Source of the DNA: Muribaculaceae bacterium | Lineage (GTDB): Bacteria; Bacteroidota; Bacteroidia; Bacteroidales; Muribaculaceae | Direction of reading: 5' to 3' | Assembly: GCA_017621225.1 (NCBI GenBank) | Contig: JAGATN010000021.1 | Coordinates: 1-64,000, forward strand | Length of the DNA: 64,000 bases | Shown here: one piece after another, positions 1 to 64,000 of the stretch | How positions within the stretch are numbered: position 1 is the first letter of the stretch | Layout of the letters: each line of letters begins with the position of its first letter | The notes under the pieces: generated by a model | Told to the model about the DNA's origin: nothing | The model's database searches: none | What the model saw: the letters and a program-made list of their open reading frames with translations, nothing else | Made by a program: the position numbers and the translations under genes

Positions 1-158
1 CAGTTCCGGGGAGTGACCGACATTCCTTTCTTCCTGTTCCGCCTCTCAAAGCTATGCGCCTAAAAATAATTTTACACTCGGGTAGTTATTTAACACTTCA
101 ACCGGCTTTTGCTGCTGACCCTTTTTTACATTGACCCGAAATTTTTAATGTAAAAAAG
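1..158. other. Window edge, no supported gene
   Basis: I see no gene I can defend here. The plus-strand frame starting at base 1 is open until TAA at 61-63 and could be the last 20 codons of a gene entering from the left. On the minus strand a purine-rich stretch precedes an ATG at about 22, which could instead be the first codons of a gene leaving the window. The two readings exclude each other and neither is long enough to identify. Bases 64-158 are AT-rich and end in the T-tract of the tRNA-His terminator. Confidence 0.3.
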
Positions 159-190
159 AAAGGTTGGTATCGCGAACGATATCAACCTTT
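151..190 (-). terminator. Terminator of tRNA-His
   Basis: A 14-pair stem (159-172 with 177-190, one G-U pair) with a CGAA loop lies just downstream of the tRNA on the minus strand. It is followed in transcript direction by a run of T (minus strand of 150-158). This is a textbook intrinsic terminator for a single-gene transcript. Confidence 0.9.
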
Positions 191-196
191 TCTGTG

Positions 197-271
197 GATG
201 AACAGTGGGATTCGAACCCACGACCTTCGGAACCACAATCCGACGTTCTAACCAACTGAACTATGCTCACC
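197..271 (-). tRNA. tRNA-His (GTG)
   Basis: Read on the minus strand this folds as a full cloverleaf. The 7-bp acceptor stem pairs 264-270 with 198-204. The anticodon loop TTGTGGT carries GTG, the T-arm has GGTTCGAATCC, and the D-loop contains AGTTGGTTAGA. The base before the acceptor stem is G and the discriminator is C, the extra G-1:C73 pair that identifies histidine tRNAs. A complete CCA is not encoded. It is transcribed alone, with its own promoter and terminator. Confidence 0.95.
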
Positions 272-304
272 ATCTATTGGTGCTGTCATTTGATTTTGAC
301 GATG

Positions 305-334
305 CAAAGGTACAACAAATTTTTATATTGGCAA
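305..334 (-). promoter_or_regulatory. Promoter of tRNA-His
   Basis: On the minus strand TTG (334-332), 19 bases, then TACCTTTG (312-305) matches the Bacteroidota primary-sigma consensus (TTTG, about 19-21 bases, TAnnTTTG). Transcription should start near 298, about 27 bases ahead of the tRNA. Confidence 0.8.
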
Positions 335-440
335 GGGTTGTAGCCCTAAAATTTCGCATAAATTTCGGGATTATTGCGGAAGTGCTTCAAAATCCATTCG
401 TTCGCTCTAAAAATTAATTTCGGAATGACTATTTCGATAG

Positions 441-1547
441 TTACAACTTGCTTTTTATGGGCGGAATTGTGGATAGCTTCATATGGTTTGACGAGTCGCG
501 ATTCACGTTTATGTTGTGCTTTTTGAAAATGTTTTCGGCATTTCTTACAAAAGCATCTCGTTGCGTTTTCGCTACGCCGTCAAGGTCGCTTTCGGCCGGA
601 ACCAGACGATAGTTGCGATTGCCGGATTGAGGTGACCGGGTGAATACGAGTCGGTACGATGCATCCGTTATTATGGCTTTTCCGTTATCGTCGCGTGTCA
701 ATTTTACGTTGACCATTGCTCCTCCGCGCGTATCGGTCGTTCTCATTCCGGAAATGAAATTGCCCAGTGAGTATACCAATAGTCTATTGCGATCAGCATC
801 GCGCGTTAGTTCCATCGGCTGTATCACGTGTGGGTGAGATCCTATTATCATATCGGCATCTGCTTCAAAAATGCGTTTGGCCAACGATTTCTGTGTCGCA
901 TTTGGCAGCAATTTGTATTCGTCGCCCCAATGGATGCATACCGTAACAATCTCGGCTCCATTACGTCGTGCAGACGCAATGTCGGCTTCAATGTCGTTGA
1001 TGTCAATGTGGTTGACGACTACGTCGCCCTGTATGGTGATGCCGTTGGTGCCATAGGTGTAGTTAAGGAACGCAACTTTAAATCCTTTGATGTTGGATAT
1101 TAACGGAGTGGCTTTGCGACGATGATCGGCGTTGCGGTACGTGCCTATGTGTTCCACTCCAAGCGAATCGAGCGCATTTATGGTACGAATCAACCCTCGG
1201 TCGCGACGATCGAGGGTGTGATTGTTTGCGGTTAAAAACAGGTCGAATCCGGCACCTATCAGAGCTTCAGCATAAGAGTCGGGTGCCGAAAAAGTGGGGT
1301 AGCCCGAGTAGCGCGGACCACCTCCCAATGGAGTTTCGAGATTGACCACTGCATAGTCGGCCGATTCGACATATGGCTTTATGGCGCTGAAGCAGTTGGT
1401 GTAGTCGTATGAGCCATCGTGTTGCTTCGCTGCTTTTAACTGTGATTCATGTTGCATCGCGTCGCCCACGAATGCTATTTGAACGGTGTCGGGGGCAAGA
1501 AGCAGTGATGCAAGTGATATCAGAACCGTCAGAGAGAGCGAAAGCAT
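441..1547 (-). CDS. CapA-family metallophosphoesterase-like protein
   Basis: This 368-residue exported protein belongs to the CapA (PGA_cap) family, a calcineurin-like phosphoesterase fold named for poly-gamma-glutamate capsule export. Many homologues have no known substrate. A hydrophobic start (residues 1-18) looks like a signal peptide. The fold's motifs are in order: GDA (28-30), NLETPLG (69-75), ANNHTLD (107-113), HWGDEY (206-211), GSHPH (236-240) and LGNF (261-264). It is the last gene of the panC-panD-ffh-folD run, 12 bases after folD. No polyglutamate synthase (CapB/CapC) is nearby, so capsule export is not supported; a periplasmic cell-wall or phosphoester role is more likely. The family call is firm, the function is open. 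Confidence 0.85.
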   Translation of the reverse strand: MLSLSLTVLISLASLLLAPDTVQIAFVGDAMQHESQLKAAKQHDGSYDYTNCFSAIKPYVESADYAVVNLETPLGGGPRYSGYPTFSAPDSYAEALIGAGFDLFLTANNHTLDRRDRGLIRTINALDSLGVEHIGTYRNADHRRKATPLISNIKGFKVAFLNYTYGTNGITIQGDVVVNHIDINDIEADIASARRNGAEIVTVCIHWGDEYKLLPNATQKSLAKRIFEADADMIIGSHPHVIQPMELTRDADRNRLLVYSLGNFISGMRTTDTRGGAMVNVKLTRDDNGKAIITDASYRLVFTRSPQSGNRNYRLVPAESDLDGVAKTQRDAFVRNAENIFKKHNINVNRDSSNHMKLSTIPPIKSKL

Positions 1548-1559
1548 GACGCGTAAGGC

Positions 1560-2441
1560 TTATTCGGGATATATGTCATGGCATGCAGCGTGGAGGGTAT
1601 TTTTCATAAGCGATACGATGGTCATCGGACCAACGCCCCCCGGAACCGGGGTTATCCAACTGCATTTGGGCTCTACGTTTGCAAAATCGACGTCGCCGCT
1701 AAGACGGAATCCGCTTTTGCGAGTGCTGTCGGGTACGCGGGTGGTGCCCACGTCGATCACCGTTGCGCCGGGCTTGATCATATCTTCGGTTACGAATCCT
1801 GGTTGTCCGAGCGCGGCGATTACGATGTCGGCTTCGGCACATATCTTCTTTATGTCTTTTGTTGCGCTGTGGCACACCGTTACGGTAGCGTCGCCCGGAT
1901 TATGCTTCTGCATCATTAGCGTGGCCATTGGCTTGCCGACAATGTTGCTGCGTCCGAGCACTACGCAACGAGCTCCCTTGGTGGAAATGTTATAACGAGC
2001 CAACAATTCCATTATGCCAGCCGGTGTGGCGGAAACAAAACAGGGGAGTCCGATCGACATACGTCCTACGTTTATGGGGTGAAATCCGTCGACGTCTTTG
2101 CGATAATCGATGGCTTCGATTATCTTCTGCTCGGATATGTGTCGAGGCAAGGGGAGCTGCACTATGAATCCATCGATGTCGTTGTCATTGTTCAACTTGT
2201 CGATTGTATCGAGCAACTGCTGCTCGGTGACGTCTGATTCGAATCGCACGAGCGTCGATTTGAAACCACACTGTTCGCATGCTTTTATTTTGTGGGCCAC
2301 GTAGGTTTCGCTACCACCGTCGTGACCTACCAATACGGCGGCGAGATGGGGACGTTTTTTGCCTTGTGCAAGCATCGACTCAACGGTCTGTGCTATTTCA
2401 CGTTTTATGTCATCGGATATTTTCTTTCCGTCAATTAGCAT
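1560..2441 (-). CDS. folD: FolD, methylene-THF dehydrogenase/cyclohydrolase
   Basis: This cytosolic bifunctional enzyme interconverts 5,10-methylene-, methenyl- and 10-formyl-tetrahydrofolate and supplies one-carbon units for purines and fMet-tRNA. Its 293 residues match the family. Visible signatures are the catalytic Tyr47 and Lys51 (ETYVAHK), Gln95 (VQLPLPRH), Asp118 (KDVDGFHP), the dinucleotide-binding [10 protein letters not shown] segment and the C-terminal PGGVGPMT. It lies 45 bases behind ffh and 12 bases ahead of capA on the same strand. Another folate enzyme, 5-FTHF cyclo-ligase, is encoded at 33334-33894. Confidence 0.97.
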
Positions 2442-2486
2442 GTTGTATTGGATGTTATTGGTTTGTTATATTGATGTTCGTTTTTT

Positions 2487-3815
2487 TTATCGGCGACGCA
2501 TGCCTCTCATCATTTTCATCGGATTTTTCATCGACGTGGCCATCTTCATCATTTTTCGTGTTTCGTCGAATTGCTTGATGAGACGGTTTACCTCCTGAAT
2601 CGACGTTCCGGAGCCACGGGCTATTCGTTGACGGCGGCTACCGTTTATTATTTCAGGGTTTGCACGTTCTTTCTTGGTCATTGAATGTATTATGGCTTCA
2701 ACGCTCTTGAATGCATTGTCGTCAATGTCAATATCCTTTATGGCTTTTCCGACGCCCGGTATCATCGAAGCAAGATCTTTGATGTTGCCCATCTTTTTGA
2801 TTTGCTGAATCTGATTCAGGAAGTCGTCGAAGTTAAATTGATTCTTGGCTATTTTGCGTTGCAGTTCGCGGGCTTCCTTCTCGTCGTAAGCGTTTTGTGC
2901 CTTTTCAACGAGCGATACGATGTCGCCCATGCCAAGTATGCGGTCGGCCATTCGGCTTGGGTGGAATAGGTCGAGGGCATCCATCTTTTCGCCCGTACCC
3001 ACGAATTTTATGGGCTTGGTAACGACGGTGCGTATTGACAAAGCTGCACCACCGCGCGTGTCGCCATCGAGTTTGGTCAACACTACGCCATCGAAATCGA
3101 GACGGTCGTTGAATTCCTTGGCCGTATTTACGGCATCTTGACCGGTCATTGAGTCAACTACAAAAAGCGTCTCATCGGGATGAATCGCGTTTTTGATGTT
3201 TTCAATTTCGTTCATCATCTGCTCGTCGACGGCCAATCGACCTGCGGTATCGACTATTACCAGGTCGAGATGATTGTCTTTGGCATGGCGTATGGCATTC
3301 TGTGCTATTTTAACCGGATCGTTGTTGCCTTCTTCGGTGTATACCGGCACTTCGATCTGTTCGCCGAGAACGCGCAACTGCTCAATGGCGGCCGGACGAT
3401 AAACGTCGCATGCCACGAGCAACGGACGCTTTGCTTTCTCGCTTTTGAATTTCTTTGCAAGTTTTGCCGAAAAGGTAGTCTTACCCGAACCTTGCAGACC
3501 CGACATCAATATGATCGAAGGTGAGCTCGATAAATTTATCTGGGCCGTTTCGCCCCCCATAAGCGATGTTAGTTCGTCATGAACGATTTTCACCATCAAC
3601 TCGCTTGGCTTTATGGCATTGATTACATTTTGGCCCAAAGCCTTTGCTTTGACGGTATCGGTAAATTGCTTTGCAACCTTATAATTGACGTCGGCATCCA
3701 ACAATGCACGCCGTACATCCTTCAGGGTTTCAGCTACGTTTATTTCTGTGATTTTGCCTTGTCCCTTAAGAAGTTTAAAACTTCGTTCAAGCCGTTCGCT
3801 TAGATTTTCAAACAT
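2487..3815 (-). CDS. ffh: Ffh, signal recognition particle GTPase
   Basis: Ffh binds 4.5S RNA and the signal sequences of nascent membrane proteins and docks with FtsY, which is encoded at 56561-57520. The 442 residues contain the N domain (about 1-90) and the G domain with GLQGSGKTT (106-114), DVYRPAA, DTAGR (189-193) and TKLDGD (247-252). They end in the M domain (about 300-442), which finishes in a methionine- and arginine-rich tail. It is the third gene of the run starting at panC, 24 bases after panD. No 4.5S RNA gene was recognised in the window. Confidence 0.98.
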   Translation of the reverse strand: MFENLSERLERSFKLLKGQGKITEINVAETLKDVRRALLDADVNYKVAKQFTDTVKAKALGQNVINAIKPSELMVKIVHDELTSLMGGETAQINLSSSPSIILMSGLQGSGKTTFSAKLAKKFKSEKAKRPLLVACDVYRPAAIEQLRVLGEQIEVPVYTEEGNNDPVKIAQNAIRHAKDNHLDLVIVDTAGRLAVDEQMMNEIENIKNAIHPDETLFVVDSMTGQDAVNTAKEFNDRLDFDGVVLTKLDGDTRGGAALSIRTVVTKPIKFVGTGEKMDALDLFHPSRMADRILGMGDIVSLVEKAQNAYDEKEARELQRKIAKNQFNFDDFLNQIQQIKKMGNIKDLASMIPGVGKAIKDIDIDDNAFKSVEAIIHSMTKKERANPEIINGSRRQRIARGSGTSIQEVNRLIKQFDETRKMMKMATSMKNPMKMMRGMRRR

Positions 3816-3839
3816 ATGTTGTTTCGGTGGGGTTGTTTG

Positions 3840-4193
3840 TTATTTTACTAATTTATTGGTTTCGGTATCGGGAAATACTACTGATGGAGTGAAGTTTCGT
3901 GCTTCATCAAATGGCATCATGGCGTAACTCATTATTATTACAATGTCACCACGATGCACTTTGCGTGCGGCAGCTCCGTTGAGACAAATCGTTCCGGAGC
4001 CGCGAACGCCTTTTATTACGTATGTATCGAATCGTTCGCCATTGTTATTGTCTACGATGTAAACCCGTTCGCCTGCTATTATGTTGGCGGCATCCATCAG
4101 ATCTTCGTCGATGGTGATGCTGCCGATATAATCAAGGTTGGCTTCCGTAACCTTAACTCTATGTATTTTTGACTTTAGCACTTCGATTTGCAT
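3840..4193 (-). CDS. panD: PanD, aspartate 1-decarboxylase
   Basis: PanD makes beta-alanine from aspartate for pantothenate and CoA synthesis. The proenzyme cleaves itself between Gly24 and Ser25 to form the pyruvoyl cofactor. I start at the ATG at 4193, giving 117 residues and placing YIGS exactly at Gly24-Ser25. A TTG three codons upstream overlaps the panC stop and would break this numbering. Other family marks are Lys9, His11 and the [10 protein letters not shown] segment near the C terminus. panD follows panC by 5 bases, so the two consecutive pantothenate enzymes are co-transcribed and probably translationally coupled. Confidence 0.96.
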
Positions 4194-4198
4194 GGCTA

Positions 4199-5059
4199 TC
4201 AATTGTTTTTTGTAGAATTAGGATACTTGATGTTGTCAATCAGTCTGACGTTGCCGCAATATACCGTAACGCAGCCGACGGGATAGTCCGTGTCGCTCCA
4301 ATCCGATATTGGCTGCATGTTATGGCCATCGACTATTTCATAGTATTCCGTATCCATTGACGGGAATGAATTGATGGTGTCGATGACGTAGCGTTTTGTC
4401 TGTTCAACGGTGTGATTGCGTGCCCAATCGATGCTTCCGACCAAGGTGCGATGTATTGCAGGGGCTATTTCGCGTTGTTCGGGAGTAAGACGAACATTTC
4501 TACTCGACATTGCAAGCCCGTCAGATTCGCGCTTAATGGGGCATTCCACTATTTCAATGTCGAAACCCTCAAGCTCGACCATTTTATTGATGACGGCTAT
4601 CTGTTGAAAATCTTTTTCTCCGAAATATGCTCTGTCGGGGGTGGTCATGGCAAATAGTTTGCTGACTATCTGAGCCACGCCATTGAAATGTCCCGGACGC
4701 ATTGCGCCTTCCATCACATTGGCTACGGGGCCGAGATCGAATACTCGCGTATCGGGCTCGGGATAAATTTCTTCAACGGAAGGAATGAATGCATAGTCCA
4801 CTTTTGCCGTTTCAAGTTTTGAACAATCGGCGGCCTCTGTGCGTGGATAGGTGCGTAGATCCTCGGGATTGTTAAATTGGGTAGGGTTGACAAACAAGCT
4901 AACTATAACGATGTCGTTGTCGTTGCGGGCGCGTTCGATGAGCGACAGATGCCCTTCATGTAGGGCTCCCATGGTGGGAACCAAACCAATGGAACGTCCT
5001 TGAGCCTTATCGGCCGTTACGACCTCCTTTAACTCTTTGACTGTACGTATAATCTTCAT
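4199..5059 (-). CDS. panC: PanC, pantoate-beta-alanine ligase
   Basis: This cytosolic enzyme joins pantoate and beta-alanine with ATP to form pantothenate. The 286-residue protein has the nucleotidyl-transferase signature [10 protein letters not shown] (28-37, HxGH motif). It also has FVNPTQF, the pantoate-binding GEKDFQQ region and the KMSKS-like MSSRN near residue 185. It is the first gene of a five-gene minus-strand run and has a good promoter directly upstream (5098-5128). PanD, the beta-alanine supplier, follows immediately. Confidence 0.97.
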
Positions 5060-5097
5060 TTTAACAAAATTAGCGCAGTGCTTATTTTTTTACGGTG

Positions 5098-5128
5098 CAA
5101 AATTAGTGAAATATCCGTTTCTGTCAAA
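5098..5128 (-). promoter_or_regulatory. Promoter of the panC-panD-ffh-folD-capA run
   Basis: On the minus strand TTTG (5128-5125), exactly 19 bases, then TAATTTTG (5105-5098) is a full match to the Bacteroidota consensus. A second TAATTTTG at 5072-5065 sits closer to panC but lacks a partner at the right distance. The start point should fall near 5091. Confidence 0.85.
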
Positions 5129-5208
5129 GCATTTGACGAAATATGGAGCATATGCGTTTGCGTATTTCATCGATTTCAATTAATTTTACGATAAATATCA
5201 TTCGATTT

Positions 5209-5835
5209 ATGGAACAAGAGTTTGCTTCACCCATTCTTGAAGCGGCGGTCACCGAGTTGTCGCGACTGCCGGGGATAGGGCGTAAAACCGCGTTGCGGTT
5301 GGCTTTGCATATATTGAGGCGCGACGAAAATGAAGGGATTGCATTGGGCGATGCCATAATAAATCTTCGCAAAAATATAAAGTATTGTTCGGTGTGTCAT
5401 AACATATCGGAATTTGACGTATGCCAGATATGCAGTTCGCCGAAGCGCGACCACGGCACCGTGTGCGTGGTCGAGAACGTGCGCGATGTCATGAGCATTG
5501 AAAATACCGGTCAATATTCGGGGCTTTATCATGTGTTGGGGGGCGTAATATCGCCAATGGATGGCATAGGGCCCGATATGCTTCAAATCGATTCGCTTGT
5601 AGAGAGAGTTAAGGGCGGATCGTTGCAAGAGGTCATACTTGCGCTTGGGGCCACAATGGAGGGTGAGACTACTAATTTTTACATATATCGAAAATTGTGC
5701 GGGTTCGAGAATGTCAAGATTACCCAATTGGCTCGAGGCGTGGCCGTGGGCAATGACATAGAATATACCGATGAGATTACGTTGGGCCGATCGTTGCTTC
5801 AGCGAACGCTTTTTTCCGATACCTTTAAGTCATGA
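5209..5835 (+). CDS. recR: RecR, recombination mediator
   Basis: RecR works with RecO (and RecF) to load RecA on gapped DNA. I start at the ATG at 5209 (MEQEFASP), giving 208 residues. The frame is open 22 codons further upstream, but that extension is isoleucine-rich, unlike RecR, and would lengthen the protein beyond the family norm. Visible domains are the helix-hairpin-helix (LPGIGRKTA), a four-cysteine zinc finger (CxxC near 62, CxxC near 74), the Toprim segment (VVENVRDV) and the [12 protein letters not shown] loop. It shares a 4-base ATGA overlap with the next gene. Confidence 0.96.
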
Positions 5836-6365
5836 CACGTATGGAAAATGTGCTTTCAGATGGAGTGATCGGACTAAGAGCGTTGGAGCCTTCGGATCTT
5901 GATTGGTTGTACCGACATGAAAATGATGCCTCATTATGGAGCGTAGGAGTTACCATCGCGCCATATTCGCGTAAGCAATTATGGGATTATATCGAAAACT
6001 ATGATGGCGACATATATTCGGCTCGTCAGTTGCGCATGATGGTTTCGGAATGCGAAACCGGTGAAGTTATAGGCGCTTTGGATCTTTTTGATTTCGATCC
6101 GGTGAATCGCAGATGCTCGATAGGTTTGCTTATCGACGTGTCGAGATCGTCGCATGGTTACGGGCGTCGTACTATGAAAATAGTTGAAAATTATGCGCGC
6201 GCTTGCCTTGGATTGCATCAGCTATGGTGCATAATACCGCAAGACAATGCGGCTTGCCGCCGATTGTTCGATACATTGGGATATAAAATAAGCGGATGTC
6301 TTAAGTCTTGGCTTAGAAGGGGAGAGTCGTATGCCGATGCATATGTGTATCAGCTGATTCTATGA
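5832..6365 (+). CDS. GNAT-family N-acetyltransferase
   Basis: This 177-residue acetyl-CoA-dependent acetyltransferase of the GNAT fold resembles the RimJ/RimL/SpeG branch. The early [20 protein letters not shown] segment and the acetyl-CoA loop in [13 protein letters not shown] (about 98-110) are typical. The following [20 protein letters not shown] helix-strand and the [12 protein letters not shown] segment also fit. Its ATG overlaps the recR stop by four bases, so it is translated with recR. The substrate (polyamine, ribosomal protein or other) cannot be read from sequence. It converges on the DUF6377 gene with 7 bases between stops. Confidence 0.9.
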
Positions 6366-6372
6366 CCGTCAA

Positions 6373-7956
6373 TCAGTCAATCGACATGATGTCGGCTTCG
6401 AACGTGTCGCGATTTATGGCGCGGGTTTTGAGCTTGTGTCGGTATGTATATATCGTATATACGCTGTAATTCAGTATTTGAGCTATGCGGGCGCTTTCGT
6501 CAATGCCGAGGCGCATGAATGCCAATATGCGCAGGTCGGTATTGAGACGTTCGTTGTCGGTAGGGGTTATGCGGCATTCTTCGCGTAGCAGAGCGTTGAC
6601 TTTCTCAACAAAATTGGGATAGATATGCAGAAATGCATTGTCGAAAACTTGATAAAATTCGTGGCTTTGGTCTTCGATGAACTTACCTGAACGAGTCATT
6701 TTGTAAAGATCGTCTACGTTTCCGGTGCTGATTTTTCGATTGGCTATCTTGCAGAATTGATTCAGTTTGTCCATATATATCGAACACAGATTCAAGAATT
6801 GACTTATATAAGCCTCTTTTATGCGATTCGTTTCTTCGAGATGATTTTGCAGCAATTCCTGTTTATGAGCCTGTTTGCGTAGCGACGCGAGTACGAATAT
6901 CAGAGCTATGACCGTCAGGGCCATTACTATCATGACCAAATATATGCGTCGTCTTGATGCATCGAGTTCCGATTGGTGTAGCGATTCGATCAACGGCAAT
7001 GTCTCGGATACTTGCAGCATGCGCGATTCGGCGTGGCATTCCACGGCATTTTTTAGTGCGGAATACAGATATGTATGCGCTCTTTTTACGTCGTTTTTCT
7101 TCATCATCAGTTGCCCTAGTTCTTGCAGCGACGTGATTTCGAGCGTGGCACCCTTGATGTCGGATATGGCCGACAATGTGATGTAATACGTATAGTCGTT
7201 CATCGCATTTTCAGCTAATGCGATGTCGGCTATTATGTGGGTGGCGCGCGCGTAAAGATTATCGTCTTCGGGTAATTGTTCGATTAGACGTTTTAATATG
7301 GCTTTTGCTATTGAATGCTCGTTTTTATGATAATGATGTTCGCCAAGATTCAGCTGATGCCTGTGGCTCGATTCGGGTATTGATGTAAGAAGCAAAGCCT
7401 GGCATTCCATGGCTTTTGAATGATACATATCCTGAAAGTCCTTGAACGCGGGGTAAAAAGAACTCAAGTACGAGTACATCTGACGTCCGGAATCATAATA
7501 TAATGGCAGTAATGAATCGGGTAACTCTTTAGGGTTGAAACTGTTGAATTCGGATAATGCCTCGGATATGAATCCACCCAACGGCAATAAGGCCATTCGT
7601 TCAATCCGGTATACGTTGGCAACTGCAGTGTCGCCTTGGTCAAAGGCCAACTCTATGCTTCGGGAATAGAACGTAAGAGCAGAGTCGTTATTGAATGATA
7701 TGTATGCACGGGCAAGCATGGCCGACGTTGCGTGTACGTCGGGTTGTCGCGCGTATATTTCGTGAAGCGAATCGGTCAATGCCAGGCGTTTTGACATATA
7801 TCGGTCGCTTTGAGCCAACTCGATGTCAAGCCTGCGAAGCACTTCGTTTACGTCATTGTCGCTTATGGCTATCGCTGCATGTGCCGGAGCATACCATATT
7901 GAAATGATATGAATTAATATGATTAGTTTTAATGCTTTAAGAAACTTAAAATCCAT
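6373..7956 (-). CDS. DUF6377-type TPR membrane regulator
   Basis: This 527-residue protein resembles the DUF6377 family found in Bacteroidales. A signal peptide (1-28) precedes a long alpha-helical TPR-like region (about 35-325) that should lie in the periplasm. One membrane segment (about 335-357) follows. The cytoplasmic part has a coiled stretch and a C-terminal LuxR/FixJ-like helix-turn-helix (about 475-515, ESARIAQILNYSVYTIYTYR). The layout implies a one-component system in which a periplasmic sensor is joined directly to DNA binding. It overlaps the 3' end of kdsA by 11 bases and is last in the run, so it is made together with a Kdo synthesis enzyme. No ligand or target is known to me. 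Confidence 0.85.
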   Translation of the reverse strand: MDFKFLKALKLIILIHIISIWYAPAHAAIAISDNDVNEVLRRLDIELAQSDRYMSKRLALTDSLHEIYARQPDVHATSAMLARAYISFNNDSALTFYSRSIELAFDQGDTAVANVYRIERMALLPLGGFISEALSEFNSFNPKELPDSLLPLYYDSGRQMYSYLSSFYPAFKDFQDMYHSKAMECQALLLTSIPESSHRHQLNLGEHHYHKNEHSIAKAILKRLIEQLPEDDNLYARATHIIADIALAENAMNDYTYYITLSAISDIKGATLEITSLQELGQLMMKKNDVKRAHTYLYSALKNAVECHAESRMLQVSETLPLIESLHQSELDASRRRIYLVMIVMALTVIALIFVLASLRKQAHKQELLQNHLEETNRIKEAYISQFLNLCSIYMDKLNQFCKIANRKISTGNVDDLYKMTRSGKFIEDQSHEFYQVFDNAFLHIYPNFVEKVNALLREECRITPTDNERLNTDLRILAFMRLGIDESARIAQILNYSVYTIYTYRHKLKTRAINRDTFEADIMSID

Positions 7957-8752
7957 TGATCGTAGCGCGTATGGCGGTTAGCTTTTTCAATAAGTCGTTG
8001 AGTTGGCTGAGAGGAAGCATATTGGCCCCGTCGCTTTTGGCTACTGAGGGATTGGGATGCGTTTCGATGAATAATCCGTCAACGCCAACGGCTATGCCGG
8101 CACGTGCTATGGTTTCAATCAAATCGGGACGCCCGCCCGTTACGCCTGCTGTCTGATTGGGCTGTTGTAGTGAGTGCGTGGCATCGAGAATTACCGGACA
8201 CTCGAATTTCTGCATTTCCGGTATGCCTCTGTAATCGACGACGAGATCCTGATAGCCGAATGTTACTCCGCGCTCGGTTACGGCCACGTCGTAGCCTCCG
8301 GCATCGCGTACTTTTTGAACGGCAAATTTCATTGCTTCGGGCGACAGGAACTGACCTTTCTTAATGTTAACGGTGCGACCGGTTTGCGCTGCCGCCACCA
8401 ATAGGTCGGTCTGACGACATAAAAAAGCCGGTATTTGCAATACGTCGACATATTCGGCTGCCATCTGCGCCTCGTTTGCTGAATGAATGTCGGTAACTAC
8501 CGGTATATGGAATGTTTCGCGTACCTTGCGAAGCGCTTTCAGAGCTTCTATGTCGCCTATGCCGGTAAACGAATCTATTCGCGAACGATTGGCTTTTCTG
8601 TATGAACCCTTGAATATATAGGGGATTTTCAAATCGCCGGTTATTTTTACTATTGTCTCTGCTATTTCAAGAGCCATAGCTTCGTTTTCGATTACGCAAG
8701 GGCCTGCGAGAAGAAAAAAGTTTGATGATTCGGGTAATATTTTCAGTTCCAT
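7946..8752 (-). CDS. kdsA: KdsA, KDO-8-phosphate synthase
   Basis: KdsA condenses phosphoenolpyruvate and arabinose 5-phosphate to Kdo-8-phosphate for the LPS inner core. The 268 residues carry the family motifs KGSYRKANRSRIDSF, NIKKGQFLSP, ERG-FGY and DATHSLQQPNQ, and the HPNPSVAKSDGANML C-terminal loop. The N-terminal AGPCVIE has a cysteine where metal-free enzymes such as that of E. coli have asparagine. This suggests the metal-dependent class (inference). It follows rsmE by 13 bases and overlaps the regulator gene downstream. The lipid A genes lpxD/C/A are elsewhere in the window. Confidence 0.97.
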   Translation of the reverse strand: MELKILPESSNFFLLAGPCVIENEAMALEIAETIVKITGDLKIPYIFKGSYRKANRSRIDSFTGIGDIEALKALRKVRETFHIPVVTDIHSANEAQMAAEYVDVLQIPAFLCRQTDLLVAAAQTGRTVNIKKGQFLSPEAMKFAVQKVRDAGGYDVAVTERGVTFGYQDLVVDYRGIPEMQKFECPVILDATHSLQQPNQTAGVTGGRPDLIETIARAGIAVGVDGLFIETHPNPSVAKSDGANMLPLSQLNDLLKKLTAIRATINGF

Positions 8753-8765
8753 AATTATTTGTTTT

Positions 8766-9476
8766 TTACCGGTTAAGTTGATCGATTATGTGGAATGTAT
8801 CGCATGCCGTTATGGCAGCTGTTTCCGTGCGCAATCTGTTGTCGCCGAGCGAAACGGGAGTCCATCCGGCATCCAATGCCGTTTTTATTTCGTTTGGAGC
8901 AAAATCGCCCTCCGGGCCAATCATTATTATTGAAGATGTATTGGGCCTGTATTCCTTGACCAATGACTTTCGGGGTATGCTGCGGTCGCAATAGGCAATG
9001 AATCTGTCGCTATCGGCAAATCCGTTTATCACGTTCATTACGGGGGTCATCGGCGATATTTCAGGTAGCACTGATTTCAGTGATTGCTTCATTGCCGCAA
9101 TTGCGATTTTCTCCAAACGTTCGATTTTAATCTCTTTTCGTTCGGAATGACTGCATAAAATGGGAATTATCCGGTTTACGCCTATTTCGGTCAGTTTTTC
9201 GACCATCCATTCCATGCGGTCAATATGTTTTGTCGGTGCTACTGCCACGATTATTTCTTGCTTCCATGACAACGGGGACTCAATGGTTTCGATTATTTCA
9301 ACGGCTGTGTGCTTCTGATGGGCACTAACAATGCGGCATATGTATCGTAGTCCTGTTCCGTCAATCACTTCAATGTTGTCGCCTTCCTTCATTCGGAGCA
9401 CTCTAATGCAATGCCCCGAGTCGCTTTCGGGAAGTGTGAGGGTCTTGACTATGTCAGGAGCAAAAAATTGAATCAT
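8766..9476 (-). CDS. rsmE: RsmE, 16S rRNA m3U1498 methyltransferase
   Basis: RsmE methylates N3 of U1498 in 16S rRNA using S-adenosylmethionine. The 236-residue protein has an N-terminal PUA-like domain (HCIRVLRMKEGD near 22-33) and a C-terminal SPOUT knot. The knot motifs are IIMIGPEGDFAPNE (about 180-193) and SLGDNRLRTETAA (about 208-220). It sits between the nucleoside transporter and kdsA in a tight minus-strand run. Confidence 0.95.
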   Translation of the reverse strand: MIQFFAPDIVKTLTLPESDSGHCIRVLRMKEGDNIEVIDGTGLRYICRIVSAHQKHTAVEIIETIESPLSWKQEIIVAVAPTKHIDRMEWMVEKLTEIGVNRIIPILCSHSERKEIKIERLEKIAIAAMKQSLKSVLPEISPMTPVMNVINGFADSDRFIAYCDRSIPRKSLVKEYRPNTSSIIMIGPEGDFAPNEIKTALDAGWTPVSLGDNRLRTETAAITACDTFHIIDQLNR

Positions 9477-9507
9477 AACGTATTTTGATGATATTGATTA
9501 TTCGTGA

Positions 9508-10893
9508 TCAATTTCTGTTTTCGCACACGTATCCGTCGGGATCAGCCGGATCAGCCGTCTCGACTTCATCGATGGTTTCGTGCTTGGGTCGCTTCGTGTC
9601 CTTAAAGAATATTATGAACAGTATGGCTACGACCAAAGCGTATCCGGCAAATATGAACCATGCCGTTTGCCAGTCGCCCATAAGAAATCCATCCTCGTTC
9701 CAATGGCAATAATGGTTTATGACCTGTCCGGCTGCAAGTGTTCCGATTGTGGCCCCAAGGCCGTTTGTCATCAGCATGAACAATCCTTGAGCCGATGCCT
9801 TGATTCTTGAATCGCACTCCTTGTCAATGAACAGGCCTCCCGATACATTGAAGAAATCGAACGCCACGCCATACACTACGCATGATGCAATGAACAATAT
9901 TACGCCGGGGAATGCCGGATTGCCCAATCCAAAAAATGCGAAGCGTCCGACCCATGCAAACATCGCTATGGTCATTACCAACTTTATGCCATATCGGTTA
10001 AGAAAATACGGAATCAGCAGAATGCTTAGCGCTTCGGCTATCTGTGATAACGATATCAGCATCGTGGCATTATTGGCACCAAAGGTGTCGGCCATAGTCG
10101 GGTCGCCTTTAAAGCTCGTTATGAAAGGTATGGCATATCCGTTGGTTATCTGCAATGACATGCCTAAAAGCATTGAGAATAAAAAGAACAATGCTATTTT
10201 GCGCGTTTTGAACAATTTGAATGCATTTAGGCCCAATGTCTCTGATATTGATTGTGACGGTTTAGGCTCTATCTTGCAATGGGGCAACGATAAGCAGTAA
10301 ACAAACAGCAATATGCCAAGTATTCCCGAGGTGAAAAATTGCATATATGTGTATTGAAACTTGCCGATGTTGTCGGTAAGCGTGAAGGTCAAATGCCCGT
10401 CGTCATTTAATGTGGCGCAGTTTACAAACCACATCGTAGCGATGAATCCGACTGTGCCGAACACTCTGATGGGAGGAAACGCCTTGATTGTATCGAGCCC
10501 GTGATTTCGTAATATTGAAAATGCCGTGGTATTCGACAGCGCAAGGGTGGGCATATAGAATGCCACGCTTATGGTGTAGATGGTGATGAACAGCATTTTG
10601 TCGGGATTTGGATTCATATAGCCGATGTAGCATAATAGAATCATGGCAGCCCCGGCTATGAGATGGCATATTCCGAGCAATCGCTGTGGCTGAACGTATC
10701 TATCGGCTATGACACCCATTATGGTAGGCATGAATATCGATACTATGCCTTGTATGGCATAAAACCATGCTATTTCGTCGCCCATACCTGCTCGTCCGAG
10801 ATAATTTCCCATGCAGGTAAGATATGCTCCCCATACGGCAAATTCCAAGAAATTCATTATGGCCAAACGGGTCTTTATTGATGAAGCTGACAT
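9508..10893 (-). CDS. MFS transporter, NupG-like nucleoside symporter
   Basis: This 461-residue integral membrane protein has about twelve predicted hydrophobic segments. Its opening (RLAIMNFLEFAVWGAYLTCM), the GVIADRYVQPQRLLG loop and the SFKGDPTMADTFG linker match the nucleoside:H+ symporter (NupG/XapB) branch of the major facilitator superfamily. Its likely job is proton-coupled uptake of nucleosides across the inner membrane. It lies 55 bases after the nuclease-like gene and 31 bases before rsmE. The C terminus is a short acidic cytoplasmic tail. The family is well supported, but the exact nucleoside preference is not visible. Confidence 0.88.
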   Translation of the reverse strand: MSASSIKTRLAIMNFLEFAVWGAYLTCMGNYLGRAGMGDEIAWFYAIQGIVSIFMPTIMGVIADRYVQPQRLLGICHLIAGAAMILLCYIGYMNPNPDKMLFITIYTISVAFYMPTLALSNTTAFSILRNHGLDTIKAFPPIRVFGTVGFIATMWFVNCATLNDDGHLTFTLTDNIGKFQYTYMQFFTSGILGILLFVYCLSLPHCKIEPKPSQSISETLGLNAFKLFKTRKIALFFLFSMLLGMSLQITNGYAIPFITSFKGDPTMADTFGANNATMLISLSQIAEALSILLIPYFLNRYGIKLVMTIAMFAWVGRFAFFGLGNPAFPGVILFIASCVVYGVAFDFFNVSGGLFIDKECDSRIKASAQGLFMLMTNGLGATIGTLAAGQVINHYCHWNEDGFLMGDWQTAWFIFAGYALVVAILFIIFFKDTKRPKHETIDEVETADPADPDGYVCENRN

Positions 10894-10948
10894 TTCGTTA
10901 TTGATTTGGTTATGATGTGACGGTATGTATTATTTCAACAATATATGG

Positions 10949-11578
10949 TCATTGGTCATTCGATTGTGACGAATGGTCGTTTTGGCTACGTTTCCTGTTT
11001 AATATTTCGCTTACTTTGGCAGCTTCCTCGTATTGCTCCGTTTCGATCAGTTTGTTTAAGGTGCGTTCCAACTCTTCGATTGCATAATTTTCGAGCTTCG
11101 GCTTGCCTTCATTGGTTTCAGGCGAATTATGGCTTTCATCGTCCTCCTGCTGCTCATCGCCACGAACTTCCATTATGAATCCCGTCTCGTCGAGAATCTC
11201 TTTTGTGGTATATATTGGCGTTTGGGTGCGCATGGCAATTGCAATGGCATCGGATGTGCGTGAGTCGATGACAACTTGTCGTTCGCCATCTGAAAATGTG
11301 AGTTCGGATGAAAAAATGCCATCTTCAAACCGATATATGAACACCTCTTTTAGCTTTATGCCAAAAGCATGTGCAAAACTTACAAACAGATCGTGGGTCA
11401 TGGGCCGTGGGGGTGTTATGCTCTCCATTTTGAGGGCTATCGATTGAGCCTCGGCCGCACCTATCACTACCGGAATGCGGTATGGACCGTCAACTTGAGC
11501 CAATATAAGGGCATATGCTCCGGTTTGTATTTGGCTATATGATATTCCCAATACCCTAAGTTTTATTCGATCGTTCAT
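10949..11578 (-). CDS. Bifunctional nuclease (DUF151) protein with UVR motif
   Basis: The first 150 or so residues match the BFN/DUF151 family (PVVIGAAEAQSIALKME, RPMTHDLF, DSRTSDAIAIAMR). An acidic linker (DEQQEDDESHNSPETNEG) follows. The end is a UvrB/UvrC-type helical hairpin (ELERTLNKLIETEQYEEAAK). I start at the ATG at 11578 (209 residues); an upstream TTG lies two codons away. The UVR motif usually mediates protein contacts in excision repair or Clp regulation, so the protein may be tethered to such a partner. Nuclease activity is inferred from the family name only. It starts 9 bases after mnmA. Confidence 0.88.
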   Translation of the reverse strand: MNDRIKLRVLGISYSQIQTGAYALILAQVDGPYRIPVVIGAAEAQSIALKMESITPPRPMTHDLFVSFAHAFGIKLKEVFIYRFEDGIFSSELTFSDGERQVVIDSRTSDAIAIAMRTQTPIYTTKEILDETGFIMEVRGDEQQEDDESHNSPETNEGKPKLENYAIEELERTLNKLIETEQYEEAAKVSEILNRKRSQNDHSSQSNDQ

Positions 11579-11587
11579 ATTCAAAGA

Positions 11588-12667
11588 TTACATTAATATG
11601 TTTCGTCCGGTTATTATTCCGCTTCCATAACAAATTTTTTTGTCACGGTCGTATATCACGGCAAATTGCCCCGGTGCTATGCCCTGTATTTTGTTTTCGC
11701 TTTCGATTACATATTCCGAATCCTCGATATGAGTCAGATGAGCGTCAGTGAAGTCGGGGGTATGGCGGTTTTTGAAGGTTATTGCCACGTTGTTGCAATT
11801 ATCTTTCCATGGATTTTTCGAAATCCAGTGCATTTCATCGATATGCAGCGTGTTGCCATATTGCTTTTCGGTGTCATAACCGTTTGATACGTATATCACA
11901 TTGTCATGTACGTTTTTCTTCACCACATACCAGGGGCCGCCGCTGAGTCCGAGGCCCTTGCGTTGGCCTATGGTATGAAACCAGAACCCATTGTGCTCAC
12001 CGAGCTTCTTACCTGTCTCAATTTCTATTATGGCACCTTTTTTTGTCCCAAGATGTCGGCGTATGAAGTCGTTGTAGTTTATTTTTCCGAGAAAGCATAT
12101 CCCTTGGCTGTCGCGGCGATATGCGTTAGGCATATTGGTCTCGATTGCAATTTCCCTAACTTTTGATTTTGGCAAATTGCCGAGCGGAAACATCAGGTGG
12201 GTTAACTGCGAATAATCTATTCGAGCCAAAAAGTCGGTTTGATCCTTTACCGGATCTATGGCTGTGCCAAGAAACGTGGTGCCGTCGATGTCGAGCGTGG
12301 TGGCATAATGCCCGGTAGCGGTTTTGTCGAACATATGACCCCAGCGTCGTTCAAAATACCCGAATTTAATGATCTTGTTGCACATTATGTCGGGATTCGG
12401 AGTCAGGCCCGATTTTACGGTACGCAGGGCGTATTCCATGACGTTCTCCCAATATTCTTCGTGGAGCGAAACCACGTCGAATGGCAGATTGTATTTTTTT
12501 GCTATGAATTGGCACATTTCAATGTCTTCTTCAGCCGAACAATCGCCTTCGTCGGTGTCGAGACCGATGCGTATATAAAATAGGTGAAGATCATGCCCGA
12601 GTTGCAGAAGCTGGTGTACGGCAACGGCACTATCTACGCCACCTGAAATTAGAACAGCTATTTTCAT
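11588..12667 (-). CDS. mnmA: MnmA, tRNA 2-thiouridine synthase
   Basis: MnmA adds sulfur to U34 of Lys, Glu and Gln tRNAs, activating the uridine by adenylation. The 359-residue protein starts with the PP-loop ISGGVDSAVAV (7-17). The first catalytic cysteine is in TPNPDIMCNK and the second in SQGICFLGK, so the persulfide relay pair is complete. The C-terminal barrel contains QRKGLGLSGGPWYV. It lies in the run between doxX (24 bases) and the nuclease-like gene (9 bases). Confidence 0.96.
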   Translation of the reverse strand: MKIAVLISGGVDSAVAVHQLLQLGHDLHLFYIRIGLDTDEGDCSAEEDIEMCQFIAKKYNLPFDVVSLHEEYWENVMEYALRTVKSGLTPNPDIMCNKIIKFGYFERRWGHMFDKTATGHYATTLDIDGTTFLGTAIDPVKDQTDFLARIDYSQLTHLMFPLGNLPKSKVREIAIETNMPNAYRRDSQGICFLGKINYNDFIRRHLGTKKGAIIEIETGKKLGEHNGFWFHTIGQRKGLGLSGGPWYVVKKNVHDNVIYVSNGYDTEKQYGNTLHIDEMHWISKNPWKDNCNNVAITFKNRHTPDFTDAHLTHIEDSEYVIESENKIQGIAPGQFAVIYDRDKKICYGSGIITGRNILM

Positions 12668-12691
12668 ATATTCGATTATTTGAGTCGGTAA

Positions 12692-13201
12692 CTAAACTTC
12701 GTCAAGTTCCTCGGACTCATCTTTTCCGCGAGAGTTTATTATGAAAATTGATATGAAATAATCCAACGATATTTTGCCCGGCCCGGCAATGAATATGAAG
12801 AAATATATGCCTATGAACATTATGGGCAGATATCCCGGCTGCGTGCTGTCGATGCCGTGCATAAGCGTATCGGGCATCAGATCATGCAGAATGTAATATT
12901 CGGCAGCTATCATTGACAATATGGGGGGAATGGTGGACAGGCGTGTCAGAAATCCAACCATTATCAATAGCGAGCATACGAGTTCGATTATTATCATAAT
13001 TGTAAGGCAAGTAGGGGATGACAGGCCCAATATGGTAGGGAACGAGTCGCATATGCTTGAATAGCTGACCAGATGCCTTATGCCGAATTGCATGAACATA
13101 ACGCCTACAAACAGACGCATGAACAGACGCGCCAAATTACTGTACGTATAGCCGGTGAAACGTAGAAACAGGTCGGCAATGAACTTACTTAAAGCTTTCA
13201 T
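12692..13201 (-). CDS. DoxX-family membrane protein
   Basis: This 169-residue membrane protein with about four hydrophobic segments (near 22-40, 68-88, 90-105, 124-148) is typical of the DoxX/DoxD-like family. The RLFMRLFVGVMFMQFGIRHL opening and the VGFLTRLSTIPPILSMI middle are characteristic. The biochemical role of most members is unknown; some are linked to thiol or sulfur redox. Here it follows a thioredoxin-like DUF5106 protein by 54 bases, which fits a redox theme but proves nothing. The C-terminal tail is acidic and cytoplasmic. Confidence 0.85.
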   Translation of the reverse strand: MKALSKFIADLFLRFTGYTYSNLARLFMRLFVGVMFMQFGIRHLVSYSSICDSFPTILGLSSPTCLTIMIIIELVCSLLIMVGFLTRLSTIPPILSMIAAEYYILHDLMPDTLMHGIDSTQPGYLPIMFIGIYFFIFIAGPGKISLDYFISIFIINSRGKDESEELDEV

Positions 13202-13255
13202 TTTTTTGTCGTTTGAAGTGAAAATGCGTTATGATTATTGATGGTTAGGCTTGCA

Positions 13256-14137
13256 TCATAGCCTCGTTATGATCGCGATTACTTCATCTATGCCAATGTT
13301 TTTTGCTTGTATTACGTTGTTTTCGTCAATGAGATAAAACGAAGGTGTGTTACGTATGTCGTAAATCTCATCGGCATCGGGTGTGGCTCCGACGGCCCAG
13401 TTTTCGGGATATGTCTTCACGGCATCTTTCCAGGCATCGTCAGCTTCACCGGGGCATATTGAAACAACTCTCATGATTCCTTGCTTTTGAAGATACGATG
13501 CTTTTATGTCGGCATTTAATCTTGCCCTGGCCAAGCGGCAGTCGTCGCAGTCGGGGTCGTTGAAAAAGAGTACGGTTACCGAATAGGTGGTATCTGCCGC
13601 ATATGTGCCCTGATTGCCATTGCGGTCGGTATATTTTAATTCCGGGGCAGGCATGCCTATCTGCGTCGACGATAGGATGCGCGCAAAATGTTCGAATCGC
13701 TGTTTGTTTGCCTTGTCTATTTTTTTGTTTTTCGCTACGGCGCGGGCAAACGGCAAATATAATTCGTCGCTCCAGAACTTGGCAGAGTCGCTATATAGGT
13801 ATTCTTCAGCTTTTCGAGCTATGAACAGCAGATCGTTCGGCTGTTTCTCAAGTTTTTTCAGAAATTTGTCAATTGACATATACACGGTATCGGCCGTGGC
13901 ATGCGGCATGAATGACAAATAGTCACTGAATGCGCCTGCCATCTTGGCGCGTGATGAAAAAGCTTTTTTCAGGTCGCAATAATCCCAAAAGTGATCTACG
14001 AGAAAGTTTGCTCTGCCTTGCAATGTGGAAATTGAGTCAGGCACAGTAGGATACTGGAAGTAAGTGGTCGGTGCTTGCGAATATGCAGAAATCGCAAGTA
14101 ATCCTGAAAGCATTATAGCTGTGAAAAATCGTTTCAT
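13256..14137 (-). CDS. DUF5106 thioredoxin-like exported protein
   Basis: I use the ATG at 14137 (293 residues, MKRFFTAIML signal peptide). The upstream in-frame ATG at 14176 lies inside the -7 box and could not be in the transcript. The N-terminal 130 residues after the signal are helical and DUF5106-like. The C-terminal half is a thioredoxin fold with a CDDC active site in FFNDPDCDDCRLAR and the cis-proline region NTPSFYLID. It is probably a periplasmic or lipid-facing thiol oxidoreductase. It is the first gene of the eight-gene run ending at 6373. Confidence 0.85.
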   Translation of the reverse strand: MKRFFTAIMLSGLLAISAYSQAPTTYFQYPTVPDSISTLQGRANFLVDHFWDYCDLKKAFSSRAKMAGAFSDYLSFMPHATADTVYMSIDKFLKKLEKQPNDLLFIARKAEEYLYSDSAKFWSDELYLPFARAVAKNKKIDKANKQRFEHFARILSSTQIGMPAPELKYTDRNGNQGTYAADTTYSVTVLFFNDPDCDDCRLARARLNADIKASYLQKQGIMRVVSICPGEADDAWKDAVKTYPENWAVGATPDADEIYDIRNTPSFYLIDENNVIQAKNIGIDEVIAIITRL

Positions 14138-14175
14138 ATGTTGTTGAATTGGTATTGGCATAAAATTTGCAATCA

Positions 14176-14183
14176 CAAAGATA
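14176..14183 (-). promoter_or_regulatory. -7 box for the DUF5106-to-DUF6377 run
   Basis: TATCTTTG on the minus strand is an exact TAnnTTTG box. I see no convincing -33 element at 19-21 bases. A start near 14169 gives a leader of about 32 bases before the ATG at 14137. The AT-rich gap to clpB (14138-14326) holds the divergent clpB control region, where no box or CIRCE repeat was recognised. Confidence 0.6.
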
Positions 14184-14326
14184 AAAATTATATGGCAAAA
14201 TATATGTAAGCAATGACTTAAATTTAACTAATGTTTGAAATGTAGAAGAATTTAAATAAAATTCAACCATTATAGACTTTTGATTGTTAGAGTATAAAAT
14301 CGCTAATGCTATTTATTTAAGATATT

Positions 14327-16915
14327 ATGAATTTCAATAATTTTACAATTAAATCCCAGGAGGCCATACAGAAGGCCGTTGAGATCACTAAAGCCGAAGG
14401 CAATCAAGCGATCGAGCCGGTGCATCTGTTGAAGGGGGTGATTGCCGAAGGCGAATCGTTGATTAAATTCATATTCGCCAAGGTGGGAGCTAATGCCGTT
14501 CAGCTCAATGCCCAGCTTGACAGGGAAATATCTACACTTCCCAAAGTCTCCGGTGGCGAACCTTACTTAAGTCGCACATCGAACGACGTGTTGCAGAAAG
14601 CACTTGACGTAGCAAAATCGCAAGGCGATGAATATGTTACCATCGAAGCTATGCTGCTTGCATTGTTTGAAATCAATTCGCCCGCATCGTCAATATTGAA
14701 GGATGCCGGATTAAGCTCCAAGGAGCTGAAAAGCGCGATAGAGGAGCTGCGAAAAGGCAAGAAGGCTACCGATCAGAGCGCCGAGGATACATATAATGCA
14801 CTGAATAAATATGCCATCAATCTTAATGAGCGCGCGCGCACCGGAAAGCTTGATCCGGTGATTGGCAGAGACGACGAGATACGCCGTGTGTTGCAGATTC
14901 TTAGTCGAAGGACAAAAAACAATCCGATGCTGATTGGCGAACCGGGTACAGGAAAGACGGCCATAGCCGAGGGGCTTGCCCAGAGAATAGTGCGCGGCGA
15001 CGTGCCTGAAAATTTGCGCTCTAAACAAATATTTTCGCTCGACATGGGCGCTTTGGTGGCCGGAGCGAAATATAAGGGCGAATTCGAGGAACGACTCAAA
15101 GCCATAGTTAACGAAGTGACGCAGAGCGATGGCGAAATAATATTGTTCATCGATGAAATTCACACGCTCGTGGGCGCCGGTAAGGGCGAGGGTGCCATGG
15201 ATGCGGCCAACATATTGAAACCGGCATTGGCAAGAGGCGAACTTAGGAGCATAGGTGCTACGACGCTTGATGAGTATCAGAAATACTTTGAGAAGGACAA
15301 GGCTCTTGAACGCCGTTTCCAGAAGGTAATGGTCAACGAGCCTGACGAAATGAGCGCCATAGCAATATTGAGAGGCTTGAAGGAGCGTTATGAAAACCAT
15401 CATAAGGTGCGTATACGTGACGAGGCCATCATTGCTGCCGTTCAGTTGTCGGAGCGCTACATTACCGATCGTTTTCTGCCCGACAAGGCCATTGACCTAA
15501 TCGACGAGGCCGCATCGAAACTGCGTCTCGAAATAGATTCCGTGCCTCAGGCTCTTGACGAAATAACCCGTATGATAGCTCAGAAGGAGATAGAACGAGA
15601 AGCCATAAAGCGCGAAGGCGACAAAGAGAAGGTAAAGGAGATAGAAAAAGACCTTGCCCAGATGCGTGAGGAAGAAAAGGAATACACTGCCAAGTGGAAG
15701 GCCGAAAAAGATTTGATAAATCGTATTCAACAAAACAAGATTGACATAGAGCAGCTGAATTTCGATGCCGAACGCGCCGAACGCGAAGGCGACTATGCAA
15801 AAGTAGCCGAAATCAGATATTCGAAAGTACAGCAGAAAGAAAAGGAGAATGCCGAAATACAGGAACAACTTAAAATGATGCAGGGCGAAAAGGCTCTGAT
15901 AAAAGAAGAAGTTGACTCCGAGGACATTGCCGACGTAGTGTCGCGATGGACCGGCATACCCGTGAACAAGATGGTACAGAGCGAGAAGGAAAAGCTGCTT
16001 CATCTTGAGGAGGAACTCCATAATCGCGTGATAGGTCAGGAAGAAGCGATAAGGGCCATTGCCGACGCGGTGCGCAGGAGCCGTGCCGGTTTGAATGATC
16101 CGCGTCGACCCATAGGCTCGTTCATATTCCTTGGCACTACCGGCGTAGGTAAGACGGAGTTGGCCAAGGCGCTCGCCGAATATTTGTTTGACGATGAGAA
16201 TATGATGACACGAATAGATATGAGCGAGTATCAGGAAAAGCATACCGTGTCGCGTCTCGTCGGAGCGCCTCCCGGATATGTAGGATACGACGAAGGCGGT
16301 CAGCTTACCGAGGCTGTCAGACGCAAGCCATACTCTGTGGTGCTGTTTGATGAGATTGAAAAAGCTCATCCCGACGTATTCAACATATTGTTGCAGGTAC
16401 TTGATGACGGTCGTCTGACCGACAACAAAGGTCGACTCGTCAACTTCAAGAATACCATCATAATAATGACATCGAACATGGGGTCGTCGGTAATTCGAGA
16501 CAATTTTGCAAAAATGACTCCTGAAAATCGTGACGAAGTCATTGAAAAGACCAAGGTTGAAGTCATTGAGATGCTAAAGCAGACCATCAGGCCTGAATTC
16601 TTGAATCGAATTGATGAAACCATAATGTTTACGCCTCTTAACGAACACGAAATAGAAGAAATAGTAGGATTGCAGATTCGTGGCGTACAGAAGATGCTTG
16701 CAAATAATGGAGTTAGGCTTGAAGTCACTCCATCAGCCCTTAAATTCCTTGCCGAAGAAGGTTACGATCCGGAATTTGGCGCTCGTCCGGTAAAGAGAGC
16801 CATTCACCGTTTGGTATTGAACCGTCTTTCAAAGGATATCCTTGCTCAGAAGGTCGATAAAGACCATCCTATCATAATTGATGTGGAGGGCGACGACCTT
16901 ATATTTAAAAATTAG
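14327..16915 (+). CDS. clpB: ClpB, disaggregase chaperone
   Basis: ClpB is the cytosolic hexameric AAA+ machine that, with DnaK, extracts polypeptides from heat-induced aggregates. The 862 residues are full length. They comprise two Clp-N repeats (1-145) and the first AAA+ module with GEPGTGKT near 202-209 and FIDEIHT. The coiled-coil M domain (about 400-530) is rich in Lys/Glu. The second AAA+ module has GTTGVGKT near 602-609, and the C-terminal region has PEFGARPVKRAI. It is divergent from the DUF5106 gene and followed by a lipoprotein gene 37 bases later. I found no HrcA-type operator, so heat control is probably through the sigma factor or another regulator. Confidence 0.98.
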   Translation: MNFNNFTIKSQEAIQKAVEITKAEGNQAIEPVHLLKGVIAEGESLIKFIFAKVGANAVQLNAQLDREISTLPKVSGGEPYLSRTSNDVLQKALDVAKSQGDEYVTIEAMLLALFEINSPASSILKDAGLSSKELKSAIEELRKGKKATDQSAEDTYNALNKYAINLNERARTGKLDPVIGRDDEIRRVLQILSRRTKNNPMLIGEPGTGKTAIAEGLAQRIVRGDVPENLRSKQIFSLDMGALVAGAKYKGEFEERLKAIVNEVTQSDGEIILFIDEIHTLVGAGKGEGAMDAANILKPALARGELRSIGATTLDEYQKYFEKDKALERRFQKVMVNEPDEMSAIAILRGLKERYENHHKVRIRDEAIIAAVQLSERYITDRFLPDKAIDLIDEAASKLRLEIDSVPQALDEITRMIAQKEIEREAIKREGDKEKVKEIEKDLAQMREEEKEYTAKWKAEKDLINRIQQNKIDIEQLNFDAERAEREGDYAKVAEIRYSKVQQKEKENAEIQEQLKMMQGEKALIKEEVDSEDIADVVSRWTGIPVNKMVQSEKEKLLHLEEELHNRVIGQEEAIRAIADAVRRSRAGLNDPRRPIGSFIFLGTTGVGKTELAKALAEYLFDDENMMTRIDMSEYQEKHTVSRLVGAPPGYVGYDEGGQLTEAVRRKPYSVVLFDEIEKAHPDVFNILLQVLDDGRLTDNKGRLVNFKNTIIIMTSNMGSSVIRDNFAKMTPENRDEVIEKTKVEVIEMLKQTIRPEFLNRIDETIMFTPLNEHEIEEIVGLQIRGVQKMLANNGVRLEVTPSALKFLAEEGYDPEFGARPVKRAIHRLVLNRLSKDILAQKVDKDHPIIIDVEGDDLIFKN

Positions 16916-16952
16916 TTTTTATCAAATATTTAATTCTTAATCTTAATTTATT

Positions 16953-17417
16953 ATGAAAAAGTTATTGTATTTATTGTTGGCACTTCCAATGCTTTTAGTG
17001 TCATGTAACGATGAGGATGATTTGCCTCAGGTAAAAATGTCGATCAACTATTCGGGTGCAGCCACTGTTGATGGCGAATTGTACGCAGTTCAGGGCGATA
17101 CCATATACGTTGACAGCATTACTATTCAGCCGGTACGAGAAGGTAAACGCGCCAGCATTATATCGGTTTCTTATTATTGGGACGGATGGCTCATGGGCGT
17201 AGTTCCCCAGCCGCCATTTTCGGCAAGCATAGCCGTTACCGGTAATAAGGTGGGCAAGCACATATTGTCGATACAGATGCCGATAGTAGAGGATGGATGT
17301 GCGGCCGCTACCGCTTATACTTCATATACGGTAAATGTGGTTGCATCGCCTGAAGATATCCCCGGTGGCGGTGACGATTTCGGCGGATCAGACACAAGAA
17401 CGCCAACCATACAGTAA
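16953..17417 (+). CDS. Small lipoprotein of unknown function
   Basis: This is a 154-residue hypothetical lipoprotein. The signal peptide ends in the lipobox LLVSC (Cys18), followed by Asn-Asp-Glu-Asp, an acidic start often linked to surface export in Bacteroidota. The mature part reads as beta-rich (VKMSINYSG, GDTIYVDSITIQP, GKHILSIQMP), possibly one Ig-like sandwich. It ends in a glycine/aspartate-rich tail (PGGGDDFGGSD). It follows clpB by 37 bases and ends before a shared terminator, so it may be read through with clpB. I recognise no family. Confidence 0.75.
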   Translation: MKKLLYLLLALPMLLVSCNDEDDLPQVKMSINYSGAATVDGELYAVQGDTIYVDSITIQPVREGKRASIISVSYYWDGWLMGVVPQPPFSASIAVTGNKVGKHILSIQMPIVEDGCAAATAYTSYTVNVVASPEDIPGGGDDFGGSDTRTPTIQ

Positions 17418-17455
17418 TAAGCACTTTTCCCAAATCTGTTTGGGGCCTATGATTT

Positions 17456-17494
17456 ATCAGGTCGGAGACTATGGTTTCCGGCCTGATTTATTTT
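17456..17494. terminator. Bidirectional terminator overlapping a stop codon
   Basis: An 11-pair stem (17456-17466 with 17477-17487, one G-U) is flanked by T-rich sequence on the plus side and A-rich sequence on the other. It serves the lipoprotein gene from the left and the glycosyltransferase gene from the right. The stop codon of the latter (17469-17471) lies in the loop. Confidence 0.75.
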
Positions 17495-18284
17495 CATGCA
17501 TTAACGCGTTGTTGAATTTTCGCCTCTCCTTATCGAAAAACCAACCCCACTTATTGAAGTACTTGATCATATTGGCCATATGCACTAACGTGAGCCGCAG
17601 ATTGTGGTATGATGCTTGTGCATGGTGGTGTATTATGCTCCACATAGGCAAATATAACGTCTTGTAGTCTCTGTGGATGCGTCGGGTTATGTCAATGTCT
17701 TCGGGGTATAGGAAAAAGCGTTCGTCAAAGCCGCCCGATCGATTGAACGCTTCTGTACGAAACATCATGAAACTGCCCTGCATATATGGCACGTTTTGAG
17801 GCCTGTCGAGGTCGAGATGTTTCAGAAGGTAGCGATCGTTTCGACGTTTCGTCAATCTGTCGGGCAAAAATCGGCGGCCGATTAAGTCGAACGGGGTAGG
17901 GAGCATGCGGCATGAATATTGCGGAGTGTTGTCTGGGTTCAATACTTTCGGTTGCGCAATCCCCACATCGTCATGTCGCTCCATATATTCCACCATCTCG
18001 TCAATGACGTTTGGCTCGACGTTGACGTCGGGATTGATTACGAGGTGATATTTGTCAGAGCGCATTTTTACGGCCAGATTATGGGCTGCCCCATAGCCCA
18101 CATTCTCATTGGGAACGTATGCTATGTCGGTTTCTTGCCTGCTGCACCAGGTTTCAGTGTCGACGCATCTTGAATTGTCGACCACCGTAATTGAACTTAC
18201 GGATTTTGCTTTGGCCAATCCTTCGATGCATGTAGCCAAAGTGTCGATGGGTGTGTGATATGTCACGATCGAAACGCTCAGCAT
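17469..18284 (-). CDS. Family 2 glycosyltransferase
   Basis: This 271-residue GT-A fold enzyme resembles rhamnosyl- or other sugar transferases acting on cell-surface glycans. Motifs in order: LSVSIVTYHTP at the start, VVDNS (about 33-37), the metal-binding DxD as NPDVNV (about 84-89), YMQGSFMMFR and GGFDERFFLYPEDIDI (about 184-199). The last contains the likely catalytic acidic residues. I start at the ATG at 18284; a TTG four codons upstream is less likely. It follows the DUF4923 gene by 29 bases. No polysaccharide cluster surrounds it, so its acceptor is unknown. Confidence 0.9.
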   Translation of the reverse strand: MLSVSIVTYHTPIDTLATCIEGLAKAKSVSSITVVDNSRCVDTETWCSRQETDIAYVPNENVGYGAAHNLAVKMRSDKYHLVINPDVNVEPNVIDEMVEYMERHDDVGIAQPKVLNPDNTPQYSCRMLPTPFDLIGRRFLPDRLTKRRNDRYLLKHLDLDRPQNVPYMQGSFMMFRTEAFNRSGGFDERFFLYPEDIDITRRIHRDYKTLYLPMWSIIHHHAQASYHNLRLTLVHMANMIKYFNKWGWFFDKERRKFNNALMHENKSGRKP

Positions 18285-18313
18285 GGCTACATTCAATGTA
18301 TCTGAAGAAACGA

Positions 18314-18979
18314 TTATTTCTTAAGCTTGAACCCCGCGTTTATGCCGTCATATCCGTTTAAAAGCTTTGATACGCCTTGAACCGATGAATTGCCGGTGAT
18401 CGCTCCGACTTTTTCCACTATGGTCATGAGTTTCGAAATGTCGAAGGTCAGGCTCATCGTCGAGCTCCCTGCTTTTGCTATGTTGGCATCAATTTTTCCG
18501 AGATTTATTTTTCCCGACATCTTAAAATTGAGGGTGAAATTATTGGGGCTGTTCTTGTCGGTTATCGGGGTTATGTTTCCTTTTAGGGTGCTGCGTCGCA
18601 TATTGATGGTAAAGGTGCTATCATTGGCTATGGTCAGCGTAAGATTGGTTATTCCTGCGATTTTGTAATACGAGGCTAATTTTTGCTCCACCGTTTGCGA
18701 GGCGGCTGCACCACCGGCCTTTTTCAAAAGATTGTCGCTTTTAAATGTTACGGCTGGAGAACTGTATTTCCACGTGCCCGTTAGTTGCTTTATGTTAACT
18801 TCGTCAGATGAAATGAGGTTGCCTATGATGTCTCCCAACCCCGATGTCTTTTTTGATGCCGAGGTCGAATCTTTTTCGGCAAGGCTTGAAAGTATTGATC
18901 TTAAATCTTGGGCATTGGTTGATATTGAACAGGTTATGACGATGATGTATGCCGATATCCAAAGAATGAATTTTTTCAT
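18314..18979 (-). CDS. DUF4923-family exported protein
   Basis: This 221-residue protein has a signal peptide (about 1-23, ending NAQ). The rest resembles the Bacteroidales family DUF4923. It has a serine/lysine-rich linker, the conserved QLTGTWKYSSPAVTFKS segment (about 65-81), and alternating strands (LTLTIANDSTFTINMR, FTLNFKMSGKINLGK) that look like a lipocalin-type beta barrel. It is probably a periplasmic or outer-membrane-associated lipid-binding protein, but function is unproven. The promoter lies at 19028-19035 and may use sequence supplied by the neighbouring MITE. It is co-transcribed with the glycosyltransferase. Confidence 0.8.
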   Translation of the reverse strand: MKKFILWISAYIIVITCSISTNAQDLRSILSSLAEKDSTSASKKTSGLGDIIGNLISSDEVNIKQLTGTWKYSSPAVTFKSDNLLKKAGGAAASQTVEQKLASYYKIAGITNLTLTIANDSTFTINMRRSTLKGNITPITDKNSPNNFTLNFKMSGKINLGKIDANIAKAGSSTMSLTFDISKLMTIVEKVGAITGNSSVQGVSKLLNGYDGINAGFKLKK

Positions 18980-19027
18980 AATGTTTATTTGATTTTTATG
19001 ATGTCACGTTATTTTGATAACTCGTCG

Positions 19028-19058
19028 CAAAGTTAGTTATTTTAGAGGTTGTTTAAAA
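19028..19058 (-). promoter_or_regulatory. Promoter of DUF4923 gene, reaching into the MITE
   Basis: TAACTTTG (minus strand, 19035-19028) is an exact -7 box. A T-rich -33 candidate lies about 19 bases upstream near 19055-19058, inside the left terminal repeat of the MITE-like element. The leader would be about 42 bases. Confidence 0.6.
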
Positions 19059-19382
19059 ACAAATGTGAAAGCCGGAGTCCATTCTCTTGAGGTGGATTTT
19101 GGGATGAATTTCAGTCACAATGCCGTGGCATTGTGACTGAAATTCAGCACGAAAGGCATCCAAGAGAATGGATGCGACAAAGCATTTTTTATAAACTCGA
19201 CAAATAGATTTTTAATGAATATAAATATTAAAAAAAAGTTACCATAGGCCGAATGGATGCCTTTTTGGCTACCCTGTCCCTAATCTTCAGTTACAATGCC
19301 ACAGCATTGCTCGTTCAGATTATGAACAGGTTAGTTCAAAAATACATCCACTCCGGCTTCACATTTGTTATTAAACAACCTC
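19045..19382. mobile_element. MITE-like element with 34-bp terminal inverted repeats
   Basis: The 338-bp element begins GAGGTTGTTTA and ends with the complement TAAACAACCTC. The repeats (19045-19078 and 19350-19382) match over about 34 bases with one substitution and one indel. Both ends are flanked by TTA (19042-19044, 19383-19385), a 3-bp target duplication. The inside holds a palindrome with 19-base arms (19106-19124 with 19127-19145), a nested 11-base inverted repeat (CCATTCTCTTG type, around 19079 and 19162) and a degenerate copy of the palindrome near 19290. No transposase frame exists. A TNA-type 3-bp duplication is known for the IS1031 group of the IS5 family, the most likely helper. 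Confidence 0.85.
19106..19145. repeat. Perfect palindrome inside the MITE
   Basis: Two 19-base arms (19106-19124 and 19127-19145) separated by GT form a very stable hairpin. It contains the TCACAATGCC core, and a diverged copy of that core recurs near 19290-19313 in the same element. It may block transcription passing through the element in either direction. Confidence 0.85.
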
Positions 19383-19511
19383 TTAAGCAAATGGCAGCAG
19401 CTCCGTTCACGTTTTTTGAGCAATCGATTTATTACAGAAATGTGGCATATCTTGCTAATGTGGCATTTAAGTGTTAATTTCGCGGCTTCGTTAACTATTT
19501 TATATGAATCT

Positions 19512-20885
19512 ATGAATAAAATTATTGTATTCATTGCTGTCGTGGTGACAGCTTTTTCAGCAAGGGCTGAAGGTTATCAGATAAATACTTTGAGCGCAAA
19601 ACAAGGCGGAATGGGACATGTTGGTGTCGCTATGAAATTGGGTTCTGAAAGTATGTTTTTCAATCCGGCCGGTTTGGCTTTTTCAAATAAAACCTTGGAC
19701 ATATCCGGTACGCTTACTGGCATAAAAGCCATCGGAACGGCTACCGTGAGCGGGGAAAAATTCAAGACTTGCAACGGCATAAGCACGCCAATATCGTTTA
19801 ACGCGGCATTTAAGGTTTACGATAATCTGCAGGCAGGCGTTTCTTTTTATACCCCTTACGGAAGTAGCATAGATTGGTCGAACGATTGGCCCGGAGCAGT
19901 GCTCAATCAGAAAGTGAAACTGGCTACGTACACCATACAGCCCACTTTGTCATGGCGAATATTGCCAAAGCTGTCGGTTGGTGCCGCCCTGACAATGACA
20001 TGGGGATCTGTCGATCTGTATAAGGGGTTGGTGTCGGCAAAGACGATGGATAGGGTTCTATCGGTTCTTGACGCTACCGGCGCATTGGCCTCGATGGGTA
20101 TCGATCTGTCATATCGATTTGGCAACACGACTCCGGCATCGGTTAACTTGAACGGAACGGCCGATATGGCATTAGGGTTTCATGTAGGTGCCATGTATGA
20201 CATATCGTCGCGCGTCACGGTCGGTGTGGACTACCGTTCGAAAGTGATGATGAAGGTCGGCTCGGGTGATGCATATGTCAACTATGCCAACGACATAGCC
20301 CGTGGCATATTGGAAAAAGATTTGCAAATGATCAATAGCGCCAATTTCAAGGCCGAAATGCCATGCCCGTATGTGTTGAATCTGGGAATATCATATAAGC
20401 CGATTGATCGATTGATCATTGCGGCCGATGCCCAGTTGACGGGATGGAAAACATATAAAACGCTTGAGATAGATTTCCTGAATGAAAAACTATCGTCGTT
20501 CAATCAGCACCTCATTAAAAATTATAGTAATGCATGGTGTTTCCATCTGGGAGCTGAATATGCGTTGACTTCTCGTTTTGACATTAGAACGGGAATGATG
20601 ATAGATACGACGCCAATCGATAAAGATTATTATAATCCTGAAACGCCGGGTATGACTAAAATAGAACCTTCGGCTGGCTTTTCCTTCAAGCCGATACCCA
20701 ATTTCTCAATAAATATGTCGTTCATGTATGTTGCAGGACTTGGCAAGAAGGATGCAAAATGCACTTATGTCGATTTGTTGGCGGCAAAGATGCCTGCGCT
20801 CCAACTTCCGGCTCAAGCCACTTTTGCGGCCGATTATAAAGTGCATGCTTTCGTGCCTTCGATAGGCGTATCGGTGGAATTTTGA
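19512..20885 (+). CDS. OmpP1/FadL-family outer-membrane transporter
   Basis: This 457-residue outer-membrane beta barrel belongs to the FadL/TodX family, which moves hydrophobic compounds such as fatty acids. I start at the ATG at 19512 (MNKIIVFIAV), which gives a clean signal peptide ending SARAEG. The open frame reaches back into the MITE, but that extension is not a signal sequence. Family marks are the N-terminal hatch (GYQINTLSAKQGGMGHVGVA), the FFNPAGLAF motif (about 51-59, NPAG) and repeated amphipathic strands ending in phenylalanine (SVEF). The 126 bases upstream contain two direct copies of ATGTGGCAT (near 19440 and 19459) that could bind a regulator. Confidence 0.9.
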   Translation: MNKIIVFIAVVVTAFSARAEGYQINTLSAKQGGMGHVGVAMKLGSESMFFNPAGLAFSNKTLDISGTLTGIKAIGTATVSGEKFKTCNGISTPISFNAAFKVYDNLQAGVSFYTPYGSSIDWSNDWPGAVLNQKVKLATYTIQPTLSWRILPKLSVGAALTMTWGSVDLYKGLVSAKTMDRVLSVLDATGALASMGIDLSYRFGNTTPASVNLNGTADMALGFHVGAMYDISSRVTVGVDYRSKVMMKVGSGDAYVNYANDIARGILEKDLQMINSANFKAEMPCPYVLNLGISYKPIDRLIIAADAQLTGWKTYKTLEIDFLNEKLSSFNQHLIKNYSNAWCFHLGAEYALTSRFDIRTGMMIDTTPIDKDYYNPETPGMTKIEPSAGFSFKPIPNFSINMSFMYVAGLGKKDAKCTYVDLLAAKMPALQLPAQATFAADYKVHAFVPSIGVSVEF

Positions 20886-20979
20886 CCCGTTTTGATGTAA
20901 ATGCACCGATTGAGCAAACATTAATATTGTTTTGTTGGTTTTAAAGAGCGAATATCTAACTTAAAAAAATGTATTGATT

Positions 20980-21585
20980 ATGAAAAATTTGATTTTGTGC
21001 ATTTTGGCCACGATGGTATTTGCTGCTTGTAGCGGAAATCGGTCGGTAGATGCCAATGAATCGGAAATAGCGTCAAAAATCGAAAAATGTAGCAATGCTG
21101 ACAGCTTAAAGATTTACGTGGCCCAAGCTAAAGATTACGTTCAGACACTTATTGATGAAGGCAAGGTCGAAGAAGCCAAAATTTATTTGGATAAAATAGA
21201 GCCGGTGGTTTCGAAATATGCTCCGGCATTGTCAAGTTCGCTGGCATCGTTAAAAGCCACAATGGGCAAGGTGTCGGATAAGGCCGTCAATGCAGCCGAC
21301 AGTATGGATGCCAAGGTCGACGGCATAAATGCCAAAGTAGACGATGCCAAAGAGGCCGTTGCTGATACTTTGTCGGCAACGTCTGAAAAGGTTAAAGATG
21401 CTTCGGGCAAATTGATTGATAAGGCTAAAGAGAAATCATCGGAAATAGTAGATAAAACCAAAGAAAAGGTTGGCGACGTAGTCGACAAGACCAAAAAGAA
21501 AACTACCGATATAATCGACAAGACAAAGGATAAGACCGAAGATGCAGCTAAAGAAGCTTCGGATAAGGTGAAGAAAATACTTTAA
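20980..21585 (+). CDS. Repetitive Lys/Asp/Thr-rich lipoprotein
   Basis: This is a 201-residue lipoprotein of unknown function. I start at the ATG at 20980; the TTG two codons earlier is unlikely. The lipobox is VFAAC. The middle (about 95-135) has repeats such as DAKVDGINAKVDDAK. The C-terminal third is tandem KxKEKxxDxVDKT units (KEKVGDVVDKTKKKTTDI and so on) with an 11-residue amphipathic rhythm like LEA or apolipoprotein helices. It is probably a membrane-surface-associated helical rod. It follows the FadL gene by 94 bases and is closed by a strong terminator. Similarity searches here would be dominated by composition. Confidence 0.8.
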   Translation: MKNLILCILATMVFAACSGNRSVDANESEIASKIEKCSNADSLKIYVAQAKDYVQTLIDEGKVEEAKIYLDKIEPVVSKYAPALSSSLASLKATMGKVSDKAVNAADSMDAKVDGINAKVDDAKEAVADTLSATSEKVKDASGKLIDKAKEKSSEIVDKTKEKVGDVVDKTKKKTTDIIDKTKDKTEDAAKEASDKVKKIL

Positions 21586-21608
21586 TTGTCATTGGAATAT
21601 TAATAACG

Positions 21609-21655
21609 AAGGGCTCGACGAATATGAAACTGTTTCGTCGAGCCCTTTATCTGTA
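21609..21655. terminator. Bidirectional terminator
   Basis: A perfect 14-pair stem (21609-21622 with 21634-21647) lies between the stop codons of the convergent lipoprotein and plsC genes. It is followed by a moderately T-rich tract on the plus side. Confidence 0.85.
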
Positions 21656-21669
21656 TTGTTAGGTGTATT

Positions 21670-22395
21670 CTATTCGTTTTTGGCCGGGAGCGCCGACTTT
21701 ATTTCGTCATAGCTCTGCTGCATAATGTCAGATAGAACGAATCCACCTTCAGGAGGATTGATAGGCTTATGTATGGTTAGTTTGATATGCCCCCACAATG
21801 GTAGCTTCTTGAATCGGGGCAGCACTTTGAATGCGCCGTCGATGGTTAGCGGAACTATCGGTAAGTTGAATTCCGTAGCTAACAGAAACGCTCCTTTTTT
21901 GAATTTTCGCATGTCGCCATCCCAGGTTCTCGCTCCTTCGGGGAAAACCACTACCGACATGCCTCCACGTAGCAATTGCTCGGCGCGTTCCATGGTGTGG
22001 CGCAGAGCCGACGTCGATGATTTATCCACATATATTTGTTTGGCTGTCTCGCAAGCATACCCGACAAGTGGAATTTTTCGCAATTCCTTTTTCATCATCC
22101 ATCTGAAATTATGGCCAAGGTAGCCGTAAATGGTGAAAATGTCGTATGCACTTTGATGATTGGCTACAAACATGTACGATGTGTTTGCGTCAATGTTGTC
22201 GCGCCCTTCTACGCTTACCTTAACCAATGCTATGCGGCACATAATCTTCGACCATATTACTTCGGGGTAATATCCCCACCATTTGCCACCTCCGGCAATC
22301 GATCCTATGATGGTTGACAACGCCGTTATGACTGTGGCCACCAGCATTACGGGCAGCATTATCAAAAATTGGTATATGCGATATACGTATATCAT
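21670..22395 (-). CDS. plsC: PlsC-type lysophosphatidic acid acyltransferase
   Basis: This 241-residue membrane-bound acyltransferase transfers an acyl chain to 1-acyl-glycerol-3-phosphate to give phosphatidic acid. Hydrophobic segments occupy residues 5-35. The catalytic HxxxxD motif is NHQSAYD (about 78-84), and the substrate-binding FPEGARTWDG lies near 151-160. The block LPIVPLTIDG follows. It has its own promoter (22425-22455). Membership of the LPLAT family is clear; some members act on other lysolipids, so the exact substrate is slightly open. Confidence 0.9.
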   Translation of the reverse strand: MIYVYRIYQFLIMLPVMLVATVITALSTIIGSIAGGGKWWGYYPEVIWSKIMCRIALVKVSVEGRDNIDANTSYMFVANHQSAYDIFTIYGYLGHNFRWMMKKELRKIPLVGYACETAKQIYVDKSSTSALRHTMERAEQLLRGGMSVVVFPEGARTWDGDMRKFKKGAFLLATEFNLPIVPLTIDGAFKVLPRFKKLPLWGHIKLTIHKPINPPEGGFVLSDIMQQSYDEIKSALPAKNE

Positions 22396-22424
22396 TGGGT
22401 AATGAAGTTTTTGAGTATTTGATG

Positions 22425-22455
22425 CAAAATTACGCTACATTTACTGATTTTGCAA
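22425..22455 (-). promoter_or_regulatory. Promoter of plsC
   Basis: Minus strand TTG (22455-22453), 20 bases, TAATTTTG (22432-22425). This is a near-ideal Bacteroidota promoter, with a leader of roughly 23 bases. The remaining gap to the porin gene contains an imperfect inverted repeat (ACTTAAAA near 22493 with TTTTAAAGT near 22509), possibly an operator for either gene. Confidence 0.8.
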
Positions 22456-22557
22456 TAAGTATTGACTGAAAATGGATAACCGATAGAACGAAACTTAAAA
22501 TGACATTGTTTTAAAGTCAGGTACGTTTCTGAAATGTCAAATTAACATATTCTATAA

Positions 22558-23856
22558 ATGATGAAAAAATTACACACAATTGCATCAATGACAACATTGG
22601 CGTTGCTGTCGTCCGCTTCGTTATACGCTCAGTCGTCGAAAGAGCTTCCCGACACGTTTCTGTTGCCCGAAAAGGCCGTCGTTATATCAGGTGATAAAAC
22701 AGCCGGACGACCACTCGTAGCCATACTTTATGATCAGAGCGATTTGCACTATTCTGATCCGCGCGCTCCACGATTTCTTTTTTTAGACAAAAAAGGTAAG
22801 GTGGCGTTAGGCATTGGCGGTTATGTCAAAGGTACGTTGCAATACGATATGGATGGCGCCATCGACAATGGGGCGAGCTTTTCCATTTATGATATCCCCG
22901 TGCCGTTGAATCCTGCTTTGCGAAATCAATATTATGCGAATGCCAACCATTCTACCATATTCCTTCAGCTTGTGGGCAAAAGTGAGAAGTTCGGATATTA
23001 TCAAGCATACATACAGACTAACTTCTCCGGAAATGGCCCCGATGGTTATGGTCTGAAGCTTAAGCAGGCATATCTTAGTTTGGGATATGTAATGGCCGGC
23101 CTTACGCGAAGCACTTTTGTGGATGGCGCTGCCGGTACGCCTACCATAGACGATCAGGGTCCGGCGGGAGAAATGAGTGCTACCAATATAATATTGCAGT
23201 ACAAGCCTCAATTCAATCGCAATTGGAGTGGCGCAATATCGGTTGAAATGCCCGAAGCGAATTATAGTACCAATGCCGACGTTGAAAGCATCAAGCAGCG
23301 CGTTCCCGACATACCCGTACACGTTCAATATGCGTGGGGCAATAATAGCCATGTGAGGGTGTCGGCTTTGATGCGTAATCTTTCGTATCGAAATTTGTTG
23401 GCCTCTGAAAATAAATTCGTTTTTGGTTGGGCTGCACAGCTTAGTGGCGTGGTCAATTTCGACCGTGGCTTGTCGTTATACTATCAAGGCGCTTACGGAA
23501 AGGGATATGCAAGATATGTGAATGATTTGTCGGATCGTGGGTACGATCTTATACCTTGTGGCACGACGGGCGAAATGAAGGCTCCGGAAATGATGAATTT
23601 CGAAGTTGGCCTCAAAAAGGCATTCGCTTCAAATTTCTTCATGGCTGCGTCATATAGCCAGGCCCGTGTTTACGGACAACAGGTGCTCGGAGGCGATGCC
23701 TACCGTTATGGCCAATATGTATCGGTGAGCGGATTTTACGACATAGTGCCCGATTTGAGGGTCGGACTGGAGTACCTCTATGGCAACAGAGCTAATTTGG
23801 ATGGCAGTCACGGACATGCCAATAGAATAGAAGGATTGTTGCAATTTAGCTTTTGA
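22558..23856 (+). CDS. DcaP-like outer-membrane porin
   Basis: This 432-residue predicted outer-membrane porin has a signal peptide ending SLYAQ (about 1-25). The opening after it (DPRAPRFLFLDKKGKVALGIGGYVKGTLQYDMDG) resembles the DcaP-like trimeric porins, which carry a periplasmic helix before the barrel. The rest alternates amphipathic strands (FLQLVGKS, AYIQTNFSG, GYVMAGLTRSTF) and ends in Phe-Ser-Phe, the usual barrel signature. Two ATGs (22558, 22561) are equally possible starts. It probably lets small anionic or dicarboxylate nutrients in; selectivity is not visible. A terminator follows at 23930. Confidence 0.78.
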   Translation: MMKKLHTIASMTTLALLSSASLYAQSSKELPDTFLLPEKAVVISGDKTAGRPLVAILYDQSDLHYSDPRAPRFLFLDKKGKVALGIGGYVKGTLQYDMDGAIDNGASFSIYDIPVPLNPALRNQYYANANHSTIFLQLVGKSEKFGYYQAYIQTNFSGNGPDGYGLKLKQAYLSLGYVMAGLTRSTFVDGAAGTPTIDDQGPAGEMSATNIILQYKPQFNRNWSGAISVEMPEANYSTNADVESIKQRVPDIPVHVQYAWGNNSHVRVSALMRNLSYRNLLASENKFVFGWAAQLSGVVNFDRGLSLYYQGAYGKGYARYVNDLSDRGYDLIPCGTTGEMKAPEMMNFEVGLKKAFASNFFMAASYSQARVYGQQVLGGDAYRYGQYVSVSGFYDIVPDLRVGLEYLYGNRANLDGSHGHANRIEGLLQFSF

Positions 23857-23929
23857 CGCGTAGATGCGTCGTGTGCGTTTGACGAGTGTCGCGTACGCCT
23901 ATTCGACAATCAGAAGATATAATTATAAT

Positions 23930-23970
23930 GTCGTCGGTTCCTTAAACGGGATCGGCGACGTTTATTTCTG
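23930..23970 (+). terminator. Terminator after the porin gene
   Basis: A 12-pair stem with three G-U pairs (23930-23941 with 23948-23959), loop TTAAAC, then a T-rich tract. It lies 74 bases after the porin stop and just ahead of the antiporter gene. Confidence 0.7.
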
Positions 23971-23989
23971 TAAAAATGAGTAATTTTGC

Positions 23990-24005
23990 CAATCATTAAT
24001 GATTG
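23990..24005. promoter_or_regulatory. Perfect 16-bp palindrome before the NhaC gene
   Basis: CAATCATTAATGATTG is its own reverse complement and lies 9 bases ahead of the antiporter ATG. It could be an operator over the transcription start or a structure masking the ribosome site. No regulator gene is adjacent. Confidence 0.45.
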
Positions 24006-24014
24006 ATTATAAAA

Positions 24015-25340
24015 ATGTCGCATATCACCAATTCGTTTGTGCCTCCAATTTCGACTAAAAGAGGGCTTATTTCATTGTCGCCGATGCTGGTTTTCTTGAT
24101 TATGTATCTTGTGGTATCGTTGATTATAGGCGATTTTTATCGAATGCCTATGTCGGTGGCACTGCTCGTTGCGTCGGTATGTGCGGTTTTGATATATCGA
24201 TCTGTGCCATTGGCAAAGCGCATAGAAGTGTTTTCGCGGGCGGCCGGAACGCCGAATGTCATATATATGATATGGATATTCATTTTGGCAGGTGCATTCG
24301 CCTCGTTGGCAAAAGGAGTAGGGGCCATTGATGCCACCGTGAAAATGACTCTGTATGTATTTCCGGTTGAGTATGTGATACCGGGATTGTTTGTGGCGGC
24401 ATGCTTCGTCTCGTTGTCTATCGGCACATCCGTTGGTACGGTCGTGGCCCTTACGCCATTGGCCGTGGAACTCGCCGCCGTGTGCGGCGACAGCTTGCCG
24501 TTGTTTGTGGGCATAGTGCTTGGCGGTGCCTTTTTCGGCGATAACCTGTCGTTCATATCCGATACGACCATTGCGGCTACGCGCACTCAAGGGTGCTCAA
24601 TGAGCGATAAATTCAAGGCAAACGTATGGATAACTGTTCCGGCGGCTGTTATTACCATTATAATATACATATTGATGAGCCCTGATGCATTGGCTACCGA
24701 TATGGGTGACATCGATAATATATCCTTAATACTGCCATATATGGTTGTAATAATATTGGCAATAATGGGAGTCAATGTTACGGTAGTACTTACTTCAGGC
24801 ATAATATGTGCGCTTATCGTAGGCCTCATGTCGGGGGGTGCCATAATGGATATGGTAGGATTTATAGGCGATGGCATCGATTCGATGGGAAATCTGATTA
24901 TTGTTACCGCTATGGCTGCCGGCGTGCTTGGCATTGTTAAGGAGTGTGGTGGCATAAACTACATATTGCAGTTTCTCACTCGCCATGTGTCAGGCGTTCG
25001 AGGTGCACAGACTTGCATTGCCATATTGGTAGGTTTGGTCAATGTATGTACTGCCAATAACACCGTTGCCATAATAACCGTGGGGTCGATAAGCAAAGAA
25101 ATTGCCGATCGGTTTGGCGTGGATCCGCGTAAGAGCGCAAGCTTGCTCGACACCTGCTCGTGCATAGTGCAGTGCATTATACCTTATGGGGCGCAAACAT
25201 TGTTGGCCACATCGCTTGCCGGCATATCACCTGCGGCACCATTTCCGTATTTGTATTATCCATGGGCTTTGGCGTTTGTGGTGGCGCTATCTGTCATATT
25301 CTTGTTCCCGAGGCATCTATCTAAAGCAATCAAGGCATGA
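24015..25340 (+). CDS. NhaC-family Na+/H+ antiporter
   Basis: This 441-residue inner-membrane antiporter has about eleven to twelve hydrophobic segments. The motifs SIGTSVGTVVALTPLAVELA (about 139-158), GAFFGDNLSFISDTTIAATRTQG (about 174-196) and the C-terminal TVGSISKEIADRFGVDP and LDTCSCIVQCIIPYGAQ are characteristic of NhaC. The likely role is sodium extrusion or pH balance, though some members exchange malate/lactate or other solutes. I start at the ATG at 24015; the TTG at 24003 lies inside the upstream palindrome. It has a terminator at its own stop codon. Confidence 0.88.
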   Translation: MSHITNSFVPPISTKRGLISLSPMLVFLIMYLVVSLIIGDFYRMPMSVALLVASVCAVLIYRSVPLAKRIEVFSRAAGTPNVIYMIWIFILAGAFASLAKGVGAIDATVKMTLYVFPVEYVIPGLFVAACFVSLSIGTSVGTVVALTPLAVELAAVCGDSLPLFVGIVLGGAFFGDNLSFISDTTIAATRTQGCSMSDKFKANVWITVPAAVITIIIYILMSPDALATDMGDIDNISLILPYMVVIILAIMGVNVTVVLTSGIICALIVGLMSGGAIMDMVGFIGDGIDSMGNLIIVTAMAAGVLGIVKECGGINYILQFLTRHVSGVRGAQTCIAILVGLVNVCTANNTVAIITVGSISKEIADRFGVDPRKSASLLDTCSCIVQCIIPYGAQTLLATSLAGISPAAPFPYLYYPWALAFVVALSVIFLFPRHLSKAIKA

Positions 25341-25384
25341 ATGCCTGTTGGCATATGACGGTATGCCTTCATGCTTATTTATAT
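25335..25384 (+). terminator. Compound terminator of the antiporter gene
   Basis: The outer stem pairs 25335-25341 with 25368-25374, the inner stem pairs 25350-25355 with 25362-25367, and TTATTTATAT follows. The TGA stop (25338-25340) is inside the first arm. Sequence up to 25557 holds only the promoter of the next gene. Confidence 0.6.
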
Positions 25385-25472
25385 CTTCAGAAACGACGCG
25401 TTTGACGGCGATTCTGAACGTTTGATTACCGTATCTTTAAATTAAATTTCGGTTACATTGTAATTTTTTGCG

Positions 25473-25480
25473 TACATTTG
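25473..25480 (+). promoter_or_regulatory. -7 box of the M16 protease gene
   Basis: TACATTTG is an exact box; the best -33 candidate is TTTC 22 bases upstream. The start would be near 25487, giving a leader of about 70 bases. That leader includes a direct repeat (AAAAACTCGTAAGTA and AAAAACTCACGTAAGTA, 25503-25535), which might modulate expression. Confidence 0.65.
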
Positions 25481-25557
25481 CGTCAAATGTATGAACGTTA
25501 GCAAAAACTCGTAAGTAAAAACTCACGTAAGTATATATAATTAAATCATTAAACCAA

Positions 25558-28383
25558 ATGAAAAAAGTTTTTAAACTTTTGTCATTCTTCTTAGTAGGAA
25601 TGATGATGTTGCCGACAATGGCATATTCTCAGCAGATGCCGAAATTGCCGGTCGACAAAGATGTGCGCATTGGCAAGCTGCCTAATGGCTTGACTTATTA
25701 TTTGCGCCATAATGAATATCCCAAAGGACAGGCTGACTTTTACATAGCCCAAAAGGTCGGATCTATTCTTGAAGAAGACAATCAGCGTGGATTGGCACAT
25801 TTCTTGGAGCATATGTGCTTTAATGGTACTACCCATTATCCCGGAAAAAATATGATAAATTATCTCGAGTCGGTAGGCGTTAAATTCGGAGTCAATCTTA
25901 ATGCCACAACCGATGTGGATGAGACCATCTATCATATGAATAACGTGCCCGTGGCCCGTGAAGGTGTTCAGGATTCATGCTTGTTGGTGCTCCACGATTG
26001 GGCTAACGACCTTCTGCTTGAACCGGAGGAAATAGATGCCGAACGCGCCGTGATACACGAAGAATGGCGTAGGTCAACTACCGGACAAATGCGTATATTG
26101 GAAAAACTGCTTCCCGTCATGTTCCCCGGCGATCGTTATGGTTATCGTTTGCCCATCGGAACCATGGAGGTTGTGGATAATTTCCCCTATCAGGCACTTC
26201 GCGACTACTACGAAAAGTGGTATCGTCCAGATTTGCAGGGCATCATAGTGGTAGGTGACATCGACGTGGATCGTATCGAGAATAAGATCAAGGAAATGTT
26301 CTCAGACATAAAGATGCCTGAAAATCCTGCCGAACGTGTGTATTTCCCGGTATCGGACAATAAGGGTACGATATATGCCATTGGCCATGATACGGAGCAG
26401 CAGAATGCAATAGTACAGCTTATTATTAAGATGGAGTCATTCCCCGACAGCTTGAAGAATACTCCTGCATATTATGCACAAGAATATCTTAAAAATATGA
26501 TATCTTCGATGCTTAATACTCGCCTTGACGACATTTCTTCAAAACCTGACGCTCCGTTCGGAGCCGCCGGAGTTAGCTTGGGCGGAATGTTGCTTGCCGG
26601 AAAAACCAAGGACGCGTTGACAATCTTCGCTCTTGCCAAAGACGGCAATTTGCCTTCGGCCATAGCCGCTACATATCGCGAATTGCTTCGCGCGGCAAGG
26701 GGCGGTTTCACGGTAACTGAATATGATCGTGCAAAAAGCGAATATTTGTCGCGCCTCGAAACTCAATACAACAATCGTAACAAGCGCGAAAATGCTTCGT
26801 ATTCGAGAGAGTATGTAAGAAGTTTCCTTGACAATGAACCCATACCCGGCATCGAAGCGGAATATCAGATGATGCAGATGATTGCAAACTCAGTGCCCGT
26901 ACAGGCCATAAATCAAGTGTTGCCGCAGATGATAACCGAGGACAATCGCATACTTCTTGCAATGTTGCCCGAAAAAGAAGGTTTCACCTGTCCTACCGAC
27001 GATGACTTTGCCAAAGCTCTTGCTGCCGTTGATGGCGAAACCATAGAGCCATTCGTTGACGACGTGAAAAGCGAACCGTTGATACCTCAATTGCCTGCTC
27101 CCGGAAGCATCACCTCAGTAAAGGATCTGCCTATGTGGGGTGCCGTTGAATGGAAGTTGTCGAATGGTGCTACGGTAATACTTAAAAAGACTAATTTCAA
27201 AGACGATGAAATTGTGATGTCGGCTTCCGCAAAGGGCGGTTATTCGAAATTTGATGATTCGTATGCCAACAGCATGATATTCATGCCCTTTGTGATAAAT
27301 CAGAACGGCTTGGGTACATACTCATATTCCGACATACAGAAATACCTTGCCGGCAAGCAGGCAAACATAGCCATATCTTGGTCAAATGATTTGAGGAATA
27401 TTTCGGGTAGAACCATTCCCAAAGATATTCCAACCTTGATGGAATTGATATATATGACGTTTGCCGATTACAACCTGACTCAAGATGAGTTTGTTGCAAC
27501 GCAGAACACTTATTCGGGCCTTTATCACAATCAGGAATCGAATCCCGAATACATATTCCAGACCAAGTTGCTGGAAACGTTGTTCAACTCGCCTCGTATG
27601 AAGTTCGTTTCGGTTGATGCCATAAAAGGTGCAAGCCGCGACCAGATAGTTGAAATAACCAAAGCCATGACTGCCAATGCGGCTGATTATACGTTCACAT
27701 TCATTGGCAACATTGATCTCGATGCAATGAAGCCGCTTGTCGAACAATACATAGCATCGTTGCCCGGCAACGCCAAAACAGCCGTGAAGAAGATGCCTGC
27801 TCCCAATAAAGACCTGAGCATAAAGGGTGGCAAGGGCGTAGACACCTTTACTGCAAAGATGGAAACTCCGCAAACGCAAGCAGCCATCGTTGAATGGGGC
27901 GATATGCCTTATACAATGAAGAATTCGATATTGGCTTCGGTTGCAGGTCAGATTCTTTCGAAGCGTTTGATTGATATCGTGCGCGAAAAGGAAGGTGCGG
28001 TATATTCTATCAGTGCAAATGGCAGCATGTCGCGTGCCGGCGGAAATCCGGTCGTATTTGAATCGGCATTCCCCATGAAACCTGAAATGAAGGATAAAGT
28101 GTTGACGATTATTGAAGAACAGATCAACGACCTGACCAAGAACGTATCGACTGAGGAATTGGCCAAAGTCAAGGAATATATGGTTAAGGCTTTCACTGAA
28201 AACAAGGAGAAAAATCAGGCTTGGCTTAGTGCCATAAATGGTTGGACAATCAATAATGTTGATACATTCAACGGTAATGTTGAACTTGTTAACGGCATAA
28301 CCGAAAAAGACGTTATGGACTTTATGAAAAACGTCAACAAGCAGAATAATTACCGTGTAGTTATTCTTGATCCCGAAAAATAA
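25558..28383 (+). CDS. M16-family zinc metalloprotease
   Basis: This 941-residue exported protease is of the insulinase/pitrilysin family. After the signal peptide (1-24, ending YSQ) the first active domain carries the inverted zinc motif HFLEH (about 81-85). The downstream glutamate is in ERAVIHEEW (about 162-170), so it is catalytically complete. Two further M16 domains follow; the C-terminal half (about 520-941) is the usual inactive partner, with REKEGAVYSI near 808. It likely degrades peptides in the periplasm. It is a single-gene unit between two terminators. Confidence 0.93.
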   Translation: MKKVFKLLSFFLVGMMMLPTMAYSQQMPKLPVDKDVRIGKLPNGLTYYLRHNEYPKGQADFYIAQKVGSILEEDNQRGLAHFLEHMCFNGTTHYPGKNMINYLESVGVKFGVNLNATTDVDETIYHMNNVPVAREGVQDSCLLVLHDWANDLLLEPEEIDAERAVIHEEWRRSTTGQMRILEKLLPVMFPGDRYGYRLPIGTMEVVDNFPYQALRDYYEKWYRPDLQGIIVVGDIDVDRIENKIKEMFSDIKMPENPAERVYFPVSDNKGTIYAIGHDTEQQNAIVQLIIKMESFPDSLKNTPAYYAQEYLKNMISSMLNTRLDDISSKPDAPFGAAGVSLGGMLLAGKTKDALTIFALAKDGNLPSAIAATYRELLRAARGGFTVTEYDRAKSEYLSRLETQYNNRNKRENASYSREYVRSFLDNEPIPGIEAEYQMMQMIANSVPVQAINQVLPQMITEDNRILLAMLPEKEGFTCPTDDDFAKALAAVDGETIEPFVDDVKSEPLIPQLPAPGSITSVKDLPMWGAVEWKLSNGATVILKKTNFKDDEIVMSASAKGGYSKFDDSYANSMIFMPFVINQNGLGTYSYSDIQKYLAGKQANIAISWSNDLRNISGRTIPKDIPTLMELIYMTFADYNLTQDEFVATQNTYSGLYHNQESNPEYIFQTKLLETLFNSPRMKFVSVDAIKGASRDQIVEITKAMTANAADYTFTFIGNIDLDAMKPLVEQYIASLPGNAKTAVKKMPAPNKDLSIKGGKGVDTFTAKMETPQTQAAIVEWGDMPYTMKNSILASVAGQILSKRLIDIVREKEGAVYSISANGSMSRAGGNPVVFESAFPMKPEMKDKVLTIIEEQINDLTKNVSTEELAKVKEYMVKAFTENKEKNQAWLSAINGWTINNVDTFNGNVELVNGITEKDVMDFMKNVNKQNNYRVVILDPEK

Positions 28384-28417
28384 AGATTTCGATTAAATAG
28401 ATCGAATGACATAATAA

Positions 28418-28465
28418 AAATCAGGCTCCACTCGGATGAATTCGAATGGAGCCTGATTTTTTTAT
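28418..28465. terminator. Strong bidirectional terminator
   Basis: A perfect 13-pair stem (28418-28430 with 28447-28459) is flanked by A-rich and T-rich tails on both sides. It lies between the convergent M16 protease and CYTH genes. Confidence 0.9.
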
Positions 28466-28482
28466 CGTATTATTCAGCTTAT

Positions 28483-28944
28483 TCAGCGTGTCGGGGGGCA
28501 TTCCTTCGATATCGATAATACGGAATTGTAATAACGTTTGTCGTCGGTTACCTCTCGTCCTATGAAAGATGGTTTGTCGAATTGCGATTCGGGCGTGTAG
28601 AGCTCTATTTCGGCAACTGTCAGCCCCTCGAGATGACCATGGAATTCATCGATCTCCCATCCGTTGTAGTAATATCGGGTCTTATCTATAATGGGAGTCT
28701 TTGCGCAACGGTCCATTATCTCTTTCGCGTCATGGCAAGGTATCTCATATTCCCATTCGTCGCGAGTGGCATTTGAGGTTATGCCTTTTATCGTAATGAA
28801 TGCTTTTGAATCCATTATCCTTACCCTGACCGTGGCATTTGGATCGGTTGATATGTATGCTTGGGTTATATGCACGCTACGAATGGCCGATTTGCGATAT
28901 TGGTCGTTGAGAACTAAAAATTTACGTTCTATTTCTTTGCCCAT
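28483..28944 (-). CDS. CYTH-domain triphosphate tunnel protein
   Basis: This 153-residue protein is of the CYTH (CyaB/thiamine triphosphatase) superfamily. The hallmark EIERK (4-8, ExExK) starts the eight-stranded tunnel. Further acidic and basic residues (VRVRIMDSKAFITIKG, EWEYEIP, EIDEFHGHLEGLTVAEIEL) line it. Bacterial members of this small size usually hydrolyse inorganic triphosphate or similar. A class IV adenylate cyclase role is less likely but cannot be excluded. It is divergent from the CvfB-like gene. Confidence 0.9.
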   Translation of the reverse strand: MGKEIERKFLVLNDQYRKSAIRSVHITQAYISTDPNATVRVRIMDSKAFITIKGITSNATRDEWEYEIPCHDAKEIMDRCAKTPIIDKTRYYYNGWEIDEFHGHLEGLTVAEIELYTPESQFDKPSFIGREVTDDKRYYNSVLSISKECPPTR

Positions 28945-28970
28945 ATTTGTGAAAAGTGTTGGTTTGGTCG

Positions 28971-29004
28971 CAAAATTAATGAAAAAGAAATGATTGAAAG
29001 CAAA
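28971..29004 (-). promoter_or_regulatory. Promoter of the CYTH gene
   Basis: Minus-strand TTTG (29004-29001), 22 bases, TAATTTTG (28978-28971). The box is exact and the spacer slightly long. The leader would be about 20 bases. Confidence 0.6.
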
Positions 29005-29030
29005 AATAGCTGAACATACGGGCTAAAATA

Positions 29031-29061
29031 TTGCCTAATCGCTTCATTTGGATTACCTTTG
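29031..29061 (+). promoter_or_regulatory. Promoter of the CvfB-like gene
   Basis: TTG (29031-29033), 20 bases, TACCTTTG (29054-29061) is a consensus promoter. The start should be near 29068, about 16 bases before the ATG at 29084. This also argues against the upstream TTG at 29075 as start codon. Confidence 0.8.
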
Positions 29062-29083
29062 TTGCTCATAAACATTGAATAAT

Positions 29084-29920
29084 ATGGTAAATATCGGAAA
29101 ATACAACCGATTGAAAGTGGTTAAGCTCGTGGATTTCGGGGCTTATCTCGATGGTGGAAATGGAGTTGAAATTCTGTTGCCGGCAAAATACATAGGCGCT
29201 CCGCTTAATGTCGGCGAGGAAATAGAGGTGTTCATTTACACCGACTCGGAGGACCGGCTTATAGCTACTACCGAGCGCCCGCTCGCCACGGTAGGGGAGT
29301 TTGCCTATCTTGAAGTCGTTGCCGTAAATAAGGTAGGCGCATTTCTTGATTGGGGGCTTCTTAAAAATCTGTTAGTGCCGTTTAGTGAACAAAAGGTGCG
29401 TATGCGTCCCGGAATGGTTTATCTGGTGTACGTGTATCTCGACGATGTTTCGAAAAGGGTTGCCGCGTCAGCTAAAATAGATAAATTCATTGGCAATAAG
29501 TTCCCCGTGTGTCATTCCGGAGATCGAGTCAAGTCGTTAGTGTATCAGCACACCGAAATAGGCTACAAGTGCATTGTCGACAATTTATATCACGGTATGT
29601 TGTACGATAATGAGCTGTATGATTCCATGGTATTGGGCGACACCGTAATGGCCTATGTGAAGCAAGTTCGCGATGACGGGAAAATAGACCTTACATTAAA
29701 AGATCGAACCGTCGAACGCATACCCGAATTAGCCGATAAAATGCTTGAAATCATAACCGATTGCGGCAAACTGGAGCTGACGGATAAGTCAGACCCCGAA
29801 ATTATAAAACGACAATTGCATTGTAGCAAAAAAGATTTTAAAAAGGCCGTAGGGCTGCTTTTAAGGACTCAAAAAATACAATTATTGGATGATGGAATTG
29901 TACTTTTTGCACGAAATTAG
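29084..29920 (+). CDS. CvfB-like S1 RNA-binding protein
   Basis: This 278-residue cytosolic protein resembles CvfB. It has an S1-like module at 1-60 (NRLKVVKLVDFGAYLDG), a second at about 62-130 (GEFAYLEVVAVNKVGAFLDWG) and a third at about 140-210 ending DDGKIDLTLKDR. A winged-helix C terminus completes it (about 222-278, SKKDFKKAVGLLLRTQKI). In Staphylococcus CvfB influences virulence gene expression through RNA, but in Bacteroidota the role is unknown. Start chosen at 29084 from the promoter position. The lipid A genes begin 68 bases downstream. Confidence 0.88.
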   Translation: MVNIGKYNRLKVVKLVDFGAYLDGGNGVEILLPAKYIGAPLNVGEEIEVFIYTDSEDRLIATTERPLATVGEFAYLEVVAVNKVGAFLDWGLLKNLLVPFSEQKVRMRPGMVYLVYVYLDDVSKRVAASAKIDKFIGNKFPVCHSGDRVKSLVYQHTEIGYKCIVDNLYHGMLYDNELYDSMVLGDTVMAYVKQVRDDGKIDLTLKDRTVERIPELADKMLEIITDCGKLELTDKSDPEIIKRQLHCSKKDFKKAVGLLLRTQKIQLLDDGIVLFARN

Positions 29921-29942
29921 AGGAAATGTGAATTTTTTTTGC

Positions 29943-29950
29943 CAACTTTG
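29943..29950 (+). promoter_or_regulatory. Possible -7 box before lpxD
   Basis: CAACTTTG differs from the TAnnTTTG box at one position and lies 38 bases before the lpxD ATG. No -33 element is evident, so lpxD may also be read from the upstream promoter. Confidence 0.35.
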
Positions 29951-29988
29951 CAGATATATTAGGATATCCGATAACCAATCATAACGAA

Positions 29989-31020
29989 ATGGAGTTTTCC
30001 GCAGAACAAATTGCCGGTCTTGTAAACGGTTGCGTTGAAGGAGATGGCAGCGTAAAAATCAGCACTTTCGCCAAAATAGAAGAAGGCCATGAAGGCGCTA
30101 TTTCATTCTTGGCTAATCCAAAGTATACCCAATACATATACACTACCAAATCATCGGCAGTTCTTGTCGCGAGGGATTTTGTGCCCGAGCACCCCGTATC
30201 AGCTACCCTGATAAGAGTCGACGATCCATATGCCACGGTGGCCAACTTGCTTAAAATGGTGAGTGAAATGATGGTTCCAAAACCTGTCGGCATAGAGCAG
30301 CCTGTATATCTGTCGGCCGGCGTAGAGGTGCCTGACGATGCTTATGTAGGCGCGTTTGCCTATATCGGCAAGGGCGTGAAACTTGGCAAGGGGGTTAAGA
30401 TATATCCCCACGTCTATCTTGGCGACGGCGTGGAAGTCGGTGATGGCACCATTCTCTATTCCGGCGTAAAAGTGTATTACGGATGTAAGATTGGTAGTCG
30501 TTGCATACTCCACTCGGGAGCCGTGATAGGTGGCGACGGATTCGGATTCGCTCCGGTCGACGGCCATTATGAAAAGATACCGCAGATAGGCAACGTAGTG
30601 ATAGAGGACGATGTAGAAATCGGAGCCAATACAACCGTCGATCGTGCCATGATGGGCTGCACTCGCATAGGTAAGGGTGTGAAGCTCGATAATTTGATCA
30701 TGATTGCTCATAATTGTCAAGTTGGCGAGTCGACTGTGATGGCTGCGCAGGCGGGAGTGGCCGGCTCAACCAAAGTAGGTAAGCACTGTATGATTGGCGG
30801 ACAGGTAGGCCTTGCCGGACACATACACGTAGGCGACGGGGCCGAAATTGCCGCTCAATCGGGCATGCACAAGGATGTGGCTCCGAATGCACGCTTATTC
30901 GGTTCGCCCGCAATGGATTTGCGCGAATATGGCCGACAGGCATTGAACATAAGAAAATTGCCTGACCTGTATTCGAAAGTCAAAGAGCTTGAACGTACTG
31001 TTGCAGAATTAAAAAAATAA
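29989..31020 (+). CDS. lpxD: LpxD, UDP-3-O-acyl-glucosamine N-acyltransferase
   Basis: LpxD adds the second hydroxyacyl chain, from acyl-ACP, to UDP-3-O-acyl-glucosamine, the third step of lipid A synthesis. The 343 residues show the N-terminal uridine-binding domain (about 1-100, [10 protein letters not shown]). A left-handed beta helix of hexapeptide repeats follows (about 105-310: [36 protein letters not shown] with the catalytic histidine). A C-terminal helical arm completes it. lpxC-fabZ begins 23 bases later and lpxA follows, so three early lipid A steps are co-encoded. Confidence 0.97.
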
Positions 31021-31043
31021 CCAATCATATTACGGTTTAAAAT

Positions 31044-32426
31044 ATGAAGCAAATTACACTTAAGGCACCTTTTTCGGTGCAAGGCAAGGGCCTTCATACG
31101 GGCAAAGTGATTAAAGCCGAATTCTTGCCGGCTCAAGATAACTATGGATTCAAAATGCAACGTGTCGACCTCGAAGGTGAGCCGATAATCGATGCATTGG
31201 CTGAAAACGTGGTAAGCACCACCCGTGGCACCGTGATAGCCAAGGGCGACGTATCGGTAAGTACAATCGAACACGCTCTCGCCGCTCTCTATGCGGCCGG
31301 TATCGACAACTGTCTGGTGCGTCTTGACGGTCCTGAAATGCCCATACTCGACGGAAGCGCCAAGGTATATTGTGAAAATATAGCCGAAGTGGGTGTCGTA
31401 GAGCAGAAGGCGGACAAGGATTTCTATCTTGTAAAGCAAAAAATAGAAGTCACTGACGAGGCTACCGGCGCATCGATTGTGGTTCTTCCCGATTCCGACT
31501 TCAGTATTGACGTTATGGTTCAATACGATTCGCCCGTGCTTAACAATCAATTTGCATCGCTCGACAAGATGGAAGATTTCCCCGCTGAAATATCGGCTTG
31601 CCGAACATTTGTATTCGTAAGGGAAATAGAACCTCTTGTAAAAGGTAATCTTATAAAAGGTGGCGATCTTGAAAATGCCGTCGTGATATACGACTCAAAC
31701 ATCGAAAAGACTGAATTGGATCGTTTGGCCGATCTTATGGGTGTGCCTCATAAGAATGTGGATAAATTCGGATACATACAGGAGATTCCGCTCGTAGCCG
31801 AGAACGAACCCGCACGTCACAAATTGATGGATGTGATAGGCGATCTTGCACTCATCGGCAGGCCGCTTAAGGGTAAGGTCATAGCTACTCGTCCCGGTCA
31901 TTCGATTAATACCACTTTTGCCAAAAAGATACGTCGCGAAATAAAGCGTCAGGATATCCAAGCTCCGGTATACGATCCGAATAAGGAACCTATAATGGAC
32001 AATAACACCATACGCGAGTTGCTGCCGCACCGCTATCCGTTCCTTTTGGTCGACAAAATAATAGAGAAGGGCGAAAACTACATAGTAGGAGTGAAGAACA
32101 TTACTGCAAACGAACCATTCTTCACCGGTCACTTCCCCCAGGAACCTGTGCTACCCGGCGTATTGCAGATCGAAGCCATGGCTCAGACCGGCGGTCTGCT
32201 CGTACTGAGCACGGTGGATGATCCGGAACATTATTCCACCTATTTTATGAAAATCGACAATGTTAAGTTCCGTCAGAAGGTGGTTCCGGGCGATACGCTG
32301 ATATTCCATCTTTCGTTTATGACCGAATTGCGTCGCGGATGCGCCGTAATGAAAGGATATGCATTCGTCGGTGAAAAAATAGTATCGGAATGCGAATTTA
32401 TGGCACAGATAATTAAGAACAAATAA
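31044..32426 (+). CDS. lpxC-fabZ: LpxC-FabZ fusion (deacetylase/dehydratase)
   Basis: This bifunctional 460-residue protein is typical of Bacteroidota. Residues 1-305 are LpxC, the zinc deacetylase that commits UDP-3-O-acyl-GlcNAc to lipid A. Its zinc ligands lie in STIEHALAALYAAG (His near 77) and in the HKLMDVIGDLAL helix (His and Asp), and the catalytic histidine is in RPGHSINTTFA. Residues about 315-460 are FabZ, the 3-hydroxyacyl-ACP dehydratase, with LLPHRYPFLLVDK, GHFPQEPVLPGVLQIEAMAQ and the catalytic His/Glu pair. Fusing the two couples fatty-acid elongation and lipid A synthesis, which compete for the same hydroxyacyl-ACP. Confidence 0.97.
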   Translation: MKQITLKAPFSVQGKGLHTGKVIKAEFLPAQDNYGFKMQRVDLEGEPIIDALAENVVSTTRGTVIAKGDVSVSTIEHALAALYAAGIDNCLVRLDGPEMPILDGSAKVYCENIAEVGVVEQKADKDFYLVKQKIEVTDEATGASIVVLPDSDFSIDVMVQYDSPVLNNQFASLDKMEDFPAEISACRTFVFVREIEPLVKGNLIKGGDLENAVVIYDSNIEKTELDRLADLMGVPHKNVDKFGYIQEIPLVAENEPARHKLMDVIGDLALIGRPLKGKVIATRPGHSINTTFAKKIRREIKRQDIQAPVYDPNKEPIMDNNTIRELLPHRYPFLLVDKIIEKGENYIVGVKNITANEPFFTGHFPQEPVLPGVLQIEAMAQTGGLLVLSTVDDPEHYSTYFMKIDNVKFRQKVVPGDTLIFHLSFMTELRRGCAVMKGYAFVGEKIVSECEFMAQIIKNK

Positions 32427-32444
32427 CCTTTATTTTTTAGTAAT

Positions 32445-33221
32445 ATGAAACAACCGTTAGCATACATACATCCGGCAGCCAAGATTGCTCCCAGTGTCGT
32501 TATCGACCCGTTCGTCACCATTGAAGAAAACGTGGAAATAGGTGAGGGCACTCGCATTGGAAGCAATGTTACCATCATGTCCGGAGCACGTATTGGTAAA
32601 AATTGCACCATATTTCCCGGCGCGGTGATATCGGGCATTCCCCAGGACCTAAAGTTCAGAGGCGAGGACACAGTTGCAATAATCGGCGACAACACGACTA
32701 TTCGCGAATGCGTTACGATCAATCGCGGTACGGCCTCGAAGGGGAAGACCATCGTAGGTAGCAATTGCCTTATCATGGCATATTCGCACGTGGCTCATGA
32801 CTGTGTGATAGGCGACCATGTGATAATGTCGAATGCCACGCAGATAGCAGGTGAAGTAGTGGTCGACAATTATGCCGTGATTGGTGGTGGAGCCTTGATA
32901 CATCAGTTCTGCCATATCGGTCCGCACGTCATGATTCAGGGCGGAGCGTTGGTCAACAAAGATATTCCCCCTTATGTGAAGGCTGCTCGTGAACCGATAG
33001 CCTATGCGGGCGTGAACTCCATCGGGTTGCGACGCAGAGGTTTTTCGAGCGAAGTGATTCGTGAAATACAGGAAATATATCGCTATCTGTACCTGTCGGG
33101 GCTTAACAATACTGATGCCGTAGAGCGAATCGAAGCTGAACTTCCGGCTACCAAAGAACGCGATGAAATAATATTGTTCGTACGAAATGCCAAGCGCGGC
33201 ATAATACGCGGTTACGTATGA
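32445..33221 (+). CDS. lpxA: LpxA, UDP-GlcNAc O-acyltransferase
   Basis: LpxA performs the first lipid A step, transferring a hydroxyacyl chain from ACP to UDP-GlcNAc. The 258-residue protein has the left-handed beta helix of hexapeptide repeats (HPAAKIAPSVVIDPFVTIEE onward). The catalytic histidine is in AYSHVAHDCVIGDH, followed by GGGALIHQFCHIGPHVMIQGGA and the C-terminal helices (GLRRRGFSSEVIREIQEIYR). It ends the lpxD-lpxC/fabZ-lpxA run, 18 bases after the fusion gene, and a strong terminator follows. Confidence 0.97.
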   Translation: MKQPLAYIHPAAKIAPSVVIDPFVTIEENVEIGEGTRIGSNVTIMSGARIGKNCTIFPGAVISGIPQDLKFRGEDTVAIIGDNTTIRECVTINRGTASKGKTIVGSNCLIMAYSHVAHDCVIGDHVIMSNATQIAGEVVVDNYAVIGGGALIHQFCHIGPHVMIQGGALVNKDIPPYVKAAREPIAYAGVNSIGLRRRGFSSEVIREIQEIYRYLYLSGLNNTDAVERIEAELPATKERDEIILFVRNAKRGIIRGYV

Positions 33222-33249
33222 TATAGCCTTAAGGCTTTGACAATATGAA

Positions 33250-33297
33250 ATTTGACCGGCTTGTACATCTGATGTATCAGCCGGTCAAATATTTTAT
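33250..33297. terminator. Terminator after lpxA
   Basis: A 12-pair outer stem (33250-33261 with 33279-33290) continues inward through TACATC/GATGTA and is followed by ATTTTAT. It separates lpxA from the convergent cyclo-ligase gene and probably works for both. Confidence 0.85.
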
Positions 33298-33333
33298 ACG
33301 GTGTCGCGAATGGCGTGGCGGAGTGCGTGCCTA

Positions 33334-33894
33334 TTATCCGCGATTACTTCTTTTGCGTATGTATGTGTGGCTCTCGGTTATCAGTATGTCGACAGGCACG
33401 TCGTATTCATCCGTTTCAATGTCGTCGACTACTTGAAAATCGTAGGCTATGCCTACTCTCAGGGCTTTTGAGCCGGCAAGCAGGCGGTCGTAATAACCTT
33501 TTCCACGGCCCACTCTGTTGCAGTTTCTGTCGTATGCAACGGCAGGCACCACTATCATCTCAATTGACGATATGTCGGTAGTGTCGTCGCCCTGTGGTTC
33601 TTCGATCTGAAACGCACCGAGGCTTAACTTGCTTTGGTCGAACGGCAGTATTTCGAGATTCAATCCATTTACGCGAGGCAGAAAGAAGCTTTTTCGCTTA
33701 TCCCACTTTTTTATGAATTTTATGGTCGAAAGTTCGTCGGGCAAGGAGTGATACATAAGTATGCGATTCGACATTATGAAAGCGGCAAGCTTTTCAAGTT
33801 GGTCAAATACTTTATCGGCGGCTATGGCCTTGTCCTCATTTGTCAGTAAGGCCTTATTGGCCCTTATTCGATGTCGAATCTCATCTTTTTTCAT
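33334..33894 (-). CDS. 5-formyltetrahydrofolate cyclo-ligase
   Basis: This 186-residue cytosolic enzyme converts 5-formyl-THF to 5,10-methenyl-THF with ATP, returning a storage folate to the one-carbon pool used by FolD. The N-terminal basic segment (KKDEIRHRIRANKALL), the MYHSLPDE strand and the ATP-binding VPAVAYDRNCNRVGRGKGYYDRLL motif (about 124-145) are diagnostic. I start at the ATG at 33894; the TTG at 33906 would overlap the protease stop. It begins 8 bases after the S41 protease gene and is probably co-transcribed. Confidence 0.94.
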   Translation of the reverse strand: MKKDEIRHRIRANKALLTNEDKAIAADKVFDQLEKLAAFIMSNRILMYHSLPDELSTIKFIKKWDKRKSFFLPRVNGLNLEILPFDQSKLSLGAFQIEEPQGDDTTDISSIEMIVVPAVAYDRNCNRVGRGKGYYDRLLAGSKALRVGIAYDFQVVDDIETDEYDVPVDILITESHTYIRKRSNRG

Positions 33895-33902
33895 ATCGAG
33901 TG

Positions 33903-35537
33903 TCAATTGTCGGTTACGGCAATGGGATATTTGGCATTGCCTTCGTTGAATTCCTGAAGCGCACGATCGATGGTGGTATCTGATTGGTTCAATACCTTAT
34001 AGTATTCCGATGAGCCAAGGATGTCGCGTGCTATCAGCGCTTTCAATAAATTAACAATTAAGTTTCTCGAAATGTTTATGTAATACCAACGTGGGGCTAT
34101 GTTGCCGTTGGCGTTTGCGTACGTGGCAAATGAATACAAAAGCGAATCTTCATTTGGCAGGAGACTGATCAGCTCGTCGGCCGACTTTGCTTCTTTGAGC
34201 TGATCGCGATTGGCATCGGCAAAGTCAAATGCAAACTTGTGCAACAAACCGGCATTTAGCACCTTGATGTAATACGATGTAAGTCCGGTGGTGTCGTTCG
34301 GAACGTATATGTCGGGCATTATGCCTCCTCCGCCATACACGGGGCGTCCGCCGAGGGTGTGATAGGTCTGAGTGGTGTCGAGCTTCACGCTGTCGCGCGA
34401 AAATCCTTCTCCGTGTTGATATCTTGAATTTATCTCGTTGTCATATGCATCGATGGCACCTCGGGTATATTCCTTTTGTATGCAGCGACCCGAAGGCGTG
34501 TAGTAGCGGCCTGTGGTAAGGCGTATTGCGCTGCTGTCGGATAGCTCGATCTGTCGTTGAACCAAGCCTTTGCCAAACGATCGGCGGCCTACTATAAGTC
34601 CTCTGTCATTATCCTGTATGGCACCGGCGAAAATCTCGCTTGCGCTTGCTGAATATTCGTCGAGCAGCACTATTATGTCCTCGTTCTGGAACGATCCGCT
34701 GCCGTCGCTGCCTACGCTCGTTTCGGAGTACGATGTGCGTCCGTGCGTGGCCACGATGGGTTGCCCTGTCGGAAGGAACTCGTTGGCCATAAGTATGGCC
34801 ATTTCCATGAATCCGCCTGTGTTGCTGCGCAAATCGATCATATATTTCGTGGCGCCTTTTGATTTCAGGTCAACCAATGAATTAAGAAATTCCGAATATG
34901 TAGTGCGTCCGAATTTGTTTACTTTTATGTATCCGATGCTGTCGTTCATTAAATATGAAGCATCGATCGATGTCACGGGGATTTCGCCGCGCGTCACCTC
35001 ATATGTGAATAGTTCGGGAGAGTTTGAACGTTGTATTCCGAGTTTCACCTTGGTATCACGCTCTCCGCGCAGCGTTTTCAGCACTTTTTCCTGTGGCCAT
35101 TTCTGACCTGCTGCCAAAGAGTCGTTTATGGTTATGATTCTGTCGCCGGGAAGCAATCCTACTTTTTCAGACGGGCCACCCGATATTACCTCCAATACCT
35201 TTATGGTATCGGTGAGCATGTTGAACTGTATGCCTATTCCGCAAAATGATCCTTCCAGTTCTTCGTTGACCGATTGTAGCGACTCGGACGGTATGTATGA
35301 CGTGTGTGGATCGAGTTTCGACAATATGTCGGGAATTGATGCTTCTATCAGACTGTCTATGTCGACATCGTCAACGTAATCCGATTCTATTAGCCCCATT
35401 ATGGTGCCTATTTTATCGCTTGACGAATCGTTAAAGGTCGAATTTACAAATCTATTGCCAATCCAAATGCCGGCTCCGAGGGCTGTGGCTACGGTCAAAG
35501 GCATCCAAACCTTGGCTTTTTTTAATTTGTTTGTCAT
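33903..35537 (-). CDS. S41-family C-terminal processing peptidase
   Basis: This 544-residue serine protease resembles CtpA/Prc/tail-specific proteases. An N-terminal membrane anchor (about 12-30) points the enzyme into the periplasm. A PDZ domain follows (about 95-180, GIGIQFNMLTDTIKVLEVISGGP). The protease core has the catalytic serine in LDEYSASASEIFAG (about 296-309) and the lysine in RRSFGKGLVQ (about 320-329). The C-terminal 150 residues are helical. It likely trims or degrades envelope proteins. It precedes the folate cyclo-ligase gene. Confidence 0.94.
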   Translation of the reverse strand: MTNKLKKAKVWMPLTVATALGAGIWIGNRFVNSTFNDSSSDKIGTIMGLIESDYVDDVDIDSLIEASIPDILSKLDPHTSYIPSESLQSVNEELEGSFCGIGIQFNMLTDTIKVLEVISGGPSEKVGLLPGDRIITINDSLAAGQKWPQEKVLKTLRGERDTKVKLGIQRSNSPELFTYEVTRGEIPVTSIDASYLMNDSIGYIKVNKFGRTTYSEFLNSLVDLKSKGATKYMIDLRSNTGGFMEMAILMANEFLPTGQPIVATHGRTSYSETSVGSDGSGSFQNEDIIVLLDEYSASASEIFAGAIQDNDRGLIVGRRSFGKGLVQRQIELSDSSAIRLTTGRYYTPSGRCIQKEYTRGAIDAYDNEINSRYQHGEGFSRDSVKLDTTQTYHTLGGRPVYGGGGIMPDIYVPNDTTGLTSYYIKVLNAGLLHKFAFDFADANRDQLKEAKSADELISLLPNEDSLLYSFATYANANGNIAPRWYYINISRNLIVNLLKALIARDILGSSEYYKVLNQSDTTIDRALQEFNEGNAKYPIAVTDN

Positions 35538-35632
35538 TTTGGAATTTAGAAGATACTATTTTTTGTTGATTAAGAATGTATGCTTTTTTTTTATGCGTCG
35601 TATGAGTGACGGTGGTTTGCTGCCAATGTGTG

Positions 35633-36058
35633 TCAATCCGGTAGATGCACGCATTCAACGTCGGCACGTTTTAATAAATCGATACCGTCGCAAATGCGAT
35701 AGAGTTCGCTGAATACCACTCGCGAAATTCCTGCCTGAATTATTAGTTTGGCGCATTCCATACAAGGCGATGCCGTGACATACAATGTAGATCCGAGACT
35801 CGAATTATTGCTGCGTGCCACCTTGGTTATTGCATTGGCTTCGGCATGCAGTACGTATGGTTTGGTTGTTCCTGTTTCATCCTCGCATACGTTTTCGAAT
35901 TTAGCCGGTGTGCCATTGAATCCGTCAGATATTATCATCTGATCCTTTACCAAAAGAGCACCAACTTGTCGGCGTTGGCAATATGAATTTTCTGCCCATA
36001 TTTTCGCCATACGTAAATATCGGCGGTCGAGCGTTTCCTGCTTGACATTTTGTACCAT
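35633..36058 (-). CDS. dCMP/cytidine deaminase-family enzyme
   Basis: This 141-residue zinc deaminase is most like deoxycytidylate deaminase, which makes dUMP for thymidylate synthesis. The zinc site is complete: HAEANAI (His and the catalytic Glu, about 70-76) and PCMECAK (two Cys, about 97-103). The start is the ATG at 36058 (MVQNVKQETL). An in-frame ATG at 36094 overlaps the -7 box and would lie upstream of the transcript. A 15-base palindrome over the promoter hints at repression. Confidence 0.9.
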   Translation of the reverse strand: MVQNVKQETLDRRYLRMAKIWAENSYCQRRQVGALLVKDQMIISDGFNGTPAKFENVCEDETGTTKPYVLHAEANAITKVARSNNSSLGSTLYVTASPCMECAKLIIQAGISRVVFSELYRICDGIDLLKRADVECVHLPD

Positions 36059-36382
36059 ATCGTAGTGTTTGATCTTTGTACTACAAAGGTACATAGAATT
36101 TATTTAAAAAGTAAGCATCGATTTGTAAAAATAAACATTATCCGATAATTTAATTCAACCCACAGATGTATAATGATAACAATCTATGTTTTTGTCAGAT
36201 TCGGATGGCGTGGATGATGGTGCTGATCACGTTTTAAATGAATTGTGTGTGGGGCGACTACCGCTTTGCGGGGCATTTAACTTTTTTAGACGTATTTTGT
36301 CGTTTATTTCACTACAAATCAGAACTATAATGTCTTTTGTGCGGTTGGAATTATAAACCTTTATTATTTTTATTCGATTACT
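36059..36382. other. Divergent control region, dCMP deaminase / sigma factor
   Basis: No gene is seen in this 324-base gap. It holds the deaminase promoter with its palindrome (36074-36091). A small hairpin CCGC-TTT-GCGG (36261-36271) followed by a T-run at 36281-36287 may be a weak terminator remnant. The AT-rich leader of the sigma factor gene lies to its right. A short frame on the minus strand here is unconvincing. Confidence 0.5.
36074..36091 (-). promoter_or_regulatory. Promoter box with overlapping palindrome
   Basis: TACCTTTG (minus strand, 36091-36084) is the -7 box of the deaminase gene. It overlaps the palindrome CTTTGTA-C-TACAAAG (36074-36088). A repressor bound there would cover both the box and the transcription start near 36077. 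Confidence 0.6.
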
Positions 36383-36889
36383 ATGAACACCGAAACTTTT
36401 CAAAATCGATTGCTGGCACTTCAAGATAATTTATTGAATTTTGCCTTTCTCCTTACATCGAATAAGGATGATGCATACGACCTGCTTCAAGACACTACTT
36501 TGAAAGCTCTTGATAATGAGGATAAATACAAAGAAAATACCAATTTTAAAGGATGGGTGTTCACCATAATGCGTAATATATTCATAAATCAATATAGGCG
36601 TTTGGTGCGCTCGGCCACCATAATCGATCAGTCGGATGATATGTATCGCCTTAACGTTTCAGGTGATTCGGGCCTGTATTCGCCTGAAGATTCATATGCC
36701 GTAAAAGAGATGACCGATGTGATAAGATCATTTTCCGATGATTACCGCATTCCGTTTTCGATGCACATAGCCGGCTATCGATATGCCGAAATTGCTGAAT
36801 ACATGCATTTGCCGCTCGGCACCATCAAAAGCCGCATTTACTATGCCCGTAAGTCGTTGCAAAACAAGCTTAGCGATTATGTGGATTAA
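36383..36889 (+). CDS. ECF-type RNA polymerase sigma factor
   Basis: This 168-residue sigma-70 family factor has only regions 2 and 4. Region 2 includes DDAYDLLQDTTLKAL (about 28-42) and FKGWVFTIMRNIFINQYRR (about 55-73). Region 4 has the helix-turn-helix YAEIAEYMHLPLGTIKSRIYYARK (about 135-158). Unlike many Bacteroidota ECF factors it is not next to a FecR-type anti-sigma or SusC/D pair; the convergent neighbour is rmuC. Its control is therefore not evident from context. Confidence 0.92.
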   Translation: MNTETFQNRLLALQDNLLNFAFLLTSNKDDAYDLLQDTTLKALDNEDKYKENTNFKGWVFTIMRNIFINQYRRLVRSATIIDQSDDMYRLNVSGDSGLYSPEDSYAVKEMTDVIRSFSDDYRIPFSMHIAGYRYAEIAEYMHLPLGTIKSRIYYARKSLQNKLSDYVD

Positions 36890-36921
36890 GAAACGGTTCG
36901 ACGATAAATGTTAATTGCAGG

Positions 36922-36944
36922 GTCGCATATCATTGCGACTTTTG
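36922..36944. terminator. Possible compact terminator with rmuC stop in the loop
   Basis: A 6-pair GTCGCA/TGCGAC stem (36922-36927 with 36934-36939) is followed by TTTTG on the plus side. It lies between the convergent sigma factor and rmuC genes. The rmuC stop codon (36930-36932) is inside the loop. Confidence 0.45.
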
Positions 36945-38258
36945 ATCCGACAGGCGTTTGCTTGCCTTTACGCCCATTTCGCGCAACTTCTCGGCTCGCG
37001 ATACAAGATTCCCGGTGCCGTTGCACAATTTGTTCATGGCCGACGAGTAGGCCGAGTTTGCGCTTGATAATGCCTTGTCGATTTTTGACATGTCGTCGAT
37101 GAACGATACGAATTTATCGTACATTTTTCCGCTCATTTCAGCTATTTCGATGGCATTTTGGGTTTGCCGGTCGTGTCGCCATAATTGAGCTATCAATCTC
37201 AATGCCGATACGAGATGCGTGGGCGATACTATGATCACACGCTTGTCGTACGCTTTCTGCCATAATGAATTGTCAAGCTGCATGGCTGCCATATAAGCCG
37301 CTTCGTTTGGTATGAACATCATTACGAAGTCCGTGCGGTTTTTTACGAGGAAATCTTGATAGCGTTTGTCGTTAAGCTCGTCGATGTGCCGGCGTATCGA
37401 AGCCAGGTGCTCGTGTCCGTATCGCTCCTTCTCCTCGATGCTTTCCGAATTCACGTATGCCACAAACGATTTAAGCGACACTTTCGAGTCGATTATCATG
37501 GCTTTGCCGTCGGGATAATGTATCACTACGTCCGGACGCAAGGTGTGTCCGTTTTCGTTGCGGGCCGATACGTTGTCCATTATTTTGCAGTCTTGAACGG
37601 TGAATTCAATCCCCTTGGTAAGCCCCGACTTTTCAAGTATCGTTTCGAGCACGAGCTCGCCCCAGTCGCCTTGTGTTTTTGAGTTGCCGCGCAGTGCGCT
37701 TGACAGCTCCTTTGCCTCCTGTCCTATTGATTGGTTGGTCGAAATCAATTCTTTTATTTTTTCTTCGAGCGAAAAACGTTCGCGGGCTTCAGCCGAATAG
37801 CAGTCGGTTATTGATTTTTTGAATTGCTCGATGTTTTCGCGCAGCGGTGTCAGTATTTCGGTTAGTTTTGATTCATTTTGTTGGCGGAGGGTGATGGCGT
37901 GATTGTGCAGCACTTCATTGGCTAACGTCTTGAATCGTTCTTCCGACAGGCGTTGCTGTTCCTCATACAACTTTTTCGATTGATCTTCCTTTATTCTGAA
38001 ATGTTCATTGGCCTGCGACATCTGTTCGCGATGCGAGTGCTCCAATATCGATATTTTTTCCAAATACGACTTTTCGGTAAGTTCAAGTTGTTTGCGTGCT
38101 GCGATTTCGTTTTTCAACGCTTGTTGGTCGGCAATGCGTAACTTTTCCTCCAGAATGCTGTTTTTGCCGTTTAGTTTTATTATTTGTTGCCAGGCCAGTA
38201 CGCAAATCACGCCCAAGATCAAGACAAATGCCAATAGTATTATTGTTGATGTGTTCAT
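36930..38258 (-). CDS. rmuC: RmuC-family DNA recombination protein
   Basis: This 442-residue protein has an N-terminal membrane anchor (about 5-24) and a long coiled coil (about 28-190). The RmuC domain with a PD-(D/E)xK-like nuclease fold follows (about 195-390: GDWGELVLETILEKSGL, TLRPDVVIHYPDGKAMIIDSKVSLKSF). In E. coli RmuC limits recombination at inverted repeats. The family call is firm and the biochemical role is inferred. It has a promoter at 38285-38315 and converges with the sigma factor gene. Confidence 0.94.
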   Translation of the reverse strand: MNTSTIILLAFVLILGVICVLAWQQIIKLNGKNSILEEKLRIADQQALKNEIAARKQLELTEKSYLEKISILEHSHREQMSQANEHFRIKEDQSKKLYEEQQRLSEERFKTLANEVLHNHAITLRQQNESKLTEILTPLRENIEQFKKSITDCYSAEARERFSLEEKIKELISTNQSIGQEAKELSSALRGNSKTQGDWGELVLETILEKSGLTKGIEFTVQDCKIMDNVSARNENGHTLRPDVVIHYPDGKAMIIDSKVSLKSFVAYVNSESIEEKERYGHEHLASIRRHIDELNDKRYQDFLVKNRTDFVMMFIPNEAAYMAAMQLDNSLWQKAYDKRVIIVSPTHLVSALRLIAQLWRHDRQTQNAIEIAEMSGKMYDKFVSFIDDMSKIDKALSSANSAYSSAMNKLCNGTGNLVSRAEKLREMGVKASKRLSDQKSQ

Positions 38259-38284
38259 TGAAGTGTTGAGTTGATAAATTTATG

Positions 38285-38315
38285 TAAAGTTAAGAATAAT
38301 GGATTATGCTTGCAA
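38285..38315 (-). promoter_or_regulatory. Promoter of rmuC
   Basis: Minus-strand TTG (38315-38313), 20 bases, TAACTTTA (38292-38285). Only the last base differs from the consensus box. A leader of about 20 bases is expected. Confidence 0.6.
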
Positions 38316-38375
38316 TGAAATTGGATATTATTGATTAATTTTACACTTTGAATTCATCACAATAAGTCGCTTAAA

Positions 38376-39386
38376 ATGAAATTGAAGCAAGTTTTTATCG
38401 TTGCAGCAGTGTCAATGGCCGTGTCGGTAAACGCCGAAGATGGCATAACAATACCTAAACCAAATATTCACGGCACATTGAGGCCGAGATACGAATATGC
38501 CGTAGACGATGGCGATATGAGATTTCAGGTTCGAGATGCCAGAGTGGGAGTTGACGGGTCTTTATGTCGTATGTTTGACTACAAAGCAGAGGTGGAGTTG
38601 TGCGACAAAGGCTCGATGAAAACTCTCGATGTGTGGGGGCGAGTTAATTTTGCGCCGCAATTCAAGGCGCAGCTCGGCAATATGCGGATGCCTTTCAACA
38701 TCGGTTCGATGAGAGCGCCGCATCAATATCTGTTTGCCGATCGAGCTACTACTGACAAGCAGGTTGCCAGTCCTCGAAACGTAGGCTTGAAGTTGATATA
38801 TTCGCCCGCGGCAGTGCCACTCACCATTGAAGGAGGCGTGTTTAACTCAAAGTCCAATTCAAATCAGCAGGTGTGGCAAGATAAAATGGCTGCCGCTGCT
38901 AAGGCGCGATACCGCATTGGCGATATGTCGGTCATTGCCGGGTTTCAATCGTTGATGCCGGGTAATGTGCGCGCCAATCATTTTTCAGGTTCGTTGACAT
39001 GGGAAACCTCATCGTGGCTTTTGGAAGGGGAGTATGTATACAGGCATTATGACGGAGATGCAGCCCCCGAGGTACATGCATATGATTTTATGGCCAATTA
39101 TGGCATTCCCGTAAAATTGGGTTGCTTCAATCGGCTGTCATTTCAAGGACGTTGGGATGGCATTACCGATTATTCGGATGGCGTGACTATGGATGATGAC
39201 GGCCATTTGGCCATAACCACTCCGGCTTTCAATCGCCTCACAGCCGGAGCCACGATATCGTACGTTATGGCAAACGTTCGTTGCGACTTCAGGCTTAATT
39301 ACGAAAATTATTTTTATCATTCCGGCGTTACCGCGCCCGACAACGACCGCAATAAGCTCGTGGCCGAACTGGTGGTGCGATTTTAA
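38376..39386 (+). CDS. Phosphate-selective porin O/P-like protein
   Basis: This 336-residue predicted outer-membrane porin has a signal peptide ending SVNAE (about 1-21). The early strands (HGTLRPRYEYAVDDGDMRFQVRDARVGVDG), the YKAEVELCDKGSMKTLDVWGRVNF segment and QLGNMRMPFNIG are typical of the OprO/OprP family. The C terminus LVAELVVRF is a clean barrel signature. At 336 residues it is short for a 16-strand porin, though the family varies. Substrate selectivity is not readable. It is divergent from rmuC. Confidence 0.85.
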   Translation: MKLKQVFIVAAVSMAVSVNAEDGITIPKPNIHGTLRPRYEYAVDDGDMRFQVRDARVGVDGSLCRMFDYKAEVELCDKGSMKTLDVWGRVNFAPQFKAQLGNMRMPFNIGSMRAPHQYLFADRATTDKQVASPRNVGLKLIYSPAAVPLTIEGGVFNSKSNSNQQVWQDKMAAAAKARYRIGDMSVIAGFQSLMPGNVRANHFSGSLTWETSSWLLEGEYVYRHYDGDAAPEVHAYDFMANYGIPVKLGCFNRLSFQGRWDGITDYSDGVTMDDDGHLAITTPAFNRLTAGATISYVMANVRCDFRLNYENYFYHSGVTAPDNDRNKLVAELVVRF

Positions 39387-39419
39387 CTACATTTTGGGTC
39401 GTGGTATTGGATAAAATGG

Positions 39420-39427
39420 TACCTTTG
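39420..39427 (+). promoter_or_regulatory. -7 box of the hydrolase-ligase cluster
   Basis: TACCTTTG is an exact box 17 bases before the hydrolase ATG. TTTG at 39393-39396 is a possible -33 element with a long 23-base spacer. It would drive the alpha/beta hydrolase, MurF-like, Ddl-like and probably EamA genes. Confidence 0.65.
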
Positions 39428-39444
39428 CAATATAAAATGTACTT

Positions 39445-40206
39445 ATGGAGAAAACCATCGAAATAGGCGATGTTTCGCTTCATTATTCGGTTATAGGTAA
39501 TGGAACGCCAATGATTTTGATGCATGGATGGGGGTGTAACCACACCACCCTTGCATTGATAGAGCGCATTGCAGCAGAATTTCATACCGTTTACAATGTC
39601 GATTTTCCGGGATTTGGAGAGTCCCCCGAGCCGTCAAGCGTCTGGGGCATTGAGGAATACACCCGATTGATTGAAGATTTCGTTAAAGCTTTGGGATTAA
39701 GCAATCCGATATTGCTCGGTCACTCTTTCGGTGGCAGGGTGGGATTGCTATTCTCCTCGCGCAATGAGGTGTCGAAGTTGATATTGGTAGATGCAGCCGG
39801 AATAAAGCCAAAGCGTCCGTTGAGCTATTATATAAAGGTATATTCCTTCAAATTGATGAAGCTTGCCAATAATTTGATTTATGGCAAGGAAAAAGCCCAA
39901 GCGCGCATCGAAGCGGCGCGCGCCAAGCGCGGCTCGGCCGACTATAACAATGCATCGCCACGTATGCGTTCGATATTGAGCAAGGTGGTCAATGAAGATT
40001 TGTGTCACGTGATGCCATCGATTAAGGCTCCCACGTTGCTGATATGGGGCGAAAACGATACGGCGACGCCTATTCGCGATGCGCGTAAAATGGAGCGCTT
40101 GATTCCCGATGCCGGCCTCGTTTCGTTTGGCGGTTGCGGTCATTATAGTTTCCTTGATAATCCGTCGCAGTTTGCCGCCGTGCTTCGTAGCTTTTTATCA
40201 AATTAA
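39445..40206 (+). CDS. Alpha/beta hydrolase in a Mur/Ddl-like cluster
   Basis: This 253-residue alpha/beta-fold hydrolase has no signal peptide, so it is cytosolic. The oxyanion loop is MHGWGCNHTTL (about 25-35). The nucleophile serine is in the GHSFGGR elbow (about 92-98). The acid is in WGENDTATP (about 204-212) and the base in GGCGHYSFLDNP (about 229-240). The triad is complete. It is followed after 22 bases by a membrane Mur-ligase-like gene and then by a Ddl-like gene. It could therefore cleave or recycle a peptide, ester or lactone made by those ligases (inference). Similarity alone does not give a substrate. Confidence 0.88.
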   Translation: MEKTIEIGDVSLHYSVIGNGTPMILMHGWGCNHTTLALIERIAAEFHTVYNVDFPGFGESPEPSSVWGIEEYTRLIEDFVKALGLSNPILLGHSFGGRVGLLFSSRNEVSKLILVDAAGIKPKRPLSYYIKVYSFKLMKLANNLIYGKEKAQARIEAARAKRGSADYNNASPRMRSILSKVVNEDLCHVMPSIKAPTLLIWGENDTATPIRDARKMERLIPDAGLVSFGGCGHYSFLDNPSQFAAVLRSFLSN

Positions 40207-40228
40207 AAAATTAATGTAATAATATTGT

Positions 40229-41851
40229 ATGATGAGTTTTATTGAATCAGCTGATTTTATAACCGTCGTAACCGTTTTGGTGGCTTTGGTCACGCTCATC
40301 AACGTGTTGGTTGAGTATAAACGCGATCTTATGATGCTGCAACAAAACTCGTATCGCAATGAACGGTACGAAAAATGGTTGCGCGTAAGTGGCGACACTA
40401 CGACCGGAGTCCGGCTGGCGGCATTGGTGGTTTTGATGATATCGTTGGTGCGGTTTGTCGACATACGTTGGGCTATGGGGCTAATTGCCGTATTTTCGGG
40501 CGGATGCACCATATGGCGCTTGAAAATGAAATATAAAAAGCCACTTGTGTGGACCAACCGCGCCAAGCGCATATATACTGTAATGCTGGCCATATCGTTT
40601 ATTGTGGCATTTGTGGTTTATGCCGTTGCCTCTGCTTACACTTCCGGGCTTGAACCATTGTTCATATTTACGTTGTCGTGGCTTTTTATGTATTGTTGTT
40701 CGCATGGGGTGATTCTCGTATCAAACTGGCTTTTAAAGCCTGTTGAAAAAAGAATCAACAAGGGATATTACGACGATGCCGCTCGAATATTGGCATCAAT
40801 GCCCGATCTCCGTGTAATAGGAGTGACCGGAAGCTACGGCAAGACGAGCACGAAGCACTATCTCCAGCGCATATTAAGCGAAAAGTACGACGTACTGATG
40901 ACTCCGGGCAGCTATAACACTACGATGGGGGTGATACGCACGATACGAGAGGTGCTTAAGCCCTATAACGAAGTGTTCATCGTTGAAATGGGAGCGAAGC
41001 AGCCCGGCGATATCGATGAGATATGCAAATTGGTTCATCCCGAAATAGGAATAGTGACGGCCGTTGGCGAACAACATCTTGAATCGTTCGGAAACATTGA
41101 GAATGTGCAGAAAACCAAGTTTGAGCTTATCGACTCATTGCCCGAAAACGGATTGGCCGTGGTAAACGATGATTTTGAATACGTAGCCAATAGAAAGGTG
41201 TCGAACGTGGAATGCGTGCGTTATGGCATTAAAAATGCCGGCAATGCCGATTATACGGCCATCAACATCGAATATGGCACGCATGGCACTACTTTCGTCG
41301 TTGTCGGTAATGGAAAGACGTTGAATTTGTCGACCAAGCTTGTAGGTGAATGCAATATATCCAATCTGATAGCGGCGGTTATAGTTGCTCTGTATCTTGA
41401 AGTGCCCGAGGATAAAATAAGATATGCAGTTGAACGCATAGAGCAAGTGGAACATCGCCTAAACTTGAAGCGCACCCCCGGAGGCATAACCATAATCGAT
41501 GATGCATTCAATTCTAATCCTACCGGATCGGCAATGGCTCTTGACGTATTGTCGAGAATGAAAGGTGGCAAGAGAATAATAATAACGCCCGGAATGATAG
41601 AGCTCGGTGATCGTCAGTATGAATTGAACAAGCAATTCGGCCTTAATATTGCTAAGAGCGTTGATGTGGCCATAGTGGTGGGCGAATACAACCGTGCTGC
41701 AATACTCGAAGGGTTGTCAGACGGTCATATGCCTGATGCCAACGTTCATGCGGTGCCTACATTCGCCGCTTCGCAGCAATTGTTGGCTCGTATTGCGATG
41801 CCAGGCGATACGGTGTTGTATGAAAATGACCTTCCCGATACATTTAAATAG
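40229..41851 (+). CDS. Membrane-anchored MurF-like peptide ligase
   Basis: This 540-residue protein has four or five hydrophobic segments in the first 170 residues, followed by the central and C-terminal domains of a Mur ligase. The P-loop is TGSYGKTSTKH (about 200-210), then VEMGAKQPGDIDEI, the TAVGEQHLESFG loop and IIDDAFNSNPTG (about 416-427, the MurF-type DDAYNANP motif), and the C-terminal Rossmann fold (RIIITPGMIELG). The N-terminal domain that binds UDP-MurNAc-peptide in true MurF is absent and replaced by membrane helices. It probably ligates an amino acid or dipeptide to a membrane-associated acceptor. The next gene could supply that dipeptide. Confidence 0.85.
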   Translation: MMSFIESADFITVVTVLVALVTLINVLVEYKRDLMMLQQNSYRNERYEKWLRVSGDTTTGVRLAALVVLMISLVRFVDIRWAMGLIAVFSGGCTIWRLKMKYKKPLVWTNRAKRIYTVMLAISFIVAFVVYAVASAYTSGLEPLFIFTLSWLFMYCCSHGVILVSNWLLKPVEKRINKGYYDDAARILASMPDLRVIGVTGSYGKTSTKHYLQRILSEKYDVLMTPGSYNTTMGVIRTIREVLKPYNEVFIVEMGAKQPGDIDEICKLVHPEIGIVTAVGEQHLESFGNIENVQKTKFELIDSLPENGLAVVNDDFEYVANRKVSNVECVRYGIKNAGNADYTAINIEYGTHGTTFVVVGNGKTLNLSTKLVGECNISNLIAAVIVALYLEVPEDKIRYAVERIEQVEHRLNLKRTPGGITIIDDAFNSNPTGSAMALDVLSRMKGGKRIIITPGMIELGDRQYELNKQFGLNIAKSVDVAIVVGEYNRAAILEGLSDGHMPDANVHAVPTFAASQQLLARIAMPGDTVLYENDLPDTFK

Positions 41852-41884
41852 AAAAATAAAAGCATAAGTAAAATCATAAGAATT

Positions 41885-43072
41885 ATGAAAACAAATATCG
41901 GTGTGTTTTTTGGCGGCCGTTCAACCGAACATGAAATATCAGTGATTTCTGCTTCACAGGCCATGAATGCCATAAATCGTGAAAAATATGATGTTACTCC
42001 AATATATATAAGCAAACAGGGTCGATGGTACACGGGCGATGCGTTGCTCGACGTGGCAAACTATCGCGATACCTACAAGCTTATAGCCGGTTGCGAAGAA
42101 GTGTACATGTCGCCCGAATTTGGCGATTACAAGCTGTATCGTCGAAACAAAAAGTTGTTTGGCAATCCGGTGGTATCGGAACTTGACGTGGTTATCCCCG
42201 TTTTGCATGGGTCGAATGGCGAAGACGGCATATTTGAGGGCGTTCTGGAGTCGATAGGCATTCCGTATGCAGGCTGCAACACATTGTCGAGCGCCAACGG
42301 TATGGATAAGATCACAATGAAGATGATAATGCAGGCCTGCGACATCCCGGTGGTTGACTACGTATGGTTTACGGATAAGCAATGGTTTGCAAAACGCGAC
42401 GAACTGATAAACAGCATTGAGACCAAGCTTGGATATCCGGTGATAGTGAAGCCTGCCAATCTTGGCTCGAGCGTCGGAATCGGGCGCGCGCGCGATCGCG
42501 AACAATTGATAGAGCGCATCAATGATGCCGAGCAATATTCTACCAGAATCATTGTGGAGCACATGGTGGAAGATCTCAAAGAAATCAACTGCTCGGTATT
42601 GGGCGACTGCGACGAGTATATAACTTCGGTATGCGAGGAGCCTATTAAAAGCGGCGAAATATTGTCGTACGAAGACAAATACATGGGCGGAAGCAAAGGT
42701 GCAAAGGGCATGCAGGCATCGCAAAAGCGCATTCCCGCCGATCTGCCCGATGAAGTTAGCGATAGGATCCGATTCCTTGCCGGTGAAACGTTCAGGGTGC
42801 TTTCATGCCATGGCGTTAGCAGGGTTGACGTGATTATGGACGTTTCCGATGGCAATATATATGTAAACGAAATAAACACCATTCCCGGATCGCTCTCGTT
42901 CTACCTGTGGGAAGCTACCGGAATACGATTTGATCAGCTTATGGATCGATTGGTAAAGCTTGCATTAAAACGTAAGAGAGAGCAATCGTCCAAAACCGTT
43001 TCGTACGATCAGAACATATTCAGCCTCGGTGGTGGCGTAAAAGGCACCAAAGGCTTTAAAATGCGTAAATAG
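41885..43072 (+). CDS. Ddl-like ATP-grasp ligase
   Basis: This 395-residue ATP-grasp enzyme is related to D-alanine-D-alanine ligase. Motifs: FFGGRSTEHEISVISA (about 8-23), HGSNGEDGIFEGVLE (about 109-123), VKPANLGSSVGIGRA (about 184-198), the omega-loop segment YEDKYMGGSKGAKGMQ and the metal site NEINTIPGSLSFY (about 335-347). It is longer than typical housekeeping Ddl proteins (about 310-370), with a basic tail from about 360. No ftsA/ftsQ/murC neighbours are present, so this is likely a paralogue for a special dipeptide feeding the MurF-like ligase (inference). A true Ddl role cannot be excluded. Confidence 0.85.
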   Translation: MKTNIGVFFGGRSTEHEISVISASQAMNAINREKYDVTPIYISKQGRWYTGDALLDVANYRDTYKLIAGCEEVYMSPEFGDYKLYRRNKKLFGNPVVSELDVVIPVLHGSNGEDGIFEGVLESIGIPYAGCNTLSSANGMDKITMKMIMQACDIPVVDYVWFTDKQWFAKRDELINSIETKLGYPVIVKPANLGSSVGIGRARDREQLIERINDAEQYSTRIIVEHMVEDLKEINCSVLGDCDEYITSVCEEPIKSGEILSYEDKYMGGSKGAKGMQASQKRIPADLPDEVSDRIRFLAGETFRVLSCHGVSRVDVIMDVSDGNIYVNEINTIPGSLSFYLWEATGIRFDQLMDRLVKLALKRKREQSSKTVSYDQNIFSLGGGVKGTKGFKMRK

Positions 43073-43095
43073 AGAAGGTTAAGCCAACGATTCGT

Positions 43096-44040
43096 ATGGG
43101 CTTAAAGGTAAAAGGTTATGTGCTTGGCGCGATAGCCGCCGCTACTTATGGCATGAATCCATTGTTTGCTTTGCCGTTGTACTCGGCCGGTATGACTGTG
43201 GATTCAGTGCTTTTCTTTCGCTATCTGTGCGCAATTCCAATTCTTGGCTTGATGATAAAATTGCGCGGACGAAGCTTCGCGGTTTCATCCAAGCAATTTG
43301 GCGCGCTTGTCATATTCGGGTTCATGATGGCATTATCGTCGCTTATGCTGTTTATGAGTTACAAATACATGGATGCCGGAATTGCGTCGACGATACTTTT
43401 CGTATATCCCGTGATGGTGGCGTTGATAATGGCAACGGTGTTTCACGAAAAAGCATCAACGCTGTTGATATGCTGCATGGCATTGTCCATATCGGGCATA
43501 GGGATGATGTACAAGTCGCCCGAATCGTCGTCAGGGGCATCATTCAGCATAACCGGAATGGTGCTCGTAATCATTTCGGCTCTCACGTATGCCATCTATA
43601 TAGTGTGGGTCAACAAGTCGTCGGTCAAATCATTGCCTACGCTCGTCATATCATTCTATGTATTGTTGTTTGGTGTCATCTTGTTCGCTATACGCCTTTG
43701 CATTAACGGTAGCATTGAGTATCCGTCGTCTGACCAATGGCACTTATGGCTGTGCATATTGGCTTCGGCCGTTTTCCCTACCGTGATATCGTTCGTATGT
43801 ACTACGTCGGCAATACAATATGTCGGATCGACTGCCACCGCCATATTGGGATCGCTTGAACCAGTGACGGCAGTGGTGATAGGGGTGTCGGTGTTTGATG
43901 AAGTGCTTACGCCTGCCGATTTGATAGGTATCATAATGATACTTACGGCCGTTATAATGGTGGTTGGCGGGTCGAGCGTGCCCGCTGCAATTATGCGTAT
44001 TCGCCGTATGTTTCCACGCTTGCCCCACAAGTCCGTATGA
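43096..44040 (+). CDS. EamA/DMT-family transporter
   Basis: This 314-residue inner-membrane protein has ten hydrophobic segments in two EamA repeats (first near 8-140, second near 155-295; VLIISALTYAIYIVWVNKS begins the second). Signature parts are GYVLGAIAAATYGMNPLFALPLY and the GSLEPVTAVVIGVSVFDEVLTPADLIG end motif. Members export amino acids, nucleotides or other metabolites. It follows the Ddl-like gene by 23 bases and may export the product of that cluster or simply be a co-transcribed neighbour. Confidence 0.85.
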   Translation: MGLKVKGYVLGAIAAATYGMNPLFALPLYSAGMTVDSVLFFRYLCAIPILGLMIKLRGRSFAVSSKQFGALVIFGFMMALSSLMLFMSYKYMDAGIASTILFVYPVMVALIMATVFHEKASTLLICCMALSISGIGMMYKSPESSSGASFSITGMVLVIISALTYAIYIVWVNKSSVKSLPTLVISFYVLLFGVILFAIRLCINGSIEYPSSDQWHLWLCILASAVFPTVISFVCTTSAIQYVGSTATAILGSLEPVTAVVIGVSVFDEVLTPADLIGIIMILTAVIMVVGGSSVPAAIMRIRRMFPRLPHKSV

Positions 44041-44075
44041 AGCGTTTGCGGGCGGTTTTTTCGCCTACGTGTTAT

Positions 44076-44112
44076 CCGAATTTTTATTATTCGGTTTTTT
44101 TGAGTAAGTTTG
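44076..44112 (+). promoter_or_regulatory. Terminator stem abutting the next promoter
   Basis: CCGAAT/ATTCGG (44076-44081 with 44089-44094) followed by seven T is a short terminator for the EamA gene. Directly after it TAAGTTTG (44105-44112) is an exact -7 box for the next gene. The T-run supplies the upstream T-rich element (TTT about 21 bases before the box). Confidence 0.65.
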
Positions 44113-44136
44113 CGCACAACTAATAATCATACTGAA

Positions 44137-44790
44137 ATGAATGAGAAAAATGAAGCGTTGTTGTCGCTTGCATTTGAGGTTGAAGGACTGATAGTGCTTC
44201 TGGAGCGACGAGCCGACAGGACTCCGGCGGAAGTGGTTGAGTTGCTTAAGGAAAAAGTGGCTAAACTGAAATCGAGCGTCGACGTATTGTCGTGTGTCAA
44301 GAGCTATTCGTCGGTTGCTGCGTCAGCCGAATATGAGGAGCGTCAGGATGCTGCCGGAAAACCGTCGCAACTGGTTGCTGCGGTCGTGGAACCCGAACCG
44401 AAGCCGGTTGTCAAGATTGCCGAACCAAAACCGGTTGTCAAGATTCCCGTTCCGGAACCCGAATCGAAGAAACCGCAAGAGCCAATCATTACGCCGATCG
44501 TAGAGAAGATATCGCAACGTCAGGCTCCCGAAAAGCATGTGGCTCCCGTGAAGGATATAGAAACGTTGGGCGATATGCACAAGGTTTTCACGCTAAACGA
44601 TAAATTCAGATTCCGTCGCGAGTTGTTCAATAACAATGATACTGACTTTCAGGATGCGCTTAACGTGGTCAAGACCATGAGCAGTTTGGACGATGCCAAG
44701 GATTATTTCTATAATGATCTGTGCTGGGATTCTGAAAATGAGGATGTAAAGGACTTCATTGAAGTTATTTCCGGTTATTTCAGCCATTAA
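44137..44790 (+). CDS. Conserved hypothetical protein with Pro-rich linker
   Basis: This is a 217-residue cytosolic protein of no family I can name. A helical N-terminal domain (about 1-60, LLSLAFEVEGLIVLLERR) is joined to a compact C-terminal domain (about 145-217) by a repetitive linker. The linker has two direct copies of EPKPVVKI (about 85-105). The C-terminal domain contains DMHKVFTLNDKFRFRRELFNN, FQDALNVVKTMSSLDDAKDYF and W-S-E-acidic segments. I recall a similar domain as a conserved Bacteroidales hypothetical. Start taken at ATG 44137; the TTG at 44110 overlaps the -7 box. rsmI follows after 8 bases, so the two are probably coupled. Confidence 0.8.
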   Translation: MNEKNEALLSLAFEVEGLIVLLERRADRTPAEVVELLKEKVAKLKSSVDVLSCVKSYSSVAASAEYEERQDAAGKPSQLVAAVVEPEPKPVVKIAEPKPVVKIPVPEPESKKPQEPIITPIVEKISQRQAPEKHVAPVKDIETLGDMHKVFTLNDKFRFRRELFNNNDTDFQDALNVVKTMSSLDDAKDYFYNDLCWDSENEDVKDFIEVISGYFSH

Positions 44791-44798
44791 AGAAAAAT

Positions 44799-45524
44799 AT
44801 GTCGGGTAAGCTATATATGGTTCCTACTCCGGTCGGCAATTTGGCGGATATGTCGCCGCGTGCCATCGAAGTATTGCGTCAGGTGAATTTGATATTGGCT
44901 GAAGATACGCGCACGTCAGGCGTTTTGATGAAGCATTTCGGCATTGAAACTCCGATGATGAGCCATCACAAGTTCAATGAACACAGCACTTTGGCGCCAA
45001 TAATGGATCGTTTGATGGCCGGTGAAACCATTGCATTGGTAACTGATGCCGGAACTCCGGGCATTTCCGATCCGGGATTCTTGCTTACGCGCGAATGCCG
45101 CAGGCTCGACATCGTTGTTGAAACACTTCCGGGGCCTACCGCATTCGTTCCGGCGTTGGTCAATTCTGGCTTGCCGTGCGAGCGATTTTGTTTTGAGGGA
45201 TTTTTGCCGGTAAAGAAGGGCAGGGCTACCCGATTGGAAGAATTGGCTGCCGATTCGCGTACCACTATAATATACGAATCACCGTTGCGGCTCGTAAAAA
45301 CGCTTATGCAGCTTATGGATGTTTGCGGTGGCGAACGCGAAGCATCAGTGTCGCGTGAAATATCGAAGAAGTACGACACGACCGTGCGCGGAACGCTGAG
45401 CGAGCTTGTCGATTTTTTTAAGGAAAACAATCCCAAGGGTGAAATTGTTATTGTATTGTCGGGGAAAAAGGATGATATTGAAAAGCCTCGTCATCGAAAC
45501 AAATATAAGTTAGATGAAGAATGA
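44799..45524 (+). CDS. rsmI: RsmI, 16S rRNA C1402 2'-O-methyltransferase
   Basis: RsmI methylates the ribose of C1402 in the decoding centre using S-adenosylmethionine. The 241-residue protein has the tetrapyrrole-methylase fold: VPTPVGNLADMSPRAIEVL (8-26), LAEDTRTSGVLMKHF, LVTDAGTPGISDPGF (about 79-93) and GPTAFVPALVNSGLP. The IIYESPLRLVKTL and ISKKYDTTVRG segments follow. It is slightly shorter than the E. coli enzyme at the C terminus. It follows the hypothetical gene by 8 bases. Confidence 0.96.
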   Translation: MSGKLYMVPTPVGNLADMSPRAIEVLRQVNLILAEDTRTSGVLMKHFGIETPMMSHHKFNEHSTLAPIMDRLMAGETIALVTDAGTPGISDPGFLLTRECRRLDIVVETLPGPTAFVPALVNSGLPCERFCFEGFLPVKKGRATRLEELAADSRTTIIYESPLRLVKTLMQLMDVCGGEREASVSREISKKYDTTVRGTLSELVDFFKENNPKGEIVIVLSGKKDDIEKPRHRNKYKLDEE

Positions 45525-45560
45525 TCATCCAAACAACAACGTTTAACTAAAAGTCATATT

Positions 45561-46424
45561 ATGAAATTATTATTACCTACCACGTTGGCTGCATTGTCGA
45601 TTTTGACATCTTGTGTAGCGAAGGATAAACTTGATAAAGCTGAAGAACAGAACGACGTGTTGAACTCTCAGCTACAAACCACGCTTGCCACCCAAGATAG
45701 CTTGTTTGTGCTTATAAACGATATTTCCGACGGTATGGCACAGATAAAGAATCTTGAAAGCATAGTGTCGACGCCGGGCAACTTAAGCGGCGATGGCATC
45801 TCGACAAAGTCGCAAGTGCGCAATGACATGATTGCAATTCAGCAGGCTTTGCAGCAGCGTCGCGAACGGTTGGATCAGCTTGAGGAACGATTAAAGACCG
45901 TTTCGGGTAAAAATACGGCATTGCTTAAGACCATCGAAAATCTGAAGTCGCAGATAGCAGAACAGGAAACGGAAATTGCCACCCTCAACAATCAGTTGGC
46001 AGCGGCAAACGTTAAGATTGTGTCGTTAGGCGCTGCGGTCGACTCGTTAAGCAGTAGCGTGGAGGCGGAGAAAGTGGTGAGAGAAGAAGCCCAACAACAG
46101 GCTCAGCAACTTACCGACGAGCTCAATACTTGCTACTATGCGATAGGAACCAAGGGCGAACTTCAGAAAAATCAAATAATAAAGACCGGATTCCTTCGCA
46201 AAACCAAGATACTTGAAGGCGATTTTGAAAAAGATTATTTCACCACGTCCGACAAACGATCGCTGAATGAAATAGCTCTGCATTCAAAAAAGGCTAAAGT
46301 AATAACCAACCAGCCTAAGGATAGCTATGAAATAGTGGATAATGGCGGTCAGAAGGTATTGAAGATAACGAATCCTACAAAATTCTGGAGCTTGTCGAAT
46401 TTCCTCGTAATACAGGTCGACTGA
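45561..46424 (+). CDS. Coiled-coil lipoprotein, possibly Cbp1-like
   Basis: This is a 287-residue lipoprotein. The lipobox is ILTSC (Cys18). A very long heptad-rich coiled coil spans about 24-195 (ERLDQLEERLKTVSGKNTALLKTIENL style, later VREEAQQQAQQLTDEL). A globular C-terminal part follows (about 195-287: CYYAIGTKGELQKNQIIKTG, GFLRKTKILEGDFEKDYFTT). The layout reminds me of the Bacteroides Cbp1 collagen-binding adhesin family, but that is from memory and collagen binding is not shown. The rod shape suggests it spans or projects from the outer membrane. A terminator follows. Confidence 0.8.
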   Translation: MKLLLPTTLAALSILTSCVAKDKLDKAEEQNDVLNSQLQTTLATQDSLFVLINDISDGMAQIKNLESIVSTPGNLSGDGISTKSQVRNDMIAIQQALQQRRERLDQLEERLKTVSGKNTALLKTIENLKSQIAEQETEIATLNNQLAAANVKIVSLGAAVDSLSSSVEAEKVVREEAQQQAQQLTDELNTCYYAIGTKGELQKNQIIKTGFLRKTKILEGDFEKDYFTTSDKRSLNEIALHSKKAKVITNQPKDSYEIVDNGGQKVLKITNPTKFWSLSNFLVIQVD

Positions 46425-46481
46425 CATAGATACACATAGATTCGTCCGATAAACTCTTTTTTGATCGGCTGAAAAAAGATA

Positions 46482-46516
46482 GGGCCGGCTCCTGCATGGG
46501 TGCCGGCCCGAATTTT
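46482..46516 (+). terminator. GC-rich terminator
   Basis: An 8-pair stem GGGCCGGC/GCCGGCCC (46482-46489 with 46502-46509) is followed by GAATTTTAT. It closes the rsmI-lipoprotein unit and marks the left edge of the accessory patch. Confidence 0.8.
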
Positions 46517-46602
46517 ATCCGACATCAAAACGTTTTGTCTGACAGCAATATGTAAATCGCAGAGTCATCGGTAGACACTAATGAAATCATACGAAAATTT
46601 CG

Positions 46603-46610
46603 TAACTTTG
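46603..46610 (+). promoter_or_regulatory. -7 box before the broken regulator
   Basis: TAACTTTG is an exact box 22 bases ahead of the remnant ATG. It probably once drove the LuxR regulator and now drives the TPR-HTH gene, with the remnant as leader. No clear -33 element. Confidence 0.6.
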
Positions 46611-46631
46611 CATGTATAAAGACCAACCACA

Positions 46632-46819
46632 ATGAAAGCTCCCGACTATTTTTTCATATCCGATAACGAGGTTTGGCTCCTTGACGAGCTTGATTACAGC
46701 CGTGTGTCGGAATATGTGAATGTGGTGGAGGCTTTCTCGCTCCATCAATCAGAGCGTTTATATCATCGACTACAAATCTTGCATTTTGAAGAAGAATGAG
46801 ATTGCACAATTTTCATAAA
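46632..46819 (+). pseudogene. Remnant of a LuxR/PAS regulator, frameshifted
   Basis: The ATG at 46632 opens a frame reading MKAPDYFFISDNEVWLLDEL... and EYVNVVEA. This matches the start of a Bacteroidales regulator family that has an N-terminal PAS-like domain and a C-terminal LuxR helix-turn-helix (family recalled, not searched). Near 46736-46740 the frame is lost. Shifting by one base restores SRSINQSVYIIDYKS, the expected continuation, until TAA at 46817-46819. So one base was gained in a TTT run and everything beyond about residue 65 is missing. The next gene starts inside the remnant at 46796, sharing ATGA with the original-frame stop. Confidence 0.75.
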
Positions 46820-48208
46820 GCTTTTATGGTAATGGCATTAGCGATATTTTTATCGTTAATGGCTTGTAACGGTGGCCATGTTTCTGAAATTTATCGTGGC
46901 TTGCAAAAGGCTGAAGAATTTATCTCAGATGATAAAAAAGAAGATGCTCTTATACAGCTTTTTGAACTTGAGAATAGCATTGATGCAACTACTCCCGACA
47001 CTTTGAAATATAAGGTGCTGTCGCGAATCGGCGGCATATATTATTCTGACTTAAAAGAGGATAAGGCTGATGAATATTTTAAGAAAGCATTAGCCGTTGC
47101 ACGTAAATGTGGCAATGGTTATTTGAGCGTTGCATTGTGGAACAGATGTCTGACCTTATCTGACAATGATTCGATTTTGATATATCTTAAGGAATGTCAT
47201 GATATCAGTCACGCCTCCGGAACAAGATATACCGAAGCGATGTCGGGAATTAATCTTGCAAATGCATACATCCAAATCGGAAATATGGATAAGGCGCATG
47301 AGGTACTTGACAATATGGATCATGTGGTTGGCAACGACAGTGTGCTTGAAATTGAACTGACAAATGCCAGGCTGAATTATCTTATTATCAATAAGAGTTT
47401 TGACAAGGCAAAAGAAATACTTAAAGCGCAGGATGTAAGAAATTTGAATTTATATGGCCGGTTTTCCCGCTATCGCAATTTATATGCTATTGAAATTGGG
47501 AATGGAAGGTATGATAAAGCTATTGAATATCGTGATTCTATTGACGAAATAAAGAGCGAGATTGACTCAATAAGTTTTGATGAAAAGCTGTCAAAAACAG
47601 AGTTGGAGTTTGCGTCGAAACTCGATAAAGAGAAGAAGGATAGAGACATTGCCATCATAATCAGTTTGTGTGTCATCATTTTATTATCTGCATTTCTCTT
47701 TGCGGGAATCAAACGTCGACTTATTATGAGAAAGCAGATTGAGCTGAACGAACAAATATTAAAGCTAAATCTTAGAATAGCTCAACTTACCGAATCTCAT
47801 AATGAGGGTGACACGCCTGTCAACTATGTTGGTGCCGACATTCAACCCGAAGTTATTGAAAAGCTGAGACTGAATAAAGAAATGTTCATAAGTAAGCCGA
47901 TATATGGTCGGTTGAAGCAACTGAATTTGAAGCGCGATTCTGATGCGATAGACAAAAAAGCAGTTAATGAAATCTTGGAATGTGTGATAGGGCAGTTTGC
48001 CGATGTATGTTCAACCATCCGGCAATTATATCCGGGTATGACCTCTGACGATGTGTTGTATTGCTCAATAATCTATGTCGGATTCTCTAAAGAGGTAGCA
48101 TCCGTGGCTTTCGGGTCGAGTGAGGATGCACTTCGCCGACGTAAGAGCAGAATCAAACAAAAGCTTCCGCCGGCTATTTTTGATGCCATTTTTGGGACAA
48201 AAGCGTGA
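46796..48208 (+). CDS. TPR lipoprotein-like membrane regulator with HTH
   Basis: This 470-residue protein is built like the DUF6377 regulator at 6373 but is only distantly similar. It has a signal segment with possible lipobox SLMAC (about Cys24) and TPR-like helices (about 30-270). One membrane segment spans about 285-305 (IAIIISLCVIILLSAFLFAGI). A cytoplasmic coiled stretch and a LuxR-like helix-turn-helix end follow (about 415-465: PGMTSDDVLYCSIIYVGFSKEVASVAF). The membrane helix linking outside TPRs to an inside DNA-binding end argues for a one-component sensor. It probably controls the outer-membrane barrel gene 94 bases downstream. Confidence 0.82.
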   Translation: MRLHNFHKAFMVMALAIFLSLMACNGGHVSEIYRGLQKAEEFISDDKKEDALIQLFELENSIDATTPDTLKYKVLSRIGGIYYSDLKEDKADEYFKKALAVARKCGNGYLSVALWNRCLTLSDNDSILIYLKECHDISHASGTRYTEAMSGINLANAYIQIGNMDKAHEVLDNMDHVVGNDSVLEIELTNARLNYLIINKSFDKAKEILKAQDVRNLNLYGRFSRYRNLYAIEIGNGRYDKAIEYRDSIDEIKSEIDSISFDEKLSKTELEFASKLDKEKKDRDIAIIISLCVIILLSAFLFAGIKRRLIMRKQIELNEQILKLNLRIAQLTESHNEGDTPVNYVGADIQPEVIEKLRLNKEMFISKPIYGRLKQLNLKRDSDAIDKKAVNEILECVIGQFADVCSTIRQLYPGMTSDDVLYCSIIYVGFSKEVASVAFGSSEDALRRRKSRIKQKLPPAIFDAIFGTKA

Positions 48209-48233
48209 CAATACGCTCGTGTCACGTTATTGT
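48204..48233 (+). terminator. Hairpin over the regulator stop codon
   Basis: CGTGACA (48204-48210) pairs with TGTCACG (48220-48226), followed by TTATTGTC. An alternative pairing, GACAATA with TATTGTC, exists. It is a weak terminator or an operator between the regulator and its likely target gene; the TGA stop lies in the first arm. Confidence 0.45.
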
Positions 48234-48269
48234 CCGACTTGATATATAGATGGTTATGATTGGCCGCGC

Positions 48270-48277
48270 TAACTTTG
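48270..48277 (+). promoter_or_regulatory. -7 box of the outer-membrane barrel gene
   Basis: TAACTTTG is an exact box embedded in an inverted repeat GCCGC/GCGGC (around 48263-48281). There is no canonical -33 element, which suggests activator dependence. The TPR-HTH protein upstream is the obvious candidate. Confidence 0.6.
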
Positions 48278-48302
48278 CGGCAGAAACAAAAACCGTTTAT
48301 AT

Positions 48303-50387
48303 ATGAAAAGAATCATACTGATTATCTCACTTCTGCTCGCAATGCCCGTGGGCATCTATGCGCAGGATTCCATCGATTCCCTTACTATTGATAGTGATCT
48401 CGATGAGGTTGTTGTGACCGCGCAACGTAAGTACGTCAAACCGACGGCTCGCGGTCTGAAAGTGTCCATGTCCGGCAATCCTCTTTCAAAAATTGGCAGT
48501 GCCACAGACGCAATTAAGCAGATGCCGCTTATCGACGGTTCGGCAGGTTCCATTTCTGTTTTGGGAAAAGGTGCTCCTGTGATATATATCAATGGGAGGA
48601 AAATGATGAATTCATTTGAATTAAGTGTCTTGAAATCCTCCGACCTCGCATCCGTTGAAATCATCACTAATCCGTCTGCCGAATATGGCTCTGACGTGTC
48701 AGCTGTAATCCTCATTAAAACAAAACAACCTCTCGCCGGATTATATGTTTCCGGCAAAGGAAATGTGACAGCCTCGGAAGAATGGTCGGAATCGGCCGGC
48801 GCCAATCTACAATATCATAGTGATAACGGATTGACTGTTTTTGGTGACATTTCTTATGGGTGGAGTGGCTTTAGACAGAAGCGCCATTATGCCGAATTAT
48901 TCAAAAAGGCTTCAAATACCGAGGAAACCTTTGCTACACTCTCGGATGAAACGGCAAAGAAACGCAGTCAGTCGCTGACGGCTGATGGTGGCTTAAACTA
49001 TGACTTTGGGAAAAACTCCGCAGGCATGAAGTATATCTTCAGTCGCACTCCCAAAAGTAAATTTGCCAGTGAGGGTAATACTTCAACCGATGCGTTGCCA
49101 ATAAGCGACATTACATCGTCAACGTCATACGACGCTCAGGCTTTCAATCATTATATCAATGCATTCGGCGATTTCAAACTGCCGTTATCTATCGGTTTGC
49201 GCGCGGATTTAGACTATATGTTCGGAAAAAATATATCTCGTTGGGATGCAAGGGAAGAAGAAACCGAAAGAATTATAACAAATAGTAATAACTCAAGTCA
49301 CGATTATTTTGGTGCCAAACTGAAAATTAATAGAAAATTCGGCAATATTGACGTAGAGGCCGGTGCGGAATATGCTCATACAAAAAACGACCAATACTTT
49401 ACGAGTCAAGGACTATCGGATATGTTCTTTACGTCTGCGTCAGATATGGTACGTCAGAATCTGCAAGCATATTTCCTCTCGTTTGATTATGACATTAGCC
49501 CAAAATGGAACATTTATGGAGGTATTCGATATGAAAACACAGATTCACGTTATGAGAGAGATATGATTCTTGACAATAATCTTTCAAGGAAATATCACGA
49601 TTTTCTGCCCAATTTAGGAATTCAGTTCAAATCGCCCGTGACTTTAGCGATGTATTACAGAGCCAATGTCGGTCGGCCATCATATTCACTGCTTGATAAT
49701 AACTTTGCCTATGTAACACCAACTCTATGGGAAACGGGTAACCCGGAATTGGTTGCTTCAAGAGCTCATAATGTAGGTGTTTCATTATACTATCGAAATT
49801 TTATCTTTCAAGGAACATACATCCGTTCTGAAAATGCAATAGGCAGCGTATATCAATATAATGCCGGACTTAATGCAAATGTCAGAACCAATGTCAATCT
49901 ACCGGATTATGATATATGGCAGTTGGTTGCATCACAAGGATTCAATGTCAAGTTCTGGCATCCGACCGTTCAAGGCGTTTTATTGCTTCAAAATTTGCAA
50001 TATGGTGATCCGATTCGGAAATATAACAAACCGTTTTATCAGTTGTCATTGAATAACAGATTCGATTTGCCAGCAGGAATCTACGCTTATCTCTCAGCGT
50101 TTTATCTTGGAACAGGTAATACAACCACCACATATTCTCGCGGAACATGGCAAATGGCATTGACACTCAGCAAGAGTTATAGAAATTGGACCTTTACACT
50201 ATCGGCCAACGACATCTTCGGAACATGGAAGCAAAGATTTGATACTTATTCCAATACGGTCGATTATAAATCAGACATAAAGGGTGCATCGCAGCACGTG
50301 TCTGTCACAGCGCGATATACCATAAATGTGGCAAAAGGCAAGTACAAAGGTAAAGCCGTGCGAGAAGACGAAATGAACCGACTATGA
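48303..50387 (+). CDS. Outer-membrane beta-barrel protein with TonB-type plug
   Basis: This 694-residue protein has a signal peptide ending GIYAQ (about 1-21), then a short DSLTIDSDLDEVVVTAQRK segment like a TonB box. A plug domain follows (about 45-145: DAIKQMPLIDG, GAPVIYINGRKM, VEIITNPSAEYG). The rest is a barrel of roughly 550 residues. It lacks the carboxypeptidase-like N-terminal extension of SusC proteins and has no SusD partner, so it belongs to the smaller outer-membrane beta-barrel family. It may import a small ligand via TonB or act as an exporter. The C terminus extends past the last strand with a basic tail. Confidence 0.85.
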   Translation: MKRIILIISLLLAMPVGIYAQDSIDSLTIDSDLDEVVVTAQRKYVKPTARGLKVSMSGNPLSKIGSATDAIKQMPLIDGSAGSISVLGKGAPVIYINGRKMMNSFELSVLKSSDLASVEIITNPSAEYGSDVSAVILIKTKQPLAGLYVSGKGNVTASEEWSESAGANLQYHSDNGLTVFGDISYGWSGFRQKRHYAELFKKASNTEETFATLSDETAKKRSQSLTADGGLNYDFGKNSAGMKYIFSRTPKSKFASEGNTSTDALPISDITSSTSYDAQAFNHYINAFGDFKLPLSIGLRADLDYMFGKNISRWDAREEETERIITNSNNSSHDYFGAKLKINRKFGNIDVEAGAEYAHTKNDQYFTSQGLSDMFFTSASDMVRQNLQAYFLSFDYDISPKWNIYGGIRYENTDSRYERDMILDNNLSRKYHDFLPNLGIQFKSPVTLAMYYRANVGRPSYSLLDNNFAYVTPTLWETGNPELVASRAHNVGVSLYYRNFIFQGTYIRSENAIGSVYQYNAGLNANVRTNVNLPDYDIWQLVASQGFNVKFWHPTVQGVLLLQNLQYGDPIRKYNKPFYQLSLNNRFDLPAGIYAYLSAFYLGTGNTTTTYSRGTWQMALTLSKSYRNWTFTLSANDIFGTWKQRFDTYSNTVDYKSDIKGASQHVSVTARYTINVAKGKYKGKAVREDEMNRL

Positions 50388-50401
50388 TAAAAACAGCTTA
50401 A

Positions 50402-50760
50402 TCATACATTTATATTGACAGGCAACCCCGGCAGTCGCGTCGGGGTTGCCTGCTACATGGTGCGCTGAAATCGAGCCGGTATATTCAGATCTTTGGCTAT
50501 GATAAAGCCGCCGATATCAAGAGCTTCATGCAGAGCTACGGTGAGGCCACCGAGCAGCGGAAAGCTGTCGGCGTATGGCTCTGTGACTATGCGAAACACC
50601 GGCAGCCTTTTGATGAAATAAAACATAGTCATGAACTCCGAGTGCTTACCGATGACGCAGAGGTCGGTATGATTGGAGGGTTGAGATAGGACGAGACCTT
50701 TATATGAGATAATGGATAAGGGTATCAGCTTATTAACCTGTTTGCAATAGCAAACTGATC
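50402..50760. pseudogene. Degenerate coding remnant, both strands open
   Basis: No intact gene fits here. On the plus strand a frame without a start codon is open from 50402 to TAG at 50687-50689, reading for example DKAADIKSFMQSYGEATEQ. On the minus strand a frame is open from about 50770 down to TAG near 50452-50454, reading for example PLLGGLTVALHEALDIGG. It also lacks a start before residue-rich codons and runs straight into the hairpin at 50419-50452, as a real 3' end would. Both show protein-like codon pattern, unlike nearby gaps. I think this is the 3' piece of a lost gene, more likely minus-strand, but the family is unknown. Confidence 0.4.
50419..50452. terminator. 12-pair hairpin between barrel gene and remnant
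   Basis: CAGGCAACCCCG (50419-50430) pairs perfectly with 50441-50452. The plus side lacks a T-run; the minus side has a modest AT-rich tail (TGTCAATATAAATG). It is probably the terminator of a lost minus-strand gene that still ends the barrel transcript. Confidence 0.6.
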
Positions 50761-50783
50761 GTCATTTTGGTTAAAATTAACTA

Positions 50784-50814
50784 TTGTGGGCGTGACCTTA
50801 AGCCTGTAATTTTG
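50784..50814 (+). promoter_or_regulatory. Promoter of the DUF1349 gene
   Basis: TTG (50784-50786), exactly 20 bases, TAATTTTG (50807-50814). It is a consensus promoter with a leader of about 25 bases. Confidence 0.8.
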
Positions 50815-50845
50815 CAACATCAAAGTAACTATAAAAATACTTCAT

Positions 50846-51574
50846 ATGAATACAAAGACACTATTGGCTTCAGCCTTGACAATTTTTAACCTAACGGCTT
50901 GTACGCCATCATCGGAGGAGGCAAAAGAAGACGCATATGAGCCGGCTTTTCGGATTCAGGACTGCGATGTGAAACTGGGTGGTATCCATTTCACAAAAAT
51001 GGTAAACGATGCAGATAAGCAAGTAAGCCAGGCCGATACGGTCATAAGCTTCATCGCACCGGAAGGCACAGACCTTTTCATCGATCCGAATGACGGCAAA
51101 CTGACCAAATCGACCGCAAAGATTCTGTTGACAGAGATTGATAACACAAAACCGTTTACATTCTCAGGACGCCTCAAGCCGGGATTCACGAAAGACGGTT
51201 TATACAATGCGGCCAACCTGATGGTAGTGGCAAACGACACCCTCTGGCAGAAACTCTGTTTTGAGCAGGACGAGCGTGGCAAGCATCGGGTGGTGACAGT
51301 ACGTACTGTCGGAACATCTGACGACAACAACCATGAAGTTATCGAGCAGGACAACATATATTACAAAATATCATCTGACACTCATACTATAGCAAGTTAT
51401 TTCTCTCTGGACGGCAAAGAGTGGCAGATGGTGCGCTTGTATAAGAACAACTATCCCAAAGAACTATATATAGGAATATGCTCGCAAGCGCCTGTCAAAG
51501 GTGAATGTGTAAGCGAATTCAGCGAACTGTCGTTGTCTACTGACAATGTTGGCGATTTCCGTTTAGGGAATTAA
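50846..51574 (+). CDS. DUF1349-like lipoprotein
   Basis: This 242-residue lipoprotein has the lipobox NLTAC (Cys19). The body resembles the DUF1349 concanavalin-like beta sandwich: GTDLFIDPNDGK, KPFTFSGRLKPGF, YYKISSDTHTIASYFSLDGKEWQMVRLY, LYIGICSQAP. Such domains bind sugars or assist glycoside hydrolases, but no catalytic residues are evident. It has its own consensus promoter. Its last 12 bases overlap the 3' end of the convergent LuxR gene, leaving no room for a terminator. Confidence 0.85.
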   Translation: MNTKTLLASALTIFNLTACTPSSEEAKEDAYEPAFRIQDCDVKLGGIHFTKMVNDADKQVSQADTVISFIAPEGTDLFIDPNDGKLTKSTAKILLTEIDNTKPFTFSGRLKPGFTKDGLYNAANLMVVANDTLWQKLCFEQDERGKHRVVTVRTVGTSDDNNHEVIEQDNIYYKISSDTHTIASYFSLDGKEWQMVRLYKNNYPKELYIGICSQAPVKGECVSEFSELSLSTDNVGDFRLGN

Positions 51575-52318
51575 TCCCATCGCCTTCGCCACCTTGCAAG
51601 CTTCTATGGCATTGCCGACTTTCAGCTTCTGTAAAATGTTCTGGCGGTGCCTGTGAACGGTATTGACACTGATACACAGATTGTCGGCTATTTCCTTGCT
51701 CTGAAGGCCGTTACCAATTAGCCTCAATACCGCAATTTCACGAGAGGAAAGAATATTCACATAATCATCAGTCGTCAATATGCGGCACTCCCCGGTTCGT
51801 GTATTGACGATTTTTGGTGTGTCCTGATTGTCATAGCATAGTGTGTATATACACACATTCAGCCAATAACAGCCATCACTCGTTCCTTCGAGCGAGAACA
51901 TACGGTGCCGGATCGACCGCCAAACGCCGTCCTTGTCACGCATACGGAGATTGTCGCTCAGGATATAATTCCGTCTTTCATCAGGTGTTTTCTTTTCGGT
52001 AAGGTGTATGTATGCAAGTTCATGGGCATGGCGCAGCATAAGATCATCTTGATTGGCTCTGCTGAAGATAAACTCCTCATAAAGTGATGGAATAGTAGGA
52101 CAACGCTCATCATCCGAAAGACCAAGCAAATCCGCCAATCCTCCATAAAAACAGTAGCTGCAGTTTCTTATGAAGTCTCCCATGGATACAATGGCGTTCT
52201 CTGCCAAAGCATATGCTTGGCCTATATGCATATATTTGTCAAGTTCACACTCATTCCCCCTCTCTGTAAAAGGCTGTGAAAGATAGAGTCTGTTTATCGG
52301 TTCAAAATATTTGTCCAT
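51563..52318 (-). CDS. LuxR-family regulator with N-terminal sensor domain
   Basis: This is a 251-residue transcription regulator. The first 175 residues form a PAS-like or unclassified sensor region (GDFIRNCSYCFYGG, MLRHAHELAYIHLTEKK, WRSIRHRMFSLEG). The C-terminal 65 residues are a clear LuxR helix-turn-helix (SSREIAVLRLIGNGLQSKEIADNLCISVNTVHRHRQNIL). There is no receiver domain, so it is a one-component regulator. I start at the ATG at 52318; the frame continues upstream into feoAB but that part is the antiporter-side shadow. It starts 8 bases after feoAB and may respond to iron or redox, though that is guesswork. Confidence 0.85.
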   Translation of the reverse strand: MDKYFEPINRLYLSQPFTERGNECELDKYMHIGQAYALAENAIVSMGDFIRNCSYCFYGGLADLLGLSDDERCPTIPSLYEEFIFSRANQDDLMLRHAHELAYIHLTEKKTPDERRNYILSDNLRMRDKDGVWRSIRHRMFSLEGTSDGCYWLNVCIYTLCYDNQDTPKIVNTRTGECRILTTDDYVNILSSREIAVLRLIGNGLQSKEIADNLCISVNTVHRHRQNILQKLKVGNAIEACKVAKAMGLIP

Positions 52319-52326
52319 CCAGTTGC

Positions 52327-54732
52327 TTAAAACAATAATGCTATGCGGTATGTGGCAAACGCTAACAACCACGCGATGGCTGTGTTGTAGATTGCCGAAA
52401 AAGCGCCATATTGCCATTTACCGGTTTCTTTGACTATGGCCGTTATCGTTGCAATGCAAGGGCAATACAATAAAATGAATACCATAAACGCCAGGGCCGA
52501 TGCCGGTGTGAAATCGGGCTTGCCGGTGATGGAGTCGGGAGTGGTAAGTCGGGTTGACAATGCATTGTCGGAGGCTTCTTCGTTGCCGGTGTATAAAACT
52601 CCCAGCGTAGAAACGACTATTTCCTTCGCGGGTATGCCGGCTATGGCTGATACCGTGGCTCTCCAGTGCATTCCGATTGGCTCCATTACTGGATTGACGG
52701 CCTTGCCAAGCATTTCGAGGTATGAGTCATGCTCTATGTCAATGGCTGTTGCATCATGGTTTGATGATATGTTTGCTGAAGTGGTTGGTGTGGTCTCATT
52801 GTCGTTATGAATGGGGAAATAGTTGAGTGCCCATACCAGTATGCTTGCAACGAGAATTATACCGCCCATTTTTTTGAGATATTGCTCACCTTTGCCCCAC
52901 GTGTGTCGCAAGGAAGCTCTGAGGGTAGGGATGCGATATGGTGGCAACTCCATTACGAATGGCGTAACATCTTTTTTGAAATATATTTTGCGCAACAATC
53001 GGGCTGTGACCATCGCCACTACGATGCCAAGCAGATAGAGTGCTAAAAACACGAGGGCTGCGTGCTTGTCGAAAAACGTTCCAATCAAAAGAACGTAGAT
53101 GGGCAGTCGCGCCGAACATGACATAAAGGGATTTATTAGAATGGTGATGATTCGGCTGCTCTTGCTTTCGATGCTTCGCGATGCCAATACGGCCGGAACG
53201 TTGCAACCGAATCCCATCACTAAGGGTATGAACGATTTGCCGTGCAGGCCGATGCGATGCATCAGTTTGTCCATTATGAATGCCGCTCTGGCCATATAGC
53301 CCGAATCCTCCATGAACGATATGCAGAAATACAGTATGAGTATGTTGGGTAAAAATACTATCACGCCTCCAACGCCTCCTATTATGCCATCCGATATGAG
53401 ATCTTTCAACGCTCCATCGGGCATTATCTGCCGTACGAATTCGCCCAACCAATCCACGATGCTTTCAATCCATCCCATCGGGTACGATCCGATTTCGAAC
53501 GTAGTCCAAAAACATAAAAGCATTATCAATATGAATATAGGGAACCCGAAAAGCTTATTGGTGACGAATGCATCGATGATGTGGGTGGTATTAACCGTAT
53601 TGCGGTTGCTTTTGACAAATGTTTCGGCCAATGCTCCGGCTATGAAACCATATTTTTCACCGGCTATTATGGATGAAATGTCCTCGTTATGGAGCTGTTC
53701 GATGCGATTCAGCTCACGGTCGCGCAATAGCTTTATTTTTTCGGCATCAGGGCTTTCGCTTATGAAATTTTCAACTTCGCTGTCATGCTCGAGTAGCTTT
53801 ATAGCAATATATCGAGGCGAAAAATGGGGCGATATGTAGTGGTCTTTCTTTATTGCATCTTTCAATATGTTTAGGCCCTGTTCCACATCCTCGCCAAGAT
53901 TCACATGGATATGTCGCACCGCATTATTGCGGTCTTCATAAACGGCTATTATGGTGTCGAAAAGTTTGTTCAATCCCTCGCCGGTACGCGAAACGGTAGG
54001 CACGATGGGCACGCCGATCATCTCGCCCAATAATTTGTAGTCGAGTTTATTGCCCGAGCGTTCAAGTTCGTCGTACATGTTAAGGGCAATCACCACGCTA
54101 CGGTCCATGTCGATCAATTCGGTCGTGAGATACAGGTTTCTTTCGAGGTTTGACGATGCCACGACGTTTATTATCACGTCGGGGGTCTCGTCGCGTAAAT
54201 ATCTTCGCACGTACAGCTCCTCGGGCGAATATGATGCGAGTGAGTACGTGCCGGGCAGGTCGACTATGTTGAATTGGTATCCTCCATAGTCAAATACCCC
54301 TTCTTTGGCATCAACGGTCACTCCGCTATAATTTCCGACATGCTCGCGCGCGCCCGACGCAATGTTAAACAGTGATGTCTTGCCGCAGTTCGGATTGCCT
54401 ACGAGAGCTATGTTTATTACCTTGCGGTGGGTATTAAATCGTTCTTCGGCATTTTTGTCGTCGAATACCGTGCGACTTTTACGTTCGTCAATGTTTATGT
54501 TCGCATCCTCCAATGGAATTATCTCTACCAGATGGGCTTCGGTGCGACGCAACGACACTTCGTAATCGAGAATCTCGTATTTAATCGGATCGCGTAGTGG
54601 TGCATGCAGTAACACTTTGACGATGTGGCCTTTTACGAAGCCCATTTCAATCATTCGCTTCCTGAAAGCTCCATGTCCTAAAATCTTTACTATGACGCCT
54701 TGTTGGCCCGTAGTCAGCTCGTCTAATCTCAT
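52327..54732 (-). CDS. feoB: FeoA-FeoB fusion, ferrous iron transporter
   Basis: This 801-residue inner-membrane Fe(II) importer has the FeoA SH3-like domain fused in front (about 1-75, KRMIEMGFVKGHIVKVLLHAP). The FeoB G domain follows, with GNPNCGKTSLFN (about 112-123), DLPGTYSLASYSPEE and NMYD. A helical insertion domain and the permease come next (about 400-800: GCNVPAVLASRSIESKSSRI and FMSCSARLPIYVLL Gate motifs, GIPAKEIVVSTLGVLY). I start at ATG 54732 (MRLDELTTG); the TTG at 54741 is less likely. The LuxR gene follows within 8 bases. The FeoA fusion is common in Bacteroidota. Confidence 0.96.
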   Translation of the reverse strand: MRLDELTTGQQGVIVKILGHGAFRKRMIEMGFVKGHIVKVLLHAPLRDPIKYEILDYEVSLRRTEAHLVEIIPLEDANINIDERKSRTVFDDKNAEERFNTHRKVINIALVGNPNCGKTSLFNIASGAREHVGNYSGVTVDAKEGVFDYGGYQFNIVDLPGTYSLASYSPEELYVRRYLRDETPDVIINVVASSNLERNLYLTTELIDMDRSVVIALNMYDELERSGNKLDYKLLGEMIGVPIVPTVSRTGEGLNKLFDTIIAVYEDRNNAVRHIHVNLGEDVEQGLNILKDAIKKDHYISPHFSPRYIAIKLLEHDSEVENFISESPDAEKIKLLRDRELNRIEQLHNEDISSIIAGEKYGFIAGALAETFVKSNRNTVNTTHIIDAFVTNKLFGFPIFILIMLLCFWTTFEIGSYPMGWIESIVDWLGEFVRQIMPDGALKDLISDGIIGGVGGVIVFLPNILILYFCISFMEDSGYMARAAFIMDKLMHRIGLHGKSFIPLVMGFGCNVPAVLASRSIESKSSRIITILINPFMSCSARLPIYVLLIGTFFDKHAALVFLALYLLGIVVAMVTARLLRKIYFKKDVTPFVMELPPYRIPTLRASLRHTWGKGEQYLKKMGGIILVASILVWALNYFPIHNDNETTPTTSANISSNHDATAIDIEHDSYLEMLGKAVNPVMEPIGMHWRATVSAIAGIPAKEIVVSTLGVLYTGNEEASDNALSTRLTTPDSITGKPDFTPASALAFMVFILLYCPCIATITAIVKETGKWQYGAFSAIYNTAIAWLLAFATYRIALLF

Positions 54733-54751
54733 TTTTGCCAAATTTGAATTG

Positions 54752-54782
54752 CAAATATCAGAATTAAAGCTGAAACAACAAA
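54752..54782 (-). promoter_or_regulatory. Promoter of feoAB
   Basis: Minus-strand TTTG (54782-54779), 19 bases, GATATTTG (54759-54752), one mismatch in the -7 box. The start falls near 54745, giving a leader of about 12 bases. No Fur box was recognised by eye. Confidence 0.6.
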
Positions 54783-54889
54783 GCTTTTTGGCGTATTATT
54801 TATAATGATTATAAATAAGTCGACGCGTGAGCCATTTGTATTAAACCATATTTTGTAATCCATACTCCCGAAAATTAATAATTTATCGC

Positions 54890-54897
54890 TATCTTTG
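54890..54897 (+). promoter_or_regulatory. -7 box of the GH30 gene
   Basis: TATCTTTG is an exact box 26 bases before the ATG at 54924. No -33 element is visible, so an activator may be needed. An 8-codon frame starting at 54901 ends overlapping the GH30 ATG but begins upstream of the predicted transcript start. Confidence 0.6.
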
Positions 54898-54923
54898 TCT
54901 ATGGAAAATGGAATCGGCATAAT

Positions 54924-56519
54924 ATGAAAACAATAATGAGACGTGCGGCAATGATGTCTGCGTTGTTGTCGCTTGGCGTAATAGGAATACAAGCAAGAGA
55001 TTTCGTTATAAATCGCGACTCGACGCATCAAACCATTGATTGCTTCGGCGCATCGGATGCATGGAGCTTTCAGTCGGTTGGATTGATGGACGAATCCGTG
55101 CGTAAGTCGGTGGCAGATTGGTTGTTCAGCAAAAAGGTAAATTCCGATGGGTCGCCTTGTGGCATTGGTTTGAGCATGTGGCGATTTAACATTGGAGCGG
55201 GTAGCGCGGAGCAATCCGATGAAAGTCAGATAAATAAGGGGACAAGAACGGAATGTACGATAAATGCTGATGGCGTTTTTGATCCGTCAAAGCAAAAGGG
55301 GCAGCGTCAATTCCTAAAGCTTGCCAAGGAATATGGTGTTGAAAATTTGTTGGGCTTCCTTAATTCGCCACCCGTATATCTTACGAAGAACGGATTGGCT
55401 ACAAATACCGGTCGAAATGGAACTTTTAATTTGAAAGATGATGCGTATGCCGATTTCGCAAAGTTTATGGCCGACGTGATTGAAGGTCTGGAGCGCGCGG
55501 ACGGAATAAAGCTCAATTACATAGCTCCTGTTAATGAGCCCGACGGGCATTGGAACTGGCAAGGCCCAAAACAAGAGGGAACGCCCGCAACCAATCGCGA
55601 AATAGCCAAAATAACGCGACTGCTTGACAATGAATTGGTAAAAAGAAACATATCCACTGAAATCATAATACCCGAATCGTCCGATTACAGGTACTTGATG
55701 GGGGAGCATATGGCAGGGCGCGAGCGCGGATATGAAATACAGTCGTTTTTTGGCAAGGACAGTACGGCCACATATGTCGGCAATCTTAAACGTGTGCCAA
55801 ATCTTATAGTAGGGCATAGCTATTGGACGAATACGCCCGTAGATGCAATGAAGCGATACAGGGAGCAGTTGCGCGATACGCTCCACAAGTATGGCGTGGA
55901 TTTTTGGCAAACCGAAGTATGCATAATGGGTAATGATGAGGAGATAGGTGGTGGCGGCGGTTACGACCGCACCATGAAGACGGCGCTTTATGTTGCCCGC
56001 GTGATACACCACGACCTTGTGTTTGCCAATGCACGAAGCTGGCAATGGTGGCGCGCCGTTGGCGGCAATTACAAGGATGGCCTGTTGTTTATGTACAATG
56101 ACAAGGCTACGGGCAATGATACGATTGTCGATTCAAAGCTGCTGTGGGCGTTGGGCAATTATAGTCGATTCGTTCGCCCCGGGGCCGTGCGGCTTGACGT
56201 GACGGGGAGTGACGGCAACGACCAGCATAGTGCCGATGGCGCGACCGATCCATATGGCCTGATGTGTTCGGCTTACGAAAATTCGGATGGCAGCATAGTT
56301 TCGGTAATAATCAACTATTCTGATGAGATGCAAGATGCAAATGTGGCACTTGTTTCGAAAGATGGTAAGCAGCCCTACAAGGAATGGAACGTATATCGCA
56401 CGTCTGATTCTGAAAACGAATCGCTTGGTTTCGTTGAAACGCGGCGAAAGCTTGGAAAAATGTCGATGCCTCCTAAGTCGATAACTACAATCGTATCAGG
56501 CAACGCTATCAAAAAATGA
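54924..56519 (+). CDS. Glycoside hydrolase family 30 enzyme
   Basis: This 531-residue exported glycosidase has a signal peptide of about 25 residues (ending IQARD). A (beta/alpha)8 barrel with a side beta sandwich is typical of GH30. The acid/base glutamate is in IAPVNEPDGHWNW (about 192-204) and the nucleophile in DFWQTEVCIMG (about 328-338), so the active site looks intact. Members cleave xylan, beta-1,6-galactan or glucosylceramide-type bonds; the subfamily and substrate are not clear to me. It stands alone, without SusC/D or other glycosidases, unlike most Bacteroidales polysaccharide genes. Confidence 0.88.
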   Translation: MKTIMRRAAMMSALLSLGVIGIQARDFVINRDSTHQTIDCFGASDAWSFQSVGLMDESVRKSVADWLFSKKVNSDGSPCGIGLSMWRFNIGAGSAEQSDESQINKGTRTECTINADGVFDPSKQKGQRQFLKLAKEYGVENLLGFLNSPPVYLTKNGLATNTGRNGTFNLKDDAYADFAKFMADVIEGLERADGIKLNYIAPVNEPDGHWNWQGPKQEGTPATNREIAKITRLLDNELVKRNISTEIIIPESSDYRYLMGEHMAGRERGYEIQSFFGKDSTATYVGNLKRVPNLIVGHSYWTNTPVDAMKRYREQLRDTLHKYGVDFWQTEVCIMGNDEEIGGGGGYDRTMKTALYVARVIHHDLVFANARSWQWWRAVGGNYKDGLLFMYNDKATGNDTIVDSKLLWALGNYSRFVRPGAVRLDVTGSDGNDQHSADGATDPYGLMCSAYENSDGSIVSVIINYSDEMQDANVALVSKDGKQPYKEWNVYRTSDSENESLGFVETRRKLGKMSMPPKSITTIVSGNAIKK

Positions 56520-56529
56520 AAATAATTGC

Positions 56530-56537
56530 TAACTTTG
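56530..56537 (+). promoter_or_regulatory. -7 box of ftsY
   Basis: TAACTTTG is an exact box just after the GH30 stop, 23 bases before the ftsY ATG. It probably starts the ftsY-rimO-menF run and perhaps the O-acylation genes behind it. Confidence 0.6.
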
Positions 56538-56560
56538 CATAAAAATTAAAGTATAATAAG

Positions 56561-57520
56561 ATGGGATTCTTCAATTTCTTCTCAAAAGATAAAAAAGAAA
56601 CACTTGATCGAGGACTGGAACGTACCAAGCAAGGCGTTTTTTCAAAAATTACTCGCGCTTTAGCCGGTAAGAAAACGATTGATGATGAATTTCTTGACAA
56701 TTTGGAAGAAATATTCATAACGTCGGACGTTGGTGTCGAAACTACGTTGAAAATAATAGATCGTCTGCAAAAGCGTGTTGCGCGCGACAAATATGTCAAC
56801 ACGGCAGAACTCAACGAATTGCTGTGCGAGGAAATAACCGAGCTTTTGGCTGAAAACAACAACGATGCCACAACCGACGATTTTTCGATACCTAAAAGCG
56901 ATAACCCTCATGTGATAATGGTTGTCGGCGTAAATGGCGTTGGCAAAACCACTACCATAGGCAAGCTTGCCTCTCAATTCAAAAAAGCCGGCAATACGGT
57001 TATGCTCGGAGCCGCCGACACATTCAGGGCTGCCGCAGTAGAGCAGCTTGATGTTTGGGGCGCGCGCGCAGGCGTTCCCGTCGTTAAGCAGAAATTGGGT
57101 GCCGATCCGGCTTCGGTGGCATTTGACACGCTTCAAAGTGCAAAGGCCAATGGAATCGACGTGGTGATAATAGACACTGCCGGCCGATTGCATAACAAGA
57201 AGGGCCTGATGGACGAGCTTACGAAGATAAAGAACGTAATGCAGAAGGTGGTGCCCGATGCTCCGCACGAGGTTTTGCTCGTTCTCGACGGCAGTACCGG
57301 ACAGAATGCATTTGAACAGGCAAGGCAGTTCGTTGCAGCCACGAGCGTCAATGAACTTGCAATAACCAAGCTTGACGGCACGGCCAAAGGCGGAGTGGTG
57401 ATAGGCATAAGCGATCAGTTTAAAATACCGGTAAAATACATAGGTCTCGGGGAGGGAATTGATGATCTTCAAGTATTCCACAAAAAAGAATTCGTGGAAT
57501 CACTTTTCGGGAAAAAATGA
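56561..57520 (+). CDS. ftsY: FtsY, SRP receptor GTPase
   Basis: FtsY is the membrane-associated partner of Ffh that delivers ribosomes to the translocon. The 319 residues lack the long acidic A domain of E. coli FtsY, as in most Bacteroidota. They contain the N domain (about 20-110) and the G domain with GVNGVGKTTT (about 126-135), DTFRAAA, DTAGRLHNK (about 205-213) and TKLDGTAKGG (about 268-277). The start MGFFNFFSK could be the amphipathic membrane-targeting helix. It overlaps rimO by four bases. Confidence 0.97.
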   Translation: MGFFNFFSKDKKETLDRGLERTKQGVFSKITRALAGKKTIDDEFLDNLEEIFITSDVGVETTLKIIDRLQKRVARDKYVNTAELNELLCEEITELLAENNNDATTDDFSIPKSDNPHVIMVVGVNGVGKTTTIGKLASQFKKAGNTVMLGAADTFRAAAVEQLDVWGARAGVPVVKQKLGADPASVAFDTLQSAKANGIDVVIIDTAGRLHNKKGLMDELTKIKNVMQKVVPDAPHEVLLVLDGSTGQNAFEQARQFVAATSVNELAITKLDGTAKGGVVIGISDQFKIPVKYIGLGEGIDDLQVFHKKEFVESLFGKK

Positions 57521-58824
57521 TTATGACATCAAAAAGAACTGTAAACATCATTACGCTCGGATGCTCCAAAAATCTCATTGACTCCGAACGATTGATGAAA
57601 ATGTTTTATGATTCGGGCTTTTTAACGTGTCACGAACCTAAAACGGTTTCAAAGAACGACATCGTGGTAATCAATACATGCGGATTTATCGGCGATGCCA
57701 AGGAGGAATCGGTAAATACTATTCTCGAATGGTGCGAGGCCAAAAGCAAGGGTAAAATATCACAATTGTATGTGATGGGCTGTTTGTCGCAGAGATATCG
57801 CGACGATCTGATATCGAACATTCCCGAAGTGGATGGTTGGTATGGAAAAACAGACTGGCCCGAGCTTGTGAGCCATTTGGCAAAGAAGCATCCGGCAACA
57901 GCTTCGTATGACCGAATAATAACTACGCCACGCCATCACGCATATCTGAAAATAGCCGAAGGATGCAATCGCTTCTGCTCATTTTGTGCCATACCGCTTA
58001 TAACCGGACGATATAGGTCGAGTAGCATTGAAGATGTTGAGGCCGAGGTAAAGATGCTGGTGTCGCGAGGCGTAAAAGAGTTTAACGTAATAGCTCAAGA
58101 CCTGTCGTATTATGGAACGGATATTTACGGAAAGCAATGCATAGCAGAGCTTGTTGACCGCATAGCGCAAATAGACGGCGTTAAATGGATACGTTTGCAT
58201 TATGCCTATCCGTCGCAGTTTCCGATGGATCTGCTTGACGTGATGGCTTCGCGCGACAATGTATGCCGTTATCTTGACATTGCTTTGCAACATATTTCAG
58301 ATACGGTGTTGAGCAATATGCGTCGACACATCACGTCGGATGAAACCATTGCCTTGCTTGAAAAAATAAGGGAAAAGGTTCCGGGGATACACATACGTAC
58401 CACGTTGATGGTCGGATTTCCCGGCGAAGGCGATGCCGAGTTCGAGCAGTTGATGGATTTTGTAAAAACGCAACGGTTTGAACGCATGGGCGCTTTTGCC
58501 TATTGTGAAGAAGAAGATACATACGGCGCAAAAAACTTTGACGACAATATAAGTCAGGAAGTTAAGCAGGCTCGCCTTGACCGGTTGATGGCTTTGCAGG
58601 AACAGATATCTTTGTCGCATAACGAGAAAAAGATAGGGCAAACCATAAGAGTGATAATAGATCGCGAGGACCCGGATTATTATGTGGGTCGCAGCGAATG
58701 GGATTCACCCGAAGTAGACCCTGAAGTTCTTATCGAGAAAAGTAAGAAGCTTGAGCGTGGTGAATTTTATGATGTTGTTGTAACCGGAGCGCTGCCATAT
58801 GAGCTTATGGCAAAGCCGGTATAA
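57517..58824 (+). CDS. rimO: RimO, ribosomal protein S12 methylthiotransferase
   Basis: RimO adds a methylthio group to a conserved aspartate of ribosomal protein S12. The 435 residues include the UPF0004 domain with three cluster cysteines (LGCSKN, NTCGFI, MGCLSQ). The radical-SAM CNRFCSFC motif (about 150-157) and a C-terminal TRAM domain (about 368-435) complete it. The ATG overlaps the ftsY stop (ATGA); a second ATG two codons later (57523) is an equally good start. Isochorismate synthase follows 9 bases on. Confidence 0.96.
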   Translation: MIMTSKRTVNIITLGCSKNLIDSERLMKMFYDSGFLTCHEPKTVSKNDIVVINTCGFIGDAKEESVNTILEWCEAKSKGKISQLYVMGCLSQRYRDDLISNIPEVDGWYGKTDWPELVSHLAKKHPATASYDRIITTPRHHAYLKIAEGCNRFCSFCAIPLITGRYRSSSIEDVEAEVKMLVSRGVKEFNVIAQDLSYYGTDIYGKQCIAELVDRIAQIDGVKWIRLHYAYPSQFPMDLLDVMASRDNVCRYLDIALQHISDTVLSNMRRHITSDETIALLEKIREKVPGIHIRTTLMVGFPGEGDAEFEQLMDFVKTQRFERMGAFAYCEEEDTYGAKNFDDNISQEVKQARLDRLMALQEQISLSHNEKKIGQTIRVIIDREDPDYYVGRSEWDSPEVDPEVLIEKSKKLERGEFYDVVVTGALPYELMAKPV

Positions 58825-58833
58825 TGTCTGATT

Positions 58834-59952
58834 ATGATAAGTGAAACCATAGCGAATGCAATAGGCTTATGCATGCGGCATAACATACCGTTTGCCGTAT
58901 ATGCATATCCCGGAGCTGATGAATTGAATTTCGTTGCTTCATATCCCGATGCCGATACGGGCGTCAATTTGTGCAATATGGATGTTAGCTCTGATTGGTG
59001 TGGCTTTATGGCAGGATTTTTTCTTCAAGAAAGAGATAGCATAGTAGGCATTCGAAATCAATTTAATGAAACTGACATAGTTAAGGCCGGCGATTCGTTG
59101 CCCACGCTGCCTACGGCCGATATATTGCCTATATATGAGTCGACGAGATATGTGAATTACCTGGCTGAATTGAGCGAAATAGTTTCATCGTTGAAGCGAG
59201 GTGGAGGCAAGACAGTGTTGTCGAGGATTATAAATGTATGCTCGACTCGAAGTCTGATTGACGTTGCTGACGAATATTTTACGAAACTGAGTCATACGTT
59301 CAGATATCTCTATTTCATGCAGGAAACCGGTCTGTGGATCGGGGCTACGCCTGAAACGCTTATGTCGTATGAATTCGACACTCAGAATATTTCGACCATG
59401 GCTCTTGCCGGAACAAAGTTGTCGGACGCTGAAGCTTGGGATGACAAGAATATGGACGAGCATGGATATGTGGTTAAATACATATCGTCGGTATTTGCTG
59501 ATTTTGGCATAACGCCCGATATTGAGCCTGTTACCGAGAAGAAGTTTGGTGACATAGAGCACTTGTGTACTCAATTTCATGCAAAATCAGAAATATCACC
59601 GCGAGAATTTATTGGTAGAATGAGCCCTACGCCTGCCGTGTGCGGCTATCCGATGAAAAAAGCTTTTGAGCAGATATTGCATTACGAATTGCATTCACGT
59701 CATTGCTACGGCGGATGGGTAGGCGTGAAAACAGCATCAAGAATCGATGCATTTGTTAATTTGAGATGCGCGTTGATCGGAAATGATGGCGAAGACGGTT
59801 ACAGATACAATATTTACGCCGGCGGCGGATTGGTTAAGCAGTCGAAAGCCCAAGACGAATGGCGTGAAGGCGCGCGTAAAATACAACCTTTGTATGAAGC
59901 TATTGTCGGCGGGGTAGATTCGACTTCGTCGTTGATGGATTGTCAATTATAG
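58834..59952 (+). CDS. menF: Isochorismate synthase
   Basis: This 372-residue chorismate-binding enzyme makes isochorismate, the first dedicated step of menaquinone (or siderophore) synthesis. The C-terminal half holds the family signatures: IGATPETLMSYE, STMALAGTK (about 189-197), KFGDIEHLCTQF, SPTPAVCGYP and YNIYAGGGLVK (about 327-337). No other menaquinone gene is adjacent; it is inserted between rimO and the SGNH genes with gaps of 9 and 10 bases. In this anaerobe group menaquinone is the likely end product. Confidence 0.9.
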   Translation: MISETIANAIGLCMRHNIPFAVYAYPGADELNFVASYPDADTGVNLCNMDVSSDWCGFMAGFFLQERDSIVGIRNQFNETDIVKAGDSLPTLPTADILPIYESTRYVNYLAELSEIVSSLKRGGGKTVLSRIINVCSTRSLIDVADEYFTKLSHTFRYLYFMQETGLWIGATPETLMSYEFDTQNISTMALAGTKLSDAEAWDDKNMDEHGYVVKYISSVFADFGITPDIEPVTEKKFGDIEHLCTQFHAKSEISPREFIGRMSPTPAVCGYPMKKAFEQILHYELHSRHCYGGWVGVKTASRIDAFVNLRCALIGNDGEDGYRYNIYAGGGLVKQSKAQDEWREGARKIQPLYEAIVGGVDSTSSLMDCQL

Positions 59953-59962
59953 TTATGTAATT

Positions 59963-61435
59963 ATGAATCAACGCTCCGACATAGGTAAGACACTGCATAT
60001 AGTAGGATTGGCCGTGGTCATACTATTCGTGCTTTCGTTCATAGATTTTTCTAAAATCACGGGCGGAACTCTTAAAAATTATGGTTTGTTTGGCGATATA
60101 ATGGCCAAAACGCAAAGTGATGCCGAAATTGACGATGATAATGGTTCCATGGTGTCGGATATCGATCCTGAATTATTGAAAGCCATGGCCGAAGAAGAAT
60201 CGAATGAAGCTGAAGAACAAAAGCCGAATGACGACAAGCCTCGAAATGTAGAGCCAACTGCGGCGCCCGAAGAAGCATCGATTGCGCAGGAAGAAACTAC
60301 GAATTCGCCACAGACCGTTGAGCTACCCGAAATAAAACCCAATAAATCGGGCGAAACGGTACTGATAGAGGATTATAGCGGAAACGGCCTCCAAAACTTT
60401 CGCAACTCATTGTATTCGGATGGCATTACGCGCGTTGCCGTTGTAGGCGACAGCTATATCGAGGGTGACATATTCACACAAAATCTCAGGGAGAGACTTC
60501 AGTCGGAATACGGAGGATCAGGTGTAGGATATGTAAATATGTACTCGGAGTTTCCCGGTTTCAGACGATCGATAAAGCAGAGCGGATCGGGATGGACGGA
60601 GCGATCAGCAGCAAAATCGCATAAGAACAGATACATATCATTGTCTGAACGATATTATGTCATCACATCGGCCGGCGAGGGTGCTACGTCGAAATATAAA
60701 GGGGTCAGCGCACTTGAACATCTCGATGAATGGAATAAATCGATGTTTCTGTTCGTAGCTCCGACGGGTGTGGTAATTCAAGCTAAAACGAATGGAGAGT
60801 ACCAGACATATGAGTATGAGGCATCGCCTTACGTGCAATCGCTGGAGGTTGATGGGGCGACGTCGCAATTTGACTTAAAAGTGTCGGGCGATTCGCTGGT
60901 GGCATTGGGCGTATGGCTCGATTCGGGCAGCGGTGTCTCGGTCGATTGTATGTCGTCAAGAGGCTATTCGGGAATAACATTGTCGAGCGTGAATGTCAAT
61001 CTGAGTCAGCAAATGTCGAAAATGGTGGATTATGACTTGATAATATTGGAATTCGGTATAAATGCAATGAGCGCACGACAAACCAATTATTCGGTATATT
61101 CATCGAGAATGGCCAAGTCGATCGACAGAATAAAGGAATGCTATCCCAATGCCGACATAATATTGATGGGCATAGGCGACCGAGGTGAAAAACAGGGCTC
61201 GGAAGTGCATTCAATGGCGACGGCTCCGCATATGATATCGGCGCAACGTGATGCGGCTCGAAAGGCTCAAGTGCTGTTTTGGGATACGCGCGAGGCCATG
61301 GGCGGCAATGATGCCATCGTGACGTGGAGCCGTATGGGGTATGCCAATAAAGACTACATTCACCTGACTCATAAAGGTGGAGGCGTGCTTGCCGAGAAAT
61401 TTTTTGAATCATTGCAATTAGCCATTCAACAATGA
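59963..61435 (+). CDS. Membrane-anchored SGNH-like hydrolase
   Basis: This 490-residue protein has one N-terminal membrane helix (about 10-30) and an acidic, Glu/Pro-rich tether (about 50-125). An SGNH/GDSL-type domain follows. Block I is VVGDSYIEGD (about 158-167, Ser of GDS), the oxyanion asparagine is in LEFGINAMS (about 364-372), and the Asp/His pair is in KDYIHLTHKGG (about 462-472). A jelly-roll-like insertion lies between. It faces the periplasm and is the first of three genes ending in an MBOAT acyltransferase, so it likely hands acyl groups to, or removes them from, a polysaccharide. The next gene overlaps it by four bases. Confidence 0.85.
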   Translation: MNQRSDIGKTLHIVGLAVVILFVLSFIDFSKITGGTLKNYGLFGDIMAKTQSDAEIDDDNGSMVSDIDPELLKAMAEEESNEAEEQKPNDDKPRNVEPTAAPEEASIAQEETTNSPQTVELPEIKPNKSGETVLIEDYSGNGLQNFRNSLYSDGITRVAVVGDSYIEGDIFTQNLRERLQSEYGGSGVGYVNMYSEFPGFRRSIKQSGSGWTERSAAKSHKNRYISLSERYYVITSAGEGATSKYKGVSALEHLDEWNKSMFLFVAPTGVVIQAKTNGEYQTYEYEASPYVQSLEVDGATSQFDLKVSGDSLVALGVWLDSGSGVSVDCMSSRGYSGITLSSVNVNLSQQMSKMVDYDLIILEFGINAMSARQTNYSVYSSRMAKSIDRIKECYPNADIILMGIGDRGEKQGSEVHSMATAPHMISAQRDAARKAQVLFWDTREAMGGNDAIVTWSRMGYANKDYIHLTHKGGGVLAEKFFESLQLAIQQ

Positions 61436-62760
61436 TGCGTACGTTAATATTGCTCATATATATCATAATGTCGGCGGGCATTAGTCTGAAGGCTCAATCG
61501 TTGGTCGACAATGATACGACGTCGGTGGACGATGAAGATCAATTCATACGTGAAAATCCTGAAATAGAGGAATTCGTCGATGCCGACATCGTAGTGCCCG
61601 ATTATATAAATTTGTCGAGTAATCGTATAAAAATGAATGGCGCCAATTGGATGGGGCTTAAATCGGCTTTGGCCGGAATAGACACGACATCCATGGCCAT
61701 AGTACATATTGGCGACAGTCATTTGCAAGCCGACATAGCCACTCATGTTATTCGCGATTATCTTCAATATGACTTTGGAAATGCCGGCCGAGGATTGGTT
61801 GCGCCACTTAAGATGAGCGGTACCAACGAACCGCATGACTATGTGTTTAGCAGCAAAAACAAATGGAAGGCGGCTAAATTGATGAAAGCTCCGTGGAGCT
61901 ATACTATGGGATTTACAGGCACGTCGGTGTCGCCATCGAGCAAAATCAACGAATTGTCAATCGGAACGGTGCTTGAAGATGATTACAATCCGTTTTCGTC
62001 GCTTACGCTGTTTCATAATGGTAAAATAAACATAAACAGAGTAGTCTCTGAAAGCGGTCGTAACATAGAGTTTACGGCCATACCATCGAAAGATTATACG
62101 CAAATATATTTGTCCGAGCCAAGTTCGTATGTTACGTTGTTTTTTGATTCGGTAGGCGACCTCACGGTATTTGGCGCAAATTTGTCGGGCGAACGTCCCG
62201 GTATATTTTATCATACCATTGGTAACAACGGCGCTACATATTCTACATACAACCGTATCGGTAATCTTGGCGCCGGAATAGCACCATTGCATCCCGAACT
62301 GGTGATAGTGTCGTTGGGAACCAATGAGGCATTCGGACGAGTTGACAACCTTGAATTTTATAAGAGCATAGATGCTTTTGTGAAAGACATAAAGTCACAT
62401 AATCCCGAGGCTCAGATATTGCTTGTAACGCCAATGGAGTGCCAACGCCGGGCCACAAGAACCGTGACCAGGCGAAACAGAAGGGGTAGGAAATATACCG
62501 TAAAGCAACGAACCGGAAGCTACTCGGTCAATCAAAATATAAGGCCCATTAGAGAAACAATATTACGATATGGCAGAGACAATGGCATTGCCGTTTATGA
62601 TTGGTATGAAGTGGCCGGTGGTGCCGGAGCATCTTCGAAATGGATAGAGAGCAAACTATACGGTAAGGATCGCGTGCATCATACGTCAACGGGCTATAAG
62701 CTTCAAGGTAAATTGCTATATGATGCCTTACAGAAAGAATTTGAAGATATAACTAAGTGA
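61432..62760 (+). CDS. Second SGNH-type hydrolase, periplasmic
   Basis: This 442-residue protein has a signal peptide (about 1-21, ending LKAQ) and no further membrane helix. Its SGNH domain has HIGDSHLQADIA (about 87-98), VSLGTNEAFG (about 291-300) and DRVHHTSTGY (about 419-428). An Arg-rich insertion (RRATRTVTRRNRRGRKY, about 337-353) is unusual and could bind a negatively charged glycan. It overlaps both neighbours (ATGA with the SGNH gene before it, one base with the MBOAT gene after it), so the three are translated as a unit. Confidence 0.85.
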   Translation: MMRTLILLIYIIMSAGISLKAQSLVDNDTTSVDDEDQFIRENPEIEEFVDADIVVPDYINLSSNRIKMNGANWMGLKSALAGIDTTSMAIVHIGDSHLQADIATHVIRDYLQYDFGNAGRGLVAPLKMSGTNEPHDYVFSSKNKWKAAKLMKAPWSYTMGFTGTSVSPSSKINELSIGTVLEDDYNPFSSLTLFHNGKININRVVSESGRNIEFTAIPSKDYTQIYLSEPSSYVTLFFDSVGDLTVFGANLSGERPGIFYHTIGNNGATYSTYNRIGNLGAGIAPLHPELVIVSLGTNEAFGRVDNLEFYKSIDAFVKDIKSHNPEAQILLVTPMECQRRATRTVTRRNRRGRKYTVKQRTGSYSVNQNIRPIRETILRYGRDNGIAVYDWYEVAGGAGASSKWIESKLYGKDRVHHTSTGYKLQGKLLYDALQKEFEDITK

Positions 62761-64000
62761 TGATGGATTCAATCAACAATCTTTTAGATTCAATAAAGAT
62801 AGATTTTGAAAAGCTGCGCAATGTGTTGAGCTTCGACGAGGCCAATCCGTTGTTGTTCAATACGGGATTGTTTCTCATATTGTTCGTGGCGTTCTTGGCC
62901 ATATACAATTATCTTCGCAATCATCGTAATGCCAAATTGATATTTGTCATTTTATTTTCGTTGTATTTCTATTATAAGTCGTCGGCAGAATATTGCTTCA
63001 TATTACTTGGCGTATGCGTATCCGATTATTTGTTGGGCATAGCCTTGGGGCGTTTAAAGCATGATGTGCCGAGGCGATTGATCGTAGCTTTAAACGTGAT
63101 CATAAATGTAGGCATGTTGGTGTATTTCAAATATTTCAACTTGCTTATCGATGCCTTTAAAAACATCTCGAATACGCAATTCGATGCTCTTGACATTGTT
63201 TTGCCGGCCGGAATATCGTTCTTTACGTTCCGATCCATAAGCTACATAGTCGACATATATCGCGGGCATATAAAACCTTGTACCGACTTTTTGGCATATA
63301 CGTTTTATCTTACGTTTTTCCCTCCGTTGTTGGCCGGTCCGGTAGTTAGGGCCAAGGATATGCTACCTCAGGTATATGCCAATCCTGTTGCTTCGCGGGC
63401 AATGGTAAGCGAGGGCTTGTTTTTGATAATGGCCGGACTGGTGAAAAAAGTAATCGTAGCCGATTACATAAGTCAGAATTTTGTGGATAGGGTTTTTGAT
63501 AATCCCGCATTGTACAGCGGATTTGAAAATCTTGTGGGCGTGTATGGCTTTACCATACAGTTATATTGTGATTTTTCAGGTTATAGCGACATGGCAATAG
63601 GCATAGCTTTGCTGCTCGGATATAGATTTTTGGACAACTTCCGTGCTCCGTTGAAGTCGCAGAACCCTACGGAATTTTGGCGTAGATGGCATATTTCATT
63701 ATCTTCATGGTTGCGTGATTATCTGTACATTCCGCTCGGAGGCAATCGTTGTTCGCGAAGCAAACGTCATTTCAACCTTATGACCACTATGCTGATTGGC
63801 GGTTTGTGGCATGGCGCTTCGTGGATGTATGTGATATGGGGTGGTCTTCAAGGGCTATTCCTTGTGGGGCATAAGGAGATAAAACGGTTTATGCCGGCTG
63901 TCAGTGAAGAACGTAAACGTGCCTGGTGGAGAGTGGCGTTCAACGTATTCATAACGTTTAATCTCGTGGCATTCAGTTTCATGTTTTTCAGGGCCAGCTC
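62760..64000 (+). CDS. MBOAT-family O-acyltransferase, cut by window end
   Basis: The frame from the ATG at 62760 (or 62763) stays open to the last base, about 413 codons. It encodes a polytopic membrane protein of the AlgI/DltB/PatA type. Signature parts are FFPPLLAGPVVRAKD, FSGYSDMAIGIALLLGYRF, NPTEFWRRWHISLSSWLRDYLYIPLGGN and the catalytic-histidine segment GGLWHGASWMYV. Such proteins pass acyl groups, usually acetyl, across the membrane to a periplasmic SGNH partner that O-acylates a polysaccharide or peptidoglycan. The preceding two SGNH genes fit that role. The C-terminal end is outside the window. Confidence 0.93.
   Translation, partial: MMDSINNLLDSIKIDFEKLRNVLSFDEANPLLFNTGLFLILFVAFLAIYNYLRNHRNAKLIFVILFSLYFYYKSSAEYCFILLGVCVSDYLLGIALGRLKHDVPRRLIVALNVIINVGMLVYFKYFNLLIDAFKNISNTQFDALDIVLPAGISFFTFRSISYIVDIYRGHIKPCTDFLAYTFYLTFFPPLLAGPVVRAKDMLPQVYANPVASRAMVSEGLFLIMAGLVKKVIVADYISQNFVDRVFDNPALYSGFENLVGVYGFTIQLYCDFSGYSDMAIGIALLLGYRFLDNFRAPLKSQNPTEFWRRWHISLSSWLRDYLYIPLGGNRCSRSKRHFNLMTTMLIGGLWHGASWMYVIWGGLQGLFLVGHKEIKRFMPAVSEERKRAWWRVAFNVFITFNLVAFSFMFFRAS

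Follow-up and report, generated by a model that had tools for sequence, protein, structure and literature searches.

MurF is commonly presented as a soluble enzyme that completes UDP-MurNAc-pentapeptide in the cytosol. A locus of a Muribaculaceae bacterium (assembly GCA_017621225.1, contig JAGATN010000021.1) raises the question of whether a group of gut bacteria may carry out this step, which textbooks put in the cytosol, at the membrane instead. The locus lies in the window, by which the whole stretch of 64,000 nucleotides that was analysed is meant. An earlier note had described four closely spaced genes and read them as an orphan set, parallel to wall synthesis. The four genes are of the kinds described: their open reading frames, coordinates and Pfam domains were confirmed, all on the + strand and separated by gaps of 22-33 nt. 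The features of the locus are as follows.

39445..40206, + strand: alpha/beta hydrolase, 253 aa (open reading frame, Pfam, alignment with distant relatives)
40229..41851, + strand: membrane MurF-like ligase (here membrane MurF), 540 aa (open reading frame, Pfam, motifs, hydropathy)
40229..40798, + strand: membrane domain of the MurF-like ligase, residues 1-190 (hydropathy peaks, motifs)
41885..43072, + strand: long D-alanine--D-alanine ligase (Ddl), 395 aa (open reading frame, Pfam, subfamily models)
43096..44040, + strand: EamA-family transporter, 314 aa (Pfam), 3' of the triad and not conserved with it
44076..44094, + strand: terminator-like hairpin, then a T run, directly 3' of EamA (consensus match)

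Conserved gene order

The order hydrolase, membrane MurF, Ddl was found far above chance. Eighty named relatives were kept, each scored only where its contig leaves room. The hydrolase adjoins the membrane MurF in 67 of 78 under a strict rule; in 5 further relatives the two matches share 14-22 nt at their ends, in one the hydrolase lies at about 270 nt, in one it is kilobases off, and in 4 the locus holds no hydrolase. The Ddl adjoins the membrane MurF in 70 of 71; the earlier note had suggested checking the co-occurrence of the three genes across genomes. EamA is next in line in just 3 of 69 relatives, so that the exporter, once counted as part of the cluster, falls outside the conserved unit and is incidental to the set.

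As a conserved accessory, the hydrolase accompanies the membrane MurF. It matches Abhydrolase_1 with 85.9 bits and carries the nucleophile motif GHSFGGR (Ser94) and a shared motif GS.DY; Ser94 forms a candidate triad with the invariant Asp205 and His233. Upstream, a promoter match lies at 39393-39427, found with a Bacteroidales-type consensus; six such matches in the window against 3.1 expected are not clearly above chance, nor are the eight terminator-like sites of the region against 6.1 in shuffles. RNA families were absent at gathering score from positions 36000-48000.

A Mur ligase core with a membrane domain

The proposed pairing of a Ddl-like with a MurF-like enzyme was borne out by Pfam domains and motifs. 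In the membrane MurF, Mur_ligase_M was found at residues 199-387 and Mur_ligase_C at 409-530, both domains with their active-site motifs, and the best solved relatives, over residues 184-519, are MurFs. The membrane MurFs retain the P-loop, EMG, the active-site His and Lys, D-D-[AT]-[FY]-N-x-N-P and ELG. The window protein carries DDAFNSNP, a variant of D-x-Y-N-A-N, together with MIELG, a pattern present in 30/30 loci listed (22 distinct genes). With MurF itself (TIGR01143; E. coli 1gg4) it has in common the middle and C domains, the P-loop, the active-site Glu, His and Lys, and ELG, while the YNAN-like motif reads FNSN. In a reference set of 13 stand-alone MurFs, chosen without a motif filter, YNAN is present in all (YNANP in 11), ELG in 12 and EMG in one; in three, another residue stands in place of the active-site Lys.

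Unlike MurF, the membrane protein lacks the UDP-binding N domain and has transmembrane helices there. No Pfam domain and no UDP-binding N domain were detected in residues 1-190, where four hydropathy peaks of transmembrane type were seen (10-28, 61-79, 118-136 and 146-164), in agreement with the earlier claim that membrane helices replace the domain for the UDP-substrate. Two to five such peaks were found in the 22 relatives run alongside and none in one stand-alone MurF; we judge the number of helices to be about five. The loops of this domain contain the conserved motifs QQNSYR..RY.RW and YKKPLV.T.R..R. The C terminus differs as well, in that NDLPD (within ENDLPD) replaces the K-[GA]-S motif, which is present in 13/13 stand-alone MurFs of the reference set; the motif comparison with the membrane MurF loci covered 13 of 14 stand-alone loci, L260 being left out. 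The corresponding stretch of MurE binds the amino acid that is to be added, and the membrane MurF might therefore take a group other than D-Ala-D-Ala.

Core identity to the compared stand-alone MurFs is 26-35%. The membrane MurF reaches 241 bits against the TIGR01143 cut-off of 288.6, a cut-off that is itself imperfect, since 1 of 10 matching control genomes also falls below it; at this cut-off the curated model assigns no MurF to such genomes. The membrane MurFs form a single clade (support 99/99), and judged by their motifs they are a distinct subfamily, with predicted helices for the UDP-binding domain and NDLPD for KGS.

Ddl and MurF complement of the genomes

The long Ddl has both Dala_Dala_lig_N and _C, exceeds the cut-offs of two D-Ala-D-Ala ligase subfamily models (337 vs 262; 286.5 vs 245.65), and resembles the DdlA-like long type (7u56, 3i12) over its full length, with both Pfam domains and NF002528 passed. 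It is predicted to make D-Ala-D-Ala. In the window's own assembly, which is 93.8% complete, it is the only Ddl found; a second ddl elsewhere in the genome had been looked for as the mark of a parallel set, and the search found none beyond the cluster. Of 61 relatives, 53 carry a single Ddl (PF01820) and none carries a second; the 8 in which none was found are all less than 90% complete. The 20 genomes examined outside the class have one apiece. Identity of the long Ddl is 24-29% to 10 compared short Ddls, from other Bacteroidales or from the family member G071, and 38-43% to 20 Ddls from outside the class.

Pairs of Ddl and MurF are also present in some van clusters, and a VanG-type model gives 239 bits with this Ddl, as would suit a resistance module of the vancomycin type, with precursors changed to D-Ala-D-Lac or D-Ala-D-Ser. 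Such a module is very improbable here. The Ddl is the sole one found in the genome and lies over the D-Ala-D-Ala ligase subfamily cut-offs, whereas its VanG and VanA scores (239 vs 495 and 162 vs 775) fall far below theirs; no Van model is over its cut-off among the matches listed (25 of 52 families), and no VanX- or VanH-type domain occurs in the 10 neighbouring proteins scanned.

For MurF, no stand-alone gene was found in the window's assembly. Among the 37 family genomes at least 90% complete, the membrane MurF was found in 36, a stand-alone MurF in one, and both in none. The single exception, G071, has an ordinary MurF with a short Ddl, so that both genes differ together. In a larger family sample, genus g39 stands apart: the membrane MurF is present in 4 of its 48 genomes, against 173 of the 177 from the rest of the family; G612 has two matches and G521 three, and if the second G612 match is an ordinary MurF, the two kinds can coexist. 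In a sample of 392 genomes from across the phylum, a membrane MurF was found in 87 and a MurF over the TIGR01143 cut-off in 298, with no overlap (0/87), and 7 have no MurF match at 1e-60. Furthermore, in 20/20 examined genomes outside the class no MurF other than the membrane MurF turned up, neither a MurF-Alr fusion nor another MurF being detected at E 1e-40; in the five of them whose dcw region was read, no murF was recognised there. On sequence matches, membrane and ordinary MurF are mutually exclusive in the samples searched, and in two lineages at least, there are genomes whose sole MurF appears to be the membrane MurF.

Another MurF-like domain does exist in the window's genome, fused to alanine racemase (Alr). 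This MurF-Alr fusion of Bacteroidales (PRK11930) shares the Mur ligase fold and the same genomes with the membrane MurF but has an N-terminal region, with no helices noted, and Alr attached. YNAN and E-[LM]-G are missing from its MurF domain in 24/24 fusions, while the P-loop, Glu, His and Lys are retained, and the C-terminal K-G that the membrane MurF lacks was present in all six looked at. The middle domain is shortened in 7 of 19 family fusions, a count that is no rate because 5 of the 19 were chosen for earlier partial matches. By its motifs the fusion is a degenerate second MurF candidate in the family. With P-loop, Glu, His, Lys and K-G in place, an intact fusion, that of the window's genome included, may retain residual MurF activity. 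The absence of any other ddl or murF, which the earlier note had named as refuting its reading, holds for ddl and largely for murF: no stand-alone murF was found, and what is present is an Alr-fused domain without two MurF motifs, shortened in part of the family.

The fusion bears on the reading of the earlier note, in which a parallel pair attaches the dipeptide to some other membrane acceptor (a lipid, a decoration or a small peptide), with the fusion serving the wall. The ATP-binding motifs retained by the fusion, the NDLPD of the membrane MurF where the fusion has K-G, and the conserved hydrolase partner would all fit. This reading is nonetheless improbable, as the sole Ddl found belongs to the set, the 20 outside-class genomes have neither fusion nor other MurF, the fusion is without two MurF motifs and shortened in some family members, and 0 of 392 phylum genomes combine a membrane MurF with one over the cut-off. 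With one Ddl found and no stand-alone MurF, a parallel decoration was rejected as the main reading, and in our view the words parallel and orphan do not apply. The single Ddl, the exclusion of ordinary MurF and the position as sole MurF in some genomes argue that the membrane MurF is very probably the working MurF of the window's bacterium.

A candidate acceptor at the membrane

With the UDP-binding domain missing and transmembrane helices in its place, the acceptor is likely at the membrane, and the membrane-bound acceptor of the earlier note is upheld to that extent. In the proposed sequence of steps, Ddl would make D-Ala-D-Ala, and the membrane MurF, predicted to be active, would attach this dipeptide to the tripeptide of peptidoglycan at the cost of ATP; the acceptor would be the tripeptide form of lipid I or lipid II, supplied by MraY (and MurG), with the hydrolase as a conserved accessory. 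Whether the acceptor is lipid-linked is, taken alone, evenly balanced. The reading that we favour, with moderate confidence, is that the membrane MurF does the work of MurF in this bacterium, that together with the long Ddl it replaced the ordinary Bacteroidales MurF/Ddl pair, and that its acceptor is most likely lipid I/II-tripeptide.

A precedent is found in MurT/GatD. According to PMC6113224, MurT is a Mur ligase without the N domain that acts on lipid II, and its authors state that MurT would have no need of a UDP-binding domain, which would probably collide with the membrane. The likeness lies in a Mur ligase that lacks the UDP-binding N domain and in a second, hydrolase-type partner; the MurT N terminus is short and flexible, whereas the membrane MurF has a membrane domain. 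MurT amidates D-Glu, and GatD is a glutamine amidotransferase; such a partner is absent beside the membrane MurF, where an alpha/beta hydrolase stands. The window protein is not of the MurT type (29 bits with the MurT model vs a cut-off of 800). By analogy with MurT/GatD, whose substrate is lipid II, the membrane MurF perhaps takes lipid I/II-tripeptide as its acceptor.

The evidence for replacement fits equally well with a working MurF that still uses UDP-MurNAc-tripeptide, in which the helices only anchor it to the machinery of wall synthesis near MraY and loops or a partner protein hold the UDP-MurNAc part. The window's genome has MurC, MurD and MurE genes of ordinary length in the neighbourhood of mraY, and the three were recognised in most of the five outside-class loci. 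This rival seems unlikely, though it is to be taken seriously: the swap sits where the membrane would be in the lipid II-directed MurT, and a search of 14 genomes for an N domain (PF01225) on its own gave none, all matches falling within open reading frames of 458-889 aa. The search is weak, since the N domain present in the fusion escaped it too. A MurF split in two, its N domain encoded apart, was rejected on the same finding, by what is an insensitive test.

The lipid-linked reading can be extended, tentatively and at somewhat less than even confidence, to most Muribaculaceae and to many further families that belong to one or more other classes of the phylum. MraY would there move the tripeptide, with no UDP-MurNAc-pentapeptide formed, and an integral-membrane MurF with a dedicated hydrolase partner would add D-Ala-D-Ala to lipid I/II, the MurF/Ddl pair having been swapped as a unit in Muribaculaceae. 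If true, a core, drug-targeted pathway would be differently ordered in common gut bacteria, and MurF inhibitors against the UDP-binding site should miss them; the nucleotide precursors, tri- or pentapeptide, would be a direct test. No account of the membrane MurF was recognised in the literature searched, whose reach excluded most subscription journals and all preprints.

Mobile carriage of the triad was considered separately. A defence or phage module was rejected, with no PADLOC match and PHROG matches to two esterase/lipase families only, both for the hydrolase. Spread by plasmids was likewise rejected (0 of 66 matching plasmid records cover 80% of the query), as were viral contigs, with 51 pattern matches of which none was confirmed as a relative. 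A phage collection gave 28 matching records; two of these reach 80% coverage, and the one examined looks bacterial in gene content. The similar gene orders in other gut bacteria that the earlier note mentions are borne out by at least one example, the human faecal contig MT835503.1, filed as phage, in which the same triad is present. Bacillota with the triad also exist.

Architecture of the locus and the likely acceptor

The four open reading frames of the earlier note are present as it described them, and Pfam domains bear out its assignments. The locus is laid out as follows.

39445-40206, alpha/beta hydrolase
40229-41851, plus strand, membrane MurF (540 residues)
41885-43072, long Ddl
43096-44040, EamA transporter
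44110-44790, a 226-residue open reading frame without Pfam domains, flanked by the EamA gene and an RsmI-like methylase gene

The membrane MurF carries Mur_ligase_M (145.5 bits) and Mur_ligase_C (55 bits), while residues 1-190 were without any domain in the Pfam scan. A hydropathy scan (19-residue window, threshold 1.6) revealed four transmembrane-type peaks in this region, at residues 10-28, 61-79, 118-136 and 146-164, and one weak peak (1.71) further downstream in the core. Two to five peaks were found within the first 240 residues of 22 relatives, and none in the Ddl, the hydrolase or the single stand-alone (ordinary) MurF run. Based on the peaks of the window protein and its relatives, the membrane domain is judged to comprise about five helices. 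The best-matching solved structures in a sequence search were MurFs, matching only from residue 184 onward.

According to PMC11915815, bacterial muramyl ligases have three homologous structural domains, of which the N domain binds the precursor; the membrane MurF departs from this plan. MurT/GatD, the subject of PMC6113224, acts on lipid II and lacks the N domain; its authors considered a UDP-binding domain unnecessary there and likely to clash with the membrane. In the window protein, membrane helices take the place of this domain. The main rival explanation is that the enzyme is tethered but continues to act on UDP-MurNAc-tripeptide; because of the exchange of the N domain for helices and the MurT/GatD parallel, lipid I- or lipid II-tripeptide is favoured as the acceptor. 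In such a mechanism, Ddl would supply D-Ala-D-Ala, and the Mur core would use ATP to activate the tripeptide carboxyl and then join D-Ala-D-Ala to lipid I- or lipid II-tripeptide at the membrane.

Other MurF and Ddl candidates in the window's genome

The PF08245 search of the assembly (2.53 Mb, 93.8% complete) located six Mur-type places. Three form one wall-gene region on contig C23 and were labelled MurE, MurD and MurC from their lengths and neighbours; the others are a 437-residue frame, probably FolC, an 830-residue MurF-Alr fusion, in which a MurF-like domain is joined to alanine racemase, and the window gene. The only PF01820 Ddl is the window's own, and the other five PF07478 matches are weak (27.6-41.7 bits), sitting in frames of 1077-1083 residues, probably carbamoyl-phosphate synthase, and in one of 401 residues. 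The earlier note took the cluster for a parallel pair, an idea it made dependent on another ddl in the genome; since the PF01820 Ddl is single and the remaining matches are weak, that idea is not sustained. For murF the outcome is largely the same: the search of this 93.8% complete assembly found no stand-alone MurF and, besides the window gene, only the MurF-like domain of the fusion.

We read 24 fusions, 19 from the Muribaculaceae and 5 from outside. YNAN is absent from all 24 (locus L073 included), the position reading YNSD, YTSD or worse, as is E-[LM]-G; the P-loop, Glu, His and Lys are all kept in every one. YNAN, E-[LM]-G and K-[GA]-S each occur in 13/13 stand-alone MurFs of an unfiltered set; eight compared earlier had been chosen with a YNANP filter and were not counted for YNAN. 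Three stand-alone MurFs (L255, L257, L258) carry Glu at the active-site Lys position of the others. Of the 19 family fusions, seven have a shortened middle domain (135-194 vs about 202 residues) and one more a shortened C part (G062, 130 vs 143 residues), and mean identity is 0.47 for the Mur middle, 0.41 for the Mur C and 0.63 for the better conserved racemase part, figures that overstate the decay of the average member because five of the 19 were picked for partial matches. The corresponding identities of the five outside fusions are 0.49, 0.48 and 0.51. Because the C-terminal K-G-[AS], which the membrane MurF lacks, is kept in all six fusions examined, residual MurF activity may persist where the fusion is intact, the window's genome included.

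Distribution of the membrane MurF

A census of MurF types covered 61 genomes at least 90% complete. The membrane MurF occurs in 36 of the 37 Muribaculaceae (one copy cut at a contig edge) and a stand-alone MurF in one, G071; of 24 genomes from other families, 23 have the stand-alone form and the last, G057, the membrane form. Of 61 relatives searched with PF01820, 37 of them Muribaculaceae, 53 have exactly one Ddl and none has two; the eight without Ddl are all less than 90% complete. Ddl frames measure 393-438 residues in the family, 397 in G057 and 322-400 in the order's other families.

In a larger sample of 225 family genomes, scored at E < 1e-130, the membrane MurF was found in 173/177 genomes outside the genus g39, the other four being without a match, and in 4/48 within it. 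Another 38 g39 genomes match solely at 1e-46 to 1e-54, which we infer to be ordinary MurF, and six, G071 included, have no match at 1e-40. Most members of g39 seem to keep the ordinary MurF, and four, G612 among these, have a more divergent membrane MurF, making the genus a natural system for studying the MurF switch. Among the matches listed, G612 has two and G521 three. A contig-database scan yielded at least 433 relatives, of which the best 80 are mostly named Muribaculaceae and its genera (Muribaculum caecicola among them), Porphyromonadaceae, Bacteroides or Bacteroidales, with a few differing names (Pseudoflavonifractor, Alistipes, Barnesiella, Prevotellaceae, Bacteroidaceae); the family is taken to be Muribaculaceae.

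The same 392 phylum genomes, part of them incomplete assemblies, were searched for both forms, whole-genome sampling being confined to this phylum. The membrane MurF occurs in 87, one of which is the window's genome; the remaining 86 bear only the label "same phylum" and therefore belong to one or more other classes. A MurF above the curated cut-off occurs in 298, and the two together in none of the 392. The genomes whose MurF matches all stay below the threshold coincide with those that carry the membrane MurF, except G461 (partial membrane MurF, no MurF match at 1e-60) and G285 (sub-threshold match, no membrane MurF). Seven genomes (G163, G208, G261, G380, G392, G447 and G285) have neither a cut-off-passing MurF nor a membrane MurF at 1e-60, and may represent gaps or further variants.

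Since the curated cut-off can miss MurF (9/10 matching control genomes pass), 20 of the 86 outside-class genomes were examined more closely. At 1e-40 none of the 20 gave a MurF-type match besides the membrane MurF, except G158, whose second match of 152 bits falls on its MurE; each of the 20 has one Ddl (frames of 402-733 residues). Simple comparison of the dcw region in five recognised murF in none; FtsI, MurE, MraY, MurD, FtsW, MurG and MurC stand in order in two, and one or more of these went unrecognised in the other three.

Subfamily, partners and possible exchange

The membrane MurFs of the family, of G057 and of genomes beyond the class form one clade (99/99 support), separate from stand-alone MurFs and fusions, in a tree whose deep order is unsure because its outgroup, MurE, was flagged as a long branch. 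The membrane-domain loop motifs Q...Y...W and K-K-P-L..T.R..R are common to family and outside-class lineages, with exceptions. A C-terminal NDLPD occurs in 30/30 loci listed, representing 22 distinct genes, and in 79/80 named family loci (the best 80 of at least 433), the miss being a shorter frame. This change could reflect a different incoming group, but D-Ala-D-Ala is the most economical assumption for genomes in which a single Ddl and no second MurF were found.

Family Ddls cluster with outside-class Ddls, which are 38-43% identical to the window's; the order's short Ddls, at 24-29%, group apart, and the MurF tree has the same split. In G071, a short Ddl, clustering with the short Ddls, adjoins the ordinary MurF. 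Together these patterns fit a joint exchange of MurF and Ddl.

Among named family loci (from the best 80 of at least 433 relatives), the hydrolase adjoins the membrane MurF in 67/78 by a strict rule, overlaps or lies about 270 nt off in six, lies kilobases away in one and is absent from the locus in four; Ddl adjoins in 70/71, and EamA is next in line in 3/69. Of 17 outside-class loci read, 11 have the hydrolase no more than 1.1 kb upstream and six showed no hydrolase; Ddl was seen at none of the 17. A lid region (GS.DY or SS.DY, then M[RK] and V.[NTG]) and a nucleophile motif, GHS[FN]GGR, are common to the hydrolases, which therefore seem to be more than esterases that happen to lie nearby.

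Hydrolase, membrane MurF and Ddl also stand in a row on a contig from human faeces, deposited as "Bacteriophage sp.", which carries one of the 22 NDLPD genes.

MT835503.1:22630-35988, locus L283, unverified-bacteriophage record with the three genes

Identities are 34% for the hydrolase, 30% for the membrane MurF and 34% for Ddl. The neighbours are a NadD-type/HD gene, an ECF transporter component, a TsaD-family gene and an isocitrate/isopropylmalate-type dehydrogenase; the contig appears to be bacterial chromosome, and its host is probably one of the Bacillota.
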